Below, one piece after another: positions 1-64,000 of a stretch of DNA of 64,000 bases (within the stretch, counting starts at the first letter, position 1; each line of letters opens with the position of its first letter). Made by a program: the position numbers and the translations under genes. Under the pieces are notes generated by a model. That model saw only the letters and a program-made list of their open reading frames with translations, was not told where the DNA came from and did not search any database. Origin of the DNA: Pteria penguin (taxonomy: Eukaryota > Mollusca > Bivalvia > Pterioida > Pteriidae). The stretch spans positions 60,327,739 to 60,391,738 of the forward strand of contig CM068584.1 of NCBI GenBank assembly GCA_035048485.1, given 5' to 3'.

Positions 1-28
1 CACTTTTATTATCCTTTTTGATTTGTAG

Positions 29-121
29 GTTGTTGATCTTTGCAACCTAGATATCCCTGATGAAGGTTATGATGATGAAGAAGATGATGTTTACGAAAAA
101 AAAAAAAATGTTTTTAAATGA
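29..121 (+). CDS. possible terminal exon of a host gene (30 codons, acidic tail)
   Basis: A pyrimidine-rich stretch ending in tttgtag (1-28) looks like a 3' splice acceptor. From 29 one frame stays open to TGA at 119-121. The peptide goes from VVDLCNLDIP through an acidic stretch (DDEEDD) to a short lysine run. This could be the last coding exon of a gene entering from the left, followed by an A/T-rich 3' UTR. The frame is inferred only from the position after the AG, and 30 codons is short enough to arise by chance. I do not recognise the protein. Confidence 0.28.
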   Translation, partial: VVDLCNLDIPDEGYDDEEDDVYEKKKNVFK

Positions 122-1189
122 ATAAAAAAAATTCCTAAAACAGAAGTATCTGAATTTTCCTTTCAACACAGAGAAAACCTTTTTTTTTTTTTTTTCTTCC
201 TACCGACCCAATTTTTTTGAAAAAAAAATCCGTAATTCAATTAAAAAAAAAATCTGGCCTTATAGTAGTTTCATTTTCGTCCTTTGGGTTTTAAATACTG
301 AGGTCTAATTAGCTAGCGCTATCTCATGTGATTCCTCCATTCCCTCCAGTGATGAAGTAGAATTCCAATCAAACTTCAACTTACAGGTAAGTCTCGTTTA
401 ATTTCCAATTATCCCCGACCCTGGTACGAGTGGCATAACAGTTGATAACATAGGTCAGAATCAGCCAAAATACAAGAAAAGAACAGGCTTGTAAGTAAAA
501 GATCTCGGCACTAAGTATCGAATACAGTACATATCCTTTAACGTAAAATACCTTTCAAACCATAGAGAGGTTCCTTTTGGGAATCCAGTAATATAAACAT
601 TATCCCCACATGTTGTAGATAAAGTAAATGCATAAATAAAGCTTCTTGTAATGATGGAAACTTTTATTAGTCTTAATTAATACGATTTATACACTAACAG
701 TATAGATTTAGCATTATCGATATAACAGTGTAAAAACATTTTCCTTACATCCCATTAGTAGTCTCTGACCTCGGCAGCTAGCGACATCTGAATGTATTTG
801 CAATAGCCCAAATACAGTCAATAATAGCAATGTAATGCATCTACACTTCACGTAATCGTCAGTCAAACGTGTGACACAAACTTTAAAGGAAATACAAATA
901 TCGTAGAGGGAGGGATAGGTCACGAGCCTATTATTAAATATTAGAGGGGTAACTGTCTAGGTATGTCCTGACACCTGTCAGGGGCGGATCCCGGGGAGCT
1001 CCTTCATTAGGACGTTCATTTACCAATGAAGTCAAATGTGTTTTGACCAGAACGTTCTCTGCTGTGATACATACCTTACATTTAAGGTAGGTTTAAGTTT
1101 ATATCGACTAAGTATTACAATTCATCCATGAGAGTAAAACGTTGAATCGAGGTTGTTTATTAAACAAGGAGAGGGTATATCGTACACAA
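122..1189. other. no recognisable gene
   Basis: A/T-rich sequence with poly-A and poly-T runs (around 124-250). A consensus 5' splice donor CAG/GTAAGT lies at 384-392 on the plus strand, but no open frame worth calling leads into it. Nothing else is supported here. Confidence 0.5.
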
Positions 1190-1292
1190 ATGATGGCAAG
1201 AATCACCACATCGTGAGACCGGGGTTCGAGTCCTGCCGGTGTTCTTGTCTTTCGAATGAGACAGTATAAACCGAGGCCCTGTGTCGTGGTAT
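1190..1292 (+). mobile_element. SINE-A copy, left half (split by the LINE)
   Basis: A degenerate tRNA-like head with a B-box-like GGTTCGAGTCC, then the SINE-A body 'ttgtctttcgaatgagacag' and 'gaggccctgtgtcgtggtat'. The copy stops at 1292 in the middle of the family consensus and resumes at 6673. The last 8 bases, CGTGGTAT (1285-1292), are repeated at 6673-6680. The full-length copy at 7182-7454 is the reference. Confidence 0.8.
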
Positions 1293-1315
1293 TGTTGTAT
1301 TGTTTATTTGCTTTT

Positions 1316-1327
1316 AGCCTTGCGGCT
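1316..1327 (-). other. LINE 3'-terminal hairpin
   Basis: AGCC-TTGC-GGCT, a 4-bp stem about 25 bases from the LINE 3' end. The second copy of this LINE family has GGCTC-TTC-GAGCC at 54782-54794 in the matching place. In related LINEs such 3' hairpins are recognised by the reverse transcriptase; that role is inferred here. Confidence 0.45.
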
Positions 1328-1719
1328 CATCAGCATAAGATATCATATTTACAATATATACAATATGTGTACAATTATACACATTTAAGCAAAATTACAA
1401 TATGAAACTAATGAGTAATGAGTAGGACATATATAAATATGCATGTAATTAGTAATGAAGACAAATATGACTAATACACAGAGGTAAGAACAAACTCAAT
1501 TATTTCTCAACTTAAGCGCATTAAACAAAAACTTTGATAAATTACACAAAGACGCTTTGTTTTTAATAGATAAAAGCTGCACTAATTTGAACATGGATGG
1601 TTTCTTCCAATAATACTGCTTAATAAAAGATTTTCTTAGATTATTATATTTTGGACACACCATAATAAAATGGTACTCATCTTCGATTTCATTTGAGTTA
1701 CATTTAATACAAATTCTAT

Positions 1720-4700
1720 TTACTCTATTAACATTAGTGTACCTTCCTCTTTCAATAAATAAATCATGATTTGAAAGTCTGAAATTTGAAAGAATAGATA
1801 TATGGGATGTCGGTAGAGATTTTCGAAGATAGTATTGTAAAAAGTGGGTGTCAGGTAAGTATTTATATAATATAATGTTCCAAAAAATACAGACATTTCT
1901 TGAATAAAAATATCATTCATTCTAGTTTTACAAGTATGTAAAAACAAATGCTTATTATATGATGTCTGGGCAGTCCATATATACCCTAAGCCCACATTTT
2001 GTAAAATATCACGAACACTGCTCAACCGACTTTTGTGCATATCAATATTATCAAACATGTATGCATATAAACTTTTTAAAATACAATTGTCTGTGTTTAA
2101 AATCTTAAACCAATGTTTAATAATGCATAATTTTCTATACAGCTGCAACTGTAATCTTCCCAGTTCTGAGTATATCATAAAATTTGGTACATTATTTTTT
2201 AATTTAAGAATTCTTTTACAAAACTGAGTATGAACTTTCTCAATACTTTTCCCTTCAATAAAACCCCAAACTTCACAGCTATAACATAAAATGCTTCTAA
2301 CATATATATCAAAAACATGTAACTTTGATTCCACATTTAAATATTGGTTGTTACAAATATTTAAAATATTGAACATACATTTCCTTCCTTGCAAGGCTAA
2401 AATATTTTGAGCATGTGTAAATTTACCATTATACATAAGATTTAGGCCAAGATAACAGAAGTTATTAACAACTTCAATCTGTTCACCGTTATATGACCAT
2501 TTGCAATTATTGGGCACACGTCCCCCATTACGAAATACCACAATTTTAGTTTTATCAATATTGACATTCATATTCCATTTATTACTATATACATGTAAAG
2601 TATTCAACAGATTTTGCAGACCATCAATACTTTCAGAAAATAAAAGTGTCGTCAGCATACAGAAGCAAAAATAAAGAGATATCACGTAATTCTATAGATT
2701 CACAATTGTCATACATTAGTTCATTTTCAAAGTCATTGATATAAAGAGAAAATAATAACAGGGACAATCCCTCGCCCTGCATTAAGCCGGAAGACATTGA
2801 AGAAGGTAGACAACTCTGCACTTGATTTTACACAACATTTTACATTGCTATAAATAGATCTCAAAATGGTTAACATTTTACCATTAATACCTTGTTTACA
2901 TAATTTTGAAAAAAAGTTTACTTCTATTAATACTATCAAAAGCTTTTCTGTAGTCAACGAAACAGCAATATAATTTCTTTTTGTGTGATAATGTTTTGTT
3001 TATTAAACAACTAAGTGCAAAAATTGCATCTACAGTGCCATACCCAGGTCTAAATCCAAATTGGGCATCTGAGACAATACTGTATTTATCTGACCACTCA
3101 AGAAGACGGTTGTTTAATACAGATGTAAATAATTTTGATAAGCAGCTGACTAAAGTTATTCCCCTATAATTATTCGGGTCATTGAGATCTCCTTTTTTAT
3201 GCAAAGGAATAATGACACCTCTCGACCACTCTTCAGGGAAGTTACCTGATTGAAAAATTCTATTGAATAGTTGAGTTAGCAAAGTTAAAAATAAATCTTT
3301 AAACGTTGTAAAGTATTCGTTTAAAACATTGTCAATTCCAGCCGCTTTATTGTGTTTGGCTTTCTTTAATACATTTAAAACCTCCTCCTCAGTAATATCA
3401 ACATCTAGTTCATTGTAACAGCAAACACCAGTGTCAGTATCAACAATGCCATCAGTATTCTTATTTACATTAGACATATGTACATTTTCAAAATGGTTTT
3501 TAAAATCTGAAACAGAGAAGTGATGGTTCTTTTGTTTTTGTGTTTCTTAAAAATCCTATAACAATGCTTTGGATTATGTTTGCGCATGTGGTCAAATACA
3601 TTCTCTTGACTCTTCTCTCATACTGTTTGTATAACCTTTTATTCTCAACAAGGACATGTCTGTTATCCTGTGATCTATTGCTATTAAAACTGCGTAAAGA
3701 AGACTTGTAATGTTTGTACAGGTTTTTACAATGATTATCAAACCAAGGTTTGTTTGGATGCACAGATGGCTTACATTTAACCGATTTATTTGAAACAGAA
3801 AAGGTTTTACCACAAAAAGGACTAAAAACATCTTGTAAAAAAGTAGTGAGAGTTTTCACACAATGGTCGTTATCACAATCGGTGTTATTAATTACATTAG
3901 CAACATAGGCAAGCTCATCCCTACGTTCCAAAAGAACTGAGTGCATGTTTTCTATAGCATCAGGGTTCCATTTAAAGGTTGTATGTGTATTTTCAGTGGC
4001 GTTACAAATACCATTTGCAGAATTATCTGTTACTATATTTACAATTGCAGGACAGTTCAGTGTAAAAGAAACAGGTGCATGGTCAGAGAATTCGTTAAAA
4101 TCACATATACATAAATGGATAATATCTTTGAGAAAGCGTTCATCAACCAAGACATAATCAATTACACTTGAGCCCAAATGATTGTAAAATGTAAAGCGAC
4201 CAAGTTCATCACCACTTGTTCTACCATTGCACAGTCTTATCCCTGTCGCCTTACACAGTTCAATCAGCTTGCGCCCAAATGTATTGACAGTAGAATCTTG
4301 AGAGTTACGATTTGGCATTATTTCGTCAGAGACATAGTCAAAAACATCATCAAGTATATTTAACATCTGCCTATCAAGAAGGTCAGTGCTAATAAAATCA
4401 GATTTTTTCCCAACTCTGCTATTCAAATCCCCAGTAATAATAACTTTCCCCAACTGAGAGTATTCAGCAATACTGTTTTCAAGACATTCATATAAATCAG
4501 TATGATACAGGTTGTAATATACATTGTTTTCATGAGGTATGTAAGAAAAGCATATATATAATTCTGCAACGTTAACCCAAATCAAAGAATCTTCTATATT
4601 TTTTAATACATTTACCTTTGTTGTTAAGGATTTCTTATAAAGTATGACAATACCTCCCCCTTTCCCACGAGATCTTGGAAATGGTAAACATTCGAAATCA

Positions 4701-4926
4701 CATTCAAACAATCATTAAAAACAAAATTATGGTCAATCCAACATTCGGATAGACAAATTATGTCGTGACGTTGTATAGTATTTACAAAATTAGAATCATT
4801 TAGCTTGTTTGATAAGCCTCTATTTACATTCCACGATAGAATTTTGAGTTTATTGTTAATGTTACTACCTGTAGTACTTGCGGTACATTCCCGCGATTCC
4901 GTTACAGTTCTTACCCCGGCGTATTC
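1720..4926 (-). pseudogene. LINE ORF2: APE endonuclease + reverse transcriptase, frameshifted
   Basis: Encodes the nicking and copying enzyme of the LINE. The endonuclease begins in the frame directly after the ORF1 stop (4927-4929): LKILSWNVNRG at about 4850-4810 and IICLSECWID, with later motifs GDLNSR and FSDHAPV. A frameshift near 4705 leads into the 403-codon stretch 4711-3500. After a shift near 3530 the RT fingers and palm follow (KAAGIDN, LHKKGD, QFGFRPGYGTVDAI, VDYRKAFDSI). Further shifts near 2905, 2790 and 2650 lead to the catalytic YADDT box (about 2640) and the C-terminal region ending at 1720. There is no RNase H or cysteine-rich motif that I can see. The breaks show it is dead. 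Confidence 0.85.
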
Positions 4927-6448
4927 CTATTGCTGACCTCTGCTCGAGTGCGCGACTGCTCGTTCCACAAGTGGAGTTGTATTTGGTCCACAGTCATTTC
5001 GTGCTTGTCGTACTCCTGGTCCACAAGCAGGGCGTGGTGCTAGCGTTTCGCTACGATTAGATTCCTTCACCGTGTTAGCATAAGATGGGGAATTCACGGG
5101 AGCACTACCTCCCTGAACTACATTAACATGTTGCACCGGTTGCGATACACTAGCACTGACAATGGCATTACTATTGGGTACAACTAAGACCTGACGCACC
5201 GAACGCGGTACACTCTCATGTTGTGATGCGCGTGACACTGTCATGTAGTGATGCGCGAGGTACACTCTCATGTAGAGGTACGCGTGGTACACTGCTGTTG
5301 CGAGGTACGTGTGGTAAGCTGGTGGCACAATGTGGTGCACTGTTGCTTGGAGCGGCAGGCACACGTTGTACACTGTTGCTGGAAGATGCGGATGGCACAC
5401 TATCGTTGAATGAAATACGCGACACATCATCAATCTGTTTTGGCACTGTAGATTCATAGGCATTGGTATTCCGCCGCATGTTGTGTCTCAATGACGCATG
5501 ACCCCGACATTCGATGTCGTCTATGTATCGGTTGCCATTGACGAAGAGAGTATCCCGCAGTAGTTTTACACAATCCCCCTCCATTTTATGCTTTTTCATT
5601 ATTGGGTACAGTTTTCTGCGCCTCTGTTCTACAGATTCCTGGAATTGCTCGCTGATCCACAGTGTCGTTCCCTGTAATTTATACGAATTCCTTAAAACTA
5701 ATTTTCTTTGTCTATGATGAAGAAACCTGGCTACGATGGGCCTGTGTTTGCCTGTGAACTTCTTACCGAAACGGTGAACGTTGCCAAAGGCAATTTCTTC
5801 CTCAATGCCCAATTCATAGAATATAAAATCTCTAATAAGCACTTCTGAGTCTTCGTGTCGAGTCTCGCCGGACAGTCCATGGAACACAAGATTCTGCTTC
5901 ATACTGCGACACTGCAGATCCTCAATTTTCGCCTTCAATTCATCTCTCTCCTTCTTTATGTTGTGTAAGTCCTCATTAATACCTTGAATAATATCACTAT
6001 CCATGTATTCTGCTTCCTTTGTATTCTCCTTCAGTTGATCGTACATATCCGACATGAATTTCACGGACTTCTCTATTACTGCATTATTTTGTTCTGTTCG
6101 GATTATCCTTTTTTCGGCTTCTGACACTCTTATTGCCAATGTATTTATCTTAGATATTATAATATCCAAACTCGAAAGTTTTTCTAGCACCAGGTTGAGT
6201 TTTTCGTCTAACTTTGTATATTCACTGTCTTTGTTGGCAGTAACGATAGGTGTCGAAGCTGTCACTTTGGGTATTGTTTCGTTCGAATCTCCGTATAATA
6301 TCGTATGCGTTTGGTTTAAAACGCCACTGACAGGTATTGAGTGAGCACAGTTCTCAGCACTAGTGTCACTTACTGAACAGTCAGATTTAGAATTAGCTTT
6401 TCTCTTTTTGTTGTATTTTCCCATTTTAAATCTTGTAATTTTAGTCAC
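4927..6448 (-). pseudogene. LINE ORF1: L1-like nucleic-acid chaperone (coiled coil, RRM-like), one frameshift
   Basis: The ATG at 6448 opens 410 codons. A lysine-rich N-terminus is followed by a coiled coil (about residues 75-185), then an L1-ORF1-type RRM and C-terminal domain (NLVFHGLSG, VHRFGKK, RPIVARFL, LWISEQF). The tail is a repeat of the type SVPRxxLHE, coded by about 27-bp DNA units at 5205-5310. One unit (5232-5256) has only 25 bases, which shifts the frame and ends the first frame at 5216. The alternative frame continues to TAG at 4927-4929. ORF1 proteins coat the element RNA and act as chaperones; this is known for the family. Confidence 0.8.
5205..5310 (-). repeat. 27-bp coding minisatellite inside ORF1
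   Basis: Units of about 27 bases of the type 'gaggtacactctcatgtag' plus 'aggtacgc', with starts at 5205, 5232, 5257 and 5284. The unit at 5232 is two bases short, which accounts for the ORF1 frame break. Nine-codon units encode variants of SVPRxxLHE. Confidence 0.7.
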
Positions 6449-6516
6449 GCAAATAGAGCAAGATATGTATCACTTAATTCACAAAAGTTCGTAGATAAGT
6501 AATCCATGGAATGGTT

Positions 6517-6672
6517 TGGTTGATTGGTGTTTTACGTCGCTTTCAACAATTTTTCAGTTATATCGCGACATGGAAGCAGGAGGTTACCAACCTCCTAAAC
6601 ATAGTGGCGCAACCCTGGAATCGAACCCGGATCGTCGGCGCCGCAAGCCAAGCGCTTAACCACGGCCCCCGC
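6517..6672 (-). mobile_element. SINE-B copy joined to the LINE 5' end
   Basis: On the minus strand: tRNA-like head (ggttaagcgcttggcttgcg, then ccgggttcgattcc), middle 'ggaggttggtaacctcctgc', and tail 'ttgttgaaagcgacgtaaaa' with caccaatcaacc. This is the same family as 24132-24301 and 39265-39429. Its outer end touches the CGTGGTAT target duplication directly (6673-6680) and its inner end meets the LINE 5' region. The head differs from the other two copies in its first about 10 bases. Confidence 0.85.
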
Positions 6673-6798
6673 CGTGGTATGCACAGCACATTAATGATCC
6701 CTCACTGATTCGGGTGGGTCCGTTGCAACGGTCAAAATGTGTATGCCCTGCACCAGGCAGAAGTCGTCACCATATACGTGAAATATTCGTGGTGTGAC
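6673..6798 (+). mobile_element. SINE-A copy, right half
   Basis: Continues the SINE-A interrupted at 1292: 'atccctcactgattcgggtg', 'gtatgccctgcaccaggcag', and the tail 'gaaatattcgtggtgtgac'. The first 8 bases repeat 1285-1292, consistent with target duplication on LINE insertion. Confidence 0.85.
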
Positions 6799-7169
6799 AA
6801 TGTATGCAATGTACATAAGTAACACAACGATCGTGTAAATAGTCATATCACTTTAGGTACACGACCGTTGTGTAAATAGCCACTACCCAAACACCGAGAT
6901 GAAGTTATGGTCACAAATGTCACTTTCCTCCTCGAGTTGACTGGTTATATATGTACGCGGCCTCGTGATATGGTGTTTACGTTCTGCCGTCGTCATTATT
7001 AATGTCTGGTTTGAAAGGATCAGATTCACATTTTTCTCGTCCATACCAGCTCCGTTACAGCTGCTGCATGTGAATGAGAATTTCCTTTTCGCTCTCTTCG
7101 ACTAGATCGCATGCGTTGACATTTTTGGACTCTAAATAGTATATTTCTTTTCATTGACTGCACTGGCTT
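6799..7169. other. no recognisable gene
   Basis: Unique-looking sequence between two SINE copies; only short open frames and no motif. Confidence 0.4.
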
Positions 7170-7181
7170 TCATTTGTTGAG

Positions 7182-7454
7182 AAACCGGCGTGGCCTAGTG
7201 GTATCTCGCTCGCCTCATGATCGGGAGACTGGGGTTCTAGTCCCGCTCTTGTCATGCCTATGTGGTTGTCTTTAGGATGAGACAGTAAAACCGAGTCAGA
7301 GTGTCGTGATATGCATGACGCATTAAAGATCCCTCACTGCTTCGGGTGGGTCCGTTGCAAAGGTCAAAATCTGTATGCCCCGCATCAGGCAGATGCCGTC
7401 ACCATATACGTGAAATATTCGTGGTGTGACGTTAAACAAAAACCAATCAATCAA
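7182..7454 (+). mobile_element. SINE-A, full length with 12-bp TSD
   Basis: tRNA-derived SINE. A box-like 'ggcgtggcctagtggtatct', B-box-like GGTTCTAGTCC, SINE-A body, conserved 3' domain 'tatacgtgaaatattcgtgg' and (caat)n tail. It is flanked by TCATTTGTTGAG at 7170-7181 and 7455-7466. The 3' domain resembles the V-SINE/RUDI or BivaMD type of bivalve SINEs; that name is from memory and not checked. Confidence 0.9.
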
Positions 7455-7466
7455 TCATTTGTTGAG

Positions 7467-8280
7467 TCTGATGTTTGTGTGAAGTGAAAGTTTGGCTGGA
7501 GTGAGGACAATTCTTCATGCTGCCCGTATCCTCTTCGCATCTGTCGGTGCTAATTAGTCACGTTACCGTTTTGTTCATCTGTCCCAGGTTTATTCTTCTC
7601 GATGGCTCATCTGTTTTAGATTGCTGCTTGTCAACAATCGGGCTTGAAATATCGGCGATATTGTCGCGTTAAGTTTTCACTAATATATATGTTCTATATT
7701 ATTTAAATCCTCTATAGCAATGTTGTAATAACTTCGATTAGATTTCCTCCAGCGACAGAGTATCAAATCTTTAACCTTTTTTTAAAAAATGTTTAAATTT
7801 TCAAAATAGTCATTCTCTATGATTATAGTTTATCCCTATATCGTACATGACGTCCCCTCTTGTAATACATATACTTTTTGTAGCAGTATTCATGTCGCTT
7901 TACATGCGCGTGTTTACAAACAGTTTCGATTAGGTATATATAGTGTCTTTTTAGGAAGATCCGCCATGTTGCGTTAGCAACAGGTATATTTAGCGAGCCA
8001 GATAACGCTTAGTCGTGGCTATCCGCCCCACACTCGGTTCACACTTATTTCCTTTGACGAGGTCTTTTTCATCTTTGTTGGAGGTAATGTTTTCAAATGA
8101 AGGACTCATAAACGCTTCATATTTGTTTCTCCATACACATTTAATGTCTAAAACATATCTATATCTTCCATTAAGCGTCACTGATTATTATCCCAAGTCT
8201 TTACAGATTTTCTCTCCTTTGAAAGTGCTTAATGCAAAAAAAAATAGTTAAAGATTTTACTTAATTGTTCTCAGAATGTG
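7467..8280. other. no recognisable gene
   Basis: A/T-rich, with short overlapping frames on both strands around 7990-8250 that cancel each other and show no motif. Confidence 0.4.
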
Positions 8281-8544
8281 ATTGCACAAAACGGCTATTG
8301 TTCCCCGCCTTTCGCGATAGCGTGGGGACATAAAATCTCATTCGTCTGTCTGTCCGTCTGTCACAAAATCCTTAACCTTGGTCATAATTTTTAACCGTAA
8401 GACGTAGGGCCTTCATATTTGGCATGTGGTTCCCTAATTGCAATGCCTATCCGTTGGTACCAGAATTTCTTTTTATCGTGTGACCTTTGACCTACTGCAA
8501 TGTAACTTTTTAACCATAACACGTAGGGCCTTCATATTCGCCAT
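8281..8544 (+). repeat. dispersed repeat with about 120-bp internal duplication
   Basis: Starts near 'cgatagcgtggggacataaa' and 'gtctgtctgtccgtctgtc'. It contains two related units at about 8390-8430 and 8510-8550, both with 'cgtagggccttcatatt' before a g-c-c-a-t-g motif. I recognise the general type from mollusc genomes; the family name is unknown to me. Confidence 0.55.
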
Positions 8545-8657
8545 GAAGCCTAGTGGTGTGGCGCTGGAATCCTGGTCGGGAGGCCGGGGTTCGAGTTCCG
8601 CTCTGGTCATGCCGGTGTCCTGTCTTTCGGATGTGACAGTATCAACCGAATGGCATA
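8545..8657 (+). mobile_element. SINE-A, 5' fragment
   Basis: Carries 'gaagcctagtggtgtggcgc', 'gaggccggggttcgagttcc' and 'tcatgccggtgtcctgtctt', then loses similarity at about 8657. It is a 3'-truncated SINE-A. Confidence 0.8.
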
Positions 8658-8945
8658 GATGGAGGAATCAAATAATTCGAAGAAACAGAAATAGCACCGG
8701 TATTACTAACAAATGAAGATCGTCGATTCTCATTATTATTAATAGAAGTGGATTATACTCTTTGTGGTTCCATCGGCACAAGAGGATAGGGAGCTACAGA
8801 AGGTCCTAACATACTTTTAGATTCCGGTTCAGAAATACTTGCTGATGATTGTTCCGTCATCAATAAGAAAGATGTTCCTTTCTTGGTCACTAGGAGCTCT
8901 AAGAACCTTATTCTTTCGTTTTGATACCGTTGTGAAAGATGGTTG

Positions 8946-11048
8946 TTAAACTAAAATTGTGTTGGAGGCGACCTGCTGCGTTTCTTTCAGTTTAGGGGGT
9001 ATTGTCATATGCAATGTTGCCTCGTTTACTTTTACAATCTTTTCAATTTGATGCACAATATTTTCCAATGCTAGTGGTTTAACGTCAGAATTTTTCACCT
9101 GTTTATCTAGCATAGAAATAGCCTTTTCATACCTGTGTAATAAGTTTGCAATTTTAATTTGATCATTATTTGTCTTCAGCTCTGAATTATTCATTTCTAT
9201 TTCAGTTTCACAGTCCTCTTTATCAGGAATGTGGGATAAAGAATGACCTTTTGGATATGCTTGCATAATGGATTCGAATCGGGACAGTCACACGTGTACA
9301 AATGGCTACACAGATTAACACAAGAAAATGTATTGTACCTTTTAAAACAAGATTCAAATTGACAGTCTTTCAGATGTCTGACAACAGTATAGGAAACAGC
9401 AGAAGATGTTTGTGAAACAACAGAAAAATGGTTTTCAAATGAAAAAAATAACTAATAAATTATAATCAGCTATAGACATACCATTTCTGTGTTGGTTAAA
9501 GACTTCATTGTTGTTACTGGTGTCTTTATTCAAAACATTCTTAAATCGTGACAGAAAGTAATGCTTGTCCATTTCTAACAATATGTACAATAATGATTTT
9601 TCATATCTATACATATAATTCTTTACAAGATAATCTATAAAACCTGGTTCTAGTGCTGAATACTTGGCAATAAATTTATCCTTGTACAACTGAAATTCTG
9701 ACTTTTTGTGTTTAGCATATCACAGAGGAAGAAATAAATTTCTAATTTATGGTTCTTATTGCCATTGGAACTAATTTCCTCTTCCAGGATTGATGCACAT
9801 GCCATATACATAGATAGTGTTTTTATATCACATAAACTGTCCTAACCGCATTAACGGCTGCACAGTCATCTGTCATGACCCTTATATTTGTGGATGGACA
9901 TTTTTCTTTAACTGCCTTAAGTAAAATTGTAAGAATGTTTGTATCCTCTTTGCTACATAGACAAGATGCAACAGGGTAACCTCTATGAAACTCATCTACA
10001 ACAAGCAATATCACAAACTTTAAACCATAAGCTGTTGTACTGTGTGTGGAGTCGATACATAAAATTCGACCTCCAAATTCTTGGAACATTTCCGACTGTT
10101 CCTTACTAATTAAGATTAGCAGAAAATCATTTTTGGCAATGTGGGATCGATCACATCAACCTGTTTGTAAACAAGAACAGGGTTAACATCCAAGCTTCGA
10201 AGATACTCTACCAACAGCATTGTAGATGTAGAATCATATGAATGTTTTTTAAATTTACAATTGGTCAACCTCTGCTTCATTTGCACTAGGTTTTTGCGAT
10301 TAAGCAACTGAAAAAAATTTGTTCCAAGTATTTCGGTTGTCTATATTGCCATTGGTATCTCTTAAGCTATTTAAAATATCCTCAACTGGAATATTCAGAG
10401 AAAGCTTTTTGCACGTATAGAATTGGGCAGAGGCAAATATGTTCCTTGGTCAGACTGGATGGAATGAGTATGGGTTCGAATGTAATCAACCGCAACAGAC
10501 CCTTCATCAATTTTAACGTACATTCGAGAAGGACAAAGGTTATTGATTTTGCAAGAACCTATGTAATTGGCACTCTTTTTAGAATAGGGTTGGATCTTCT
10601 TGAATCCATCTCGATTGCATACATGTCTTCCCGCTCTTGCTAACGCTTTCCTTCCTGACTTTAGCGAAATAAACATGATTATTAATTTCCTCATTTTCTT
10701 TCCAAGTTTGAAATTCTGCCATATTTTCAAATGTCATGTGGGTTCAATGAAACTGCACCATGATCTTTCTCTGAATGATCCAGAGAGACATGTAGGTCCT
10801 AAAAGCTTTAGTGCAAGATGTCACAGGGCACTAATTGTACAAAAGACGAGGCTTGGGCTCCAAGTCAACATGACCGTTGTGAAATTCAAGCAAATGGCGG
10901 TTTTTTTTTTGTTTTTTTTTTTGTGGCAAAATTGACATTGCAAAGAATCAAGATTGGGGTTTTGTTTAAGAACATCAATATTTGATTTGTGTGTAAAAAA
11001 ATTTTTGAGTGATCGGTACCCTGAAGTCAAGCTATGTACACGATACAT
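8946..11048 (-). pseudogene. Mutator-like (MULE) transposase: zinc finger, MULE domain, SWIM
   Basis: Minus-strand reading in several frames. C2H2-like pieces come first (LQCQFCHK near 10940; CPVTSCTKAF near 10830), then an FQTWKENEE motif, then a cysteine/histidine region at 10730-10395. A linker follows (10307-10116). The MULE catalytic core at 10089-9823 has ILCIDSTHSTTAYGLKFV and VMTDDCAAV, giving two of the DDE acids. A helical stretch covers 9689-9435. A SWIM finger lies at about 9290-9250 (YTCDCPDSNPLCKHIQK, CxC..CxH). A C-terminal piece ends at 8946. Frameshifts separate nearly every block, so it is inactive. Order and motifs fit animal MULEs with C-terminal SWIM. Confidence 0.8.
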
Positions 11049-11079
11049 GATGTTGATTTATGATTATAGGAATATTGTT

Positions 11080-11530
11080 CGTCGGTTCAGAACTTTCAAC
11101 AACAGCATCATTATGTCCACTGCCTAGGGATGAATATGCAATATGAATTGTCAACTCGGCATTTCATGGATCATTATTTGGAGAATGATCCATTATAAAT
11201 ACTCGGGGTGTTTTCATTATCCCCACCAAAAGTTACTCGAATATTTATATTTAATGCTCGTGATAATGCTATGATAGATTCTTGTACAGCATAATATCCA
11301 CCCTGTGCCAATGTATTTGATTCTTGTTGAAAATCCATTCCTGGCTCTTGAAACATGGTTTGGACGACGTTAAATTTACTACTTATAACATTGACGGCAG
11401 ACTGCCTTAAATCCCAACGAAACTCTTCTGTTTGCAACCGTCCAAAGCTTTTGCTCGGAATAGACAATTGCCATCTCCCCAAACCACTCTTCTAGCCAGA
11501 CCAAAGTTGTGAAGGGAATTACCTCGTCGC
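11080..11530 (-). pseudogene. OTU-family cysteine protease (deubiquitinase-like), frameshifted
   Basis: The catalytic Cys box NFGLARRVVWGDGNCLFRA is readable from about 11510 to 11450. Shifting frame gives RLQTEEFRWDLRQSAV and QGGYYAVQESIIALSRALN (11440-11240). A further shift gives LTIHIAYSSLGSGHNDAVV (about 11150-11100) with the catalytic His. Known OTU proteins remove ubiquitin; here the role in the transposon is inferred. At least two frameshifts break it. It lies about 60 bases upstream of the MULE zinc-finger block on the same strand, so it may be a separate ORF or the N-terminus of the same gene. Confidence 0.75.
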
Positions 11531-11970
11531 TCTAATTGAGAAGTAGAAAACTGTGGCTGAAAATTGATGTGATTCTTCAGTTGGGAACTTTGATTTATTT
11601 TTCACTGAGATCTAAACTTTTATTAACTAACAAGTTTGAAAAATTATATATTAGTTTATTGTTAGATGAACATATGTATTTATGGATGCTTATACATAAT
11701 AGAAGGAAGGGATGTACAATTTATACACAAAATAAAGAAAAAAATCTCTTCAAAGTATTTTTATATCTGAGTATCTGTGCAAGCAATCCATTAATAGGAG
11801 TTTATATACATGTACATCCAAACTACATCTGCCGTCATATTTCTGAATGAAAACGTTTAATTATATTAAAGATCATGGAAAGATTAACAACTTTGTATTT
11901 CATGAAAACTTCAAATGTTCAATCAATTGTATATAACAACAAATTATATAACAATAATAAGTAAATAACA

Positions 11971-12620
11971 TTACTTTTTCATCATATACGAATTCATGCA
12001 GTAATTGTGATGTGCCTGGATTGGATCACTGTATACTACAGTTTGCTTTGGTGCAGGGTTTTGATTTATTTGTTCGGTACCAAACGGATTATAGGGCTGT
12101 GCAGTAGCATCAAGCGTATTTATGAATTCATGCCTTTTGTCGGCCTGAGGTTGTTGGGAGTCCCAGATTGATCTCTGTGATATGCATATTTTGCTCCAGG
12201 TCTTCATACCTAGCGACATTTTCCGCTTCCTCACCTTGACCCTTCAGTTGTATTATATTAAGTTAAGTATCTAACTCATCCTGTAGAAGCTTGTTTCCAG
12301 TGTCCTCCTCGAACATAAGTTTTGGGGGTTTTTTTGCCTTTGGAGTTCTGCCACCCTTTACGCATATTTAAGCGAGATTTTGCGATTTCCGCTTTCAATG
12401 CTGACTTTCTTGAATGAGCAACTGACCCGTCACATGAGTCCTCACAAGTAAGTATTTCAATAGTACTTTTGAGTTTTTCTAATACCGATTGAACATTTGT
12501 ATTTTCATAGCTTCTCAAATGTGTTACAAGCTCATGCTCTGCGTCAAAGCGTCCTTTTCTCCCCAGAAATGCTGCATACGCATGGCAGTGGGTTTTTTTT
12601 ATATTTATTCGCGCAGTCAT
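11971..12620 (-). pseudogene. unrecognised ORF pair upstream of the OTU/MULE genes
   Basis: Two minus-strand open stretches: 12620-12276 (about 114 codons, basic, with KSTIEILTCEDSCDG and a lysine/arginine-rich end) and 12234-11971 (87 codons, proline/glutamine-rich). A third stretch further upstream (about 12700-12620) reads SCPNEFQSLKDVYENLND in a shifted frame. They share strand and spacing with the OTU and MULE remnants and may be the same element or a neighbouring fragment. No family was recognised. Confidence 0.35.
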
Positions 12621-12849
12621 TTAAATTTTCATACACATCTTTGAGGGACTGGAATTCATTGGGACAGGATGCACTTTGCAGAATGCTTCAGTTAATATTG
12701 TTCTCTAGAATTGTGAATGAGCCTTTCTACTTTTTACCATCGGCCGCGAAGTTCTCAATCGCCTTTTCTTTCGGTTGGATATCTCCCCATCCTTTTGTGG
12801 TACGACCCTCCCCTGTTTCAGATTCCCCTGATCTTCTCTGATTTGTGTC

Positions 12850-13664
12850 TATGGCTGTGAATCATTTACTGTGCTTCCTTCGTGCGTTACCATTAATTGG
12901 AATGATTTATAAGACAACCAGTTAACAATTTATTCTTGAAGACCAAACTGTAGATGCAACAACAAAAACAAAGAATGTCTTACTGACATGTATAATACAA
13001 CTAATAGCATCTACTAACACATTGGTACACACTACATGATAATACAGAAATACATGATGCACTTGTAAAAACATCCAGTGAAGGTACTTATGACACTCCG
13101 TACAACAATCTGGAGATATTTACTTTGCAGGGAACATATAATACAGCCGAATAGGTGATAATGCCACTCCCTACTACAATGTGGGTTCATGAACTCGACA
13201 ATATCATAGCGACATAGATGCTACAATCTTCTGACAGTAGATACAGCTTTACGTAATCGTAGCAAATTGTATCACTTAATACTTCAACAGAAAAAATGCA
13301 GTCACATGATAGAATAAAGAGATGTCCATGAAACTATGGAAATTACAGCTTTACCCATATAAACTGATAGATACCTAATAAAGCATTTATCAGAAATAAT
13401 TGATAGAAAATACATACATTGTGGAGCCCTAGGCATCTGCGAAAATCTTGAGAAAATGCAGCGTAGACGGAACTATTCCGGAGATACACATCCGGATCAT
13501 AAAACATCACACGTATGCTGTATTACACAGTAGGCGACTATTAAGGAGTAATGGTATACTGTGGTAACCTCTTGCTAGTTGCAGCCATTGAAACATTTAT
13601 GAGATTACCATGTTCACTGTGGAAGTTTTACAAGCAAGGCGACATTAGGACGCCACGCGAATCG

Positions 13665-13706
<42 letters not shown>

Positions 13707-15034
13707 ATATATAAAATTATCAATAAATTAAATTATAATTAATGTCCTGACAAGGAGTATCCCTCACATGCACTGTGACCTTGATCTTGCAGTTATGATG
13801 CTACAAAGTAATCTCACACACTTGGAACTTGTATTTCCTACTAACAATTTCAGAAGATAGTAGTTCAGGTGACAATTTGGCCACCGACAAATACTGTGTC
13901 ACTAAAAAATTTTAAATTTAAAATTTAAAATAGTCCGGTCTTTTCCCACTACCCTGTGAAACATGTTTTAAGGATTCCTGTCTAACAAATAAATAAATAA
14001 ATGTCCATACATCTCGTATTAAATTCCTGATTGGAATGGCATTCCTCTGGAACCATTCCTTTTGACATAGTGACCATGACCTTCACCGTTGTCTTACTTT
14101 TCATAAAGAGTAGCCAGGGCTTTATCGTTTCATTTGTTACTGTAAGCGCACATACAGATTCCTCATGGTAAGGGCTTTTATTTGATACTATGCCTTTTGA
14201 TCTAGTGACTATACCGTTAAACATTGACCCACTTATCAAAACATGAACTTTGATCTGATATACATTTTACATATATATTTAACATACCTTAAGAACATGC
14301 AACTGATGTATTCTAGATGTCGTACCACATCTTTTAATAATATGTATTTCTCCTTATCGTTATCCCAATGTGACGGAAGTCTGTAAAACCTATACCATAC
14401 CCTCCTCATATTTGTCTATGTTGTCCTCATACAAAACCATACTTTGGGCTTTCTCCCACAAATTGTGAAGGGAAGGATATCATTATCCACAAGGGACCCA
14501 TAGGCATCGTGTAATCTCTTACCAAGATGTTGTGTACAAAATCTGGGTTGAAGTACTCGTGTATTGTAAACCCTGGTATACGGTATAACCTTCATTACCA
14601 GCATGGCGTTGAAGGATGTTCTACTAGAATACTGCTGTGAATGCACAAATGTGCCACGACTTTACACCAATGCTATATTTATTCATTATAGTTCCCTCTG
14701 TTTCATGAAATTGATAGGGGCTTCAGGTCCACAATGTCTGGATACGGACAACTCTCTAAACATCTAGCCTAGTCTGTCCTCATTCTAAATGAGCAATGGA
14801 TATATTCTGTAACATTAAATGCTTTTAATTTTGCAAAAGAGATCTGTAGGAAATGAAATTGATCTATTTTGAATGATTATATGTTTCAGCACCAAATGTG
14901 ATGAAGACAGAGATGAATATTAAGAGGCTTGTGGAGCATTCCAGAAAAGTTTATCATCATCAGTTAGATTTTGTTCACATTTACTGTTGATTAATAGTGT
15001 GTAATATTGGAGTCCTCCACATTTGCAGAAGTTG
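12850..15034. other. no recognisable gene; one AT microsatellite
   Basis: Mostly A/T-rich, non-coding. Short minus-strand frames at 13982-14239 and 14416-14646 show no motif. The AT dinucleotide run is listed separately. Confidence 0.4.
13668..13699. repeat. (AT)n microsatellite
   Basis: Uninterrupted AT dinucleotides, about 16 units. Confidence 0.95.
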
Positions 15035-16270
15035 AACATTTTGGTAGAACGAACACATGCTATCAAGTATATCATCATTACTAGTCAATGTAGAATTATT
15101 TACATGAATCAGTTGTTTTATTATATTAGAAGTTTGTCTTTGTGACTATAGTCTTAAGAACGATGGCGAATTCTTTACGCCTTAATCAGCCCCATTCGCT
15201 TTTGATCTAATTTGAACCCCTTTAGACTTATTATCGATCAGTGAGGACAGCTCGGATCCCCATTTCAAGTTAAATTCATATCGATGTCTGTTTTCTTTCT
15301 CTTCCATTATTAAAATGCTGTTCTCCTTATCAGAGATTACTTCCTCGGTATTTTTGCTCAGCAAGTAAGAAAAGGCTACAGTGTTTGCCATACTTCAATA
15401 ATTGGCAGTAACGTTCAATGTTCACTTTAGATAAAGCTTAATAAGCTATCAAGTATATCACCATTACTAGCCAATGTAGAATTATTTACATGTTTCAATT
15501 GTTTCATTATATGAGAAGTTTGCCTGTGACATTAGTCTTAAAACATGTGATGAACACTTTTTCACCTTGTTCTGTCCAGTACCCTTCTGATCTAATTTGA
15601 GCCTGTTTAGACATGTTATCAAGCAATGATGACAGTTTGGATTCTAAATTTCGTCTTAAATTCATATCAATGCCTATGTATTCTTTTTCTTCCATTTTTG
15701 AAATCCCTTTTCCTAACGTTCAATTTTCACTTTAGATCAAGCTTATTAAGCTTCGGGTTATCCCCAGCAAACATGACCTTCACAGTTTCAAACATCTATC
15801 ATTTACTGTTGATAAATATTCCGTTCTATAGGAAACCTCCTCATTTGTAGAAGTACCGATACATATATTTTGGTAGAACGAACACATGCTATCAAGTATA
15901 TTATCGATACTACTTCATGAAGAATTACATTTATGTTTTAATTGTTTTATTACATTAGAAGTGTCTTTGTGACTTTATTTTTAAAAAGTATGACAATTTC
16001 CTTTCACCTTGTTCTGTCCAGTTCGCTCTTGATTTAAGTTGAGCCCCTTCAAACTTATTATCGAGCATTGATGCCAGCTCAGATTCTCAAATTCTAAAAT
16101 TCATATCGATGTCTATGTATTCTTTTTCTTCCATTTCTGAAATCCTATTTCCTACTTCACAGATTAATTACTTGGTATTCTTGCAAAGACAGGAAGAAAA
16201 GGCAATAGTGTTTGCCATCCTTCAATGATTGACAATAAATTCAATTACCACTTTTAATACAGCTTAATAA
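15035..16270 (-). repeat. three tandem copies of a LINE ORF2 linker fragment
   Basis: Three diverged units of about 300-440 bp (about 15035-15445, 15446-15751, 15850-16270) share 'cacatgctatcaagtatat', 'aattcatatcgatgtct' and 'ttctttttcttccatt'. On the minus strand each encodes MEEKExxxxxxNL followed by a helical stretch and a variant of GxQIRSxAxWTEQGEK. That last motif is the conserved linker between endonuclease and RT of L1-like LINE ORF2s. Units 1 and 3 also share an upstream start, MANT(V/I)AF. So a fragment of a decayed LINE has been triplicated. Stops occur in unit 3. Confidence 0.65.
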
Positions 16271-16389
16271 TCTTCAGCATATCTTCAGCAAAATTGCATT
16301 TTGTTACTGCACTGATATAAAAATTTCAAAACACACTTAATTCTGCTTAAACTTATGACTTTCCTTATAATATGTATGATGCAAGCATT

Positions 16390-17860
16390 CCAATAAATGA
16401 TGTCATCTTTCAATGTTTTAAATTGTGTTCTCATCATTCCTTTGCATCAGAATAGGTAACAAATTTAACAAATACCTATTTCCTAATCAATACTTCTGTA
16501 TTAAAATTGTGCACATCGCTTACTATACATGTCTCATCATATATATTTCAGCCAAGGTATTTCTTTTCATACTTTCACTTTGTAAGGACATAGCGCCACC
16601 TACAATTTTTTTTATTTAGGTACATGTATCTTCACTATTTTTTGTCCGATTGGAATGAAATTTTCAGCATTCATTATAGAAAAGGAGATGCAAGATTTTA
16701 TGTCACTCCCTCAATTTCGTAGCTCTACACCGAAAAAGTTTACCTTGACCCGATTGCTTTCAGTTCAAAAAAATATCTCAATTTCAGATTTTATAATATA
16801 GGATGAAAGATTTCAACGCCCTGATTAGCAATGTGAAAAATTTTTGAAATAGGACCATAAATAAAGTCACAATGAGCGTGGGAAAATTCGCTATGACGTC
16901 ATCAAAGCTAATTAATTATTCATACGCTAATATCCCTCTTACTAAATGAGATATCGGCATGAAATTTTATATCTAAACATGTTTCCACATTCTTAATCTA
17001 ACTCTAGAATGAAAATGGCATGCTGCCAATATTTTTGAAATTATTGGAAATTTTCGAATCAAATCTTTGGCGAGGCCTAGCAACTTTATTTGCGGTCGGA
17101 GTTTGATCTGGTTTCTTCCATTCAATAGAGCATTCAAATACCTACCAATTAAGTGTTCTCAGATTTTCGCTAACTCTTATGGTTTTCGAGTTATTTGCGT
17201 TTGAACACGACAACCCCCTTTAAATTTATGTTTGTGACGTCATCAACACTCATTAATTATTCGTGTAATGTTTTCGCCTATAGCTCGCTTATTGAGGAAG
17301 AAAAGGGTGTAAAATTTGGTAGCCTGATAACGAATGGGTATATCTATCGAATGACAAGAGGGATTTGGCATGGTGCCAAATTCCTGATAATGACATCATA
17401 TCTCCCTTATATTTCATTGGATCGAAGCGGGGACGGTTGGAATCAATTCAGCCAACAGATTTTCGATATCTCTTACCGTTTTCGAGATATTTGCAGTCAA
17501 AATTCATAGTTTCACCATTCCTCAAAATACACTTTTTAACTTCAGGATGCTATGTTTCCTTTATTTATAAAGCTAGTGGTGTGAAATTTGGTAGCATGAT
17601 ACAGAATAAAAATATTTACCGACTGACAAGTGGGATTTGGCATGGTGCGAAATTGCTGAACATGACGTAATACTATTTAAATGACGTCATAGCTCCCTTA
17701 CTTTTCATCCGATCGAATCGGGAATGGTTGGAATCGATTCTTCGTGAAAAATAAAATGTATATATTCACCTAAAGTTTTTTTTTCCATATCCCTTACCGT
17801 TTTTAAGATATTTGCGGTCAGATTTAACGGTTTCACAGTCCTTTCCGCATACCTTGGGGC
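16390..17860. repeat. satellite-like diverged repeats with TGACGTCAT boxes
   Basis: Non-coding units recur with phrases such as 'tgacgtcatc', 'gtgaaatttggtagcatgat', 'gggatttggcatggtgc' and 'cttaccgttttcgagatatt'. Two clear units lie at about 17302-17545 and 17577-17850; weaker ones lie at 16620-17000. Apparent plus-strand open frames here follow the repeat and show no protein family. Confidence 0.6.
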
Positions 17861-18369
17861 CCCACAAAGGGATGTGGTCCCAAAATATTTCTTCCTCTTA
17901 TTCCCCGGAGAAAAATCTTTCATGCTGAATTTTTCATTTTCAATCCAAGAACAACAAAAAGCCAAGACATTTGGTCTGAACTTTTTCATCTGAGTCTTGT
18001 GAAACCTTCTTGTTGGCTCGCCAACAAGGTCAGCTCTAGTTTCAATTTCTCTTTCTGACTGTTGTAACCGAATATCTTTTCTTGTTAATTCTCGATGTTG
18101 TATTTTGAGATCTGATTCTAATTTTTTTATTTGTTCTCTAAGATCATATTCAGTTGTTAAAGTTTCTTTCCAAATACAATGATTCCTTCTTCTACCAAAG
18201 GATCTCATATAGTGCTTGGGACAGTTGATAATTGTTTTACGTCTTCCAGAGTTAATATTCCTTTTTCTTTCCTAAGACTTATAAGAGTTGTTCCCCTTTT
18301 ATCACCGATATTTGGTATTTTCTTTAGGTCATCTAAAGTTGCTTTATTAATATATTTTGGAGTGGACAT
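17705..18369 (-). pseudogene. HhH + coiled-coil gag-like protein, broken
   Basis: ATG at 18369. Residues 5-50 read INKATLDDLKKIPNIGDKRG then SLRKEKGILTLEDVKQL, which matches the ComEA-type helix-hairpin-helix pattern of non-specific DNA binding. The frame stops at TGA (18207-18205), continues in register for about 20 codons, then shifts by one base. A long coiled coil follows (DLREQIKKLESDLKIQHREL, RKDIRLQQSEREIE), then a basic region. The only other HhH start in the window is at the gag of the LTR element (36473), so I read this as a gag-like remnant. No LTR or pol was found nearby. Confidence 0.5.
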
Positions 18370-19746
18370 TTTGATTTTATTTTATAGATAAACTCTGTTT
18401 AAATTGAAAACAGATAATGCATTATCTACCATGCAGACTAAAGGAAATGTATTATATGTTGTTAAAAACTTACACGGAATACATTATCAGAATTTCCGAC
18501 AATAATATTCCAGCCTTGATGAAAGTGATATTATCGTCAAATATTTACATTGATTATAATAATAATAATAATATAGTATTAATATACTATGCGGAATGGA
18601 CACTGTGCAAATACTGAATCATATAGACGCTGCGAACAAACAAAAAATTGGCGCGAAATTGCGTTAAAGGAATAATTGCACATCCCACCTCTGACACCAA
18701 ATGTGGTGAAGTGCAGATAAATAAATAAATTATTAAGTACAATATATTTGTACTTACCAACAGCGACACTGCAACTTGTATACAATTGTGATAGAAGGTT
18801 TGAGTAGATGTCTCCGGTCAGCGGTTGACGAAACGTCCACACTGGCTAAAGTCCGGAATGCTACTGGCTGTTCTCGGGTATAATTATAATGTATTTTAAA
18901 CCTATGGGCAAATGTCATGGTTCATTGCAAGTATAAGTAAATATAGAAATGTCAGATGAACACATTTTAACTCACTACAGTAAATTAACAAAGAGATAAA
19001 TAGGAATATATTTCATGTTCTGTAGCATGACATTCCTCAATACCTACTGAAATTGGATGATTATATCATACACAAAGGGAGATTATTTCAGACAAAGTTT
19101 ACATATTTACTATTGAAGAAATAAATAATGACAGCCTATGATCTAACATGGTTTTTGACCTTTGTGTCCGAGATGATATATAGTTGGTCAAGGGTTGCAA
19201 AATTAAAATCAAAATAAGAGTATAGGCTGTCATGTACAATGATGTCTCGTTAATCCGAAACTCGATAATCTGGACAATGTGTTTAACAAGACATAATCTC
19301 ATGAACAGGTGTTTACAGTACAGTCCAGGTGTTTTTGATAAAATTAAAAAAAAAAAGTGGACAAAAAAAAAAAAAAAAATCACAAATCACAGCGTTTTTC
19401 GGGTATTTGTCCGAGTAGAAATTTACCTGTAAATATATTCCACTCACCCATGTAAACCTACTGGTAGTTTTTCCCATATCTGGCTAATTGTATTTCCCAT
19501 ATCTGGCTAATTGTATAAATGAAGTTTCCCTATAGGTGAGGTAAAACTACTTGTGCCTGCTGGCTTGACCTTTTACAAGATTCGTGACTTTTGCAAAGTT
19601 AAATAATTAAGCCTTTTTAGTTTCAATATCAATTTTAAATTATATATCGTGAATGGGTTATCAAATCTTTGATAAAACGTTTACCATATATGAAATAGAA
19701 ATGTTATGAATTCGGTAACGGATTTTAAGAAGTTTTTTGTGTCTGT
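18370..19746. other. no recognisable gene; short tandem duplication
   Basis: A/T-rich. A 22-bp direct duplication, 'tttcccatatctggctaatt' plus gt, lies at 19469-19514. A minus-strand frame at 19383-19099 is hydrophobic and starts in a poly-A/T run; I do not support it. Confidence 0.4.
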
Positions 19747-20279
19747 ATTTGTTATTATGCTAAGAAAAGAACACAGATAAACACAAACAAAATATTCCCT
19801 AAACATGATTCTTTATACATGTATTGTTTTTTGGTTTTGCAATACCAGTATTTTCAATTCTGTAATCTGGACCCCCCCCCCCCCCCCTCATCGGGATATG
19901 TCAAATGGAGAGGTACATTTAACAGTATATTAATAGCTGCCAAACCGTTTGCTTAAGAAAGGTGATAAGTGGAAATTCGAAGTTCCAAATTTCGATTTTT
20001 GATTCACAAGTCCAACGACATACTTATTCTGGGTTCATTTCTTAAGCAAGTTGTAATGGGTTTTTTAATTTCCAAATATCGAGACTGCAATACTGGTCAT
20101 TTCATACGAAACTTGTAATAAAGATGACGACTGGGATGCTGTTCCGCCCGTAGACCATGACGTACCATTAGCTGTTGATCTATTGGAGAGTGGTGGACGC
20201 TGTTTATATTCATGAAAAAAAAAATACTGACAAACTTTGAGTAAATTTTACCCTTTTAAAAGAAGCAAGATTATTATAC
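19747..20279 (-). repeat. local duplication, copy A
   Basis: From 'tatttgttattatgctaaga' through 'gataaacacaaacaaaatat', 'ggacgctgtttatattca' to 'agaagcaagattattatacg'. It matches copy B (20547-20568 joined to 23113-23591) almost throughout. It contains a run of about 19 C at 19869-19887 that copy B lacks. Confidence 0.85.
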
Positions 20280-20546
20280 GGCAGACGACAGGGTAGTGCA
20301 TGAGCTCGAAAGTTCAATACAGGGTTAATATGATGTCCTAAAGGCTGAAGTGATTCTTGCACGATTTATGTAAAACTGTTGCGGATAAAGTCTTTTACAT
20401 TTTTCCAACTTCTGTTTTTCAGAACTTTCTTTACTTTCAAGCACCTTTCAATTTCTTCTTTTCCAGGAGTTTCATGGAAATGAAGTTTTTTTTCCAAAAT
20501 GTTTTAACACCGCATTCTTCTCCCCTTCATTCTCTGGCATTGTATT

Positions 20547-23500
20547 TGTATTTGTTATTATGATAAGAAAACAAGAGGCCCAAGTGGGCCTATATCGCTC
20601 ACCTGAGTACCTAGATTATCAGTCATGCATGAAGGAAGAATTCATTTATTTTTGCATTAATGTGACTATGTCAACACAGATGTTGAAAATATGTCAAATT
20701 TTATTTCAGGCTAGAATAAAAAACAACACTTTTTTGCACATCCATTCTGGTGATTTTGATATTAAGCATTTCCTTTGTCTCTGCAAGAAGTCATTCAGGG
20801 CAACAAGTTAGTCATTTTCTTTAGGTGGGGCCTTTTGTTAACTGATTTCAAGTCTGGGTCACGAACAACAATTGTTTCAAATATTGTCCAGATCTAACTT
20901 AAAATTGCCTAATTTCATATGTTGAGTGTTGAGAAACATCTAAAAACTTATTTAGATGTGTAAAGAAATGAAAAAAAAATTTTGACCACAGCTGGATTTG
21001 AACCGCTTCTCTCCATATTTCAATTACCAAGTGGTATATGTACTATTGTGAGAACTGCTTTTTAGACATGGTGGCATTATCTGTTAACCAATTTGGATGA
21101 AATTTACCAAATTGATAGAGGACTTTTAGTACTTCATGTATTCCATGTTTCATTAAAATCCTTCATGTGGTATAACAGCAGAAGTGAAAAATGTGATTGA
21201 ATTGTTCCTATACACCCTCATTTGGAAGTCTTAAAAATTTCATAGAAAATCCAAAAATTGAGATATTGACAAAATTCTTTCAAAGTAACAATCCTTACCA
21301 TAATTATGATCACAATAGTCCATAAGAAATCATCATTATCAATTAACTAGGAAATATGACACTTTTTTCTGCATTGAATCACCAAGTCCAAAGAAATGTC
21401 GAAAAAAATTCTAAAATTTGATTTTGGAAGGGAACCAAAATGACAATACATCTTCACTCATCCCTCTAGATCATTTCTATGCATTCTATTTGTTTCTGTA
21501 TACAGCCCGTATGAAAAAGAATATTGTTAAACGAGGGAACTCTTTTGTGACCTACTCTTGACTATGGTGGCGCCTACTGTAAAGAGGTCTGGACGAAAAC
21601 AACAGAATTTGAAGAGGATCATAAGTGACTTATTTCTACCAAGATTTATTAAAATCCTTCAAACAGTTTTGTAGAAAAAGTTGAAAATGTGAAAAATGGC
21701 CAACCCCCCCCCTTTTTTTTTTGAAGTCTTAAACGTAAAATTCCTAATTTCATGTGTTGAGTGTTGAGAAACATCTAAAAACTTATTTAGATGTGTAAAA
21801 AAAAAAAAAAATTTTTGACCACAGCTGGATTTGAACCAGTACTCTCCATATTTCAATTACCAAGTGGTATATGTCCCATTGTGAGACCTACTTTTAGACA
21901 TGGTGGCATTATCTGTTAACCAATTTGGATGATCCGCACAAAAAACAAAACCTTTGAAAAGGACTATGAGTACTTGCATCCTACCCAGTTTTATCACAAT
22001 CCTTCAAGTTGTTCTGTAGATCAAGTTCAAGTTCAAGTTCAAGATATGAAAAATTGTCCCCCCCCCCTTTTCTTGGAAGTCTTAAAAAATTCATAAAAAA
22101 TTCAAAAATCGAGATATTGAAAAAATTCCTTCGCACCAGCATTCCTTACCATAGAAATGATTAAATGAAACCAAATGAATGCATCAATGTTTACTAAAAG
22201 AAAATAATAACTCTTTAACGCATTAAAATAACAGTCCAAAAATAAAAATGAAAAAACGTCAAAAATTTGATTTCGGAATGGAACCAAAAATATCAACACT
22301 TCTTCCCATATGCCTCTTAATCATTCCTATGCAGTCGGTTTGTCGCTGTATGCACCCGATCTGAATAAGAAGTTTGTCAAAGGAGGGTATCCTCTGTGAC
22401 CTACTTTTGTCTGTGGTGGTGCCACCTGTTCATGGATCCTGACAAAGATGACCACATTTGTCGGGGACCTTGAGTATTTGATGCATGCCAAGTTTCATTG
22501 AATTCCAGCAAGTGGTTCCGAAGAAAAAGTTCAAACTGTGAAATGTTTACACCAATTATCCCACCCCACCCCCCTTTTTCTTGAAAGTCTTTAACAATTC
22601 ATAAAAAATCCAAAACATAAAATATTGAGAAATTTTCTTCGCAGTAGTATTTCTTACCATCAAAATGATCAAATTAAACCAAATTAATGCATCAATGTTT
22701 ACTAAAAGAAAAAAATACCTCTTTTCTGCATTAAAACTACCAAGTACAAAAAAAGGTCAAAAATTTGATTTCGGAATGGAACCAAAAATAACAACACTTC
22801 TTCACACATCCCTCTAGATCATTCCTATGCATTCGGTTTGTCTCTGTATGCCCCCGGTCTGAAGAAGAAGTTTGTCAAAGGAGGGTACCCTCTTTGACCT
22901 ACTTTTGCCTGTGGTGGCGCCACCTGTTGATGAATCCGGACGAAAAACAACAACACTTGTAGGGGACCATGAGTACTACATGCTTATCAAGTTTCATCAA
23001 ATTCTGTTCAGTGGTTCTGGAAAAGAAGTCGAAAATGTGGAAAGTTAACGACGGACGACGGACGGTGATTGATCACAATAGCTCACTTGAGCCTTTGGCT
23101 CAGGTGAGCTAAAAAAAACACAGATAAACACAAACAAAATATTCCCTAAACATGATTCTTTATAGTTTTTGGTTTTGCAATACCAGTATTTTCAATTTTG
23201 TAATCTGGACCCTCCTCATCGGGAAATGTCAAATGGAGAGGTACATTTAACAGGATATTAATAGCTGCCAAATCGTTTGCGTCAGAAAAGTGATCAGAGG
23301 AAATTCGAGGTTCCAAATGCCCAACGATATACTTATTCTGGATAAACTTCTTGAGCAAGTTGTAATGGGTTTTTAATTACCACATATCGGGACTGCAATA
23401 CTGGTCATTTCATACGAAACTATATAAAATATAGATGACGACTGGAATGCTGTTCCGCCCGTAGACCATGACGTACCATTAGCTGTTGATCTATCGGAGA

Positions 23501-23591
23501 GTGGTGGACGCTGTTTATATTCACGAAAAAAAAAACATACTGACAAACTTTGAGTAAATTTTACGATTTTAAAAGAAGCAAAATCATTATA
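20547..23591 (-). repeat. local duplication, copy B (split by a 2.5-kb insertion)
   Basis: Copy B starts with 'tatttgttattatgataaga' (20547-20568) and resumes at 'aacacagataaacacaaac' (23113). The match to copy A ends at 20279 and 23591, after 'attatacg'. The two copies are head to tail. Confidence 0.8.
20569..23112 (+). mobile_element. 2.5-kb non-coding repeat element with inverted ends (bivalve 'gctcacctgag' type)
   Basis: Starts 'caagaggcccaagtgggcct' and carries GCTCACCTGAG at 20597-20607, repeated inverted (CTCAGGTGAGC) at 23099-23109. Inside are four to five diverged units. Each has a 'ctatggtggcgcc'-like phrase, 'aagtttcat.aaatcc' and a 'ccccttttt..ttgaagtctt' stretch. A 20-base phrase, 'acatctaaaaacttatttag', repeats at about 20938 and 21771. 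No ORF was found. A truncated relative lies at 49299-49640. The mechanism of movement is unknown to me. Confidence 0.6.
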
Positions 23592-23690
23592 CGTGTTTGT
23601 GATACACGAATGATCAGCAGAGACAACATAACAATAGATGTTCATAAAACACATGTCCCCCACAGAAGGACCAACTGAAATGCTCTCCAC
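23146..23690 (-). CDS. unrecognised ORFs within duplication copy B
   Basis: Two minus-strand stretches: 23690-23373 (KQRPPLSDRSTANGTSWSTG, then SYEMTSIAVPICG) and 23358-23146 (NKYIVGHLEPRISSDHFSDA, then LAAINILLNVPLHLTFPDEE). Copy A keeps much of the same reading frame (KQRPPLSNRSTANGTSWSTG), although its second part is broken. Conservation between copies may only reflect recent duplication. No family was recognised; it could be a piece of a host gene or of a transposon. Confidence 0.3.
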
Positions 23691-24131
23691 ATACGTGTAT
23701 ATTTATTGTACATATGCTGAGCATCTCATAGATTTATTGTACATATACTAAGCATGTTGTTCATATGTCTCTGTGTCCCTCTCGTCTAATAGGCCACATC
23801 TTAATGCGATCAGTTGCCCATCGCATACAACGTTTTTATTATTGATTGAAAAACTTTGCAATCCATCTTTTACATTGACTCGATTCTATAATTTCACTAT
23901 CAATTGAGTATTGCACAGAATAACCACATGAGTTGTTCGTAAATAAATTTAATGAGCATTTTCCACGGAAATGTCCTCTTCCATAGAAGTAGCCATTTTA
24001 TCATATGCATGATTTTTTAGACATACTGATACTTAATATTCTGAAGTTTCCTGACAACATAAGCGACAACAGTCAAACACGCGAGACGTTTCAGCTGTAT
24101 ATACATCAACCCACAAATTTTTTCATATGTG

Positions 24132-24301
24132 GTTGGTTGGTTGATTGGTGTTTTACGTCGCTTTCAACAATATTTCAGTTATATCGCGACATGGAAGCAG
24201 GAGGTTACCAACCTCTTAAACATAGTGGCGCAACCCGAGAATCGAACCCGGATCGTCGGCGCCGCAAGCCAAGCGCTCAACCACTACACCATGCCTGCCC
24301 C
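24132..24301 (-). mobile_element. SINE-B, full length with 14-bp TSD
   Basis: On the minus strand: ggggcaggcatggtgtagtg head, GGTTCGATTCT B-box-like, 'ttgttgaaagcgacgtaaaa' and a (aacc/aatc) tail. Target duplications TTTTTTCATATGTG at 24118-24131 and 24302-24315 flank it exactly. Confidence 0.92.
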
Positions 24302-24339
24302 TTTTTTCATATGTGAAGACAATTCACAGTCACACTGTC

Positions 24340-25140
24340 ACGTATAAGAGCTACGTTTTAAAAACCTAGCGAAACGGCATTATACGTAGTGAACAGTAGC
24401 AACAGAGTTCTCACGATTGCATACGTAGTGATATTTGGCATCTCTACGTTTGTTTAAAACAAACAGTGCCGAAATGAATAAGTACAAAAACCTACTAAAA
24501 CGTAGAGGATACAAGAAATATGTATACGTATCTGCCACGTTTTAAGAGGTATTACTACGTATCAGTTAAGTTTTAGTAAGTTCGTACTTTAAAAAGTAAT
24601 ATACATTCTCAATAGGTCTCGGTACGTTTCCCTACGTTTAAGACTTGATTCCGTAAGTTTGGGGTATGTTTATTATTTGTCGTTTTCAAATTAAACGATG
24701 TAGATGCAAACCAAATAAAACTGATAGATGCCGCAATGATATTAACACCAATTCCCTTCGAAATGTGGCAATGCTATTCTGTTATTCAAATCTATAAAAT
24801 TAAACAAACAAGAAACTCATAATGTATATAAACATCTGAAGTTGTAACAAAAGTAAATGAGATTTGTCCTTGTTTACATAAGTGTGTCCCTCTCTCAAAA
24901 AGTAGAAAACAGATACAATTCAAGACATGAAAAAGCAACATAAAATACGTCCTAGAGCGTATTGTGGCTGGAGGCAGAAATGCAAGGTTTTATACTGGTA
25001 TTGCATCCTATGCATCTCTGAACTGCTTTCTCAATTTTTTGTTACCTGCAGCAAATTTCTTATGTTGGAACTACAAATACTTCTAGCGGAACGCCATATT
25101 CACTGGTTAGCAAGCGTGATCAATCAATATCCTTATCCCA
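24340..25140. other. TACGT-rich non-coding stretch
   Basis: Between 24350 and 24660 the pentamer TACGT and ACGTTT phrases recur about a dozen times on both strands (e.g. 'ttatacgtagtg', 'gcatacgtagtg', 'tctacgtttg', 'ccctacgttt'). After that there is nothing I can name. Confidence 0.4.
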
Positions 25141-25149
25141 CGCGAAAGA

Positions 25150-25660
25150 GTTATTCTTAACGTTAGTGCAACTTAGAAAGGGATTGCATCAACCTACCAG
25201 AAGGACGTGTTAGCAAAATAGTAAATACTTGAAAATTATTCTTGGCTGATCGTTTGAAATGTCTACCTATCTGGTCATCTAAGGAATATGTGAGGAGCGT
25301 ATTACCTTCAATTCGACATTCCTTCAACTCGATCAATACTTGATTGTACAGACAATCACTGAGCAACCCTCTGCTGCAGATTGCCAATGTGAAACATTCT
25401 CGTCATACAAACATCAGAACACAGCCAAAGGCCTAATAGCTACAACACCAAATGGTCAGATCTCTTTCATATCACCTTTATATGCGGGACGTTGCTCAGA
25501 TAAAAAAATATTAGACACTGTGGAATCTTGGACTTGCTGGAGGAAGAAGATGGATTGATGGCAGATAGAGGTTTTGATATAGAGACAGACTTGAATAACC
25601 GTGGTGTTAAATTGATAAGCCATCATTCTTGCAAAACTTCCTCTTTTGTGTAACGTCTTT
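25150..25660 (+). pseudogene. DDE_4-type transposase fragment (ISL2EU/Harbinger-like)
   Basis: Plus-strand pieces: GRVSKIVNT, LADRLKCLPIWSSKEYVR, then CETFSSYKHQNTAKGLIA and SFISPLYAGRCSDKKI, and after a frameshift near 25535 LLEEEDGLMADRGFDI. The ADRGF box carries a catalytic Asp. This is the same protein type as 58235-58745. In-frame stops at about 25232 and 25345 and the frameshift mark it as dead. Both ends are lost. Confidence 0.7.
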
Positions 25661-25809
25661 ACTGAATCTGTTGACGATCGCATACAACAAAATGTACCAA
25701 ATATCGAAGCTGTCAGTTGATATTGCCGCTGTGCAAACCAAAAATTGGATTTACTTTGCAGGCGAGATTCTGCACTCAATTATCCTTAGCTAATATAGCA
25801 AGTTGTCCT

Positions 25810-26400
25810 TGATTGAAATGGTCTTTATTTGTCATGTTGGTGAATAGTTCACTATGAATTTCTGCATCCATGTGATCTTTTAAGGTCTTTGAACATAGCA
25901 TTTATGTAAGTTTCAACTTTTTCAACAAACTCCAACAGAGGCTTTGATTTCCAATCTACCAAAACTTTTAAAATGTGATTTAAGGACTCAGAGTTGTTAT
26001 TTGTCCATTCCTAGTCTAAACTCATTGCTTGTTTCGGATTGACTACATTTGATTTTAGATTTGTTTTTAATTTGTTTGTGAAGTATGTCTTAAATTTTGT
26101 TGAAATTAGTTCAGATTGCTCTTCAATTTCTTCGATTACTTCATCAAAACAGATTGTGTCATCAGCCCGTTCTCTCCAAATATCAAATTTAGTAGTTTGT
26201 TTCGGTCTGATTTTGTTACCTTGTCGTCTGTTAATTTTTGCTTCGCATTTTGCTTGATGTGCCTGGTGCAAATAATATGTGATGCATTTGGGAACATCGC
26301 AAAGATTAAAAGTTTTGTCTACCCCTATGATACTTTTGCCTGTAGCACATATGTTTTTGAGGTTTCTTATCTATTGATATTAGTTACTTAATATGCAATT
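25810..26400 (-). pseudogene. MULE-like 'GVDKTFNL' transposase fragment
   Basis: Minus strand: TGKSIIGVDKTFNLCDV near 26350, a gap where the middle of the core is lost, then DDTICFDEVIEEIEEQSELI, EWTNNNSESLNHILKVLVDW and KPLLEFVEKVETYI down to about 25810. The second copy at 43985-44650 has the same order (LLGVDKTFHLCEM ... NADDTACFEEMVGDI ... ESANHILKTMVNW). A TAG and a deletion break this copy. Confidence 0.65.
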
Positions 26401-26550
26401 ATCAAATTGAAATAATTATTTGAACATTGGTGATATTATGATTGTAATCGAAAACTTTATTCACTTTGATCTTGATCACTTTAATTACCTACGTGTGTAT
26501 ATATACATCAGTGTCAGGTATTTGAACATTACAATATTTTCACTGTTACA

Positions 26551-27132
26551 ATGAAGAAGACTGCATTCATTGGTTCTAGTTATGTTTCACGTTTGGGGAG
26601 ATATTGTTCACCAGAAGGGATACGAGTACCCGGAATTGTGAAATTTTTCGGTAAAGGTGGATTGACTGCTAAACATGCCATGTTTTCAAAGGAACTTGGT
26701 GATTTATAGATAGATTGATTGATTTTTGTTTTACGTCACACCACGAATATTTCACGTATATGGTGACGGCATCTGCCTGATGCGGGGCATACAAATTTTG
26801 ACCTTTGCAACGGACCCACCCGAAGCAGAGAGGGATCTTTACCGTGCCATGCATACCACAACACGGGGCCTTGGTTTTTACTGTCTCATCCGAAAGACAG
26901 AACACCGGCATGACCAGAGCGGGACTCGAACCCCGGCCTTCCGATCAGGAGTCCGATGCGATACCACTAGGGTGATTTATAGCACTTCATCCCGGACGTA
27001 GTAGTTTTGATTATTGGAGGCAATGACATCAAGGACAATTGTTCATCGGGAAATGTGTACAGTGACATTCTTAATTTAGTAAAAATATTGCGCGATTGAG
27101 GAATTACAAAGATATATGTCGTGTCACATGTC
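26551..27132 (+). pseudogene. SGNH/GDSL-hydrolase-like gene split by a SINE
   Basis: ATG at 26551: KKTAFIGSSYVSRLGRYC has the block I Gly-x-Ser near the start. The frame reaches TAG inside the target duplication. After the SINE (26710-26970) the same frame reads HFIPDVVVLIIGGNDIKDN, which is block III with GND, then LNLVKILRD, a TGA, GITKIYVVSHV and a TAG. Similarity to 42087-42617 in both blocks supports the family. SGNH enzymes are esterases or lipases; the copies here look transposon-associated rather than housekeeping genes. Stops and the SINE make it non-functional. Confidence 0.65.
26710..26970 (-). mobile_element. SINE-A with 12-bp TSD, inserted in the SGNH-like gene
   Basis: Minus-strand SINE-A missing about the first 11 bases of the tRNA-like head. 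Target duplications GGTGATTTATAG at 26698-26709 and 26971-26982. Confidence 0.92.
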
Positions 27133-27139
27133 TAGAGTT

Positions 27140-28696
27140 ATCTCTCTTTGGTCATATAGTGATTAGTAGTCCGTTTTTGGATTTAGCTTTTTTTTTGTGT
27201 AGCACGTGCGAGCCATGTTTATCCTCCGTTAGGCGATGTGTTTATATCGTTTATCATCCATCTGATGCCACGATGTAAGTTGTTATTATTATTTCTAAAA
27301 TGTATTTTTGTGCACTTTAACATCTTTGTGAAATAATTGCATGGTTATTTTTGATGCATAATGATGCATAGAAGTTTTCTAAAAATAGATTGTTTACATA
27401 CAGCAACACATATTGTGTACTGAACTGTATACATGTACAGTTTTCAGTTTTATGATGCTAATTGTTGGTATACTCTATGAATTATTTTCAGATATTGAAT
27501 TGTTGATTAGACGATATTTACATTGTCTGATTATAGAATTATTTTGATAAGTTTTGGTATTTCATGATTTTTAGATTAATTGGTTTATGTACTAGAATGT
27601 ATTATTATAAATCAGACTTTGCTAATTTATTATCATGCTGTTTGAATATGTAACAGGCTCGAAACCCACAACGACCAAATATACAGGTCTACACACACCA
27701 ATACATGTACTTGCAAATATAAACAGAAGCTAGTGTGCATAGACTCATACCCTAGCCATTACAGATGGTCAAGTCTATTTTATATACCCTGCTTCTATGT
27801 AAGAATGTCCGCAAGGAAGCTAAATAAGTGAGACTAGTGCAAAGTGCAATGATTTATTATGATATATTTACATAATGATAATATTTACAATTCCCGGAAC
27901 AACCTTAATACATTGTTATATCGTAACTAATACCGACCTTTAAGAAGGTGGTTAAAGCTCAGTTCGAAGTGAACCTTAGCTAAGCCGGGCGAAAGTGAGC
28001 GAACACGCCTTTAAATACCAAATCTAAAATGTAGTTGACTAATGAAATTGATTGTTATATCTGTTGAAGGGATTTAAATGCCTGTGTATTAGTTACTTGG
28101 AAAATGAAAGTAGATGCGAAAGTTCGATTTCATTACAAATATATTGAATGTGATTGTGTGATTATGTGTTGTTTTTGTATATTTGTATCAATAAACCAGT
28201 CACTATAATAAACATGGACTTTTTCTTGGACTGTCAGTTCCTGACGATTAAAGTTATTTACTGTGTTTATTCTTGATGTGGGTAGGCCAGGTTTAGCTGC
28301 GCTGACATTAGGCAGCGACACTGTGTATTCCCTCCGGGTCGCCCGTAGGCGCTCAAATCCACAGTTCAGAGGGGTTGAAAGAGTACATAAGCGGCGCTGA
28401 CTTCGGCGTCCGCGGCAGTGTGTTATTAGACTTCTTACGACACTTATTATCTTGATTTTATATTGTTCAACTTTTTTTCCTGCTAAAATATAACTTGACC
28501 CACTAAGGTGGCGACATCTACTAAATTTGCATTGACCCAAAATTGCTCGTGAACTACAATTCGGGAAGCTACGACTGTTATCTGCTCAAGCAACAACAAT
28601 TCAAAACTGTGTACGACTTGGTACGTTTATTGTCCTTGAAGATGCAGTAAGAAGCAACGAAAATAAGAAAATATAATATGTAGTTCCCTACTAAAG
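27140..28696. other. no recognisable gene
   Basis: A/T-rich with one minus-strand open stretch (28540-28133, 135 codons, basic, no motif). Nothing here is supported as a gene. Confidence 0.35.
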
Positions 28697-28869
28697 TGTG
28701 ACCGGGATATGGTACAATATATTTATAGTAAAGAAATCGATATACGACACAGAGAGTAAGAACTAATCGACTTACCAGAGCACGAGCAGAATAAGTCCTT
28801 TTTTCAACGAATACTCGAGCGCATGCATCGACTGTCCTGCTCGACTCTCTGCTGGTTCGTTCCACTACA
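28697..28869 (-). repeat. LTR (3') of the small element
   Basis: 173 bp, TG...CA ends on the minus strand. Pairs with 30068-30535 after removal of the SINE (175 bp). Confidence 0.85.
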
Positions 28870-28883
28870 CCCCTCCCCCTTTT
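28870..28883 (-). promoter_or_regulatory. polypurine tract of the small LTR element
   Basis: Minus strand AAAAGGGGGAGGGG directly before TGTAGTGG of the 3' LTR. This is the usual site of plus-strand priming. Confidence 0.8.
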
Positions 28884-29554
28884 ATTTGGCCGGGCTTATG
28901 GTCCCATTTCATGACTAACAAACTTTTGTAATAGTTAAATGCCAAAGGGCCAAAAAGTAAAAAATTCCCAGACAAATGGGCCTAAATATTCCCTAACAAA
29001 TAAAACTAGATTGCAACGGGGCAATGTTTAACGTATATTACAATTGACTGTGTTCCCCCTCCCTTTTCACTGGGGAGGACAGACCCTTTTTTAACACTAG
29101 CCCCACAGCAAAGGACCTGTCATCCTTTGACCACCCCTGATAGTCCGCTATGATTTGGAATTTAGAGAAAATGGACCCCATTTTTCTTTTCCGCTATACT
29201 TCAGGTGCTTTATGTTGGCCAGTATGTTCCTAGTTCCCTGTCCCCCCGCTACGGGAGGCAGGTTGGAATAACGTGGCCTACCCACTTGGGTGGGATAGTC
29301 CGGTTTGACCGGACCTTTGACCTGGTAGCCGGTTTGACCGGACTAGGCTCTGTACCCAATGGACCACCCATATCTGGTGTCCCCCATCCTGTCCAGTCAG
29401 CGCCATACTAACTGGGCTGGTGCTAGTTACATTCCGCCCCAGGTATCCCCTAGAAACAGGGTTCTGTTGGGACCTACTCGCATGCTCATGAGACTAAGAC
29501 GGAAATGTGTGGTAGCTCGGGAGACCTGAATAGTACGGGGTACTAACCTGTACG

Positions 29555-29909
29555 TTACTCTCTGGCTCGAGGACTGAACCCTGGTTTTGTGTGAGCCCTC
29601 GGCACCCGTCCCCCGGGTACCGCATACCTCACTGCCGCCGATTTCCGCCCCCTCGGGACCGGGACCTCCAGGTCCGAGGCCAATCTGTCCTGCAGCTCTT
29701 TAAGGGATGCACTGAGGAGATCTGTCATCCTCCCCTTTGAAAGGTTCAAGTCCTGCATTTCTTTCCTCAAATCCCCTACTGCGGATTCCAATCCAATAAC
29801 TCGATTCAAGGGTCGAGACCCGGGACTCTGTGTCCCACGATGGCCTGACGGACCCTGGGGTGTAAGCCAGGATATCCCTCCTGACTCTTTCCCCCAGGCC
29901 CTCCATCAC
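29555..29909 (-). pseudogene. gag-like coiled-coil remnant inside the small LTR element
   Basis: Two overlapping minus-strand frames (29909-29700 and 29809-29555). Together they read as a helix-rich stretch with IGLESAVGDLRKEMQDLN and LLSASLKELQDRLASDLEVP, then a proline/arginine-rich tail. Position after the PBS and the coiled coil suggest a remnant of gag; there is no zinc knuckle. The function is a guess. Confidence 0.3.
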
Positions 29910-30048
29910 TACACTACCTACAATTCACTCAAACTTGAAGTAAATAAACAAAACGCACGCGGTCACCCACGTGACCAAACCGCAGGAAAACCCATCGAGG
30001 GCCTTCTGCTTCACCCACCTGAAAACACGTAATTAGTTACAGATTTTT

Positions 30049-30061
30049 ATCCTCGTCGCCA
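30049..30061 (-). promoter_or_regulatory. primer-binding site, tRNA-Ser(GCT)-like
   Basis: Minus strand TGGCGACGAGGAT, six bases inside the 5' LTR. From memory, the 3' end of animal tRNA-Ser(GCT) is ATCCTCGTCG plus CCA, a full 13-base complement. Confidence 0.7.
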
Positions 30062-30067
30062 GTAAAG

Positions 30068-30535
30068 TGTGACCGGGATATAGGACAATATATTTATAGT
30101 AAAGATTGATTGATTGATTGATTGATTTTTGTTTAACGTCACACCACGAATATTTCACGTATATGGTGACGGCATCTGCCTGATGCAGGGCATACAAATT
30201 TTGACCTTTGCAACGGACCCACCCGAAGCAGTGAGGGATCTTTAACGTGCCATGCATACCACGACACGGGGCCTCGGTTTTTACTGTCTCATCCGAAAGA
30301 CAGGACACCGGCATGACCAGAGCGGGACTCGAACCCCGGCCTCCCGATCAGGAGTCCGACGCGATACCACTAGGCCACGCCGGCTTTTATAGTAAAGAAA
30401 TCGGTATACGATATAGAGAGTAAGAAGAACTAATCGACTTACCAGAGCACGAGCAGAATACGTCCTTTTTCAACGAATCCTCGAGCACATGCGCCGACTG
30501 TCCTGCTCGACTCTCTGCTGGTTCGTTCCACTACA
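30068..30535 (-). repeat. LTR (5') of the small element, with SINE inside
   Basis: Matches the 28697-28869 LTR on both sides of a SINE-A insertion. Confidence 0.85.
30106..30385 (-). mobile_element. SINE-A, full length with 13-bp TSD
   Basis: The best-preserved SINE-A in the window. Minus-strand head 'gccggcgtggcctagtggta', GGTTCGAGTCC, and a (gatt)n tail. Target duplications TTTATAGTAAAGA at 30093-30105 and 30386-30398 lie inside an LTR, so the SINE is younger than the LTR element. Confidence 0.93.
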
Positions 30536-30574
30536 CCACAATAATCCAACAGGGTCATGATTTTTAGCAGCTAT

Positions 30575-30816
30575 TGTATTATATCCGGTATATAATCATT
30601 TATAATACAGTGTTCCCAAACCAATACTTCGACAGACATTCTCTTGAACATAGATAACTAGTAGTAGTTAAGTATATATATAACTTACTATGAAGTCGAG
30701 CCAAGAGAGCTGAGATGAACGTCTGTACTGGGGAACGAAGGGAAGAGCTGCGGGATTCACGTGATATGCTGACGTCACTTCATGTGGTTGATATTCCGAT
30801 CCCGAATATTGCAACA
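30575..30816 (-). repeat. 3' LTR of the TatD-carrying element
   Basis: 242 bp. Shares 'ccaaaccaatacttc.acag', 'aacttactatgaagtcgagc' and 'tgacgtcacttcatgtg' with the 5' LTR. TG/CA ends on the minus strand. Confidence 0.88.
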
Positions 30817-30825
30817 CTCCTCCCG
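30817..30825 (-). promoter_or_regulatory. polypurine tract
   Basis: Minus strand GGGAGGAG directly upstream of the 3' LTR TGTTGC start. Confidence 0.7.
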
Positions 30826-31126
30826 TGTTTGAAAAAGGACGCCCTCCACCAACACAAAATAAAGCAGCAAACAACGGATTGAAAATCCGCAAATATGTTT
30901 AACTCGTAGAAAAATAAGAATGAAAGAAATTAGCCACCACCCGTACCACATAACTAACCATAAACTAAAGCCAAAGAGAAATCGATAAACGAAAGAGACG
31001 ACAATACTTCATATTACTATCTAACTACATATTTCATTAAAAACTATATCACACACAAATGCCATATATATTGAACTTCATCTTTAAACTATACCATCAC
31101 CCTAAAACATGTATATTACATTGAAG

Positions 31127-31127
<1 letters not shown>

Positions 31128-31191
<64 letters not shown>
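31128..31191. repeat. (TA)n microsatellite inside the LTR element
   Basis: About 30 TA units. The plus-strand frame through it (IYIYIY) is an artefact. Confidence 0.95.
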
Positions 31192-31197
<6 letters not shown>

Positions 31198-31226
31198 ACT
31201 TTCAACTCTATCTCATACGCCAGACA

Positions 31227-33060
31227 TTAGCATTGCTTATATAGATTCAGACCATTCGCTCTGGTTAGAGAAACAACCTTCTCGGGAGACATATGCAAAT
31301 GCTGAGCAACATGATAGGCAACTTCCCCGATATATGCTGGAGTATTCACATCTTTTACCCACCTGGAGAAATATGGAGAATCGGTTTCCAGAAGTAAGCG
31401 ATCTTTCGGAACAGCTAGTAATCCACCAACCTGTTCTTTGAAAAACCCTTAACTGCAGACGTGAAGCCAAAGTAAGAGTTAGGGTAGTCACGAAGCCATT
31501 GACTTACGAGCTGGCAATCTCCAGTGAAGCAATGATACTTGGAGATATTGACGAGAATCGACTTTTCCATGCATAAGTTGCATGCATCGAGAACTAACCC
31601 CTAGCGCCAACTTGTCTTCAGAAGAACCACGAAGATGCAAAACAATAGGCTTGTTAACTCGAGCCATAGAGAAAACACGAAGAAAAGTATGTTCATGACG
31701 CCTCCACAAGGAGATAGCAACAGAATGATCTAAACCTATTTCTCCTAATGCGGAAATCCGACGATTACTCATTAATTTACTCAGTGCATTAAACTTATTC
31801 TCTGAAAGTTCATCAATATGTTTTGGATGAACACCAACAGAAATGAACCATGACGAAGCGAATTTCAGATGCTATGGATGTGATCTAGGTTCACTGAAGA
31901 TAATAACGCCAGAATCAACTTCAACCGAAAACAACGGCTTTCCCTTGAACGAGAGACGAGAAACAATATCTTCAGGGACTTTATCAGTCGATTTCCATAA
32001 TTTCAGAGACGTGCGATCCCAGTGGAAATGACTATCAAAAGCAGGGATCAGTTTATTATCGTCTTGGGCAATATCAGGCGGCGAAGTAGATACAATACGT
32101 TTAGAATGATATGTAGTGATATGCAGGTCTTCAGCAAGAGGATCATTATTGTTCTCATCCGAAGGGTCAAATTCATCTATCACGATCATACCATCGTCTG
32201 GATCCTGATCTTCTAATTCAACAAAACCGTTTTTACGGAAAGATATCCGCTGACAATCATCACTTTGATAACAGGATGGAAAGCCAACGCCAATGCAATA
32301 AGGTTGCTAAAGAGTTCAAAGGATGAAGGCTAAACTTCTCTGGTACATCCCAGGAAGCATATAGATAAAATCCGCGCATAATTTTTTCCAACTCTGGGTG
32401 AATCTCAGAGCGATTAGGAACTTCAGACGAACTGTTAATAAAATTCACGATATCCATCAGAGTTCCTTCGGGACCAATAATCGCATGTGCCAAGGACTTG
32501 AGTGAGTTCAAACGCAAATTATATGTCTAGAGAGTTTGATGATTTCTTTACATCGGATATCTCCTGAAGAAATTTGGGAAGATGATAATATATAAAATGA
32601 CGTTTTAGTTTCTTATCCCGAGTGTTACAGCCAGGGATAGGGCAAACAGAAGATCCCAATCTACGAACAGACGAGGATAATGATGATGGACACGCAGAAA
32701 TTCCCGACTTGCGATCAGACGAAGAAGATAATGATGATTTGGTTAACTTAAGTTTCTTCTCTGGAACTATTGTTTCTACTATTTCTGTCTTCCGATAACG
32801 ACGTTTATTGTTTACTTTCTCTTATTTTCTTTTTATTCACTGCTCCTCTATTATGACTATCTGGATTATTCTGATGATTATCTGAATTATTTTGACTATA
32901 ATTATCCGGATTATGAGCCACCTTTTCCTCCTCACCGACGACTGAAAGAGAAGGACTGGTATGCGAGATTTTCGCAGAATGAGATATTCTACTATGGCGA
33001 AGATATAATGACTCTCCGTTGTAGGTTGAATAATATCCATAGGGGTAAGGTTGAAATAAT
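31227..33060 (-). pseudogene. zinc-finger + TatD-type metal-dependent DNase, frameshifted
   Basis: TatD enzymes are Mg-dependent exonucleases or endonucleases with a TIM-barrel fold. On the minus strand: a low-complexity Ser/Asn region, a zinc-finger-like CPIPGCNTRDKKLKRH with a second His (32644-32590), and an acidic linker. The TatD core follows: DSHFHWD (HxH, near 32030), SVGVHPKH (near 31840), ALGEIGLDHS (near 31750), KPIVLHLRG (near 31650), KYHCFTGDC (near 31530), LLETDSPYFS (near 31390), ending NLYKQC at TAA 31227-31229. All the family's metal-ligand positions (HxH, E, H, H, D) can be read. Frameshifts near 31565 and 31430 and several stops break it. It lies between the LTRs downstream of pol. 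Confidence 0.82.
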
Positions 33061-33064
33061 TCCC

Positions 33065-33190
33065 TATTACTCCCATCAAAACATAATTATTATTAATAAT
33101 ATTAATATAATATAATGATAATAATAACATAATATATTAATAATAATATTACATAATATATTAATAATAATATTAATGTGATCATCAAAG
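33065..33190. repeat. (AAT)-rich trinucleotide stretch at the pol break
   Basis: AAT/ATT-rich low-complexity sequence directly after the RT FDD motif, where RNase H and integrase would be expected. Confidence 0.85.
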
Positions 33191-34094
33191 TTCTTACCAA
33201 TCACAAGAATATCATCAAAGAATGCTGAAACGGTATTCCATTGTAATCCTCTTCAAATTCATAATAATAATAATTTAGTGAACCACACATTGCCCTCTAA
33301 TGCATCAATACACTCTTCAATTAGGGGTAAAGGGAATACATCTTTTTTAGTAACCACATTTAATGCACGGTAATCAATACTCCACTGGAGGATACCATCA
33401 CGTTTACGTATTAAGACAGGTGCTGAAGCCCATTCAGAAATAGAATTTTCAATCACACCTGCTTTCAACATTTTTGCAGATGTTTTTCTTTCTCTTGAAC
33501 AAAGCATAACGGAGTCCGACAGATCCTTTCTTTGATTGGTTCCGCATCACCCGTGTCAATACTATGTTCAATAGCAGCGATATCCCCAATATCACATTCA
33601 TCTTTAGCAAATATATTTGCAAATTCATATAATAGGTTCTTCAGTGCCAAAGTCTCTTTCTGTTTTAGATTCGTACAAGATCTTTCATATAAATCTAGTA
33701 TATGGGAGGGTAATTCAATGTTTTCACATAGCTTAAATTTACTGACATGTATAGGACTTTCATTATCTACATGTACCTCTTTTTCAATTTCAAATGCATG
33801 TCCTATTGTTTCATTTGCATGCAAAATAATTTTCTGATCACTACAATTTACAAAGCTAATCACAGGACTTGACTTTTCAGCATGTAATGATCTAGGTACC
33901 ATAACCCTTTGCACACTAGGTTCAAAAATATATTCAGATAGGTATTTACTGATAGCACAAGCAATTCGTAATACGGAAAAAGCTGGAACAGTGGTTTTCT
34001 TAATAACTGTTACTTTGGCTACTTTATCCCTATCCGATAACTTGTTACTAACTGTAAATGGTATCTTTTGTTTACTAAAATTTAGATATCCCAC
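33190..34094 (-). pseudogene. Gypsy-like pol: linker and internally deleted reverse transcriptase
   Basis: 34094-33465 is the pre-RT linker ending EHSIDTGDAEPIKERICRTP. After a frameshift at about 33490, the fingers read AGVIENSISEWASAPVLIRK and IDYRALN, then PLPLIEECIDALEG. After WFT (about 33262) about 65 residues of palm are missing. The next recognisable motif is FFDDILVIGKNFDDHI (about 33215-33190), which has the catalytic Asp pair. Nothing of thumb, RNase H or integrase follows. Known role: copies element RNA into DNA; this copy cannot. Confidence 0.8.
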
Positions 34095-34488
34095 CTAAAT
34101 TAATTGTGACACTATGTTTTAGTAGAAAATCTAGTCCTATCAACATATCATCTTCTATTGGAGCCATGTAAACCCTTTCATTGAATTTCTGTTTACCTAT
34201 TATGAAAAGACAAGGTTTCAACAAATGACCTTTCATTTTCATATCTCGTCCCGCTGTTTGCATAGTAACTTCTTTCATAATTTCAGGTTTAATAATAAAA
34301 TTATTAAATAATTTATCTGAAATTAATGTAACTTCAGCCGCAGTATCAATAACGGCTAGAAATTTATTACCACACATTTCGACTGGGATTCGAATCATTG
34401 ACTGAGACGTTAACTGACAAATGATTATATCAGTGGAATCAGCTGATTGATTTTCTATAGATAAACAGTCTTGATAGGCCAAGGTCAT
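34075..34488 (-). CDS. retropepsin-like aspartic protease domain
   Basis: Open for 137 codons. FLAVIDTAAEVTLISDKLF has the catalytic D-T-A box (A where many retropepsins have G; DTAA also occurs in Gypsy elements). DDMLIGLDFLLKHSV is the second conserved motif (ILGxDFL type). It overlaps the pol linker frame by 20 bases and starts 22 bases after the gag stop, so a frameshift would be needed to make one polyprotein. Cleaves gag-pol in the family. Confidence 0.85.
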   Translation of the reverse strand: MTLAYQDCLSIENQSADSTDIIICQLTSQSMIRIPVEMCGNKFLAVIDTAAEVTLISDKLFNNFIIKPEIMKEVTMQTAGRDMKMKGHLLKPCLFIIGKQKFNERVYMAPIEDDMLIGLDFLLKHSVTINLGGISKF

Positions 34489-34509
34489 ACTGGATCGAGT
34501 TTAAGCCCT

Positions 34510-36473
34510 CTAGCTCGACCCCTCGGAGTTTGTTGGCGACCTAGATCTTTCCCTGAATGTAACTTTTCTGTTATATTGGGATGGGGCAGATCTATGTTGC
34601 TCAAACTGACTAGGGCAGTCTTTCTTAAAATGTGATTTGCTACCACAAGAAAAACACCCTTGTTGCACCGGAGAGGAAGACCTATTTGGTGACCTTACAG
34701 GTGATCCGCTTCTTGACCCCAGGATCTTATCTAGTTTTTTACAAAGATCCCTCATTTCAGACCTCATTTCTCCCATTTGTTTTTCTAACGAGTCAAGTCT
34801 ATCAGTTACACTAGATTTACGAGAATCGTATCTCGCCTGTCTTACTCGCCTGTCAGACTCTATACCAGCAAAGTCAAACTTAGATTGTTTAACCTGAACT
34901 GGCTTATGGTCAACTTCACTGCCACTAGAAACCACTGATGGTCTGATTTCTTTATAACCTTCAGTATTGAAGATAACCTGATGATAATACTGGTAACATT
35001 TAATTCTGTCCAGGATATCCTCAACCGTTGTATTGGGAAGGTTTGCAGCGAATTGACCTGCAGTCCTGTCATGTAAACCATGACATATTCGTTGCGTGAT
35101 CTGACTACTTACATATGCATCTGGCAAATCGTGGAATGCATATGTTGACATTTGCACAACCCTGTCGGCCCAATCCTCGAGAGTCTCGTCAGGATTTTGT
35201 CTAAGGGAATTGAACTTCAACCTTGCAGTTTCAGGTATTTCCCTTAAACCGAACCGTTTCTGTAGTTTATGCATGCTTTCGGTGTAAGTTAAGTCCAAAT
35301 CACGCTGTGTAAGAGTTGCAAAGAACTCACTTGCTTTCCCTTCAAGGCAAAAGCACAAGTAATCTTTGCATTCTCTTGGAGTCCAATTCTTTAGTTCCGC
35401 ATATCGCCGGAATTTACCTTCAAAAGCATTCCAATTATCCTTACCATTATAAGATAAGGTCTTAGGAATATTATACTTTTCAGTCTCTTCATATTCCGGA
35501 CGCCTTCGACGGAAATACCTAGGACGTTGTTGATTTCTATGATCATTATAATAATCATCATAGTCATCTTCATTGCCACTTATTTGATCATCATGTCGAT
35601 ATACATGATGTCTACCTGGTCTCTGACGTATACCCCTAGGAGAAGGAGGTTGACAATATTCATCAGATTCCTCTTCATAGATGGAATCATCAGAATTTGT
35701 TTCATGTTATCTCTTCTCTCCTAGAAGTTGACGCTTTGTAAGGTCTGGCCTTTTGTTTGACTTGTGTGACCCTTGACCTTTGACCTTTATGATTAGCATC
35801 ATGTTTTTGATGATAAGGATCCACATGTTTGCTAGGATCCCTATCAAATGAGCCACGTCTTGTGTAATCAGACTTTCCTAATTTACCAGATTTGCAGGGT
35901 CTATTGTTACCCACATCTTTAGGTAAATGTGTCCACTTTTGTATAAGGAATATCCCTAGGTTGGGATTTACCCTTAATCTGAGACGTCTTTGGTCTTACT
36001 GCAGGTTCGAATTCTTCTCTTCTCAATTTTCTCTGAGAACTCGAATCCTTTTTATTTTTATTGTTAATAACGGATGATACGTTTTCCAGAGTTCTTTGAA
36101 ACTCGTAAATTTCATTGACCTGTTTCTGATCCATGAAACTTTCCTGTTCAAATTCTTCTGGATTTGTCATCCGCTTTTCAGTCTCCTTAGGGACACCAAA
36201 AGTCTGATTTTGTTCCTCCACCCCCTCTGTTTCATGAATTAATGTATCAGTGGATGTAGGTTAACTATGGCTTTCAACAAAATCAATCGAATCAATTAAC
36301 TCTTCAGTTATATTAATATATTTGATACATTGAAGTTCTTCCAAGCCAATATTACCAAACTTGTTACGGAGATCTATTATTTTATCCGCTATTTTTCCAC
36401 CAATACCAGGGAGGGTCATTAATTCCTTTTTGCCAGCAAAGTTAATTTGTACTCTTTCTTGTTTTGCTGCCAT
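34510..36473 (-). pseudogene. HhH-gag polyprotein: ComEA-like HhH, capsid-like region, zinc knuckle
   Basis: ATG at 36473. Residues 9-50 read VQINFAGKKELMTLPGIGGK and IADKIIDLRNKFG, a ComEA-type helix-hairpin-helix. TAA at 36261-36263, then the same frame reopens (PEEFEQESFMDQKQ). Two frameshifts (about 35917 and 35703) lead to the main gag frame, open from about 35703 to 34510. That frame holds an acidic/aromatic stretch, a retrotransposon-gag core (WNAFEGKFRRYAELKNW, FGLREIPETARLKFNSLRQ, LEDWADRVVQM) and a CCHC knuckle CFSCGSKSHFKKDC. Gag forms the particle and binds RNA; the HhH module would add DNA binding, which is inference. Confidence 0.8.
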
Positions 36474-36479
36474 TATTAT

Positions 36480-37628
36480 TATATATTATTTACGTTTAAA
36501 TACAGTAAACCGCTTATATAATTATGACGGTAAACTATAATAACGCAATATAATATTAATAAAATAATAATACTAATCACAATATATAACGGTATAGTAT
36601 CTCACCTAACCGCAAAATATGGTTAGTATGACAATATAGTAATATTGTAAGAATTAATAAATAACAAATGTATATATTTATTATATATACAAATAAATCA
36701 TAAACCGCTATAGTCTTTGACGGTATATATATATATCTTTGTATATTAAAACTAGATGATTGATTTTTGATGGAAAATAATCAATCATTAACAAAAGTAC
36801 ATGTTAATTTACAATAAACAACTTTACATATGATATAAATATTATATCACAAAATTAACTAGAGGTTGTACGATTAAATCAGAATTTAAACTTAGACAGG
36901 TAATTATCCCGCTCAGAGGTTTCCCAACAATGAAAATTAACTTTGGCAGATTTATATATCTAAACCAGAGGTATGACTTAAACTTGGTTAGAAATATCCA
37001 CCACAGAAGTTTTCCAAAGTCAGAAATTAACTTACACGGAAATCATACCCATCCCAGAGGTTTTCTGTCAATAATCACACTTTAAACTTAGAAAATATTG
37101 TAAAATAATACAATATATCACCCCAAAGTGCCAAGAAATCAACCGCTATTTGCTACCTACCGGAGATAAGTTTTTAAAAACCAATCATGCATGACATAAG
37201 CATGTGGTAAACTATCCGGGCAGACAAATGCAAATCTTTCACGGTTCAATGATTTTAGAAATTTCACGATCGATAAAGAAAAAATGAAAAAAATTACTTA
37301 AATAATCCAAAAATTTATCCACATTACAACCGCTATTTGCAATCTACAGGATCTAAAACTATACATGCAAGGCCTATGTTAACTTGATATCATTTCATGT
37401 AGTTTAGTCCGAATAGAAAATGCAAACATTCACGGTTATAACAAATTTTGAAAATAAATCAATAATAATAACGAATCACATACAAGATATGTATTTGTCT
37501 CTCAATAAAGCTGTATCCGCAAATTAAACAAATTGTTTAACGGAAACTGACTTTTCAGCTCAAATTGAGTTTGGCGGGAAATTTGAACTCCACGTGTTAA
37601 TGTCGGTGTGCAACGGGTTCGAAATTAG
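36480..37628 (-). other. 5' leader of the LTR element with internal repeats
   Basis: A/T-rich, no ORF. Three units with 'cagaggtttcccaa' / 'cagaagttttccaa' / 'cagaggttttctg' lie at about 36910, 37005 and 37055. Two longer units of about 150-190 bp start with 'caaccgctatttgc' at about 37141 and 37328, and both carry an 'atgcaaa..ttcacggtt' phrase. They could be packaging or transcription signals; that is a guess. Confidence 0.5.
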
Positions 37629-37639
37629 TCGCAGCGCCA
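37629..37639 (-). promoter_or_regulatory. primer-binding site, tRNA-Ser-like
   Basis: Minus strand TGGCGCTGCGA, four bases inside the 5' LTR. The plus strand reads TCGCAGCGCCA, which fits the acceptor end of a tRNA-Ser with a GCUGCGA acceptor. Upstream GGGTTCGAA at 37615-37623 also matches a tRNA T-arm at the right distance, so complementarity may extend. Confidence 0.6.
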
Positions 37640-37643
37640 TTAT

Positions 37644-37893
37644 TGTATTATATCATGTATATAATCATCTATAATACATTGTTTCCAAACCAATACTTCT
37701 ACAGACATTCTCTTAAACATAGACAACTATGAGTAGTTAAATGTAACTTACTATGAAGTCGAGCTAAGAGAGTTGTTGCAAATACGTCTGTACTGGTGGA
37801 GATCTGGAAACCGAAGGGGAAGAGCTGTGGGATCCACGTGATGTGTTGACGTCACTTCATGTGATTGGTCTTCAGATCCTGAATATTACAACA
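37644..37893 (-). repeat. 5' LTR of the TatD-carrying element
   Basis: 250 bp, pairs with 30575-30816. The minus strand starts TGTTGTAATATT and ends ATAATACA. Confidence 0.88.
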
Positions 37894-38002
37894 CTGCGTA
37901 GAAATGAACAGATGTATGCGAAATTGTTTTCATATCAGTTTTCAGGCGTTGGAATAGGTGTTCCCTTAAGTACCTTAATACTTTTTCCGGTAGATAAGAA
38001 AA

Positions 38003-38140
38003 CCGGTGTGGCCTAGTGGATAAGGCGCGGCTCGTGATCTAGAGATCCCGGGTTCGACTCATGCCTTAGGCACGCCGATGTTCGGTCTTTCGATGAGTAA
38101 AAAACGAGGTCCCGTGTCACGACAGACCTGTCACGTAAAG
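38003..38140 (+). mobile_element. SINE-A-like fragment with a variant tRNA head
   Basis: 'accggtgtggcctagtggat' and GGTTCGACTC boxes, then 'gatgttcggtctttcgatga' and 'gaggtcccgtgtcacgac'. Head and first third of the SINE-A body only. Not a tRNA gene: no CCA-side stem closes. Confidence 0.65.
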
Positions 38141-38154
38141 GAGGGTTATACTAC

Positions 38155-38232
38155 TTACCGGATTGACTGCGGAATTACCGGATTGACTACGGAATTACCG
38201 GATTGACCAAAAATGTTACCGGATTGACCAGT
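38155..38232 (+). repeat. 20-bp tandem repeat, about 4 units
   Basis: Units start TTACCGGATTGAC: (TGCGGAA), (TACGGAA), (CAAAAATG), then a last partial one. Confidence 0.85.
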
Positions 38233-38239
38233 TTTTAAA

Positions 38240-39254
38240 AAATTTTTTTTGCAGATATGGATCGAGTGACGTTAGTTACAAATATTACACGAATTTTTAT
38301 GCAAAAAAAAAAAACGCATTCCGGGAAGTTGTAGTAATAGTTGGAATTCCCTCCGTTTGCGCCGCGGCGTAAAGAGAGTTAACTCTAGTTTCTTAGTAGT
38401 ACGAATCGGGAATATATGACCATAGACCACAGTTTCAACACTTGTAATAGAATTCTATAGCATGCAAGTAGTAGAAAGTGAAGGTTTCGCAACTTTTAGG
38501 GAGCTTTATTGGGGGGGGGGGGAAATGTAAATAAGATACTTATTTGCCTTAAATGTTATGTATTGCATGACATAATCTCATTATGAATATAGTTAACCAC
38601 AAGATGAGATTGATCAATAGGCAAGTAGTTAATATTTATATGTATAATAATCAAACTGAAACGCCTCTATTACCCATTTCTCTTCAATACCACAAACATC
38701 CTTGCATAAAATAAAAAAGGGGGGAGGCCATGCTAATAAAGCATGTTGAGTAAAGCTAAGGGCGTATATTGATGGGAGAAAAATGTCTTGGCTATTTTTG
38801 TTCTTTTCCTAGGTATATAGCCTTCATTTCTAATGTTTTCTAAACTTACAATGCATTTTTATCACTACATAAGAGAGATTATTGACATTAGGAGGGAAGG
38901 GGGCGGGACCTCTGTATAGATTAAATGAGACTTGATTGTTGACATTCAGTTCTCTTATTTATCAAAATAATTTACTGTTATTGTATTTACAGATTTGAAA
39001 TAGAAGTCAAGATGAAGATAGTAAAAAATTGAAGATGCAGTCATACATATGATACAATACAGTAAAACATACAGCCATACATACGAAATTGTCATGTTTT
39101 TATTTTATATACTATATATATATATACTATGTATATACTATATATTATATAAAGTATATTTGTGTTTATTGTTTAATAAATAACTTAATAAACTGAAGAA
39201 GAAAACAAAACAAATTAAGAGGTTGTTCGCCGCTGTTTCTAAAATAGACACAAT
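38240..39254. other. no recognisable gene
   Basis: A/T-rich; a G run at 38511-38522 and a TA-rich patch at 39110-39150. No coding signal. Confidence 0.45.
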
Positions 39255-39264
39255 TAATGATATG

Positions 39265-39429
39265 TTGGTTGATTGGTGTTTTACGTCGCTTTCAACAATA
39301 TTTCAGTTATATCGCGACATGGAAGCAGGAGGTAACCAACCTCTTAAACATAGTGGCGCAACCCGGGAATCGAACCCGGATCGTCGGCGCCGGAAGCCAA
39401 GCGCTTAACCACTACACCAAGCCTGCCCC
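39265..39429 (-). mobile_element. SINE-B, full length with 10-bp TSD
   Basis: Same family as 24132-24301. Target duplications TAATGATATG at 39255-39264 and 39430-39439. Confidence 0.92.
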
Positions 39430-39989
39430 TAATGATATGTAAAGTGGAATATTCTACATGTTCATAACCGAGTGTTTCGATTATTATTATTATATTGGCA
39501 GTAGTAAAGTAAATGTTTTGAGGTACATTTGACAATCAATAACAATATTATACATCTAATTGTGTCTGTTTTAATGACAGCATTTCCAGCTCTTGCCACG
39601 AGGAGGCCACCTCTTCAAGAGCCAAAGAAAAAAAAAAAGAATAATAATTAATAATATTACGCCTTGATACTTGTAAATATTGATAATATGTTAATATGAC
39701 AAAAATAAAGAATTGTGTTGTATATTTAATTAATAATTTCATAAATTTAAAAATTTATGCCAATGAATGAATGGAATATATGATGAAAGGGAAAAATAAT
39801 GTCAAAATAGAAATAATTTAAGTTCTAGTCTAATTAATTAATATGTAACAAAGATGGAGATGCTTAAATAAGATAAATAAGATTTATGATGAAAGGGGGA
39901 AATAATGTTAATAAAATAGAAATAATTTAAGTTCTAGTCTAATTAATTAATATTTAACAAAGATGAAAAATGCTTAAATAAGATAAATA

Positions 39990-41524
39990 TACTGAAACGA
40001 ATAAGAAACGCAACTTCAAATTGTAGGTTTTATAAAATAACACTTGCGAGCATAATGTCTAAATTTAATATGTAATAGTTAATATTGAATATTGATGTAA
40101 CATCCTTATAAATGTTTGGAGATTTTTCAGAACAGGTCACTTCGCTAGAAGGTCATGATTTGTAGTACCCTACGTTGAAATGGCAGCAGTTTTGAAACCG
40201 TGTCCTCATATCGTGTGTGTCCTCCTCGAACAGCTATAGCATCTTTAATTCGTCGTTGCATCGAGTTCATCAGGGCATTGACTGTCCGTATTTGAATGTT
40301 ATTCCATTCTTGGACGAGTGCATTTGCTAACTGGGGGAGGGTATTTGGGGGATAACAGCGATTGCGAATTCTTCTGTCTAGTTCATCCCACAAATGCTCG
40401 ATTGGGGACAAATCGGGGCTGTATGGAGGCCAATCTATAGGAAAGATGTTCTGTGTTGCAAGAAAGTCTCTACAGACTCTTGCAACGTGTGGTCTCGCGT
40501 TATCTTGCTGCAAGGTTAGATTATGCTGCCTAACAAACGGCACAACATGGGGTCTAAGGATCTCATCCCGATAGCGTACGACCGTTAAATTCCCATTGAC
40601 TATCACCAAAGGTGTCTTCAAACCATGGGAGATTCCCGCCCAAACCATAACTGACCCACCCCCAAATCGGTCATGCTCCAAAACACAGGCGTCAGCAAAA
40701 CGTTCGCCTCGACGCCGGTACACACGTTGACGGCCATCTGATCGAAATAACGTGAATCGAGATTCATCGGTGAAGAGCATGGACCTCCAACGTCTCATAG
40801 GAAAACGTCTGGGCATATGTGCCGTCAACCACTACATACGACGTGCTCGACGTTGCGGTGTTAGTGGTAAACCAACGTACTGTCGCCTTGCACGCAAATT
40901 AGCCTCACGCAGTCTGTTGATCACTGGGGATGAATCCGATAGTTATGATTACCAATCGTATTCCTTGGCGTTTCAGCAACCGTTAACCTTCTGTTACGCA
41001 GGTGTGCTAGCCTAACAACCCGGTCTTGACGTCGCGACGTTACACGTGGACGTCCTGATCTCGGCCGGTCATCGACTCTTCCTGTGGCGTTAAGACGTGA
41101 AACTAATCGACTAATAGTCGATTTGTGAACTCTAAAGTGTTGAGCGACGTGAAGTTGCGTGCTCCCTGCCATAAGCATCGCGATAGCACGTCCTCTATCA
41201 ACCTGTGATAACCGTGGCATAATTGTAAAAGGAATTATTGTTTGCAAAAATATTGGCGATGATGTGTCCCGATGTTATTGATAAATTGATACTGGTTTGA
41301 ATGAAAAAAAAGAACGCACGTGTTTGTACAGGCACGGGTTTTAATGTTTTTACCGCGCCGGGTGTGCATAGGTTTCTCGTCACACCTGGTTGATTTTGAA
41401 AATTGGATAGGGTGATAGGTAGGGTGCACTTTTATTTCCGCGATTTTCATACAGCTATGTATATTTAATACAAAATTGATAACAATTTTCCAAGTTGCGG
41501 TTTTTTTTTTTTTTCGTTTCAGTA
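39990..41524 (-). mobile_element. Tc1/mariner element with TIRs and TA duplication
   Basis: Ends TACTGAAACGA (39990) and inverted CGTTTCAGTA (41524), with inner TIR match CGCAACTT / AAGTTGCG; the right TIR contains a poly-T expansion. TA duplications at 39988-39989 and 41525-41526. The transposase is on the minus strand. Length 1.53 kb is normal for Tc1. Confidence 0.9.
40145..41220 (-). pseudogene. Tc1 transposase (DD34E), one frameshift and one stop
   Basis: Cuts and pastes Tc1 DNA. Likely start MPRLSQVDRG at 41220. HTH domains follow (VAQHFRVHKSTISRLVSRLN, then GRPRVTSRRQDR). A frameshift at about 40920 is followed by LREANLRARRQYVGLPLTP and an in-frame TAG at about 40833-40835. The catalytic domain has MLFTDESRF (D1), LQQDNARPHVAR (D2) and PPYSPDLSPIEHLWDEL (E), with exactly 34 residues between the second D and the E. 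The C-terminus is complete at 40145. Only two lesions suggest a fairly young copy. Confidence 0.92.
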
Positions 41525-41805
41525 TAAATAAGATTTAGGATGAAAGGGGAAAATAATGTTAATAAAATAGAAATAATTTAAGTTCTAGTCTAATTAATTA
41601 ATATTTAACAAAGATGAAAAATGCTTAAATAAGATAAATAAGATTTATAATGAAAGGGGAAAATAATGTTAATAAAATAGAAATAATTTAAGTACTAGTC
41701 TCATTAATAAATATTTAATGAAGATGAAAAATGCTTAAATAAGATTTATAAATAAGAAATTTGACTGCAAACAAGAAGGCTGAAATAACGATTAAAGGCT
41801 TTCTG

Positions 41806-41965
41806 TTGTAATACCCTGAAAAAGAAATAAAAAACCTGAAATGTTGAAATAACACAAGAATGGAGTTGTCATACCCTGAAAAAGAAATAAAAAATCTGAA
41901 ATGTTGAAATAACACAAGAATGGAGTTGTAATACCCTGAAAAAGATATAGAAAACCTGAAATGTT
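41806..41965. repeat. 59-60-bp tandem repeat, 2.7 units
   Basis: Units contain 'ataccctgaaaaagaaataa' and 'ctgaaatgttgaaataacac', starting about 41812, 41871 and 41930. The minus-strand frame through them is open by chance (FQHFRFFISFSGY repeated). Confidence 0.88.
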
Positions 41966-42086
41966 GGGTTTGTTTCGGACAGGTAAGGACTACTGGGGAT
42001 TAAATGGCATAGTCCGTGTCACAGACATGGTAATCTTCATTTGTTGGAAGTATTTCGACATACCCCACAACGTGAAATGGACTCCA

Positions 42087-42617
42087 TCATTGCTCCAAGC
42101 AGGGGTGGTGAACCGGCGGTAGTCCCACTGAAAAAAAAAAATAGATAAAAGGTCTTAACCTTGCATCCTCCGCAGTCATGCGTAGGACAGCATGATTAGT
42201 CTCCTCCCGCGTGGTCTCGTAACAGGAAGACCCTCTCCGACGCTTCATCGGGGAACAGACTACTATCCTGGAAATATTGGAATTAATCAATCGGATTAGG
42301 ATCGCGGTCAAAGTAGACATGGAGTGGTTCTTGTCAAAGTTGCGGTTGTCCGCATCATTTCCACCTATATGAAGAATTGCTGCATAGGGGCGATCTCTGC
42401 AGAAACTCTCATATGGAGGGGAAGACACGAACTCCAACGCATCTTCAACACGCCCCAGTTTTATGCCATTTGAACGCCTTCAAAAAATTCTCAGCTCATG
42501 TCCATTAAAGTGGCCCCGAAAAGGAGATTGGTGATTTCTAGGAGGAATGACCGAATTCCTCGCGCAATCATGGAGGCTCCTGACAAAGGAATGCCCAATT
42601 ACATCAATCTTACCCAT
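42087..42617 (-). pseudogene. SGNH/GDSL-hydrolase-like gene, one in-frame stop
   Basis: ATG at 42617: GKIDVIGHSFVRSLHD (block I). One frame runs to 42087, with a single TGA at 42480-42482. AAILHIGGNDADNRNF (block III, GND) and SRIVVCSPMKRR follow. Total about 175 codons. Same layout as 26551-27132. The late DxxH block is not evident, so an active enzyme is doubtful. Proteins of this small SGNH type are often near transposons in invertebrate genomes, to my recollection; the substrate is unknown. Confidence 0.65.
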
Positions 42618-42907
42618 TATTAAACTAAGAGTCTGACAAAAAAAACAGAAATAAGATTTAATGAAAATCTGGAAAACAAGCTGAAATCAAGTTTTTGGTG
42701 AATTGCTGAAGATAATAAGAGATTAAGTGAAATAATGCCCGAAAAGGAACTCTAACAAATATGCAAATAATAGCAGTAGCAAGATGCCGTGTATCAACGT
42801 TATGCAAGTAATGTAATTTGAGCTCCTATTTTATGTACTACTCCACCCAATGAGGTACTGCGGTAAGCTTTATCCTATCAATGACGTTCAACGGTTGTCC
42901 AATGATG

Positions 42908-43112
42908 TAATCGGATAGTTCCGAAGAAATTAACAATTTTAAACAATCGGCTAGTTCCAAATAAATGAATAAATAGACAATGGGCTAGTTCCAAAGAAAT
43001 GCATAATTAGACAATCGGCTAGTTCCAAAGAAATTAGTTGTTTTAAACAATCGGCTGGTTCGAAAAAAAATGAATACTTAAAACATCGGCTAGTTCCAAA
43101 GAATTTTTTCCC
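42908..43112. repeat. about 36-bp tandem repeat, six units
   Basis: Core 'caatcggctagttccaaaga' repeats with variable A/T-rich spacers at about 42910, 42945, 42975, 43010, 43046 and 43084. Confidence 0.85.
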
Positions 43113-43119
43113 CGTGTTT

Positions 43120-43730
43120 GAATAATAGCCACCAATACCCAAAGAATGGACCCGTGGTAATAAATTATACATTTATTTGAATAAAGGTAACATTTTTAAA
43201 ATTCCACACACTTTTTCTTATGTCGGTCTCTGTCTGTTCGTCTGTCTTAATTATTTTTATGTTCATATCATGCTATGTGTTAAATAATGAACATAAGTAT
43301 TCTATACTTGTTGCTTGATCCTAAATTTTTTTGGTCTGTAAATCGATATTTCTTGTATTTGTCTCAATGAATAATGTTTAAACCAAATAATAAATATATT
43401 TACATATATTTACATGTAACAATAACAGATCAATTCGGGCTCTTGGCTTATGAGGGGATATGGTGAACCATGCATTTCCAAGTAAACATAAAGCTTAGCC
43501 CACACACGGGCTGTGCAGTTACCATTTTAAGTGAATATATATAATTTATTGCACATAGGTATTTGAGTTAATGGAGCAAATTTACAATGCATATTAATGC
43601 AATTTTCAAGCCATCTTCTGTAATAGAATATATTTTAAGAAATGTGTAGTATTTACTGTATTGATACTGAATGGATAAGCAAGCTACGATTTTATACTTT
43701 CGGTTTCTTGGGAATTGAAGTTGTCTTAGC
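43120..43730. other. no recognisable gene
   Basis: A/T-rich and without motif. Confidence 0.4.
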
Positions 43731-43732
43731 AT

Positions 43733-45180
43733 TTACTTTTCTTTTTGCCCAGGTTTTCTGCCGTGGGATGTAGGGACAGCTATAATTTGTTGTCCATCCG
43801 TGGACGTTATAAGACCGCGTTTGCTAAAATTATACTTTCTGAATCGGTGGTAATATCGGGTTCTCTCTTTGGACTGCTTAGATGCCCATGCGCTGCGATT
43901 AACATAGAAATGGGCATGAGAGGGGGCGAGAGGGGGCGAGACGGAACTCACCAGCTCTGTACAGCGCTCTCTGCAAGTCCTTAAATTTGGCCTCAACATG
44001 ACCGTCTAATACATTGACTAATTCTAATAACGGTTTTGCCTTCCAATTTACCATGGTTTTTAAAATATGGTTGGCGGACTCAATTATTGTTAGTCCAATT
44101 CTTTTCCAATTTACCTGCTGCTTTTTGGTTATAAATTTTTTGCTTAATTTTATTTTTTAAATTATTTACAAAGTACGATTTGAATTTGCTGGATAAATTT
44201 TCACAATCATCCGTGATATCACCTACCATTTCCTCGAAGCAGGCCGTATCATCTGCATTTACAAGACCATTGTCACCATAAATCTTCGATATAAGATTCT
44301 CTCGTTTTTAGATGCTCCACCGTGTTTTCCCGCAATTGTTTCGAGCAGAGTACGTGTAATGAATTGGAGAAGAACCTATCAGTTGCATTGATTATCCCCC
44401 CCCCCTCCCCATCACGAGTTTGCTCAAGTCTGTATCAAACAGTTTACTTCGAATGTGGTTGAAAAAGGTGGAATAAGTCTCAGTCCCACTATTGGGATAT
44501 GGATAAAAACGGGTCTAACAATATTGGATGGTTTCGCGTACCACAGACAACTTCTTATATACCGTTGGTGTAACGTGCATTTCACATAAATGAAATGTTT
44601 TATCCACACCTAAAAGTTTTTCACCAGAACAACACAAGTTTTTCAAATCTAGCAATTGTTCGTCATTGTAAATGATTACACACGGGGCTTTTCCTTTTTC
44701 CCTAATCATTCATCTAACGTTTGTTTCCCCTTTAGCAATTAAATTTTCAATGTTTGTTGGTTGATCTGAGAGATTCTGTTTATAACTTAAGGAAGGATTT
44801 TTCTTTTCCTTGTATTGTTTATTATAAACTTGTTTCTTATCTGCGGAACAAGAGAACTCGTCTTTGTTTACCACTAGCTTATTGTATACCACGCTAGGTT
44901 TATCTAATTTTAGTAATTCACCTATTTTGGACATCGTTTTGTGGGCCGTTCTGATATATTCATGTGTTTTATGTTTAGCATTTCCGTGTGTTGTAAAACC
45001 AGGGAAAGACCGAAGATATTCAACTAGGGCGTTTCCCGTACCGTCTATCCATGAGACCCTCTTTTTGTAATTTTTGTCTTTTTTAAGGCAGGCATAATAC
45101 CTATGAAGAATTAATATTTGAGAATATTCAGGCTGGGGAGTTAATAAACAAGTTAAATAATTTTTTGGTTTTTCTTCCAT
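43733..45180 (-). pseudogene. MULE-like 'GVDKTF' transposase core
   Basis: Minus strand. An N-terminal region of 156 codons (45180-44710) is separated by one in-frame TGA from 44709-44515 with EKLLGVDKTFHLCEMHVTPT. Shifted frames give RPVFIHIP and YSTFFNHIRSKLFDTDLSKL, then (about 44280-44100) NADDTACFEEMVGDITDDCE. Next come ESANHILKTMVNWKAKPLLE (about 44080-44020) and a basic tail to 43733. The Asp in GVDKTF is the expected first catalytic acid of MULE-type DDE proteins. The exact superfamily is not assigned. Several breaks make it dead. Confidence 0.6.
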
Positions 45181-45445
45181 TGAAAAAAGTATTCACCCTT
45201 CCTTAAAAACAGTTTCATCTTTTCCATCGGGGACAGTAAGGAAATGGTAAGTAGGGGAGGTTCCGGAGTTCGAATCCCATATCCCGCAATCATCATCGAA
45301 TGAACTTCGTTTACTTTCTTTCCTTTTATCTTGATTCGATTGATTTTAAGTAAAAAGTACACGTTATTTTTTGTCCCATTGGGGATGTCATTCAGAGCCT
45401 TTTGAGTTTGCGAATTTTTTTAAATTTCAGTTGTTGAAGTGGTGT

Positions 45446-45933
45446 CTAAAATTTCCCACTTAAAGTACCTAACGCGGCCTTATTGACAGCGGACTCTCTT
45501 TCGTCCTCAATAGTCCCTACACTTTCATCAAGGCCCTCTTTGAGTTCCGAACTAGATGGTTCTATCTGTGTGCAAGATACGTCCCCGTCTTCATTAATGT
45601 CCTTCTCCAAATGTGAGAGGAGGGGGGAAATAGGTTCCACTACAGATAATGGCGAGAGAGGGAACCTGTCAGGAATTGAGGGGGAGGGAGGGGCACTTGT
45701 GTTCAGGGGTTCCTCTTCTAATAAACTGAGGTCACCATGCACATGCGCTGGGGAGGGAGTTCACAAATTGGACTCGGAGCTGTGGGACGTACTGGCTTGA
45801 CCTGTTGTAACCCAGGTGGCGCGACAGGCTTACTAAGGGGAGGGAAATGATCTTTATCGGTAATGGAAATTAACATGGGTTCGATGGCGTTTGAGGGCTT
45901 CATATAACTTTTTATTGCGCACAGCAATTTCAA
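45446..45933 (-). pseudogene. linker between PHD finger and transposase
   Basis: Two minus-strand frames, rich in Pro, Ser and acidic residues (45933-45718 and 45742-45446), that bridge the PHD exon and the transposase core. No domain. Their order suggests one former protein, PHD-linker-transposase, now frameshifted. Confidence 0.4.
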
Positions 45934-46171
45934 GTCTCTTCAAAGACAAATCAAAGTCAAATTGCCCGTTAGTGGCACAACATTTGATACAAAAGTAAGG
46001 GAAATCAGTTTTTGCCAAGAACCCGAAATCCGATCCAGCAATACCCTCACAATGGTTATGATACCAAGTATCACATTTCTCGCAACAAACAACCATTTGC
46101 TTACATTCCTTTTGGCACTTGCCACATGGATACTTGGCTGCTCTTTTGGAAGGTCTCGTGGCTGGTTGCAT
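45854..46171 (-). CDS. PHD zinc finger module of the transposase
   Basis: ATG at 46171; a basic start (RPSKRAAKY) then CGKCQKECKQMVVCCEKCD, WYHNHCEGI and FPYFCIKCC, giving the C4HC3 spacing of a PHD finger, followed by a helical tail (LKRLEIAVRNKKLYEALK). PHD fingers read histone tails; in transposons they may guide integration, which is inference. It lies 5' of the GVDKTF core on the same strand. Confidence 0.75.
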   Translation of the reverse strand: MQPATRPSKRAAKYPCGKCQKECKQMVVCCEKCDTWYHNHCEGIAGSDFGFLAKTDFPYFCIKCCATNGQFDFDLSLKRLEIAVRNKKLYEALKRHRTHVNFHYR

Positions 46172-46594
46172 TTTCTACTAATAATAATAATACTAAAACG
46201 ATCAACGAGATTAAGGATAATATATACTTATAATATACTAACATTCAGAGGTTTGATTCCATAAATAGAATAAGATATAAAAAGTACTTGGCTATAAAAC
46301 TCTTCTTCGGCACTGCAAATTCTGGAATGAAGCGATGGATGCTGCATCGCTTTTTATACGAAAATTGTTATATTGCAAAAACAACAATTGCAGGTGCATG
46401 GAATACTGTTATTTGATCCCCGCTATTTGACGAAGCCATGGTCCGTGTACTGGGAGGGATATAACAAACAGTACAAAAATAGAGACTTGGGGTGCGTTCC
46501 ATTATGCGGAATGTTTCGGAACGATCCCGTTCTTATAATGGAACGCTCACGGTTCCGCTTTCATTCCGGATGTTAGTAACTAGCGTAAACAAAT

Positions 46595-47054
46595 ATGGCG
46601 TCATCGTCTGCTAAGTTTTTATTTCTTGATACTTTTGTTGAAGATATTGATTATATTTCGTTTCTTAGATTAAATGAAGATTCTGATTTCAATATTTTAT
46701 CCTTATTTGACCGTCGTAGACGGGTTTCAGTTTTGGATTATTCTGAATTTGTTGTACCTAGGTACAGTTTTGATGAGTTTAAAAGTCACTTTCGTTTATC
46801 GCCATCCTGCTTTGAAGATTTTTTAAGTTATATTATGTTCGTTTCCACTCTGACGCCAGTGATTGAGAGAGGTAGGGAGAGTATATCTCCTTGCAAAAAA
46901 TTATTAGTATCATTGTGGTACATGGCCACACCTGAATGCTTGAGATCTATCAGCGATCGTTTCAATATAACTAAATCCAGCGTTTTTCGTATCGTGAGGA
47001 GACTGTTTGAGATCTCCTCGTGTATTAAGAATGATATGATAAAATGGCCATCTG
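46595..47054 (+). CDS. Harbinger transposase exon 1 (HARBI1-like N-terminus)
   Basis: ATG at 46595 (MASSSAKFLF). The helical N-terminal region has FDEFKSHFRLSPSCFEDFL and ISPCKKLLVSLWYMATPEC, then the HTH-like SDRFNITKSSVFRIVRRL, as in HARBI1-type proteins. I end the exon at 47054, with donor TCTG/GTGAGC, because exon 2 then joins in phase (WPSG + SRFVEY). Without splicing the frame runs on to 47080. No internal stop. Confidence 0.8.
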
Positions 47055-47229
47055 GTGAGCACAATACAAAGTTACAGTGAGGTTTGAATTTCAAGATCCT
47101 CCCACCTTTCCTTGTTTAAACTGAGGCAGTGATGACCAAAACTTAATAAAATCATGTTGACTGTTGTACTCTAATTACTAATAATACTATGGTGGCACAT
47201 TTCTGTCACCTACTTGCCAGTTATTTTTC

Positions 47230-47640
47230 TATTGATTATGTTGACATGCAATTAAGATATTTATGTTAACATGTAAGATAAAAATAAGAAAATAAAAGCA
47301 ATAAATAAAGTTTGTTTTCTGCCCACATATGACATAGATCCCCTATCCGATCTAATTGTCAGCATTGAACTTATTTATGTCAACATGCAACTTATATTTG
47401 TCAACATGCAAATAATTTATGTCAACATGCAAGTTATGAGTTGAATGTTGACATAATTATCTTGCATGTTAACATATATTATGATAAGTTGCATGTTGAC
47501 ATAATGTCGCATATGGACACATTTAAAACACCTTAATTACCTTTACTTTATCATGCATCTTGACAATTATATTGTATGTTGACATATTTATCTTGCATGT
47601 TGACACAAGTATCAAGGGCATGTCAACATAATCGGTAGAA
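47230..47640. repeat. cluster of direct and inverted TGTCAACATGCAA units
   Basis: About a dozen variants of (A)TGTCAACATGCAA and its reverse TTGCATGTTGACA(T), at about 47240, 47268, 47378, 47399, 47419, 47442, 47458, 47486, 47552, 47573, 47593 and 47618. The left half is mainly one orientation and the right half the other, so the array could fold into a long imperfect hairpin. Confidence 0.8.
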
Positions 47641-47703
47641 AAATAACTCGTCTGTAGATGGGAGAAATATGCCACCATAAGATACGTATGTGGCACACTG
47701 GGA

Positions 47704-47790
47704 TATCAGCCCAGATAGCTAAGTCGGTAAAGCACCTGTCCTGAAAGAGGAGGTCCTGGTTCGAGTCAACAATTTTTCTGCCTGCCTCGC
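47704..47790 (+). mobile_element. tRNA-like SINE head fragment
   Basis: 'gcccagatagctaagtcggt' (A-box-like) and 'ggtcctggttcgagtc' (B-box-like) at tRNA spacing. The phrase 'gtatgtggca.actgggatat' flanks it on both sides (47687 and 47914). No closed cloverleaf, so I do not call a tRNA gene. Confidence 0.5.
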
Positions 47791-48629
47791 TGTTAAAATT
47801 GGAGATTCCACTGAATCTCATGAGTTGGCAGGGTTTGTCGCTGTGGGAGGAGGACTTAAATTGGTTGTGAGTTTTCAGGGAAACCTCAAATTGGCAGGGG
47901 GGGGGGGGGGGGGTATGTGGCAGACTGGGATATCTTCTTAATCTTCCATTACGAAGTGTACTCATAAATGAGTGTCATACATCATGTGACAGTCATGATA
48001 ATAGCACCAGTAGGCAGGGTTTAGTTGTTTGTTGGTCCATTCTTGACTCTTGATTTGATTTGAGAGTTAGTCGGCCCAAACATAGTTCATTTATGTGCCT
48101 ACATTACAAAATGTGTTCCAAGCATGGAATTTTTCAAAGGTGTCACCCCTATTTTAACAGTAAAGAAATAATAATTAATTCAAAGTTGAATTTTGAAGAG
48201 AATTTTTATTTTTTTCCAAAATTGCACACAAAAGCACACATACTTTACACACACACACACATCTGAAAGCATGAAATCAATTGACAACTATGCATAGTTA
48301 ATGAACAAACTACAAATGCTCATAGTTACATTAAACAGATAAACATATACAATTTTACAAACATATATTTAAGGTAAAATGCACATGAAAATCACAAACA
48401 TGGTAGAGGACCTTTAGTACTTTAGTAACCTCTTATGAGGCTTAGCTTTACCCTTCATCTAGGTTGAATTGTATATAACACGAGAAGAATTGCCAATTGG
48501 TAATCAGCTATTTGATGTTTTACATGAATAATGATAAAAATTGGAATGAAACATCTTTTTTCAAGTTTTTTTATAATCCTTGTTTTTATCTAGACAACAC
48601 TTTTCATTATAGTTCATTATAATATTTAG

Positions 48630-48787
48630 GATCACGTTTCGTTGAATATGCAGAAAAATTTAATAGCATGGCAGGCTTCCCCGGGGTAGTTGGAGCCATT
48701 GATGGAACTCGCATACAAATCCCCAAACCCATAGAGCATAGTGCTGTCTACTTGAATAGAAAGAAGTCATATTCCATTGTACTTCAG
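48630..48787 (+). CDS. Harbinger transposase exon 2 (first DDE motif)
   Basis: Acceptor tttag/GA, donor CAG/GTACCC. Reads SRFVEYAEKFNSMAGFPGVV, GAIDGTRIQIPKP, YLNRKKSYSIVLQ. The Asp in GAIDGT is the first catalytic acid of DDE_4 transposases. No stop. Confidence 0.82.
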
Positions 48788-49051
48788 GTACCCTATTATT
48801 GCATTCATATTTAACAACAAAGTAAACTGCAATATAAATGTATATATGCATCAAATTGATACAGGCTCATTTAAAAAAATGATTGATATTAAATATTAAA
48901 TCCCCATTTTCAATCTTTAATGAAATGCATTGATCAATATGAAAATAATATTTAACACATGAATATATGTGTCACAAAAACACTTATTGTTATGCTGCAT
49001 AATTCAATGAGAAAGGAAACAAGTAAAATTTTTTTTAAATTTCCTTGGCAG

Positions 49052-49212
49052 GCTGTTTGCGATCCAAATCTCGCATCTGTGGATGTTTATATTGGGTGGC
49101 CAGGGTCCGTCCATGATGCACGTATATTCAGAAATTCACCCCTTAACGTGAAATTAGATGAAGTATCTCATGAGTTTCATCTATTAGGGGATGGAGCCTA
49201 CCCACTATCAAG
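49052..49212 (+). CDS. Harbinger transposase exon 3 (second DDE motif), 3' end missing
   Basis: Acceptor ttggcag, donor CAAG/GTAATG. Reads AVCDPNLASVDVYIGWPGSV, HDARIFRNSP, FHLLGDGAYPLSR. The Asp in GDGAYP is the second catalytic acid. The family continues with the Glu-bearing NxxHxxxRxxVE block; I could not find it in 49.2-51.8 kb, so the last exon is lost or unrecognisable and the gene is incomplete. Confidence 0.82.
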
Positions 49213-49298
49213 GTAATGAAGCCAACATTGCTTGTCATTTGTTTTCTTGCAGATACAAATGTATATGCAAGTCATTTGAATTTGATAAATTCAAAACA

Positions 49299-49640
49299 TT
49301 AACAAGAGGCCCAAATGGGCCTATATCGCTCACCTGAGCACAAATTGCTTATTTACAAGCAAATGTTAGCTCATTTCAGTAGGAAATTGTGTGTATTTTA
49401 AGATACTTTCTATACGGTTTGGTGATAAATGTGCAGTTGTGATGGAGAAGCAGAAAATGTGTCAACCAATCAGGGCGCATGTCGGCCATCTTGGATTAGG
49501 GTTTGGCTCGGAAAAATACAAACTTGCTACAGGACCTAGAGTACTTACTTCCTATGAAGTTTGGTGAAATTCTGTGCAGCGGTTCTGGAGAAGAAGTCGA
49601 AAATGTTTCAACCAATCAGAGCCAATGAAAGTGTGGGAAG
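49299..49640 (+). mobile_element. truncated relative of the 2.5-kb repeat
   Basis: Starts 'aacaagaggcccaaatgggc', then 'tatatcgctcacctgagcac'. Ends near 'ggttctggagaagaagtcga' and 'gaaaatgtttcaaccaatc'. Same terminal unit as 20569-23112. Confidence 0.7.
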
Positions 49641-49649
49641 GTTGGCCCG

Positions 49650-51640
49650 TAAACCGATTAACCACACCATTTGTTTGGCTTTTGTCAAATTAAATGACCG
49701 TCCTAAGTCGGTATCGTAATTGCACTACAATCAAATATTTTTGTAATGTGTTGAATGTTCTATTATATTATTTATATTCATGTATTGTATAGCTCCATGG
49801 TGACTTCTGCCACATAACTGAGCCGGTAACTCCTCTTTTTTTTCTATCCTGAAGGAGATAGCCATTCTATTGTTCCCTCAGGTGAACTACATATATTTCC
49901 CGAAGGCTATCTCACAAGAGGCCAGTCTGATTGGTTTATTATACCACTATTTCAAATAACTTGTCATATTGAGTATGATGATATAACAATATATCATGAA
50001 GTATAACACTCAACTTTGAGTACACTTCGTATTGGAAGAAGAAGAACAGCTCACCCAAAAGAGCTGATGTCAATTACGAGGTTGGAGGGAAGATATAAAA
50101 AAAATTATCAATCTGAGTGATATTCATAGGGGGAAAATTCTTAAAGGTATAATAAATGAAGTGGAGTTATATGTGGTACAATATGATCTGTTAAACTTGC
50201 ATGAAACAGACATATTCTTTTGTTTAAATTGTTATGCTGCCACTCTAGTATTTTAACAATTTAAATAGTAATCATTGGAAAGAAATTTCATTAAATAAGA
50301 AATGCTGTTTCAAGGAAATTTTAATAACGAGTTTCTTAATTGAATAATACTATATAGAGGTAAATTATCAAGTGTATGTCCCGTATAATACCAAATTTTT
50401 TATTTCAATGAATTTGCCAGAGTTTAAAACATTTCAATAAGGTACTTACCATTACCCAAGATACAGGTATCTAAAAAGAAGGGTTGAACATCTTCCCCCT
50501 TTTTCCAAGTACTAAAACATTTTGAACCAAACCTGTAAAGATTGAAAGTATGTCACAAAACTTAAGAATTTACATTTTTTTGCGTTCTAAGTATATTCAT
50601 GGTAATTATGTCTCAAGTATCCAGCCGCCTGATAATGACTGGTCACCTCCTGCTTCCATGTCGTGATATATGACTGAGAAATTGTTGAAAGCGAAGTAAA
50701 ACCTATCAACGTTGCAAACCAATCTGACTCTGTAGTCGGCTTACGGGATTTGTCTCTTGGTCATGATTCAGTAAATTGCTGAATGGATTTTCTTTCGAAC
50801 GAATTAAGGACCCAAGTTCGAATCTTATGCGAGAGGCCTGGGACTGCAATCACTGTTTACGTACACTACAGAGAGATACATGTATACTAACAAAAAGGGG
50901 TGTGTTACAATTCTCCATCAAGCAGTCCATGGCTGATTCAGAAGACAGTCTGAGTCTTGGTAGGGTAACGGTTATTTAATTTATATAAAGGTGACAGATT
51001 TTTTAAACTTTGAGGTCAATAAGGAACTGGACAAAAATGCACGTATTGATTCAAGTTTGATCACAGGAACCGGTAACTTATATACACAAGAAAAATCGAA
51101 AACAAGTCAAAGAATTTAGTGTGCATGTTTTATTGATAAATTAAATTTTCCTGAGATTTGATGTACTGAAATAAAAAAGATTCCTGTCCATACCTTTGCT
51201 ATCTTTTATCCGTTGGACATCGAGGTCAGATAAGAATATTGTAAAGGATTCCAACTTGTTTCCTATCACTTGTTTTGCAAGTGTGATAGTGTCGGACTAC
51301 TAGGTTCCTACTAGGGTAACTTACTTACTATGGTAAGTACTGTACTGTACAGCAGACGATAATAGGGGAGTACAGACGATAGCCGATTCCTTGTGAAAAT
51401 GTTGATGAAAACGTTGATATTCTGCACTTTCTTGACAAAATAATCATTCAAATTTCGATTTATATTAACAAGAAGTGTAATCAAAATATCAACATTAATA
51501 AACAAGCATAATTTCTCTCTAATTTCTCATCCTGGCGAATCGGAAACCGTGATGTGTCTGTAATAGAATTCCGGAAACAGAACCTGTAACGGAGTCTTAA
51601 ATGCTCAGGGAATTAGTTTGTAAATATTAAAATATTCAAC
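49650..51640. other. Harbinger 3' region without recognisable gene
   Basis: Contains a SINE-B fragment (50636-50707) and short open frames without motif (50776-50979, 51311-51505). Here I expected a transposase last exon or a Myb-like gene and did not see one. Confidence 0.4.
50636..50707 (+). mobile_element. SINE-B 3' fragment
   Basis: 'cacctcctgcttccatgtcg' and 'aattgttgaaagcgaagtaa' in SINE-B sense orientation; head missing. Confidence 0.7.
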
Positions 51641-51815
51641 TATTTTTGCATTTTATTTCACTTTTATCGCTCGTTATCCGCCATCTTGGATCGGATCAGA
51701 ACGTCGCTCTAGCCCGTTCCGATCATTCTAATCCATTCCTGGCGGAACGGCGCGTTCCATTATCAGAAACAGCCGGAACAACCAGAACGTTCCGCATAAT
51801 GGAACGCACCCCTTG

Positions 51816-52578
51816 TTTGTTAGACGGGAATGTTTGAAACATGTTTCCAAGTGCAATATTCATATTCACAAGGGAAAACCAAGTTGGGAAACAAAATATT
51901 ACCTGTAATAAGTATCAATTATTTACTTATTCTAGATACAGATTCTGAATTGTAAATAAGTTTTGTATCAATTTTCATTTGTGACTAATATTTTAAATGA
52001 TATGAACTGTAGATGAAAAACAGACTGGATTTTTGCACGTTATTACATAGGATTCAATTTAAAATAGATTTTTATCAAGGCGTCCAGCATTTGCTCGACC
52101 GTCTTCTAGCGATCGTAAAAATTTTACCTCTGCATCGCCTTTCTAATTCACACAACAAAGTAGTACCTTCTTTAAAGTACTAAAAGTTCTTGCAAAACCG
52201 GCTTTGTTATCCTTTTTATTGAAAATTCATTGCACAGAATTATGTTTAAGCATAGGTCTGCTTAACTTAAATTATCAATATATTGCCCTAAAACACTTAG
52301 TATTCTGTCGCTTATTGTGTGTGTTAAAATATTCATTCGCCGTAATGACGCAAGCCGATTATGAATTACAATCGCACTTCATAGGAATTTTTCCAAATAT
52401 GGGGAAGACCACGTGACATATTGCCTTATTTGGAGAAATCGTAGTAGAACACTTGTAACGCTGTCTTAGACAGGAACGAATATGAGGAATTATTGGGTGG
52501 CTTGTTAGCTGTATTGTATGTCTGTGCTATATATGCATGTATATAATATATAAAAGCACAAGTAGGAAATATCTTTTC

Positions 52579-52621
<43 letters not shown>

Positions 52622-52784
52622 GTGTGTGTGTGTTAATGCCTACTATACCATCATGTATGGTAAAAATAAATTTTAAAATATTTTAAGTGCTTGTGACCAT
52701 ATCTTAATAGAATAATAATACTTATTTTCAACAGTTGTCTTTTTGTAAAAAACTAACCGTGATAATTCGGCCCATTCTTTAACT
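51816..52784. other. no recognisable gene; (TA)n at 52584-52618
   Basis: A/T-rich with one TA microsatellite followed by a short GT run. No coding signal. Confidence 0.5.
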
Positions 52785-53154
52785 TTTTTTTTCATCAAGA
52801 TGCCGATGAGACGGGAAAACGAAAGTAGTCACATTACATTACCATCTTTAACTTTTAAGTCTCGGCTGAATCCTTCAGCTTTAGCAAGAAATGGATTTCG
52901 TGCAAAGCAGTCAGGTGTGAAATGATCTAAACATATATGTGAGGACCCTTCTGGTATCTATAGCTTGTCCATCTAGTGCTACTTGCATCTGTACTAATGA
53001 CGTGAACAAGTTCAACAACCCAGTCCATATGAGACTTGTCTCTTCCCCCCTTCCATGTTCTCCAAAATTTCGGAAATTGGAAGACTTTAACGTCCGAGTT
53101 CGTACTGGCATTGTTACATCCAAATACTACACAGTGGACCATGTCCCCACTCAA
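52785..53154 (-). pseudogene. orphan THAP zinc-finger domain, frameshifted
   Basis: Minus strand: MVHCVVFGCNNASTNSDVKV and FQFPK (first two Cys of C2CH), a shifted middle, then ICLDHFTPDCFARNPFLAKA (Cys-x2-His) and VTTFVFPSHRHLD near 52800. THAP domains bind DNA and are carried by P, ISL2EU and other transposons. No transposase follows directly on this strand. At least two frameshifts. Confidence 0.75.
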
Positions 53155-53159
53155 AGATT

Positions 53160-54764
53160 TTATTTAATTATTGTTAATACGTGCACAGCGTCTATCGTTT
53201 CCTCTACTTTCATTTAAACAATGACAGAAATGACGTCACGCGCCGAATAAATACGGAGATTTACGAATATTACCGAAGAATTCTAGAAATAACCAATCGT
53301 TTTTAAAGAAGTACAACGACGTATCGTACATTGGAGTGAGACTATTCTCGTTTGGTTTAAGAGATGAACAATTTTAGATACTAAAATTGATTTATAATTT
53401 TTACATTTCCTGTGACCTTTAAAAAAGAAAAAAGAAATATTTCAAAGAATCCTAAATATAAACTGGCAATGCATGTCACAAAGATGTTAAAATATCTAGA
53501 CAGGTGACCACTAACTCACAACGAGGCTGGCCTATGTTATAGTGACGCGTTATCTGTTATTTTTATCTCACTGGATTTCGTTTTGTTTCATTCATTTAAC
53601 CTAGAATCAACAAATATCGACAAAATTAATTACATTATCGAGGCTAAACATCACGAACCTCTCGTAAATTACATCAGGTACTGTATACCTATGCTGTGTA
53701 TGCTACTGCAGACGAATTTTAAAAATATCTACACGCAGTGTGTACAGCTTATCTGCACTTACCGCCTGTGCTATAAATAACACTTGCTGGACAGTGAATA
53801 GCCTCTACAAATGGCGGTGGTCACTTGTCTCTTCGCACAGCTATAGCAAGCAAGAGCAGGTAACTCCAGTCTATCTTAAACAAGCATAGCTTTTTAAGAA
53901 GTATAGGCTGCAATCGGAATAGCATTAAATGATCAGGTTGTTGGTCACAAAGCCAAATAGCTTTATGTAAGTGGGATTTGCTTGTTTTTGCGCACTTGTG
54001 AATTTTCCCGCTAAAATTTCTAAAGCCACGCCTCATTTTTTTTCCTTATCAGGGAAGTAGCATGTGTATATATCACATGGTCTTCCACATATCTGGAAAA
54101 GTTCCCACAAGGGCATAGAAAATGGCAGCCGAGAAAGTTTTCAAATCGCCTACAAAATTTAATGCGAATGTAAAGGATGATAGCATGGATTAAGACAGAA
54201 TTTTAGATTGAATGCATGAAAAATAAATTACGTAGAACTTACATGTGAAGATTTTATTCCAAATTAACCGATAAAGTGCGATTGTGTTGCACAATCGGCT
54301 TGTGTCATTACGGCGAACGTCATGGTATTGTAGCCCTTACACGTGCACGTACCATAAACGACCGAATAATAACTAGTGTGTTTGGACGGTATATAGAAGC
54401 TGTTGGTCCTAGTGTCAGTGTTAGTAGCGTAGACAAAAACAGTAACCTAGACAATATCTTAAAAGAAATTAAGCATAAATAAGGCTTCCATATTTTACAG
54501 GCAATGGTAACAACTCGTCCATTTCTATCTTTGTAAAAAAAAAATGGCAATGGTGTTAGATTGATTTCACATGTACATTCTTTGTGAAAGATATCTGACA
54601 TTTTTGCAAGAATGACGTAAAGAACAATAAAATGTTATGATGATGTATGGCTGTAGGTCCTTAAGCTTTTATTTTTACTCAATTCCAAAAATTAGCGGAA
54701 TTCAACAAAAAAGATGAACACGACTGGTCAATTTCTGCTACTTTTGACAGCTTTAAATCAAATT
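53160..54764. other. no supported gene
   Basis: A short start at 54122 (MAAEKVFKSPTKFNANVKDD) with a good Kozak-like context stops after 23 codons. A 68-codon plus-strand frame at 54276-54482 has no motif. Neither is supported. Confidence 0.35.
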
Positions 54765-54769
54765 TAGCT

Positions 54770-55897
54770 CGACGCTTTTGTGGCTCTTCGAGCCTTTGAT
54801 TACGAATTATTAAAATTATAAATATACATACATATATATGTACATAAATGCATACAAATACATGTAATTACAATTAAGGTAACAAACATTTCATACATTC
54901 AATGCTTAGTTTCTGGAGCACTTATTCCATATAAGTATATATACATACACATATACACTTACATAAACATACATACAAACACATATAAGTACATATATGT
55001 AAACATACACAAACGTTACACGTATTCAAGTCGTTTACAAATTATGAACATAGTAAAGTATGCATGGTAATCGATACATCGAGATACACATTCATATAGC
55101 TTCCGCCTTTCTTTTTAATGCCATTGAAATATATTTACCAAGTTTTGTAAGTTCTTTAATATTGTTAACACTACGAAGTTGCACAAGTTTGAATACACAA
55201 GGTTTTATTAAATAATATCTTTTAATATATTGAACTCTAATGTCGTGATAGAATGGAAATTTTAATAAAAAATTAAATTCATCCTCAATATCGTTAATAT
55301 TACATAAAGTACAAATACGTTGGAATCTATCAATGTTGTGATATCTACCACGTTCAATGGCCAGATCATGAGAAGATATTCGAAATTTAGCAATAAGTTT
55401 TTTAACATGAGGATTGATTGGGTTACAGAGGTAATACTGTAGACAAAAATTATCAATAAGATGTTGATATAATTCACCTCTAGAGCCCTTTGTATGTTCG
55501 ATACCATATCTTGTTTATACAAATCGAAAAATCTATGTTTTATAACAATAAAAAGAGAATTACGGTGTATGTTTTCGTTCCATATATGTGACAGCCCTAG
55601 TGTGTCAAGTTCAGCTTTGATGTCCAATACCCACTGATCATTTTGCGCAGCTCGACCACCATAACAGGATTTTAAAATACAGTTAGATGTGAATAGTAAT
55701 TTAAGCCAGTACTTGATAATTTTCAATTTACGTAGTATATACAGAGGGAGTCATCCAAGTTCATAGTACACCATACTGCTAGGGACTGACTTTCTTAAAA
55801 ATAAGAATGATTTACAGAATTGTGTATGTGTATTTTCAACATTAATTCCTTTATGGAATCCCCATATTTCGGAAGACAACACTATTTACACTTCCGA
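54770..55897 (-). mobile_element. 5'-truncated LINE, same family as the first LINE
   Basis: Minus strand: C-terminal ORF2 region and 3' UTR with a hairpin at 54782-54794. The 5' end is lost at about 55897, as expected for incomplete target-primed reverse transcription. Confidence 0.8.
55262..55897 (-). pseudogene. LINE ORF2 C-terminal fragment
   Basis: SSEIWGFHKGINVENTHTQF then CKSFLFLRKSVPSSMVYYEL match the first LINE's SCEVWGFIEGKSIEKVHTQF (about 2270-2200). After a stop, IIKYWLKLLFTSNCILKS matches IIKHWFKILNTDNCILKS. The rest is the ORF2 tail to 55262. It is a fragment and not functional. Confidence 0.8.
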
Positions 55898-55901
55898 ATA
55901 T

Positions 55902-56753
55902 TCACGCAACAAATCTATACAAATTCCCCACGGGGAATGTTCCAGTCGCTGTAGTGCCTGCCTGGTAGTTGTCCCATGCTTCCGTTAGTTTTTCGTCCAG
56001 TCGTCGATAGTTGGTGTTCGTCTCTCTCGTCAAATCCCCTGCAGCAATGCTTGCTTCTACCAGTTCTGCTTCCATCTTAAGTAGTTGGACAACTCTATAA
56101 AGGCCTGGAGCTCCTCCTGATTTCTGGATAAGTCTGGTGTACAAACCTGTAGAATGAAAAAAAATATAAATAAAATTAGAAACGGGTATTTGCAACAGTT
56201 TCCTTTAATTACACGTGAGAGAAATGAGTTATATAATGATAAACCTTATGAGAAACATATATCATCCTTAATATTTCCGTAACTGAGTTAAGTATACAAA
56301 TAATTATATGAATTATTAAATCTAAAATTAGAAATTTTAATAATATTAGTAAAAGCAGATATTCACGCTTATTTTTGCACTTAGAGAGTTAGAGTTAGAA
56401 AGAGAGAGTGAAAGAGAACCAAAAATATTTATACATACCCTTGTTGTCATTATTAGTTCTTACTGTCAGGCGATAGACGCTCCAAGGGTCAACAAGGAAG
56501 ATTGGGTTGCTGATCCATGACGGTTGATGTCGACCAGGGATCGGAGTTGCGTTGTTGTGGCACGGTTCCTACGATTTTCAAAGGCTGGGGCGATGTGCCT
56601 TGGTGGGAGGAAGGGAAGGGCCATCAGTTGGCGGACATATCCTCGAATGGATGGTTCCTCTCGGTATGCTGTCGATAGACCCAGTTCCTGCGTACGCCTC
56701 CAAACCGTTTGATTGAAGTGGAATACACAGCCTCTGATGATTAAATATGACAT
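55902..56753 (-). pseudogene. MULE transposase C-terminal part, two exons
   Basis: Exon (about 56734-56424): RGCVFHFNQTVWRRTQELGL, IRGYVRQLMALPFLPPRHIA and, after a frameshift near 56525, NPIFLVDPWSVYRLTVRTNN. The minus-strand donor AAGG/GTATGT and acceptor ttctacag/GTTTG join in phase to the second exon (56160-55902), LYTRLIQKSGGAPGLYRVV. The pattern GCxFHFxQxxWRxxQxxGL ... ALPFLP ... TNN is the conserved C-terminal half of a second MULE type common in animals. The catalytic core upstream is not in the window. Confidence 0.72.
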
Positions 56754-56759
56754 TAAACA

Positions 56760-57190
56760 ACATTATTCCGGTTCAGAACAGTGTTATTATACATGTTTTA
56801 ATATATATACAATATATAGAAAATATTTATATCGTTATAAAAGCAAATGCTACAAAATATTATAATGATTATAGTTGATTTATAGCATACCATTGCACAA
56901 TCCTCCTTTGTCTTCCTCGACATCAATACAAACATGAGAGGGAATTGTTTTAATTCAACACATTCCCCCTTCACGAATGAATTGATGATGAACAGCTGTC
57001 CCCGTTTTTGGAATGGTCCAGTGACAGTAACGATACGTGTATTAGTCTGGTCGTGTGGTTCGCTCTACTTAAAGACGTCAAAGATCGCTGTAACAACATG
57101 TGCTATTTATTCGATTGGGCGGAAACTCATAAATAAACAGTGCGCATGCGCAATGCGCCAACACAAAGAGAGATAAGTCTCAACAAACTT
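56760..57190. other. no recognisable gene
   Basis: Between two transposase remnants; A/T-rich, no motif. Confidence 0.4.
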
Positions 57191-57197
57191 AGAAATT

Positions 57198-58745
57198 ATG
57201 TTACAGGATATACTTGGCAACAAATTCTTCAGATTTGATACCTTTGAACATTTTGTTAGTTCAGAACCTATCATTAGCAAAGGTGGAAAACGGTACAGTT
57301 TGCTTTGCTCGAACTATGGGGGTAAAGTGTTAGAAGATGGAACTATCGTAAAGCTTCATTGTATCCCATTTGGTGACAGTGATAACACAAGACAAGACGA
57401 TCGTTGTGGATCCCAAGAATAAAGTTTGTTCGACCAAATGCTTCACTCAGTTCAAATTCAAGATTGTGTTATCTACATTTTGAAGATAATGTTCGCTCTT
57501 CGGGATCAGTTCCGACCAAGTTGAACCTGAAAAAAAAGTGAACAAACTCGTACTACCACGTAGACCTATCATGAGAAAAACAGATGAGGAAAATATTCCT
57601 GTCTGTGAGTCTGTGATTCTTTTGAGCCTGAATGTACCAAAGCATCTGATCAGGACTGTGATGAAGTGTGTAAAAATGTACAAGCTTACATTCCAGAGAC
57701 ATCGTCTGTGCATATTCAAACACCGGTTGCGAGTTCTTTATGCAATTGTACACAAACTCCATCTAAGGATTTAAAATAAAAAAAAAAGAACAAGTGTGCC
57801 TCTGCTGAAACCCGAAGTTATACAAGACAATGATGAAAAGACAAGGTATTATACTGGGTATCCGAATTATGCTACATTTATGTTGTTTTTTACCACTTTT
57901 TGTAGACACGGTGCAGAAAAGCTGACCTACTGGGAGGGGGGGGGGAAGCATCCAAAAAGATGCCATGGAGTAGAAATATAGTGACCCAAGAGTTGAGAAA
58001 CCAGGGAAAAACGTATCCTTTGTCCATTGGATGAATTTTTCATGGTATGTGTGAAGCTCAGACTTGGACTTCTTCAGAAAATAATAGACTTATTTAATGT
58101 GTCCGCGTGGACATGGACATGGGTGAACATCATGTATGACCATATGACATGCTTAATTCCTTAGCCATCAAGGGAGCAAATATTAAGTAATTAGCCGAAC
58201 CATTTTATTGAAATGCTGAGAGTTAGAATTGTAATTGATGTCACGGATTTTTTTGGTGAAAAATCAGGCAATTGGGAAGCTCAATGTGACCTGGAGTGAA
58301 TACAAACTCTATAACATGTTCAAAGTGCTTATTGAAGTAGCCCCGAATGGCCTTGTGACTTTCATTTCTCGCGCCTGGGGAGGTCATGCATCCAACAGGC
58401 ACATTGTACAAACAGACTCTGATTTTTTTTTTACTTAGATTAGAACCTGCAGATATTATTCTCGCTGACAAAGGATTTACCGTGGGTGATTTACTTCAAC
58501 CACACATTAGGTTGAATATGCCTCCTTTTATGTCGTCAGCCCCGAGCCTGCATGATTTTTATAAGACCCAACACATTGCTGCTCCAAGAATAGTTGTTGA
58601 CATGAAAATGAAGCAAGTTGAAAACTTTAAAATATTGCAGACTGTGTTGCCATTACACGAAGCTCATTTGGCAGAACAGATAATTTTTATTAATTGTACA
58701 ATGACAAACTCTACTGAAGTGAAGTCTTTAGCATTCAAACCATAG
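57198..58745 (+). pseudogene. THAP + DDE_4 transposase (ISL2EU-like), decayed
   Basis: THAP part at 57280-57535: CSNYGGKVLEDGTIVKLHCI, SRLCYLHFED (Cys-x2-His) and SVPTKLNL (AVPTIF-like box); the first Cys is not clear. A helical recognition domain follows at about 57796-58105 (RYYTGYPNYATFMLFFTTFC, then VCVKLRLGLLQKIIDLFNVS). The DDE_4 core covers 58210-58745: RIVIDVTDFF (D1), TWSEYKLYNMFKVLIEVAPN, ISRAWGGHASNRHIVQTDS, PADIILADKGFTVGDLLQP (D2), PRIVVDMKMKQVENFKILQT (E region). Frames shift at least four times. THAP + DDE_4 is the ISL2EU plan. Confidence 0.78.
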
Positions 58746-60495
58746 CATTAGGTTTATGATTATGTTGACGTGTAAGTCATGTACCTGGAAATCACTTTAC
58801 TATGTTGTTCATTAATGTAATAGTTTATAGTTAAATCTAGTATTCCATCGTAGAGTCCAGTTGGATTTTTTTTTTTAACTTTTGACATGTGGTGGACTTG
58901 GCTTTTTTTTTTTTGTTAATTTTTGCCAATTTTGAACATACATGGAGTTTTATGTTGTGTCTAATTTTCAATGGTGATGTTAGTACTGGTACATGTAATT
59001 GGAAAGACAAGAAGCTTGCTATGTCCTGGAAAATTGAAACTTTCATCAGCTAAATTGTTTTCAAATGCAGTTCTAACTCCATGTTCAATACAGGATCAAA
59101 CATCAACTCAAGGATGAAGTGATGCATGTGCATGTAGCAACAAAACTGCAGGCTGATGGATATAAAACGTTCAGTTGTTTATTTTCTAGACTTTAACTTT
59201 TTATTCCACCAGCTAGCAGCAAATCATAGAAAATGTAGGTTTTCTAACCTTGCTAAGTTCCATTGGTCGATTTTTAGCATGCATTGATATTGCAATGCAA
59301 GTTGAATCCACAGTTTATTACCACCAGCCAGACAGGGTATATATTTGTACATGTACATGTCTAAATGTTGAAAAGCTTAATCAGTGATAAAAACAGACTT
59401 GATGTTTTATATTTAAATTTAACTGCAAAATTACAAGTTTGTAAATTAAATTTTATGCTGACGCGCTAAATTTATAAACTAATACAATCACTGATTAAGT
59501 TTAACAACTTTTATATAGACTCTGAACTTTTCCCAGGTCGTAGTTCAAAAGTCATGTACATGAACTGTTGTCAGTAATATTGGGTCTCTAACTAAATTTC
59601 TGTCTTGTGTTAAATTGATATCCACATATCCACATGTTCAGTCCATGTTCATACAGTATACATGTATATACGAGTAGTTTTACACACTTGACTTCAATAT
59701 GCGACATCATTTTGCCAGATGATAAAAATGGAAATTCACGGATCATGATCGAGTGCTGTCCTGTCAGTCAAACTGTACTCGATATGTACAACTGTACTCG
59801 ATATGTACATGTACAGTTTAGCAATTCAACCAGTATCCACACTTACTTTTCAAACTTACTGAAGCACTTGCATAAATTTTCCATATGCATGTATACAATT
59901 TTCTCAAGCATTATAACTCTCTTTATTACATCATAAATAACAAAAACAAGCAGTAATAAGATGGCCGAAATCTTTATATACCAGTACATTTTACGGAATG
60001 TTGAAATATTTTACATTTGTACTGGTATGTATACATAATATAATAATCCTTTTTGTCTGTTAACCTTTTTTTAACAAAATTAGTAAAAGTGTTTAATTTG
60101 GAGAAAATCAATGCTTAATTCAAAACATAAACGTATGCACCTTCTGTGCTTTAAGGACATTCAGACATGTATATGAAAAATAAACACTTGCAATTCAGTA
60201 ACTAATTTTGATGTAGATATGTAGGCAACACTGTTTTTCACCAGTGCAATTTTATGCCGTTATTGGGCTATTTCCCCTCGCCAAAATAAGCTAAAAATTC
60301 TACAAAAATGATATAAAATTCCCAATAAAACAAAATTAAAAAATCCAATATTTCGATCGTAATATATCGATACCGTAAAATATCATTTAGAGAAATTCTG
60401 AGTTGTTTATATCGTTGTCAGTCTGGGTCTCTTAAACGCTTTGTATACAAACTAGAAGCACGTGTCGCGGGCCCCGTGTCGTGTTGTATTGCAAG
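58746..60495. other. no recognisable gene
   Basis: A/T-rich. Carries CTTAATCAGTGA (59380) inverted at 59487 (TCACTGATTAAG), and several CATGTACATG palindromes. No coding support. Confidence 0.45.
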
Positions 60496-60990
60496 ATGTC
60501 GCACAAGTCAAAGTACCGGTATTACGTGAAACGACTTCGGCAGAAATATTCTAAAGGACTTATTAAGATAAGTGATGCTTTTAAGACACAAGTAAAGACG
60601 CTTAAAACTAATTTTGAATTAGCCAAAAATGACATAATAGAGAGTCACATCACGCCAAGCTCAAGCCTGCCAATTCGGCCTCGGAGCCCACCCCGCTTAA
60701 TCATGGGGCGCAAATCGAACTCCAAGAATCTAATAATCTGATGGCTGATAACATGTCGCAATCAGACTCAGAATCAGAAAATGCTGGAAGTATGTTGGTC
60801 CCAGATGCCCGTAGATTCTCGACTATAAGTTATGAAAAGAGATATGATTGGCTTTATTACTCGGCTTAAAAATGGCTTTATGTGCAAACTCTGCGAACTA
60901 TTTTCTCACAGTACTTCAGATAGGCCGTTTGTATCAAATTCTGTACAGCTTGGATATCATTCAACTAGAAAGCTAGAGGCTCAGTCTTGT
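60496..60990 (+). pseudogene. hAT-type transposase N-terminus with zinc finger
   Basis: ATG at 60496: basic MSHKSKYRYYVKRLRQKYSK, open to 60741, then a shifted frame with ADNMSQSDSESENAGSM and SYEKRYDWLYYS. After another shift, KNGFMCKLCELFSHSTSDRP and QLGYHSTRKLEA, the BED/TTF-like zinc finger found at the start of many hAT proteins. Truncated at about 60990. Three frames, so inactive. The C-terminal hAT part at 61917-62330 may be the other end of the same element. Confidence 0.6.
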
Positions 60991-61039
60991 TGACATGTTC
61001 AAATGTTACAAAAAAGATAGATAGATAGATAGATAGATA

Positions 61040-61090
61040 TATTATTGTTTTACGTCGCGCCGGGAATATTTCACCCATATGGCGACGATT
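61040..61090 (-). mobile_element. SINE-like 3' domain fragment
   Basis: 'ttgttttacgtcgcgccggg' and 'aatatttcacccatatggcg' resemble the shared SINE 3' domain in minus orientation, next to (GATA)n at 61016-61040. It could instead belong to the neighbouring Penelope-like element. Confidence 0.4.
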
Positions 61091-61094
61091 ACAA

Positions 61095-61359
61095 ATTAGC
61101 TTATGTAAACAAACTTTGTGTAGGAGAGACAGAAAGATCGTTAAAAAAAGAATAGAAGAACATAGAAGCGATATAAAGTACCAAAGAGAAAAACCAATTA
61201 TGAAACATTTTGCGAACCATGATGAAGGTGATCTTCGTGTTGCGGTCATGGCTAGGACTACCGGAGAAAATAAAACATACAGATTAATTGTCGAAGATAA
61301 CTGGATAAGAGATTTGGAAACGCGCAGGCCTAATGGATGTAATATTAAAACTAACTAAC
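61095..61359 (+). pseudogene. Penelope-like element GIY-YIG endonuclease fragment
   Basis: Reads LCVGETERSLKKRIEEHRSD, KPIMKHFANHDEGDL, EDNWIRDLETRRPNGCN. The (C/Y)VGET...R..EHRS...P..HF...E..WI..L....P.G.N pattern is the GIY-YIG endonuclease at the C-terminus of Penelope-like elements. The RT part is absent, and so is the leading GIY Tyr pair. Plus strand, about 85 residues, no internal stop. Confidence 0.75.
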
Positions 61360-61429
61360 ATGTGATTGTATAACTAATTTATGAACCATTTATTTCTTGT
61401 GGTGATTCTATGCTTAGTTTTCTTTTAAT

Positions 61430-61916
61430 GCACCCCCCCCCCTTTCCGGTAATGAGGGGGTGTTACTTTGCCGCTATCGCCCGGTCGGTCTGTCGTACGG
61501 TCGGCCAGATTGTGATATTTATATATATTTTTATATATTTATGCTTGTATTATTTTGTTGTTTAGTCTATTTTAATGCCATACTTACGCGCGTAATAATG
61601 ACGTTATGACGTCAACGTTTATAGCAATTTAGAAGCTTGTTGATATTAGACATGTAAAGATGGGTGTTACATAGTTCTTCTGTACTTTTCTAACAATTGC
61701 TTGATAAAGGCCAGGAGGCCGACAATTTGCGGCAAAGAGTGATTGTGTTGTTTCTTTTAGTATAATAAATTTGTCAGCATAATGCAATAAGTTCTCATAT
61801 TAAGTATTTCTAAATATTTCTCAATAATTCATATAATTATTCATGTAGTAACATTTTAATCAGAAAAACAAAGAATTATTTTATTGTGACAAATGTGCAA
61901 CTGACTGAACATAGCA
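61430..61916. other. no recognisable gene
   Basis: C run at 61431-61442, then 'cgctatcgcccggtcggtct', which may be the Penelope 3' end. Otherwise A/T-rich. Confidence 0.4.
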
Positions 61917-61964
61917 TTGAACAATCTTACATACAATACATGCATTATTATATTTCATTTAGAA

Positions 61965-62330
61965 ATCATGATCAATATTGAAATTGATACAATTTTGAAT
62001 TTCAGTCAGAGGGCTTCACCAGAGGATCTGCAGAACCCCCAGTTACTACTCAGTAAACTTAGTGAAGATCCCATTATCCAGAGGGCATACCCTGCCATGT
62101 ATCGTTTGGTGTTGTATGCCAGCCTCATACCAAGTTCAACGGCTGGAGTTGAGAGACTCTTCTCTCTTATGAATACCATATGCACCCCAACTAGATCTAG
62201 TCTCAAGCAGAGCTCACTAGAGAGTATCGTGAGATGCATTTCTGTGGGTGGACCAAGTTTAAGTCCAGCGCAGCTTGTTAAAGCCATGCAACACTTCAAA
62301 AATATCAAGGACAGAATACTTGATTTCTAA
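61965..62330 (+). pseudogene. hAT dimerisation domain (C-terminus of hAT transposase)
   Basis: Reads IQRAYPAMYRLVLYASLIPS, STAGVERLFSLMNTICTPTR, LKQSSLESIVRCISVGG, ending at TAA 62328-62330. PxSxxxVERxFS is the hallmark of the hAT C-terminal dimerisation region carrying the catalytic Glu. The open frame starts at 61917, but similarity starts at about 62000, so an upstream splice acceptor ('tgaatttcag', 62003) is likely. The middle of the transposase is missing. Confidence 0.78.
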
Positions 62331-62399
62331 AAGCACTCTAATTGTATGTAAGATACAATTAAAGGATACAAGTATATGGATAACAAAATATGTCTTGTT

Positions 62400-63469
62400 T
62401 TTTTCCCCCAATTTTAAGGAAAACGCCGCTATTTTTCCCAATTCCAAGGGCCCCGGGGCCCAGTCCCAAAAAGGGGTGTGAGAGCCCCGTTACTGACATG
62501 TCTTTCACTGTCACATTACTTGTGCATACATTCATGTGATATTTCACATAAGCTCTTCTGGCTGCATTCTCAATACGTCTTCCATGCTGTATTGAGGGAA
62601 CATTTTCTGGAACAACAGTGTACCCCCTTATCTGTTTTAGTAAGTTATCAGGGGCTGCTGTAGTCTGTTTACGACACACCATCACAAAATTTGAGGAAGT
62701 TAACAAAATTCCTCTCATTTTATTCCAATTCTAGTTGTTAAATTGTCCCTTTGTGGTCAAATTCACTCTTTCAATTTGTTCATCTGTCAGACTGATATCG
62801 GTCACAAACTCTATGCACACAGTCTGACAAACTGGCGTAGGTAAATCTGTTTTATCACTGAACATGTAGTTGGGTTTATAGATAGGTATTATGCCATTTA
62901 TTTTCCCTGATGTATCACACATGGTTCTGTATAATACAGAAAATGGGTAGGTAAACTGAAGTCCTTTCAGAATGTTGTCAAAGAAATTCTCCGGATCCTC
63001 ACATTGGCCAGCTTGATCAACATTTGGATATGGCTTCATGGGAGAAGAATCTACTGAAAATTTAACATTCACAAGTCTTGTAGGGCTTGGTGGATTGTTC
63101 ATGTTTGTGTTGGGAGCCAGCCAGGTACATCCATTTGACGTGCAGGAGTTTTTTTTTTCACTTTTACCATAGTTAACAGTAGCCCACCAACGTGACTACA
63201 AACACTAGACAATCCAGCTTTACAGTCGCATGTTGCAGAGATAAATTTTGTCAAAGTCACAAAAAGGGTGTAATATGTCCTCACATAACCTCCAGCTACA
63301 GACACTTTGTGACGCATACTAGGACAACACTTTCCTTGTTCAACGCAATAGGGAAAAGCGGTATCTACATAGTGGTACTGTAATTCTGCGACGTAGTTCT
63401 CATTGCTGAATTTCTTTGATTTCTTCAACTTGTTCACCTTGTTGATCATCTGAATCTTGATCAGCCGTA
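62400..63469 (-). pseudogene. SWIM zinc finger + YqaJ-type nuclease-like protein, 5' end outside the called exon
   Basis: Minus strand. Acceptor cttttaatag at about 63470, then RIRLIKIQMINKVNKLKK, a conserved body, and the SWIM finger SATCDCKAGLSSVCSHVGGL (CxC..CxH). A shift in a poly-A run (about 63150) leads to NGCTWLAPNTNMNNPPSPTR. Open to 62731; after a stop, LTSSNFVMVCRKQ, LLKQIRGYTVVPENVPSIQH, GRRIENAARRAYVKYHM and LSHPFLGLGPGALG match the YqaJ recombinase/exonuclease start. The catalytic Asp and the E..K pair are not visible: the copy is cut at about 62400. SWIM-YqaJ proteins are multicopy in bivalves, to my recollection. Confidence 0.7.
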
Positions 63470-64000
63470 TCCTATTAAAAGAAACCTCAAGTGTTACATG
63501 TGCATTTTGCCATTTGTAAAAGATGTTAAAAACTTATGTTTATAACAAAATGACTGCCCTGTTTTGTCATGACATAAACCAACACATAAATTTCTATATG
63601 ACCACACATTACATGTACATAAAACTTAACTACATGTATGACCTCACAATTTCTATAAAACCGTAGTAAATGATGTCACAAACCTGAGTCAAGATGAATG
63701 AGTTTTTCCTTAATAAATTATAGAACATTGCTTCAAAGATGAAAACCTCAGCTCTAGAAAACCAGGTCATTTGATAAACTATCTCAAACTTCATGATTAA
63801 ACTTTTTTTTTATTTTGAAAAATAATTTTTCTTTCAAATCAGTTTTGACTTTAAAAAATAAGGGAATAAATACCCTTTGGATTAAGAGGTCATCTAGGGC
63901 TCTGGTTTGTGAGCCCTTTTGTATACATGTATGAACAAAATCCATGGTCCATGGCCTATAGCATTTAAGTGCATTAGGTAGGGGCTACGGTGAATTTCCT
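63470..64000. other. no recognisable gene; probable intron of the SWIM-YqaJ gene
   Basis: A/T-rich, no coding signal on either strand, directly upstream of the predicted acceptor. Confidence 0.4.

What the first reader, a model, noticed from the sequence alone, without database searches (positions are those of the whole stretch)
30575..37893. LTR retrotransposon carrying a TatD-type DNase between its LTRs
Two matching LTRs, a PPT and a PBS bracket HhH-gag, retropepsin and RT, and also a downstream zinc-finger motif plus a TatD fold in which HxH, E, H, H and D ligand positions can all be read. I know of no described LTR retrotransposon with a TatD nuclease. It might process element DNA ends, act on competing DNA, or be a passenger gene. 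Intact motif set despite frameshifts suggests it was once under selection.
Basis: partly seen in the sequence, partly recalled or inferred. Interest (0 to 1): 0.88.

Follow-up and report, generated by a model that had tools for sequence, protein, structure and literature searches.

The report
LTR retrotransposon clade carrying TatD nuclease
The window holds a broken copy of an animal LTR retrotransposon whose less damaged relatives encode, as a third gene after gag and pol, a zinc-finger-like protein with a TatD-type nuclease domain that natural selection has kept intact, a combination that I did not find described.

Summary
On the minus strand, 37893-30572, an LTR pair with PBS and PPT encloses HhH-gag, protease, a truncated RT and a frameshifted ZnF-TatD block. 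This copy is dead and pol-deleted, but it is not a one-off. In the same genome all 10 LTR pairs found (40 of 62 candidates scored) enclose TatD, four of them about 10.7 kb long. The reference copy has gag, PR-RT-RNaseH-IN-PHD pol and, 18 nt after pol's two stop codons, an ORF3 with a complete TatD domain, 100% identical LTRs and a 4-bp TSD. Integrase relatives at 53% identity or more have TatD downstream in 21 of 30 cases; below that, 1 of 119. A diverged family (TatD 46% identical) also lies between LTRs. Purifying selection is clear (dN/dS about 0.1-0.3). Homologues occur in molluscs and hemichordates; four match PHD-pol proteins in contig length. The nearest precedent is bdelloid LTR elements with DEDDy-exonuclease or GDSL-esterase ORF3s, so this is a new variant of a known kind. 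A sister element carries a similar ZnF-helical ORF3 with an SGNH-like domain in TatD's place, suggesting a modular slot. Function (probably end processing of element cDNA/RNA) is inferred, not shown.

The parts
37641..37893 (-). 5' LTR (TGTTG...CAATA)
   Evidence: also found by the LTR search at G000:C5:60365379-60365632; 93% identical to the LTR of the reference copy
37628..37639 (-). primer binding site TGGCGCTGCGAC; its complement reads like a tRNA 3' end with CCA. The tRNA was not identified
   Evidence: sequence
36261..36485 (-). helix-hairpin-helix region, N-terminal part of gag (same open frame as gag in L048, separated here)
   Evidence: Pfam HHH_3 E 2.9e-9; 90.5% identical to L049:2651-2872; for L048
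34510..35706 (-). gag (Retrotrans_gag/PNMA-like capsid, CCHC knuckle), 398 aa open
   Evidence: gag-pol block 36105-33271 is 97.1% identical to the reference copy
34075..34500 (-). retropepsin
   Evidence: gag-asp_proteas E 8.8e-7
33259..34094 (-). protease-RT linker and N-terminal part of RT; RT is cut here
   Evidence: alignment to the reference copy ends at its position 2874
33167..33264 (-). short further RT fragment
   Evidence: 90.3% identical to reference positions 3014-3116
33080..33177 (.). AT-rich tandem repeat at the join where the rest of RT, RNase H, integrase, PHD and the start of ORF3 are missing
32519..32821 (-). ORF3 remnant with C2H2-type zinc-finger pattern (CPIPGCNTRDKKLKRHFIYYHLP); read from the pattern, no Pfam family matched
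   Evidence: the C, C, H, H positions are invariant among the 15 ORF3 proteins aligned
32260..32526 (-). ORF3 helical middle domain remnant
   Evidence: alignment to the reference copy; domain seen in the model of homologue P0004
31227..32306 (-). TatD nuclease region (with the linker before it), in four open pieces 31872-32306, 31488-31871, 31415-31600, 31227-31448; a stop codon and frameshifts break it
   Evidence: Pfam TatD_DNase; tblastn to other copies
30817..30824 (-). polypurine tract GGGAGGAG
   Evidence: sequence
30572..30816 (-). 3' LTR, from a diverged subfamily: 78% to the reference LTR, against 93% for the 5' LTR
37894..37897 (-). target-site flank GCAG
30568..30571 (-). target-site flank GCTG (3 of 4 match; TSDs are 4 bp in other copies)

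Best explanation
The feature is a dead, pol-deleted and probably chimeric copy of a Ty3/Gypsy-type LTR retrotransposon. Its clade carries a third gene (ORF3) in the position where retroviruses have env (recalled): N-terminal helical domain, C2H2-type zinc-finger pattern, helical middle domain, C-terminal TatD metal nuclease. SHOWN: ORF3 belongs to the element (between LTRs in every pair found), it recurs downstream of diverged integrases of the genome, its catalytic residues are conserved, and it evolved under purifying selection. INFERRED: the TatD domain was captured in an ancestor of the clade and then inherited with pol. INFERRED, mechanism (about 0.35 on its own): ORF3 is made from its own start codon after pol, binds element RNA/cDNA through the zinc finger and helical platform, and its TatD domain trims 3' ends or removes RNA from RNA:DNA hybrids during or after reverse transcription, so that cDNA ends suit integration. 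E. [quoted passage not shown] A similar ORF3 holds an SGNH-like domain in a sister element, so the enzyme is more likely an accessory than part of the core replication machinery.
For: Reference copy C5:48181422-48192158: LTRs 100% identical over 255 bp, TSD ATAC, pol with PR, RVT_1, RNase H, H2C2, rve and PHD, ORF3 with TatD_DNase E 1.1e-39. 10 of 10 LTR pairs found enclose TatD, four of them 10.6-10.8 kb long. Integrase hits of 53% identity or more: TatD 1-6.5 kb downstream on the same strand in 21 of 30; 43-52%: 1 of 27; below 43%: 0 of 92; controls: upstream same strand 1 of 149, opposite strand 1 of 149. Diverged family on C3 (integrase 63%, TatD 46%): LTR pair 253 bp, 98.0% identical, flanked by GAGC on both sides, enclosing both. 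Selection on TatD: nine loci S 22, N 13, omega 0.18, p 5e-7; three loci of a diverged family S 31, N 30, omega 0.29, p 1.8e-6; broken window lineage omega 0.59, p 0.03. Ligands H, H, E, H, H, D and zinc-finger C, C, H, H invariant in the 15 proteins aligned, and invariant or at least 90% conserved in the 37 aligned. In the model of homologue P0004 the TatD part has a mean pLDDT of about 94 and matches TatD structures. Other species: four TatD contigs share their exact length with a PHD-pol contig (4 of 28 under 40 kb; shifted control mean 0.135, maximum 2); TatD and integrase identities co-vary over five pairs (r 0.84; only the true labelling of 120 reaches it).
Against: No activity, expression or translation was tested. 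9 of 30 close integrase hits have no TatD found; all nine lie in frames under 500 aa, and one of them (C2:73623592) is followed by the SGNH type. Most of the 98 TatD places used have no integrase hit listed nearby; only 150 of 1597 integrase candidates were scored, and deletion derivatives exist. The aligned homologues were chosen by me (15 of 53 and 37 of 52); narrow patterns for five TatD motifs are all present in 29 of 53 proteins. Related copies are not independent, so the p values are rough. An SGNH-like domain in the same slot of a sister element argues against an indispensable role in cDNA processing.
Confidence: 0.8

Rival explanations
1. Passenger: a host TatD gene was picked up by, or inserted into, this one copy by chance and has no role in the element.
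For: The window copy is broken, and TatD-like hits are frequent in this genome (89 matches, 144).
Against: All 10 LTR pairs found enclose TatD; diverged families have it at the same place; purifying selection; ORF3's first ATG lies 18 nt after pol's stop codons, and the frame has no introns.
Confidence: 0.03
2. Same anatomy, other job: the TatD protein acts against the host or competitors, for example by degrading invading or rival extrachromosomal DNA, clearing R-loops or damage at the insertion site, or blunting nucleic-acid sensing.
For: Accessory position after pol; an SGNH-like domain in its place in a sister element, as expected of accessory rather than core functions; TATDN2 acts on R-loops (PMC12709183, passages).
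Against: No direct evidence. A nucleic-acid-binding platform and a nuclease fit a role on element nucleic acid equally well.
Confidence: 0.3
3. Non-catalytic role: ORF3 is a structural nucleic-acid-binding protein (packaging, transport, env-like role) and the TatD fold serves as a scaffold.
For: The bdelloid authors consider auxiliary or env-like roles for enzymatic ORF3s (PMC5408684, passages); a similar platform occurs in TatD and SGNH versions; some homologues miss one or more narrow TatD motif patterns (24 of 53).
Against: Metal ligands invariant in the 15 and invariant or at least 90% conserved in the 37 aligned proteins; a scaffold would not need them.
Confidence: 0.1
4. ORF3-type TatD is basically a multicopy host gene family (TATDN2-like) that retroelements have captured many times.
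For: Some homologues carry database names such as TATDN2 (Haliotis, P0195) or other non-element names, and no element context is known for most of the homologues.
Against: In the tree 80 of 83 rows taken as element-type form one side of a branch (SH-aLRT 98), apart from bacterial and fungal TATDN2 rows (quick tree, no bootstrap, no vertebrate TATDN1-3 rows); the platform is shared widely; rows sharing a contig length with PHD-pol are spread over that clade; pol and TatD distances co-vary.
Confidence: 0.12

Closest known systems
Bdelloid rotifer LTR retrotransposons (Juno, Vesta) with enzymatic ORF3s (PMC5408684; abstract and passages seen)
   Same: LTR elements with gag, pol and a third ORF coding for a hydrolytic enzyme: DEDDy 3'-5' exonuclease or GDSL/SGNH esterase
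   Different: The nuclease here is TatD (metal-dependent TIM barrel), with a zinc-finger-like and helical platform; other animal phyla; here purifying selection is seen, whereas the authors report no significant departure from neutrality. 'TatD' occurs 0 times in that text.
Orchid Ty3/Gypsy elements with an AlkB-type m6A demethylase ORF (PMC9289625; abstract and one section seen)
   Same: Ty3/Gypsy lineage with a captured nucleic-acid enzyme in an extra ORF
   Different: Different enzyme, plants; activity was shown there
CR1/L2-type non-LTR retrotransposons with esterase and PHD domains (a reference title in PMC5408684, and a listing, PMC3905857; neither paper read)
   Same: Same enzyme class as the SGNH-like domain of the sister element; a PHD domain also occurs
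   Different: Non-LTR elements; [quoted passage not shown]
TATDN1-3 and bacterial TatD/YcfH
   Same: Same Pfam family, ligand motifs and fold
   Different: Element TatDs form their own branch against the bacterial and fungal rows tested and are fused to a zinc-finger-like/helical platform

Membership tests
Ty3/Gypsy-type LTR retrotransposon | Paired LTRs with short target-site duplication | tested here: met
   Window: LTR pair, flanks GCAG/GCTG, 3 of 4 alike. Other copies: 4-bp TSDs GTAG, CATG, CATG, ATAC, ATAC, GAGC
Ty3/Gypsy-type LTR retrotransposon | gag, then pol in the order PR-RT-RNaseH-IN | tested here: met
   Met in the reference copy. The window copy has gag, PR and part of RT only
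Ty3/Gypsy-type LTR retrotransposon | PBS next to the 5' LTR and PPT next to the 3' LTR | tested here: met
   Sequence; primer tRNA not identified
Ty3/Gypsy-type LTR retrotransposon | RT phylogeny within Ty3/Gypsy | not tested
   No RT tree with named clades was built; assignment rests on domain order and Pfam RNase H type
TatD metal-dependent nuclease | TatD Pfam domain over its whole length | tested here: met
   PF01026 positions 1-253 of 253 in three open ORF3s, E 8.2e-40 to 1.3e-39
TatD metal-dependent nuclease | Metal ligands HxH, E, H, H, D | tested here: met
   H628, H630, E724, H759, H793, D844 invariant in the 15 sequences; that these are the ligands is recalled
TatD metal-dependent nuclease | TatD fold | tested here: met
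   Model of homologue P0004: ranks 1-14 are TatD-family structures or a related metalloprotein (3gg7), target-normalised TM 0.69-0.79
TatD metal-dependent nuclease | Nuclease activity | not testable with these tools
   none
Bdelloid-type DEDDy ORF3 | Third ORF downstream of pol inside the LTRs | tested here: met
Bdelloid-type DEDDy ORF3 | DEDD exonuclease fold | tested here: not met
   Only TatD_DNase in Pfam; TatD structures in the fold search
Host TATDN1-3 gene | Groups with TATDN rows in a tree | tested here: inconclusive
   Apart from fungal TATDN2 rows and bacterial TatD; vertebrate TATDN1-3 were not in the tree
Retroviral env-like ORF3 | Transmembrane or fusion domains | not tested
   No transmembrane prediction was run; Pfam lists only TatD_DNase

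The most novel reading that the evidence does not exclude
In a large animal (mainly mollusc) clade of Ty3/Gypsy elements the env position holds a modular accessory protein: a zinc-finger-like and helical platform carrying an exchangeable hydrolase, a TatD nuclease in one branch and an SGNH-like domain in its sister. The TatD version would be a retroelement-encoded 3'-end or hybrid-processing nuclease, separate from RNase H and integrase, kept by selection since before the diversification of molluscs.
Probability: 0.4. Interest if true: 0.85.

Novelty: new variant of a known kind. Interest (0 to 1): 0.72.

Why it matters
LTR retroelements are thought to do their DNA work with RT, RNase H and integrase (general knowledge). 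A selectively kept extra nuclease points to a step in their life cycle, or in their conflict with the host, that those enzymes do not cover. It also offers an explanation for part of the TatD-domain proteins of molluscs that databases list as uncharacterised or under host-gene names: they may be retrotransposon genes. The apparent exchange between a nuclease and an SGNH-like domain on one platform makes the role of accessory ORFs testable by comparison.

Tried and rejected
Chance passenger: rejected by the LTR census and selection. Viral relatives: two scans of IMG/VR found none (ORF3: no pattern match, alignment: 24 pattern matches, none confirmed). Retroelement domains inside the ORF3 homologues: blastp of the reference gag and pol against 53 proteins (the ORF3 query and its 52 homologues) found only P0017 (Magallana gigas), whose N-terminus resembles the protease-RT linker. 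The window's dN/dS alone says little: the window lineage is decaying (omega 0.59). In one search changes at codons differing by more than one base were not counted; L042 (TatD with two stops) and L047 were left out of the nine loci; the seven window-lineage loci include segmental duplicates. Window, L031 and L044 share the 5' flank (87-93%), window and L031 the 3' flank (99%), L032 and L033 both flanks (99-100%); the 3' flanks of L032, L033, L044 and L046 are also alike (95-97%). For L045 and L048, with one LTR hit each, that script compared sequence inside the element, which says nothing about their flanks. Rows dropped: one search used 82 of the 89 matches and one search used 98 of the 144 (further fragments of the same places left out); of the integrase list 149 rows were used (a second fragment at C5:12029099 left out; more matches were not listed). 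(19 of 30, 0 of 27, 0 of 92) used the short TatD probe and is superseded. In one search, candidates with a TatD match under 190 residues were dropped, leaving 108 rows.

Papers (10 searches): no listed title or start of abstract describes a TatD gene in a retrotransposon; others (202 papers, 15 listed; 9,872, 3 listed) were not selective for TatD. The one paper with TatD, retrotransposon and LTR concerns soybean flowering (listing only). Full-text finds for 'TatD' in PMC6238403, PMC8905726, PMC2774666 and PMC5408684 gave 0. PMC12709183: passages. PMC9289625: abstract and one section. The library lacks most subscription papers, and repeat databases were not searched, so the element may be catalogued there without comment.
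Full report
What is in the window. The element lies on the minus strand, 37893-30572. Its LTRs begin TGTTG and end CAATA; they are 81.7% identical over 263 gapped columns. A PBS follows the 5' LTR after one base and a GGGAGGAG tract precedes the 3' LTR. Between them, piece by piece: HhH, gag with CCHC, retropepsin, the start of RT, then an AT-rich repeat, a zinc-finger-pattern remnant and a TatD region in four open pieces. The copy is broken: TatD by a stop codon and frameshifts, pol by loss of everything from within RT to the end, plus the first ~295 residues of ORF3.

The window copy looks chimeric. Its 5' LTR and gag block are 93% and 97% identical to the reference family, but the TatD block is 85% and the 3' LTR 78%. 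It also shares its 5' flank with loci near C5:43.8 and 45.4 Mb and its 3' flank with the former, so this insertion was probably copied later by segmental duplication.

The family in the same genome. The window lies in an 838-Mb assembly at C5:60327739-60391738. A TatD fragment of the window finds 89 matches. Eighteen of the places were fetched at 10 kb. The reference copy, C5:48181422-48192158 (L049 and L038), has LTRs identical over 255 bp, TSD ATAC, an HhH region followed by gag, a pol frame of 1340 aa with PR, RVT_1, RNase H, H2C2, rve and a C-terminal PHD finger, and an 894-aa open frame with a full TatD domain. pol ends TAA TGA; ORF3 has its first ATG 18 nt later in the same frame. In six places the frame that holds TatD is open over 795-894 aa.

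Does TatD belong to the element? Searching by LTR, not by TatD, gave 40 scored of 62 candidates. They form 10 pairs, all enclosing TatD: four of 10.6-10.8 kb, four of 7.1-7.3 kb, one of 4.5 kb, one of 3.2 kb (the script paired C5:12152432 wrongly and counted 9 of 10, while one search shows that it pairs with 12156668). Of the 20 unpaired LTRs, the window's among them because its 3' LTR is too diverged for this list, 9 have a TatD match within 9 kb on the same strand; of the other 11, two have a TatD fragment beside them, leaving 9 lone LTRs. Searching by integrase (151 matches, 149 rows used; 150 of 1597 candidates scored): with TatD 1-6.5 kb downstream on the same strand, 21 of 30 at 53% identity or more, 1 of 27 at 43-52%, 0 of 92 below; upstream and opposite-strand controls gave 1 of 149 each. 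A diverged family on C3 (integrase 63%, TatD 46%) has its own LTR pair, 98.0% identical over 253 bp, 10.3 kb end to end, flanked by GAGC. Three further diverged TatD loci (L023, L026, L030) have gag sequence 38-42% identical to the reference upstream.

Deletion derivatives. Four copies (L035, L036, L039, L042) share one junction that removes HhH, gag, PR and the whole Pfam RT match, yet show no likeness in their flanks; TSDs were read for three (GTAG, CATG, ATAC), and two of the four have LTR pairs 100% identical. They keep RNase H, integrase sequence (broken in some) and ORF3 sequence, so they probably moved with proteins supplied by other copies (inference). A 3.2-kb copy (L047) keeps little but the ZnF-TatD end, its TatD frame broken.

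Selection. Single-base codon differences among nine loci with an unbroken TatD domain: 22 synonymous, 13 non-synonymous, omega 0.18, binomial p 5e-7; three lineages only: 20 and 7, omega 0.10; diverged family (L022, L026, L029): 31 and 30, omega 0.29, p 1.8e-6; window lineage (seven loci, duplicates included): 22 and 43, omega 0.59, p 0.03. Relatedness makes these p values rough. Pairwise values vary: 0.05-0.14 for the more distant pairs among the nine loci, up to 0.89 for pairs a few changes apart. Integrase and its C-terminus had too few differences for a useful comparison (0.24-1.50 where defined).

Beyond this genome. ORF3 residues 440-894 find 52 proteins among 7996 scored candidates, those with an organism name all from molluscs; the TatD domain alone finds 168 (120 listed), including hemichordates and MAGs of bivalve symbionts, probably host contamination (inference). 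Scores fall from above 120 bits for this family to 92 and below for fungal TATDN2 and bacterial TatD. In a quick tree of 108 domains, 80 such rows sit on one side of a branch with support 98; three more that I had listed as candidates (P0051, P0052, P0053) fall outside it. Narrow patterns for five TatD motifs are all found in 29 of 53 proteins; the rest miss one or more, some being partial or degenerate. Integrase-PHD relatives number 1675 (120 listed). Four TatD contigs share their exact length with a pol-PHD contig in that list (8316, 11370, 16046, 9450), where shifted lengths give 0.135 on average; contig names are not shown. Over five pol/TatD pairs identities co-vary (r 0.84, reached by 1 of 120 labellings, the true one; of the two pol candidates for 9450 one was used).

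Structure. In the model of homologue P0004 (762 aa, mean pLDDT 75.8) the N-terminal helices, the zinc finger with middle domain and the TatD barrel (mean about 94) are confident, the linkers not. The barrel's best PDB matches are bacterial TatD/YcfH, TATDN3 and TATDN1.

An exchanged module. As a control I read 5 kb from within the integrase of a sister element onward (46% identity, C7). The rest of its pol shows no PHD in Pfam, and its next ORF (401 aa) has a similar zinc-finger pattern and middle domain (29.4 bits against the ORF3 profile, best of 500 shuffles 4.4) but ends in an SGNH/GDSL-like domain (PF00657 E 0.0015, below Pfam's cut-off). Relatives of that ORF lie 1-6.5 kb downstream of 9 of 29 integrase hits of 43-53% identity.

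Mechanism. Inferred only. E. coli TatD trims 3' ends of single-stranded DNA and RNA, and TATDN2 attacks RNA in R-loops (PMC12709183, passages). The simplest role is processing of element cDNA or its RNA remnants before integration. Action on host or competing nucleic acid is nearly as likely.

Known or new. Third ORFs with enzymes are known in LTR elements, above all in bdelloid rotifers, with a DEDDy nuclease or a GDSL esterase (PMC5408684). A TatD nuclease with this platform, its retention in a clade and its selection are in none of the papers that my ten searches listed, as far as titles, abstract starts and the finds named show. Hence: new variant of a known kind.

Noticed in passing
L052:1140-2342 (G000:C7:21382139-21383341): Sister Ty3/Gypsy element whose ORF3 has a similar zinc-finger/helical platform with an SGNH/GDSL-like domain in place of TatD; more than 50 further matches to the SGNH part alone lie elsewhere in the genome.
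   Followed up: partly
P0101 (JGI metagenome protein, contig of 6471 bases): Pol-PHD protein of the same kind with a Tpt1/KptA RNA 2'-phosphotransferase domain (PF01885, E 4.2e-43) between integrase and PHD.
   Followed up: no
G000:C5: 29 of 40 LTR hits of the family lie on C5, which is about 8% of the assembly; partly segmental duplication.
   Followed up: no
G000:C5:34166920-34174118 (-) and 34174468-34185304 (+): Two elements of the family stand head to head about 350 bp apart.
   Followed up: no
G000:C10:10942835-10947486 and C10:11522151-11536738: Clustered, weak, interrupted TatD-like matches, at about 1.4-kb steps in the first cluster, perhaps a duplicated host TatD gene.
   Followed up: no
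window 28685-28871 and 30056-30537: Other repeat blocks 1.37-1.67 kb apart just beyond the 3' LTR, 90-98% identical.
   Followed up: no
window 6606-6677, 24227-24299, 39355-39427: Three tRNA-Arg-like sequences on the minus strand with similar bodies; possibly tRNA-derived repeats.
   Followed up: no
P0052: A 1085-aa protein with B-box, TatD and Schlafen AlbA_2 domains, outside the element TatD branch.
   Followed up: no
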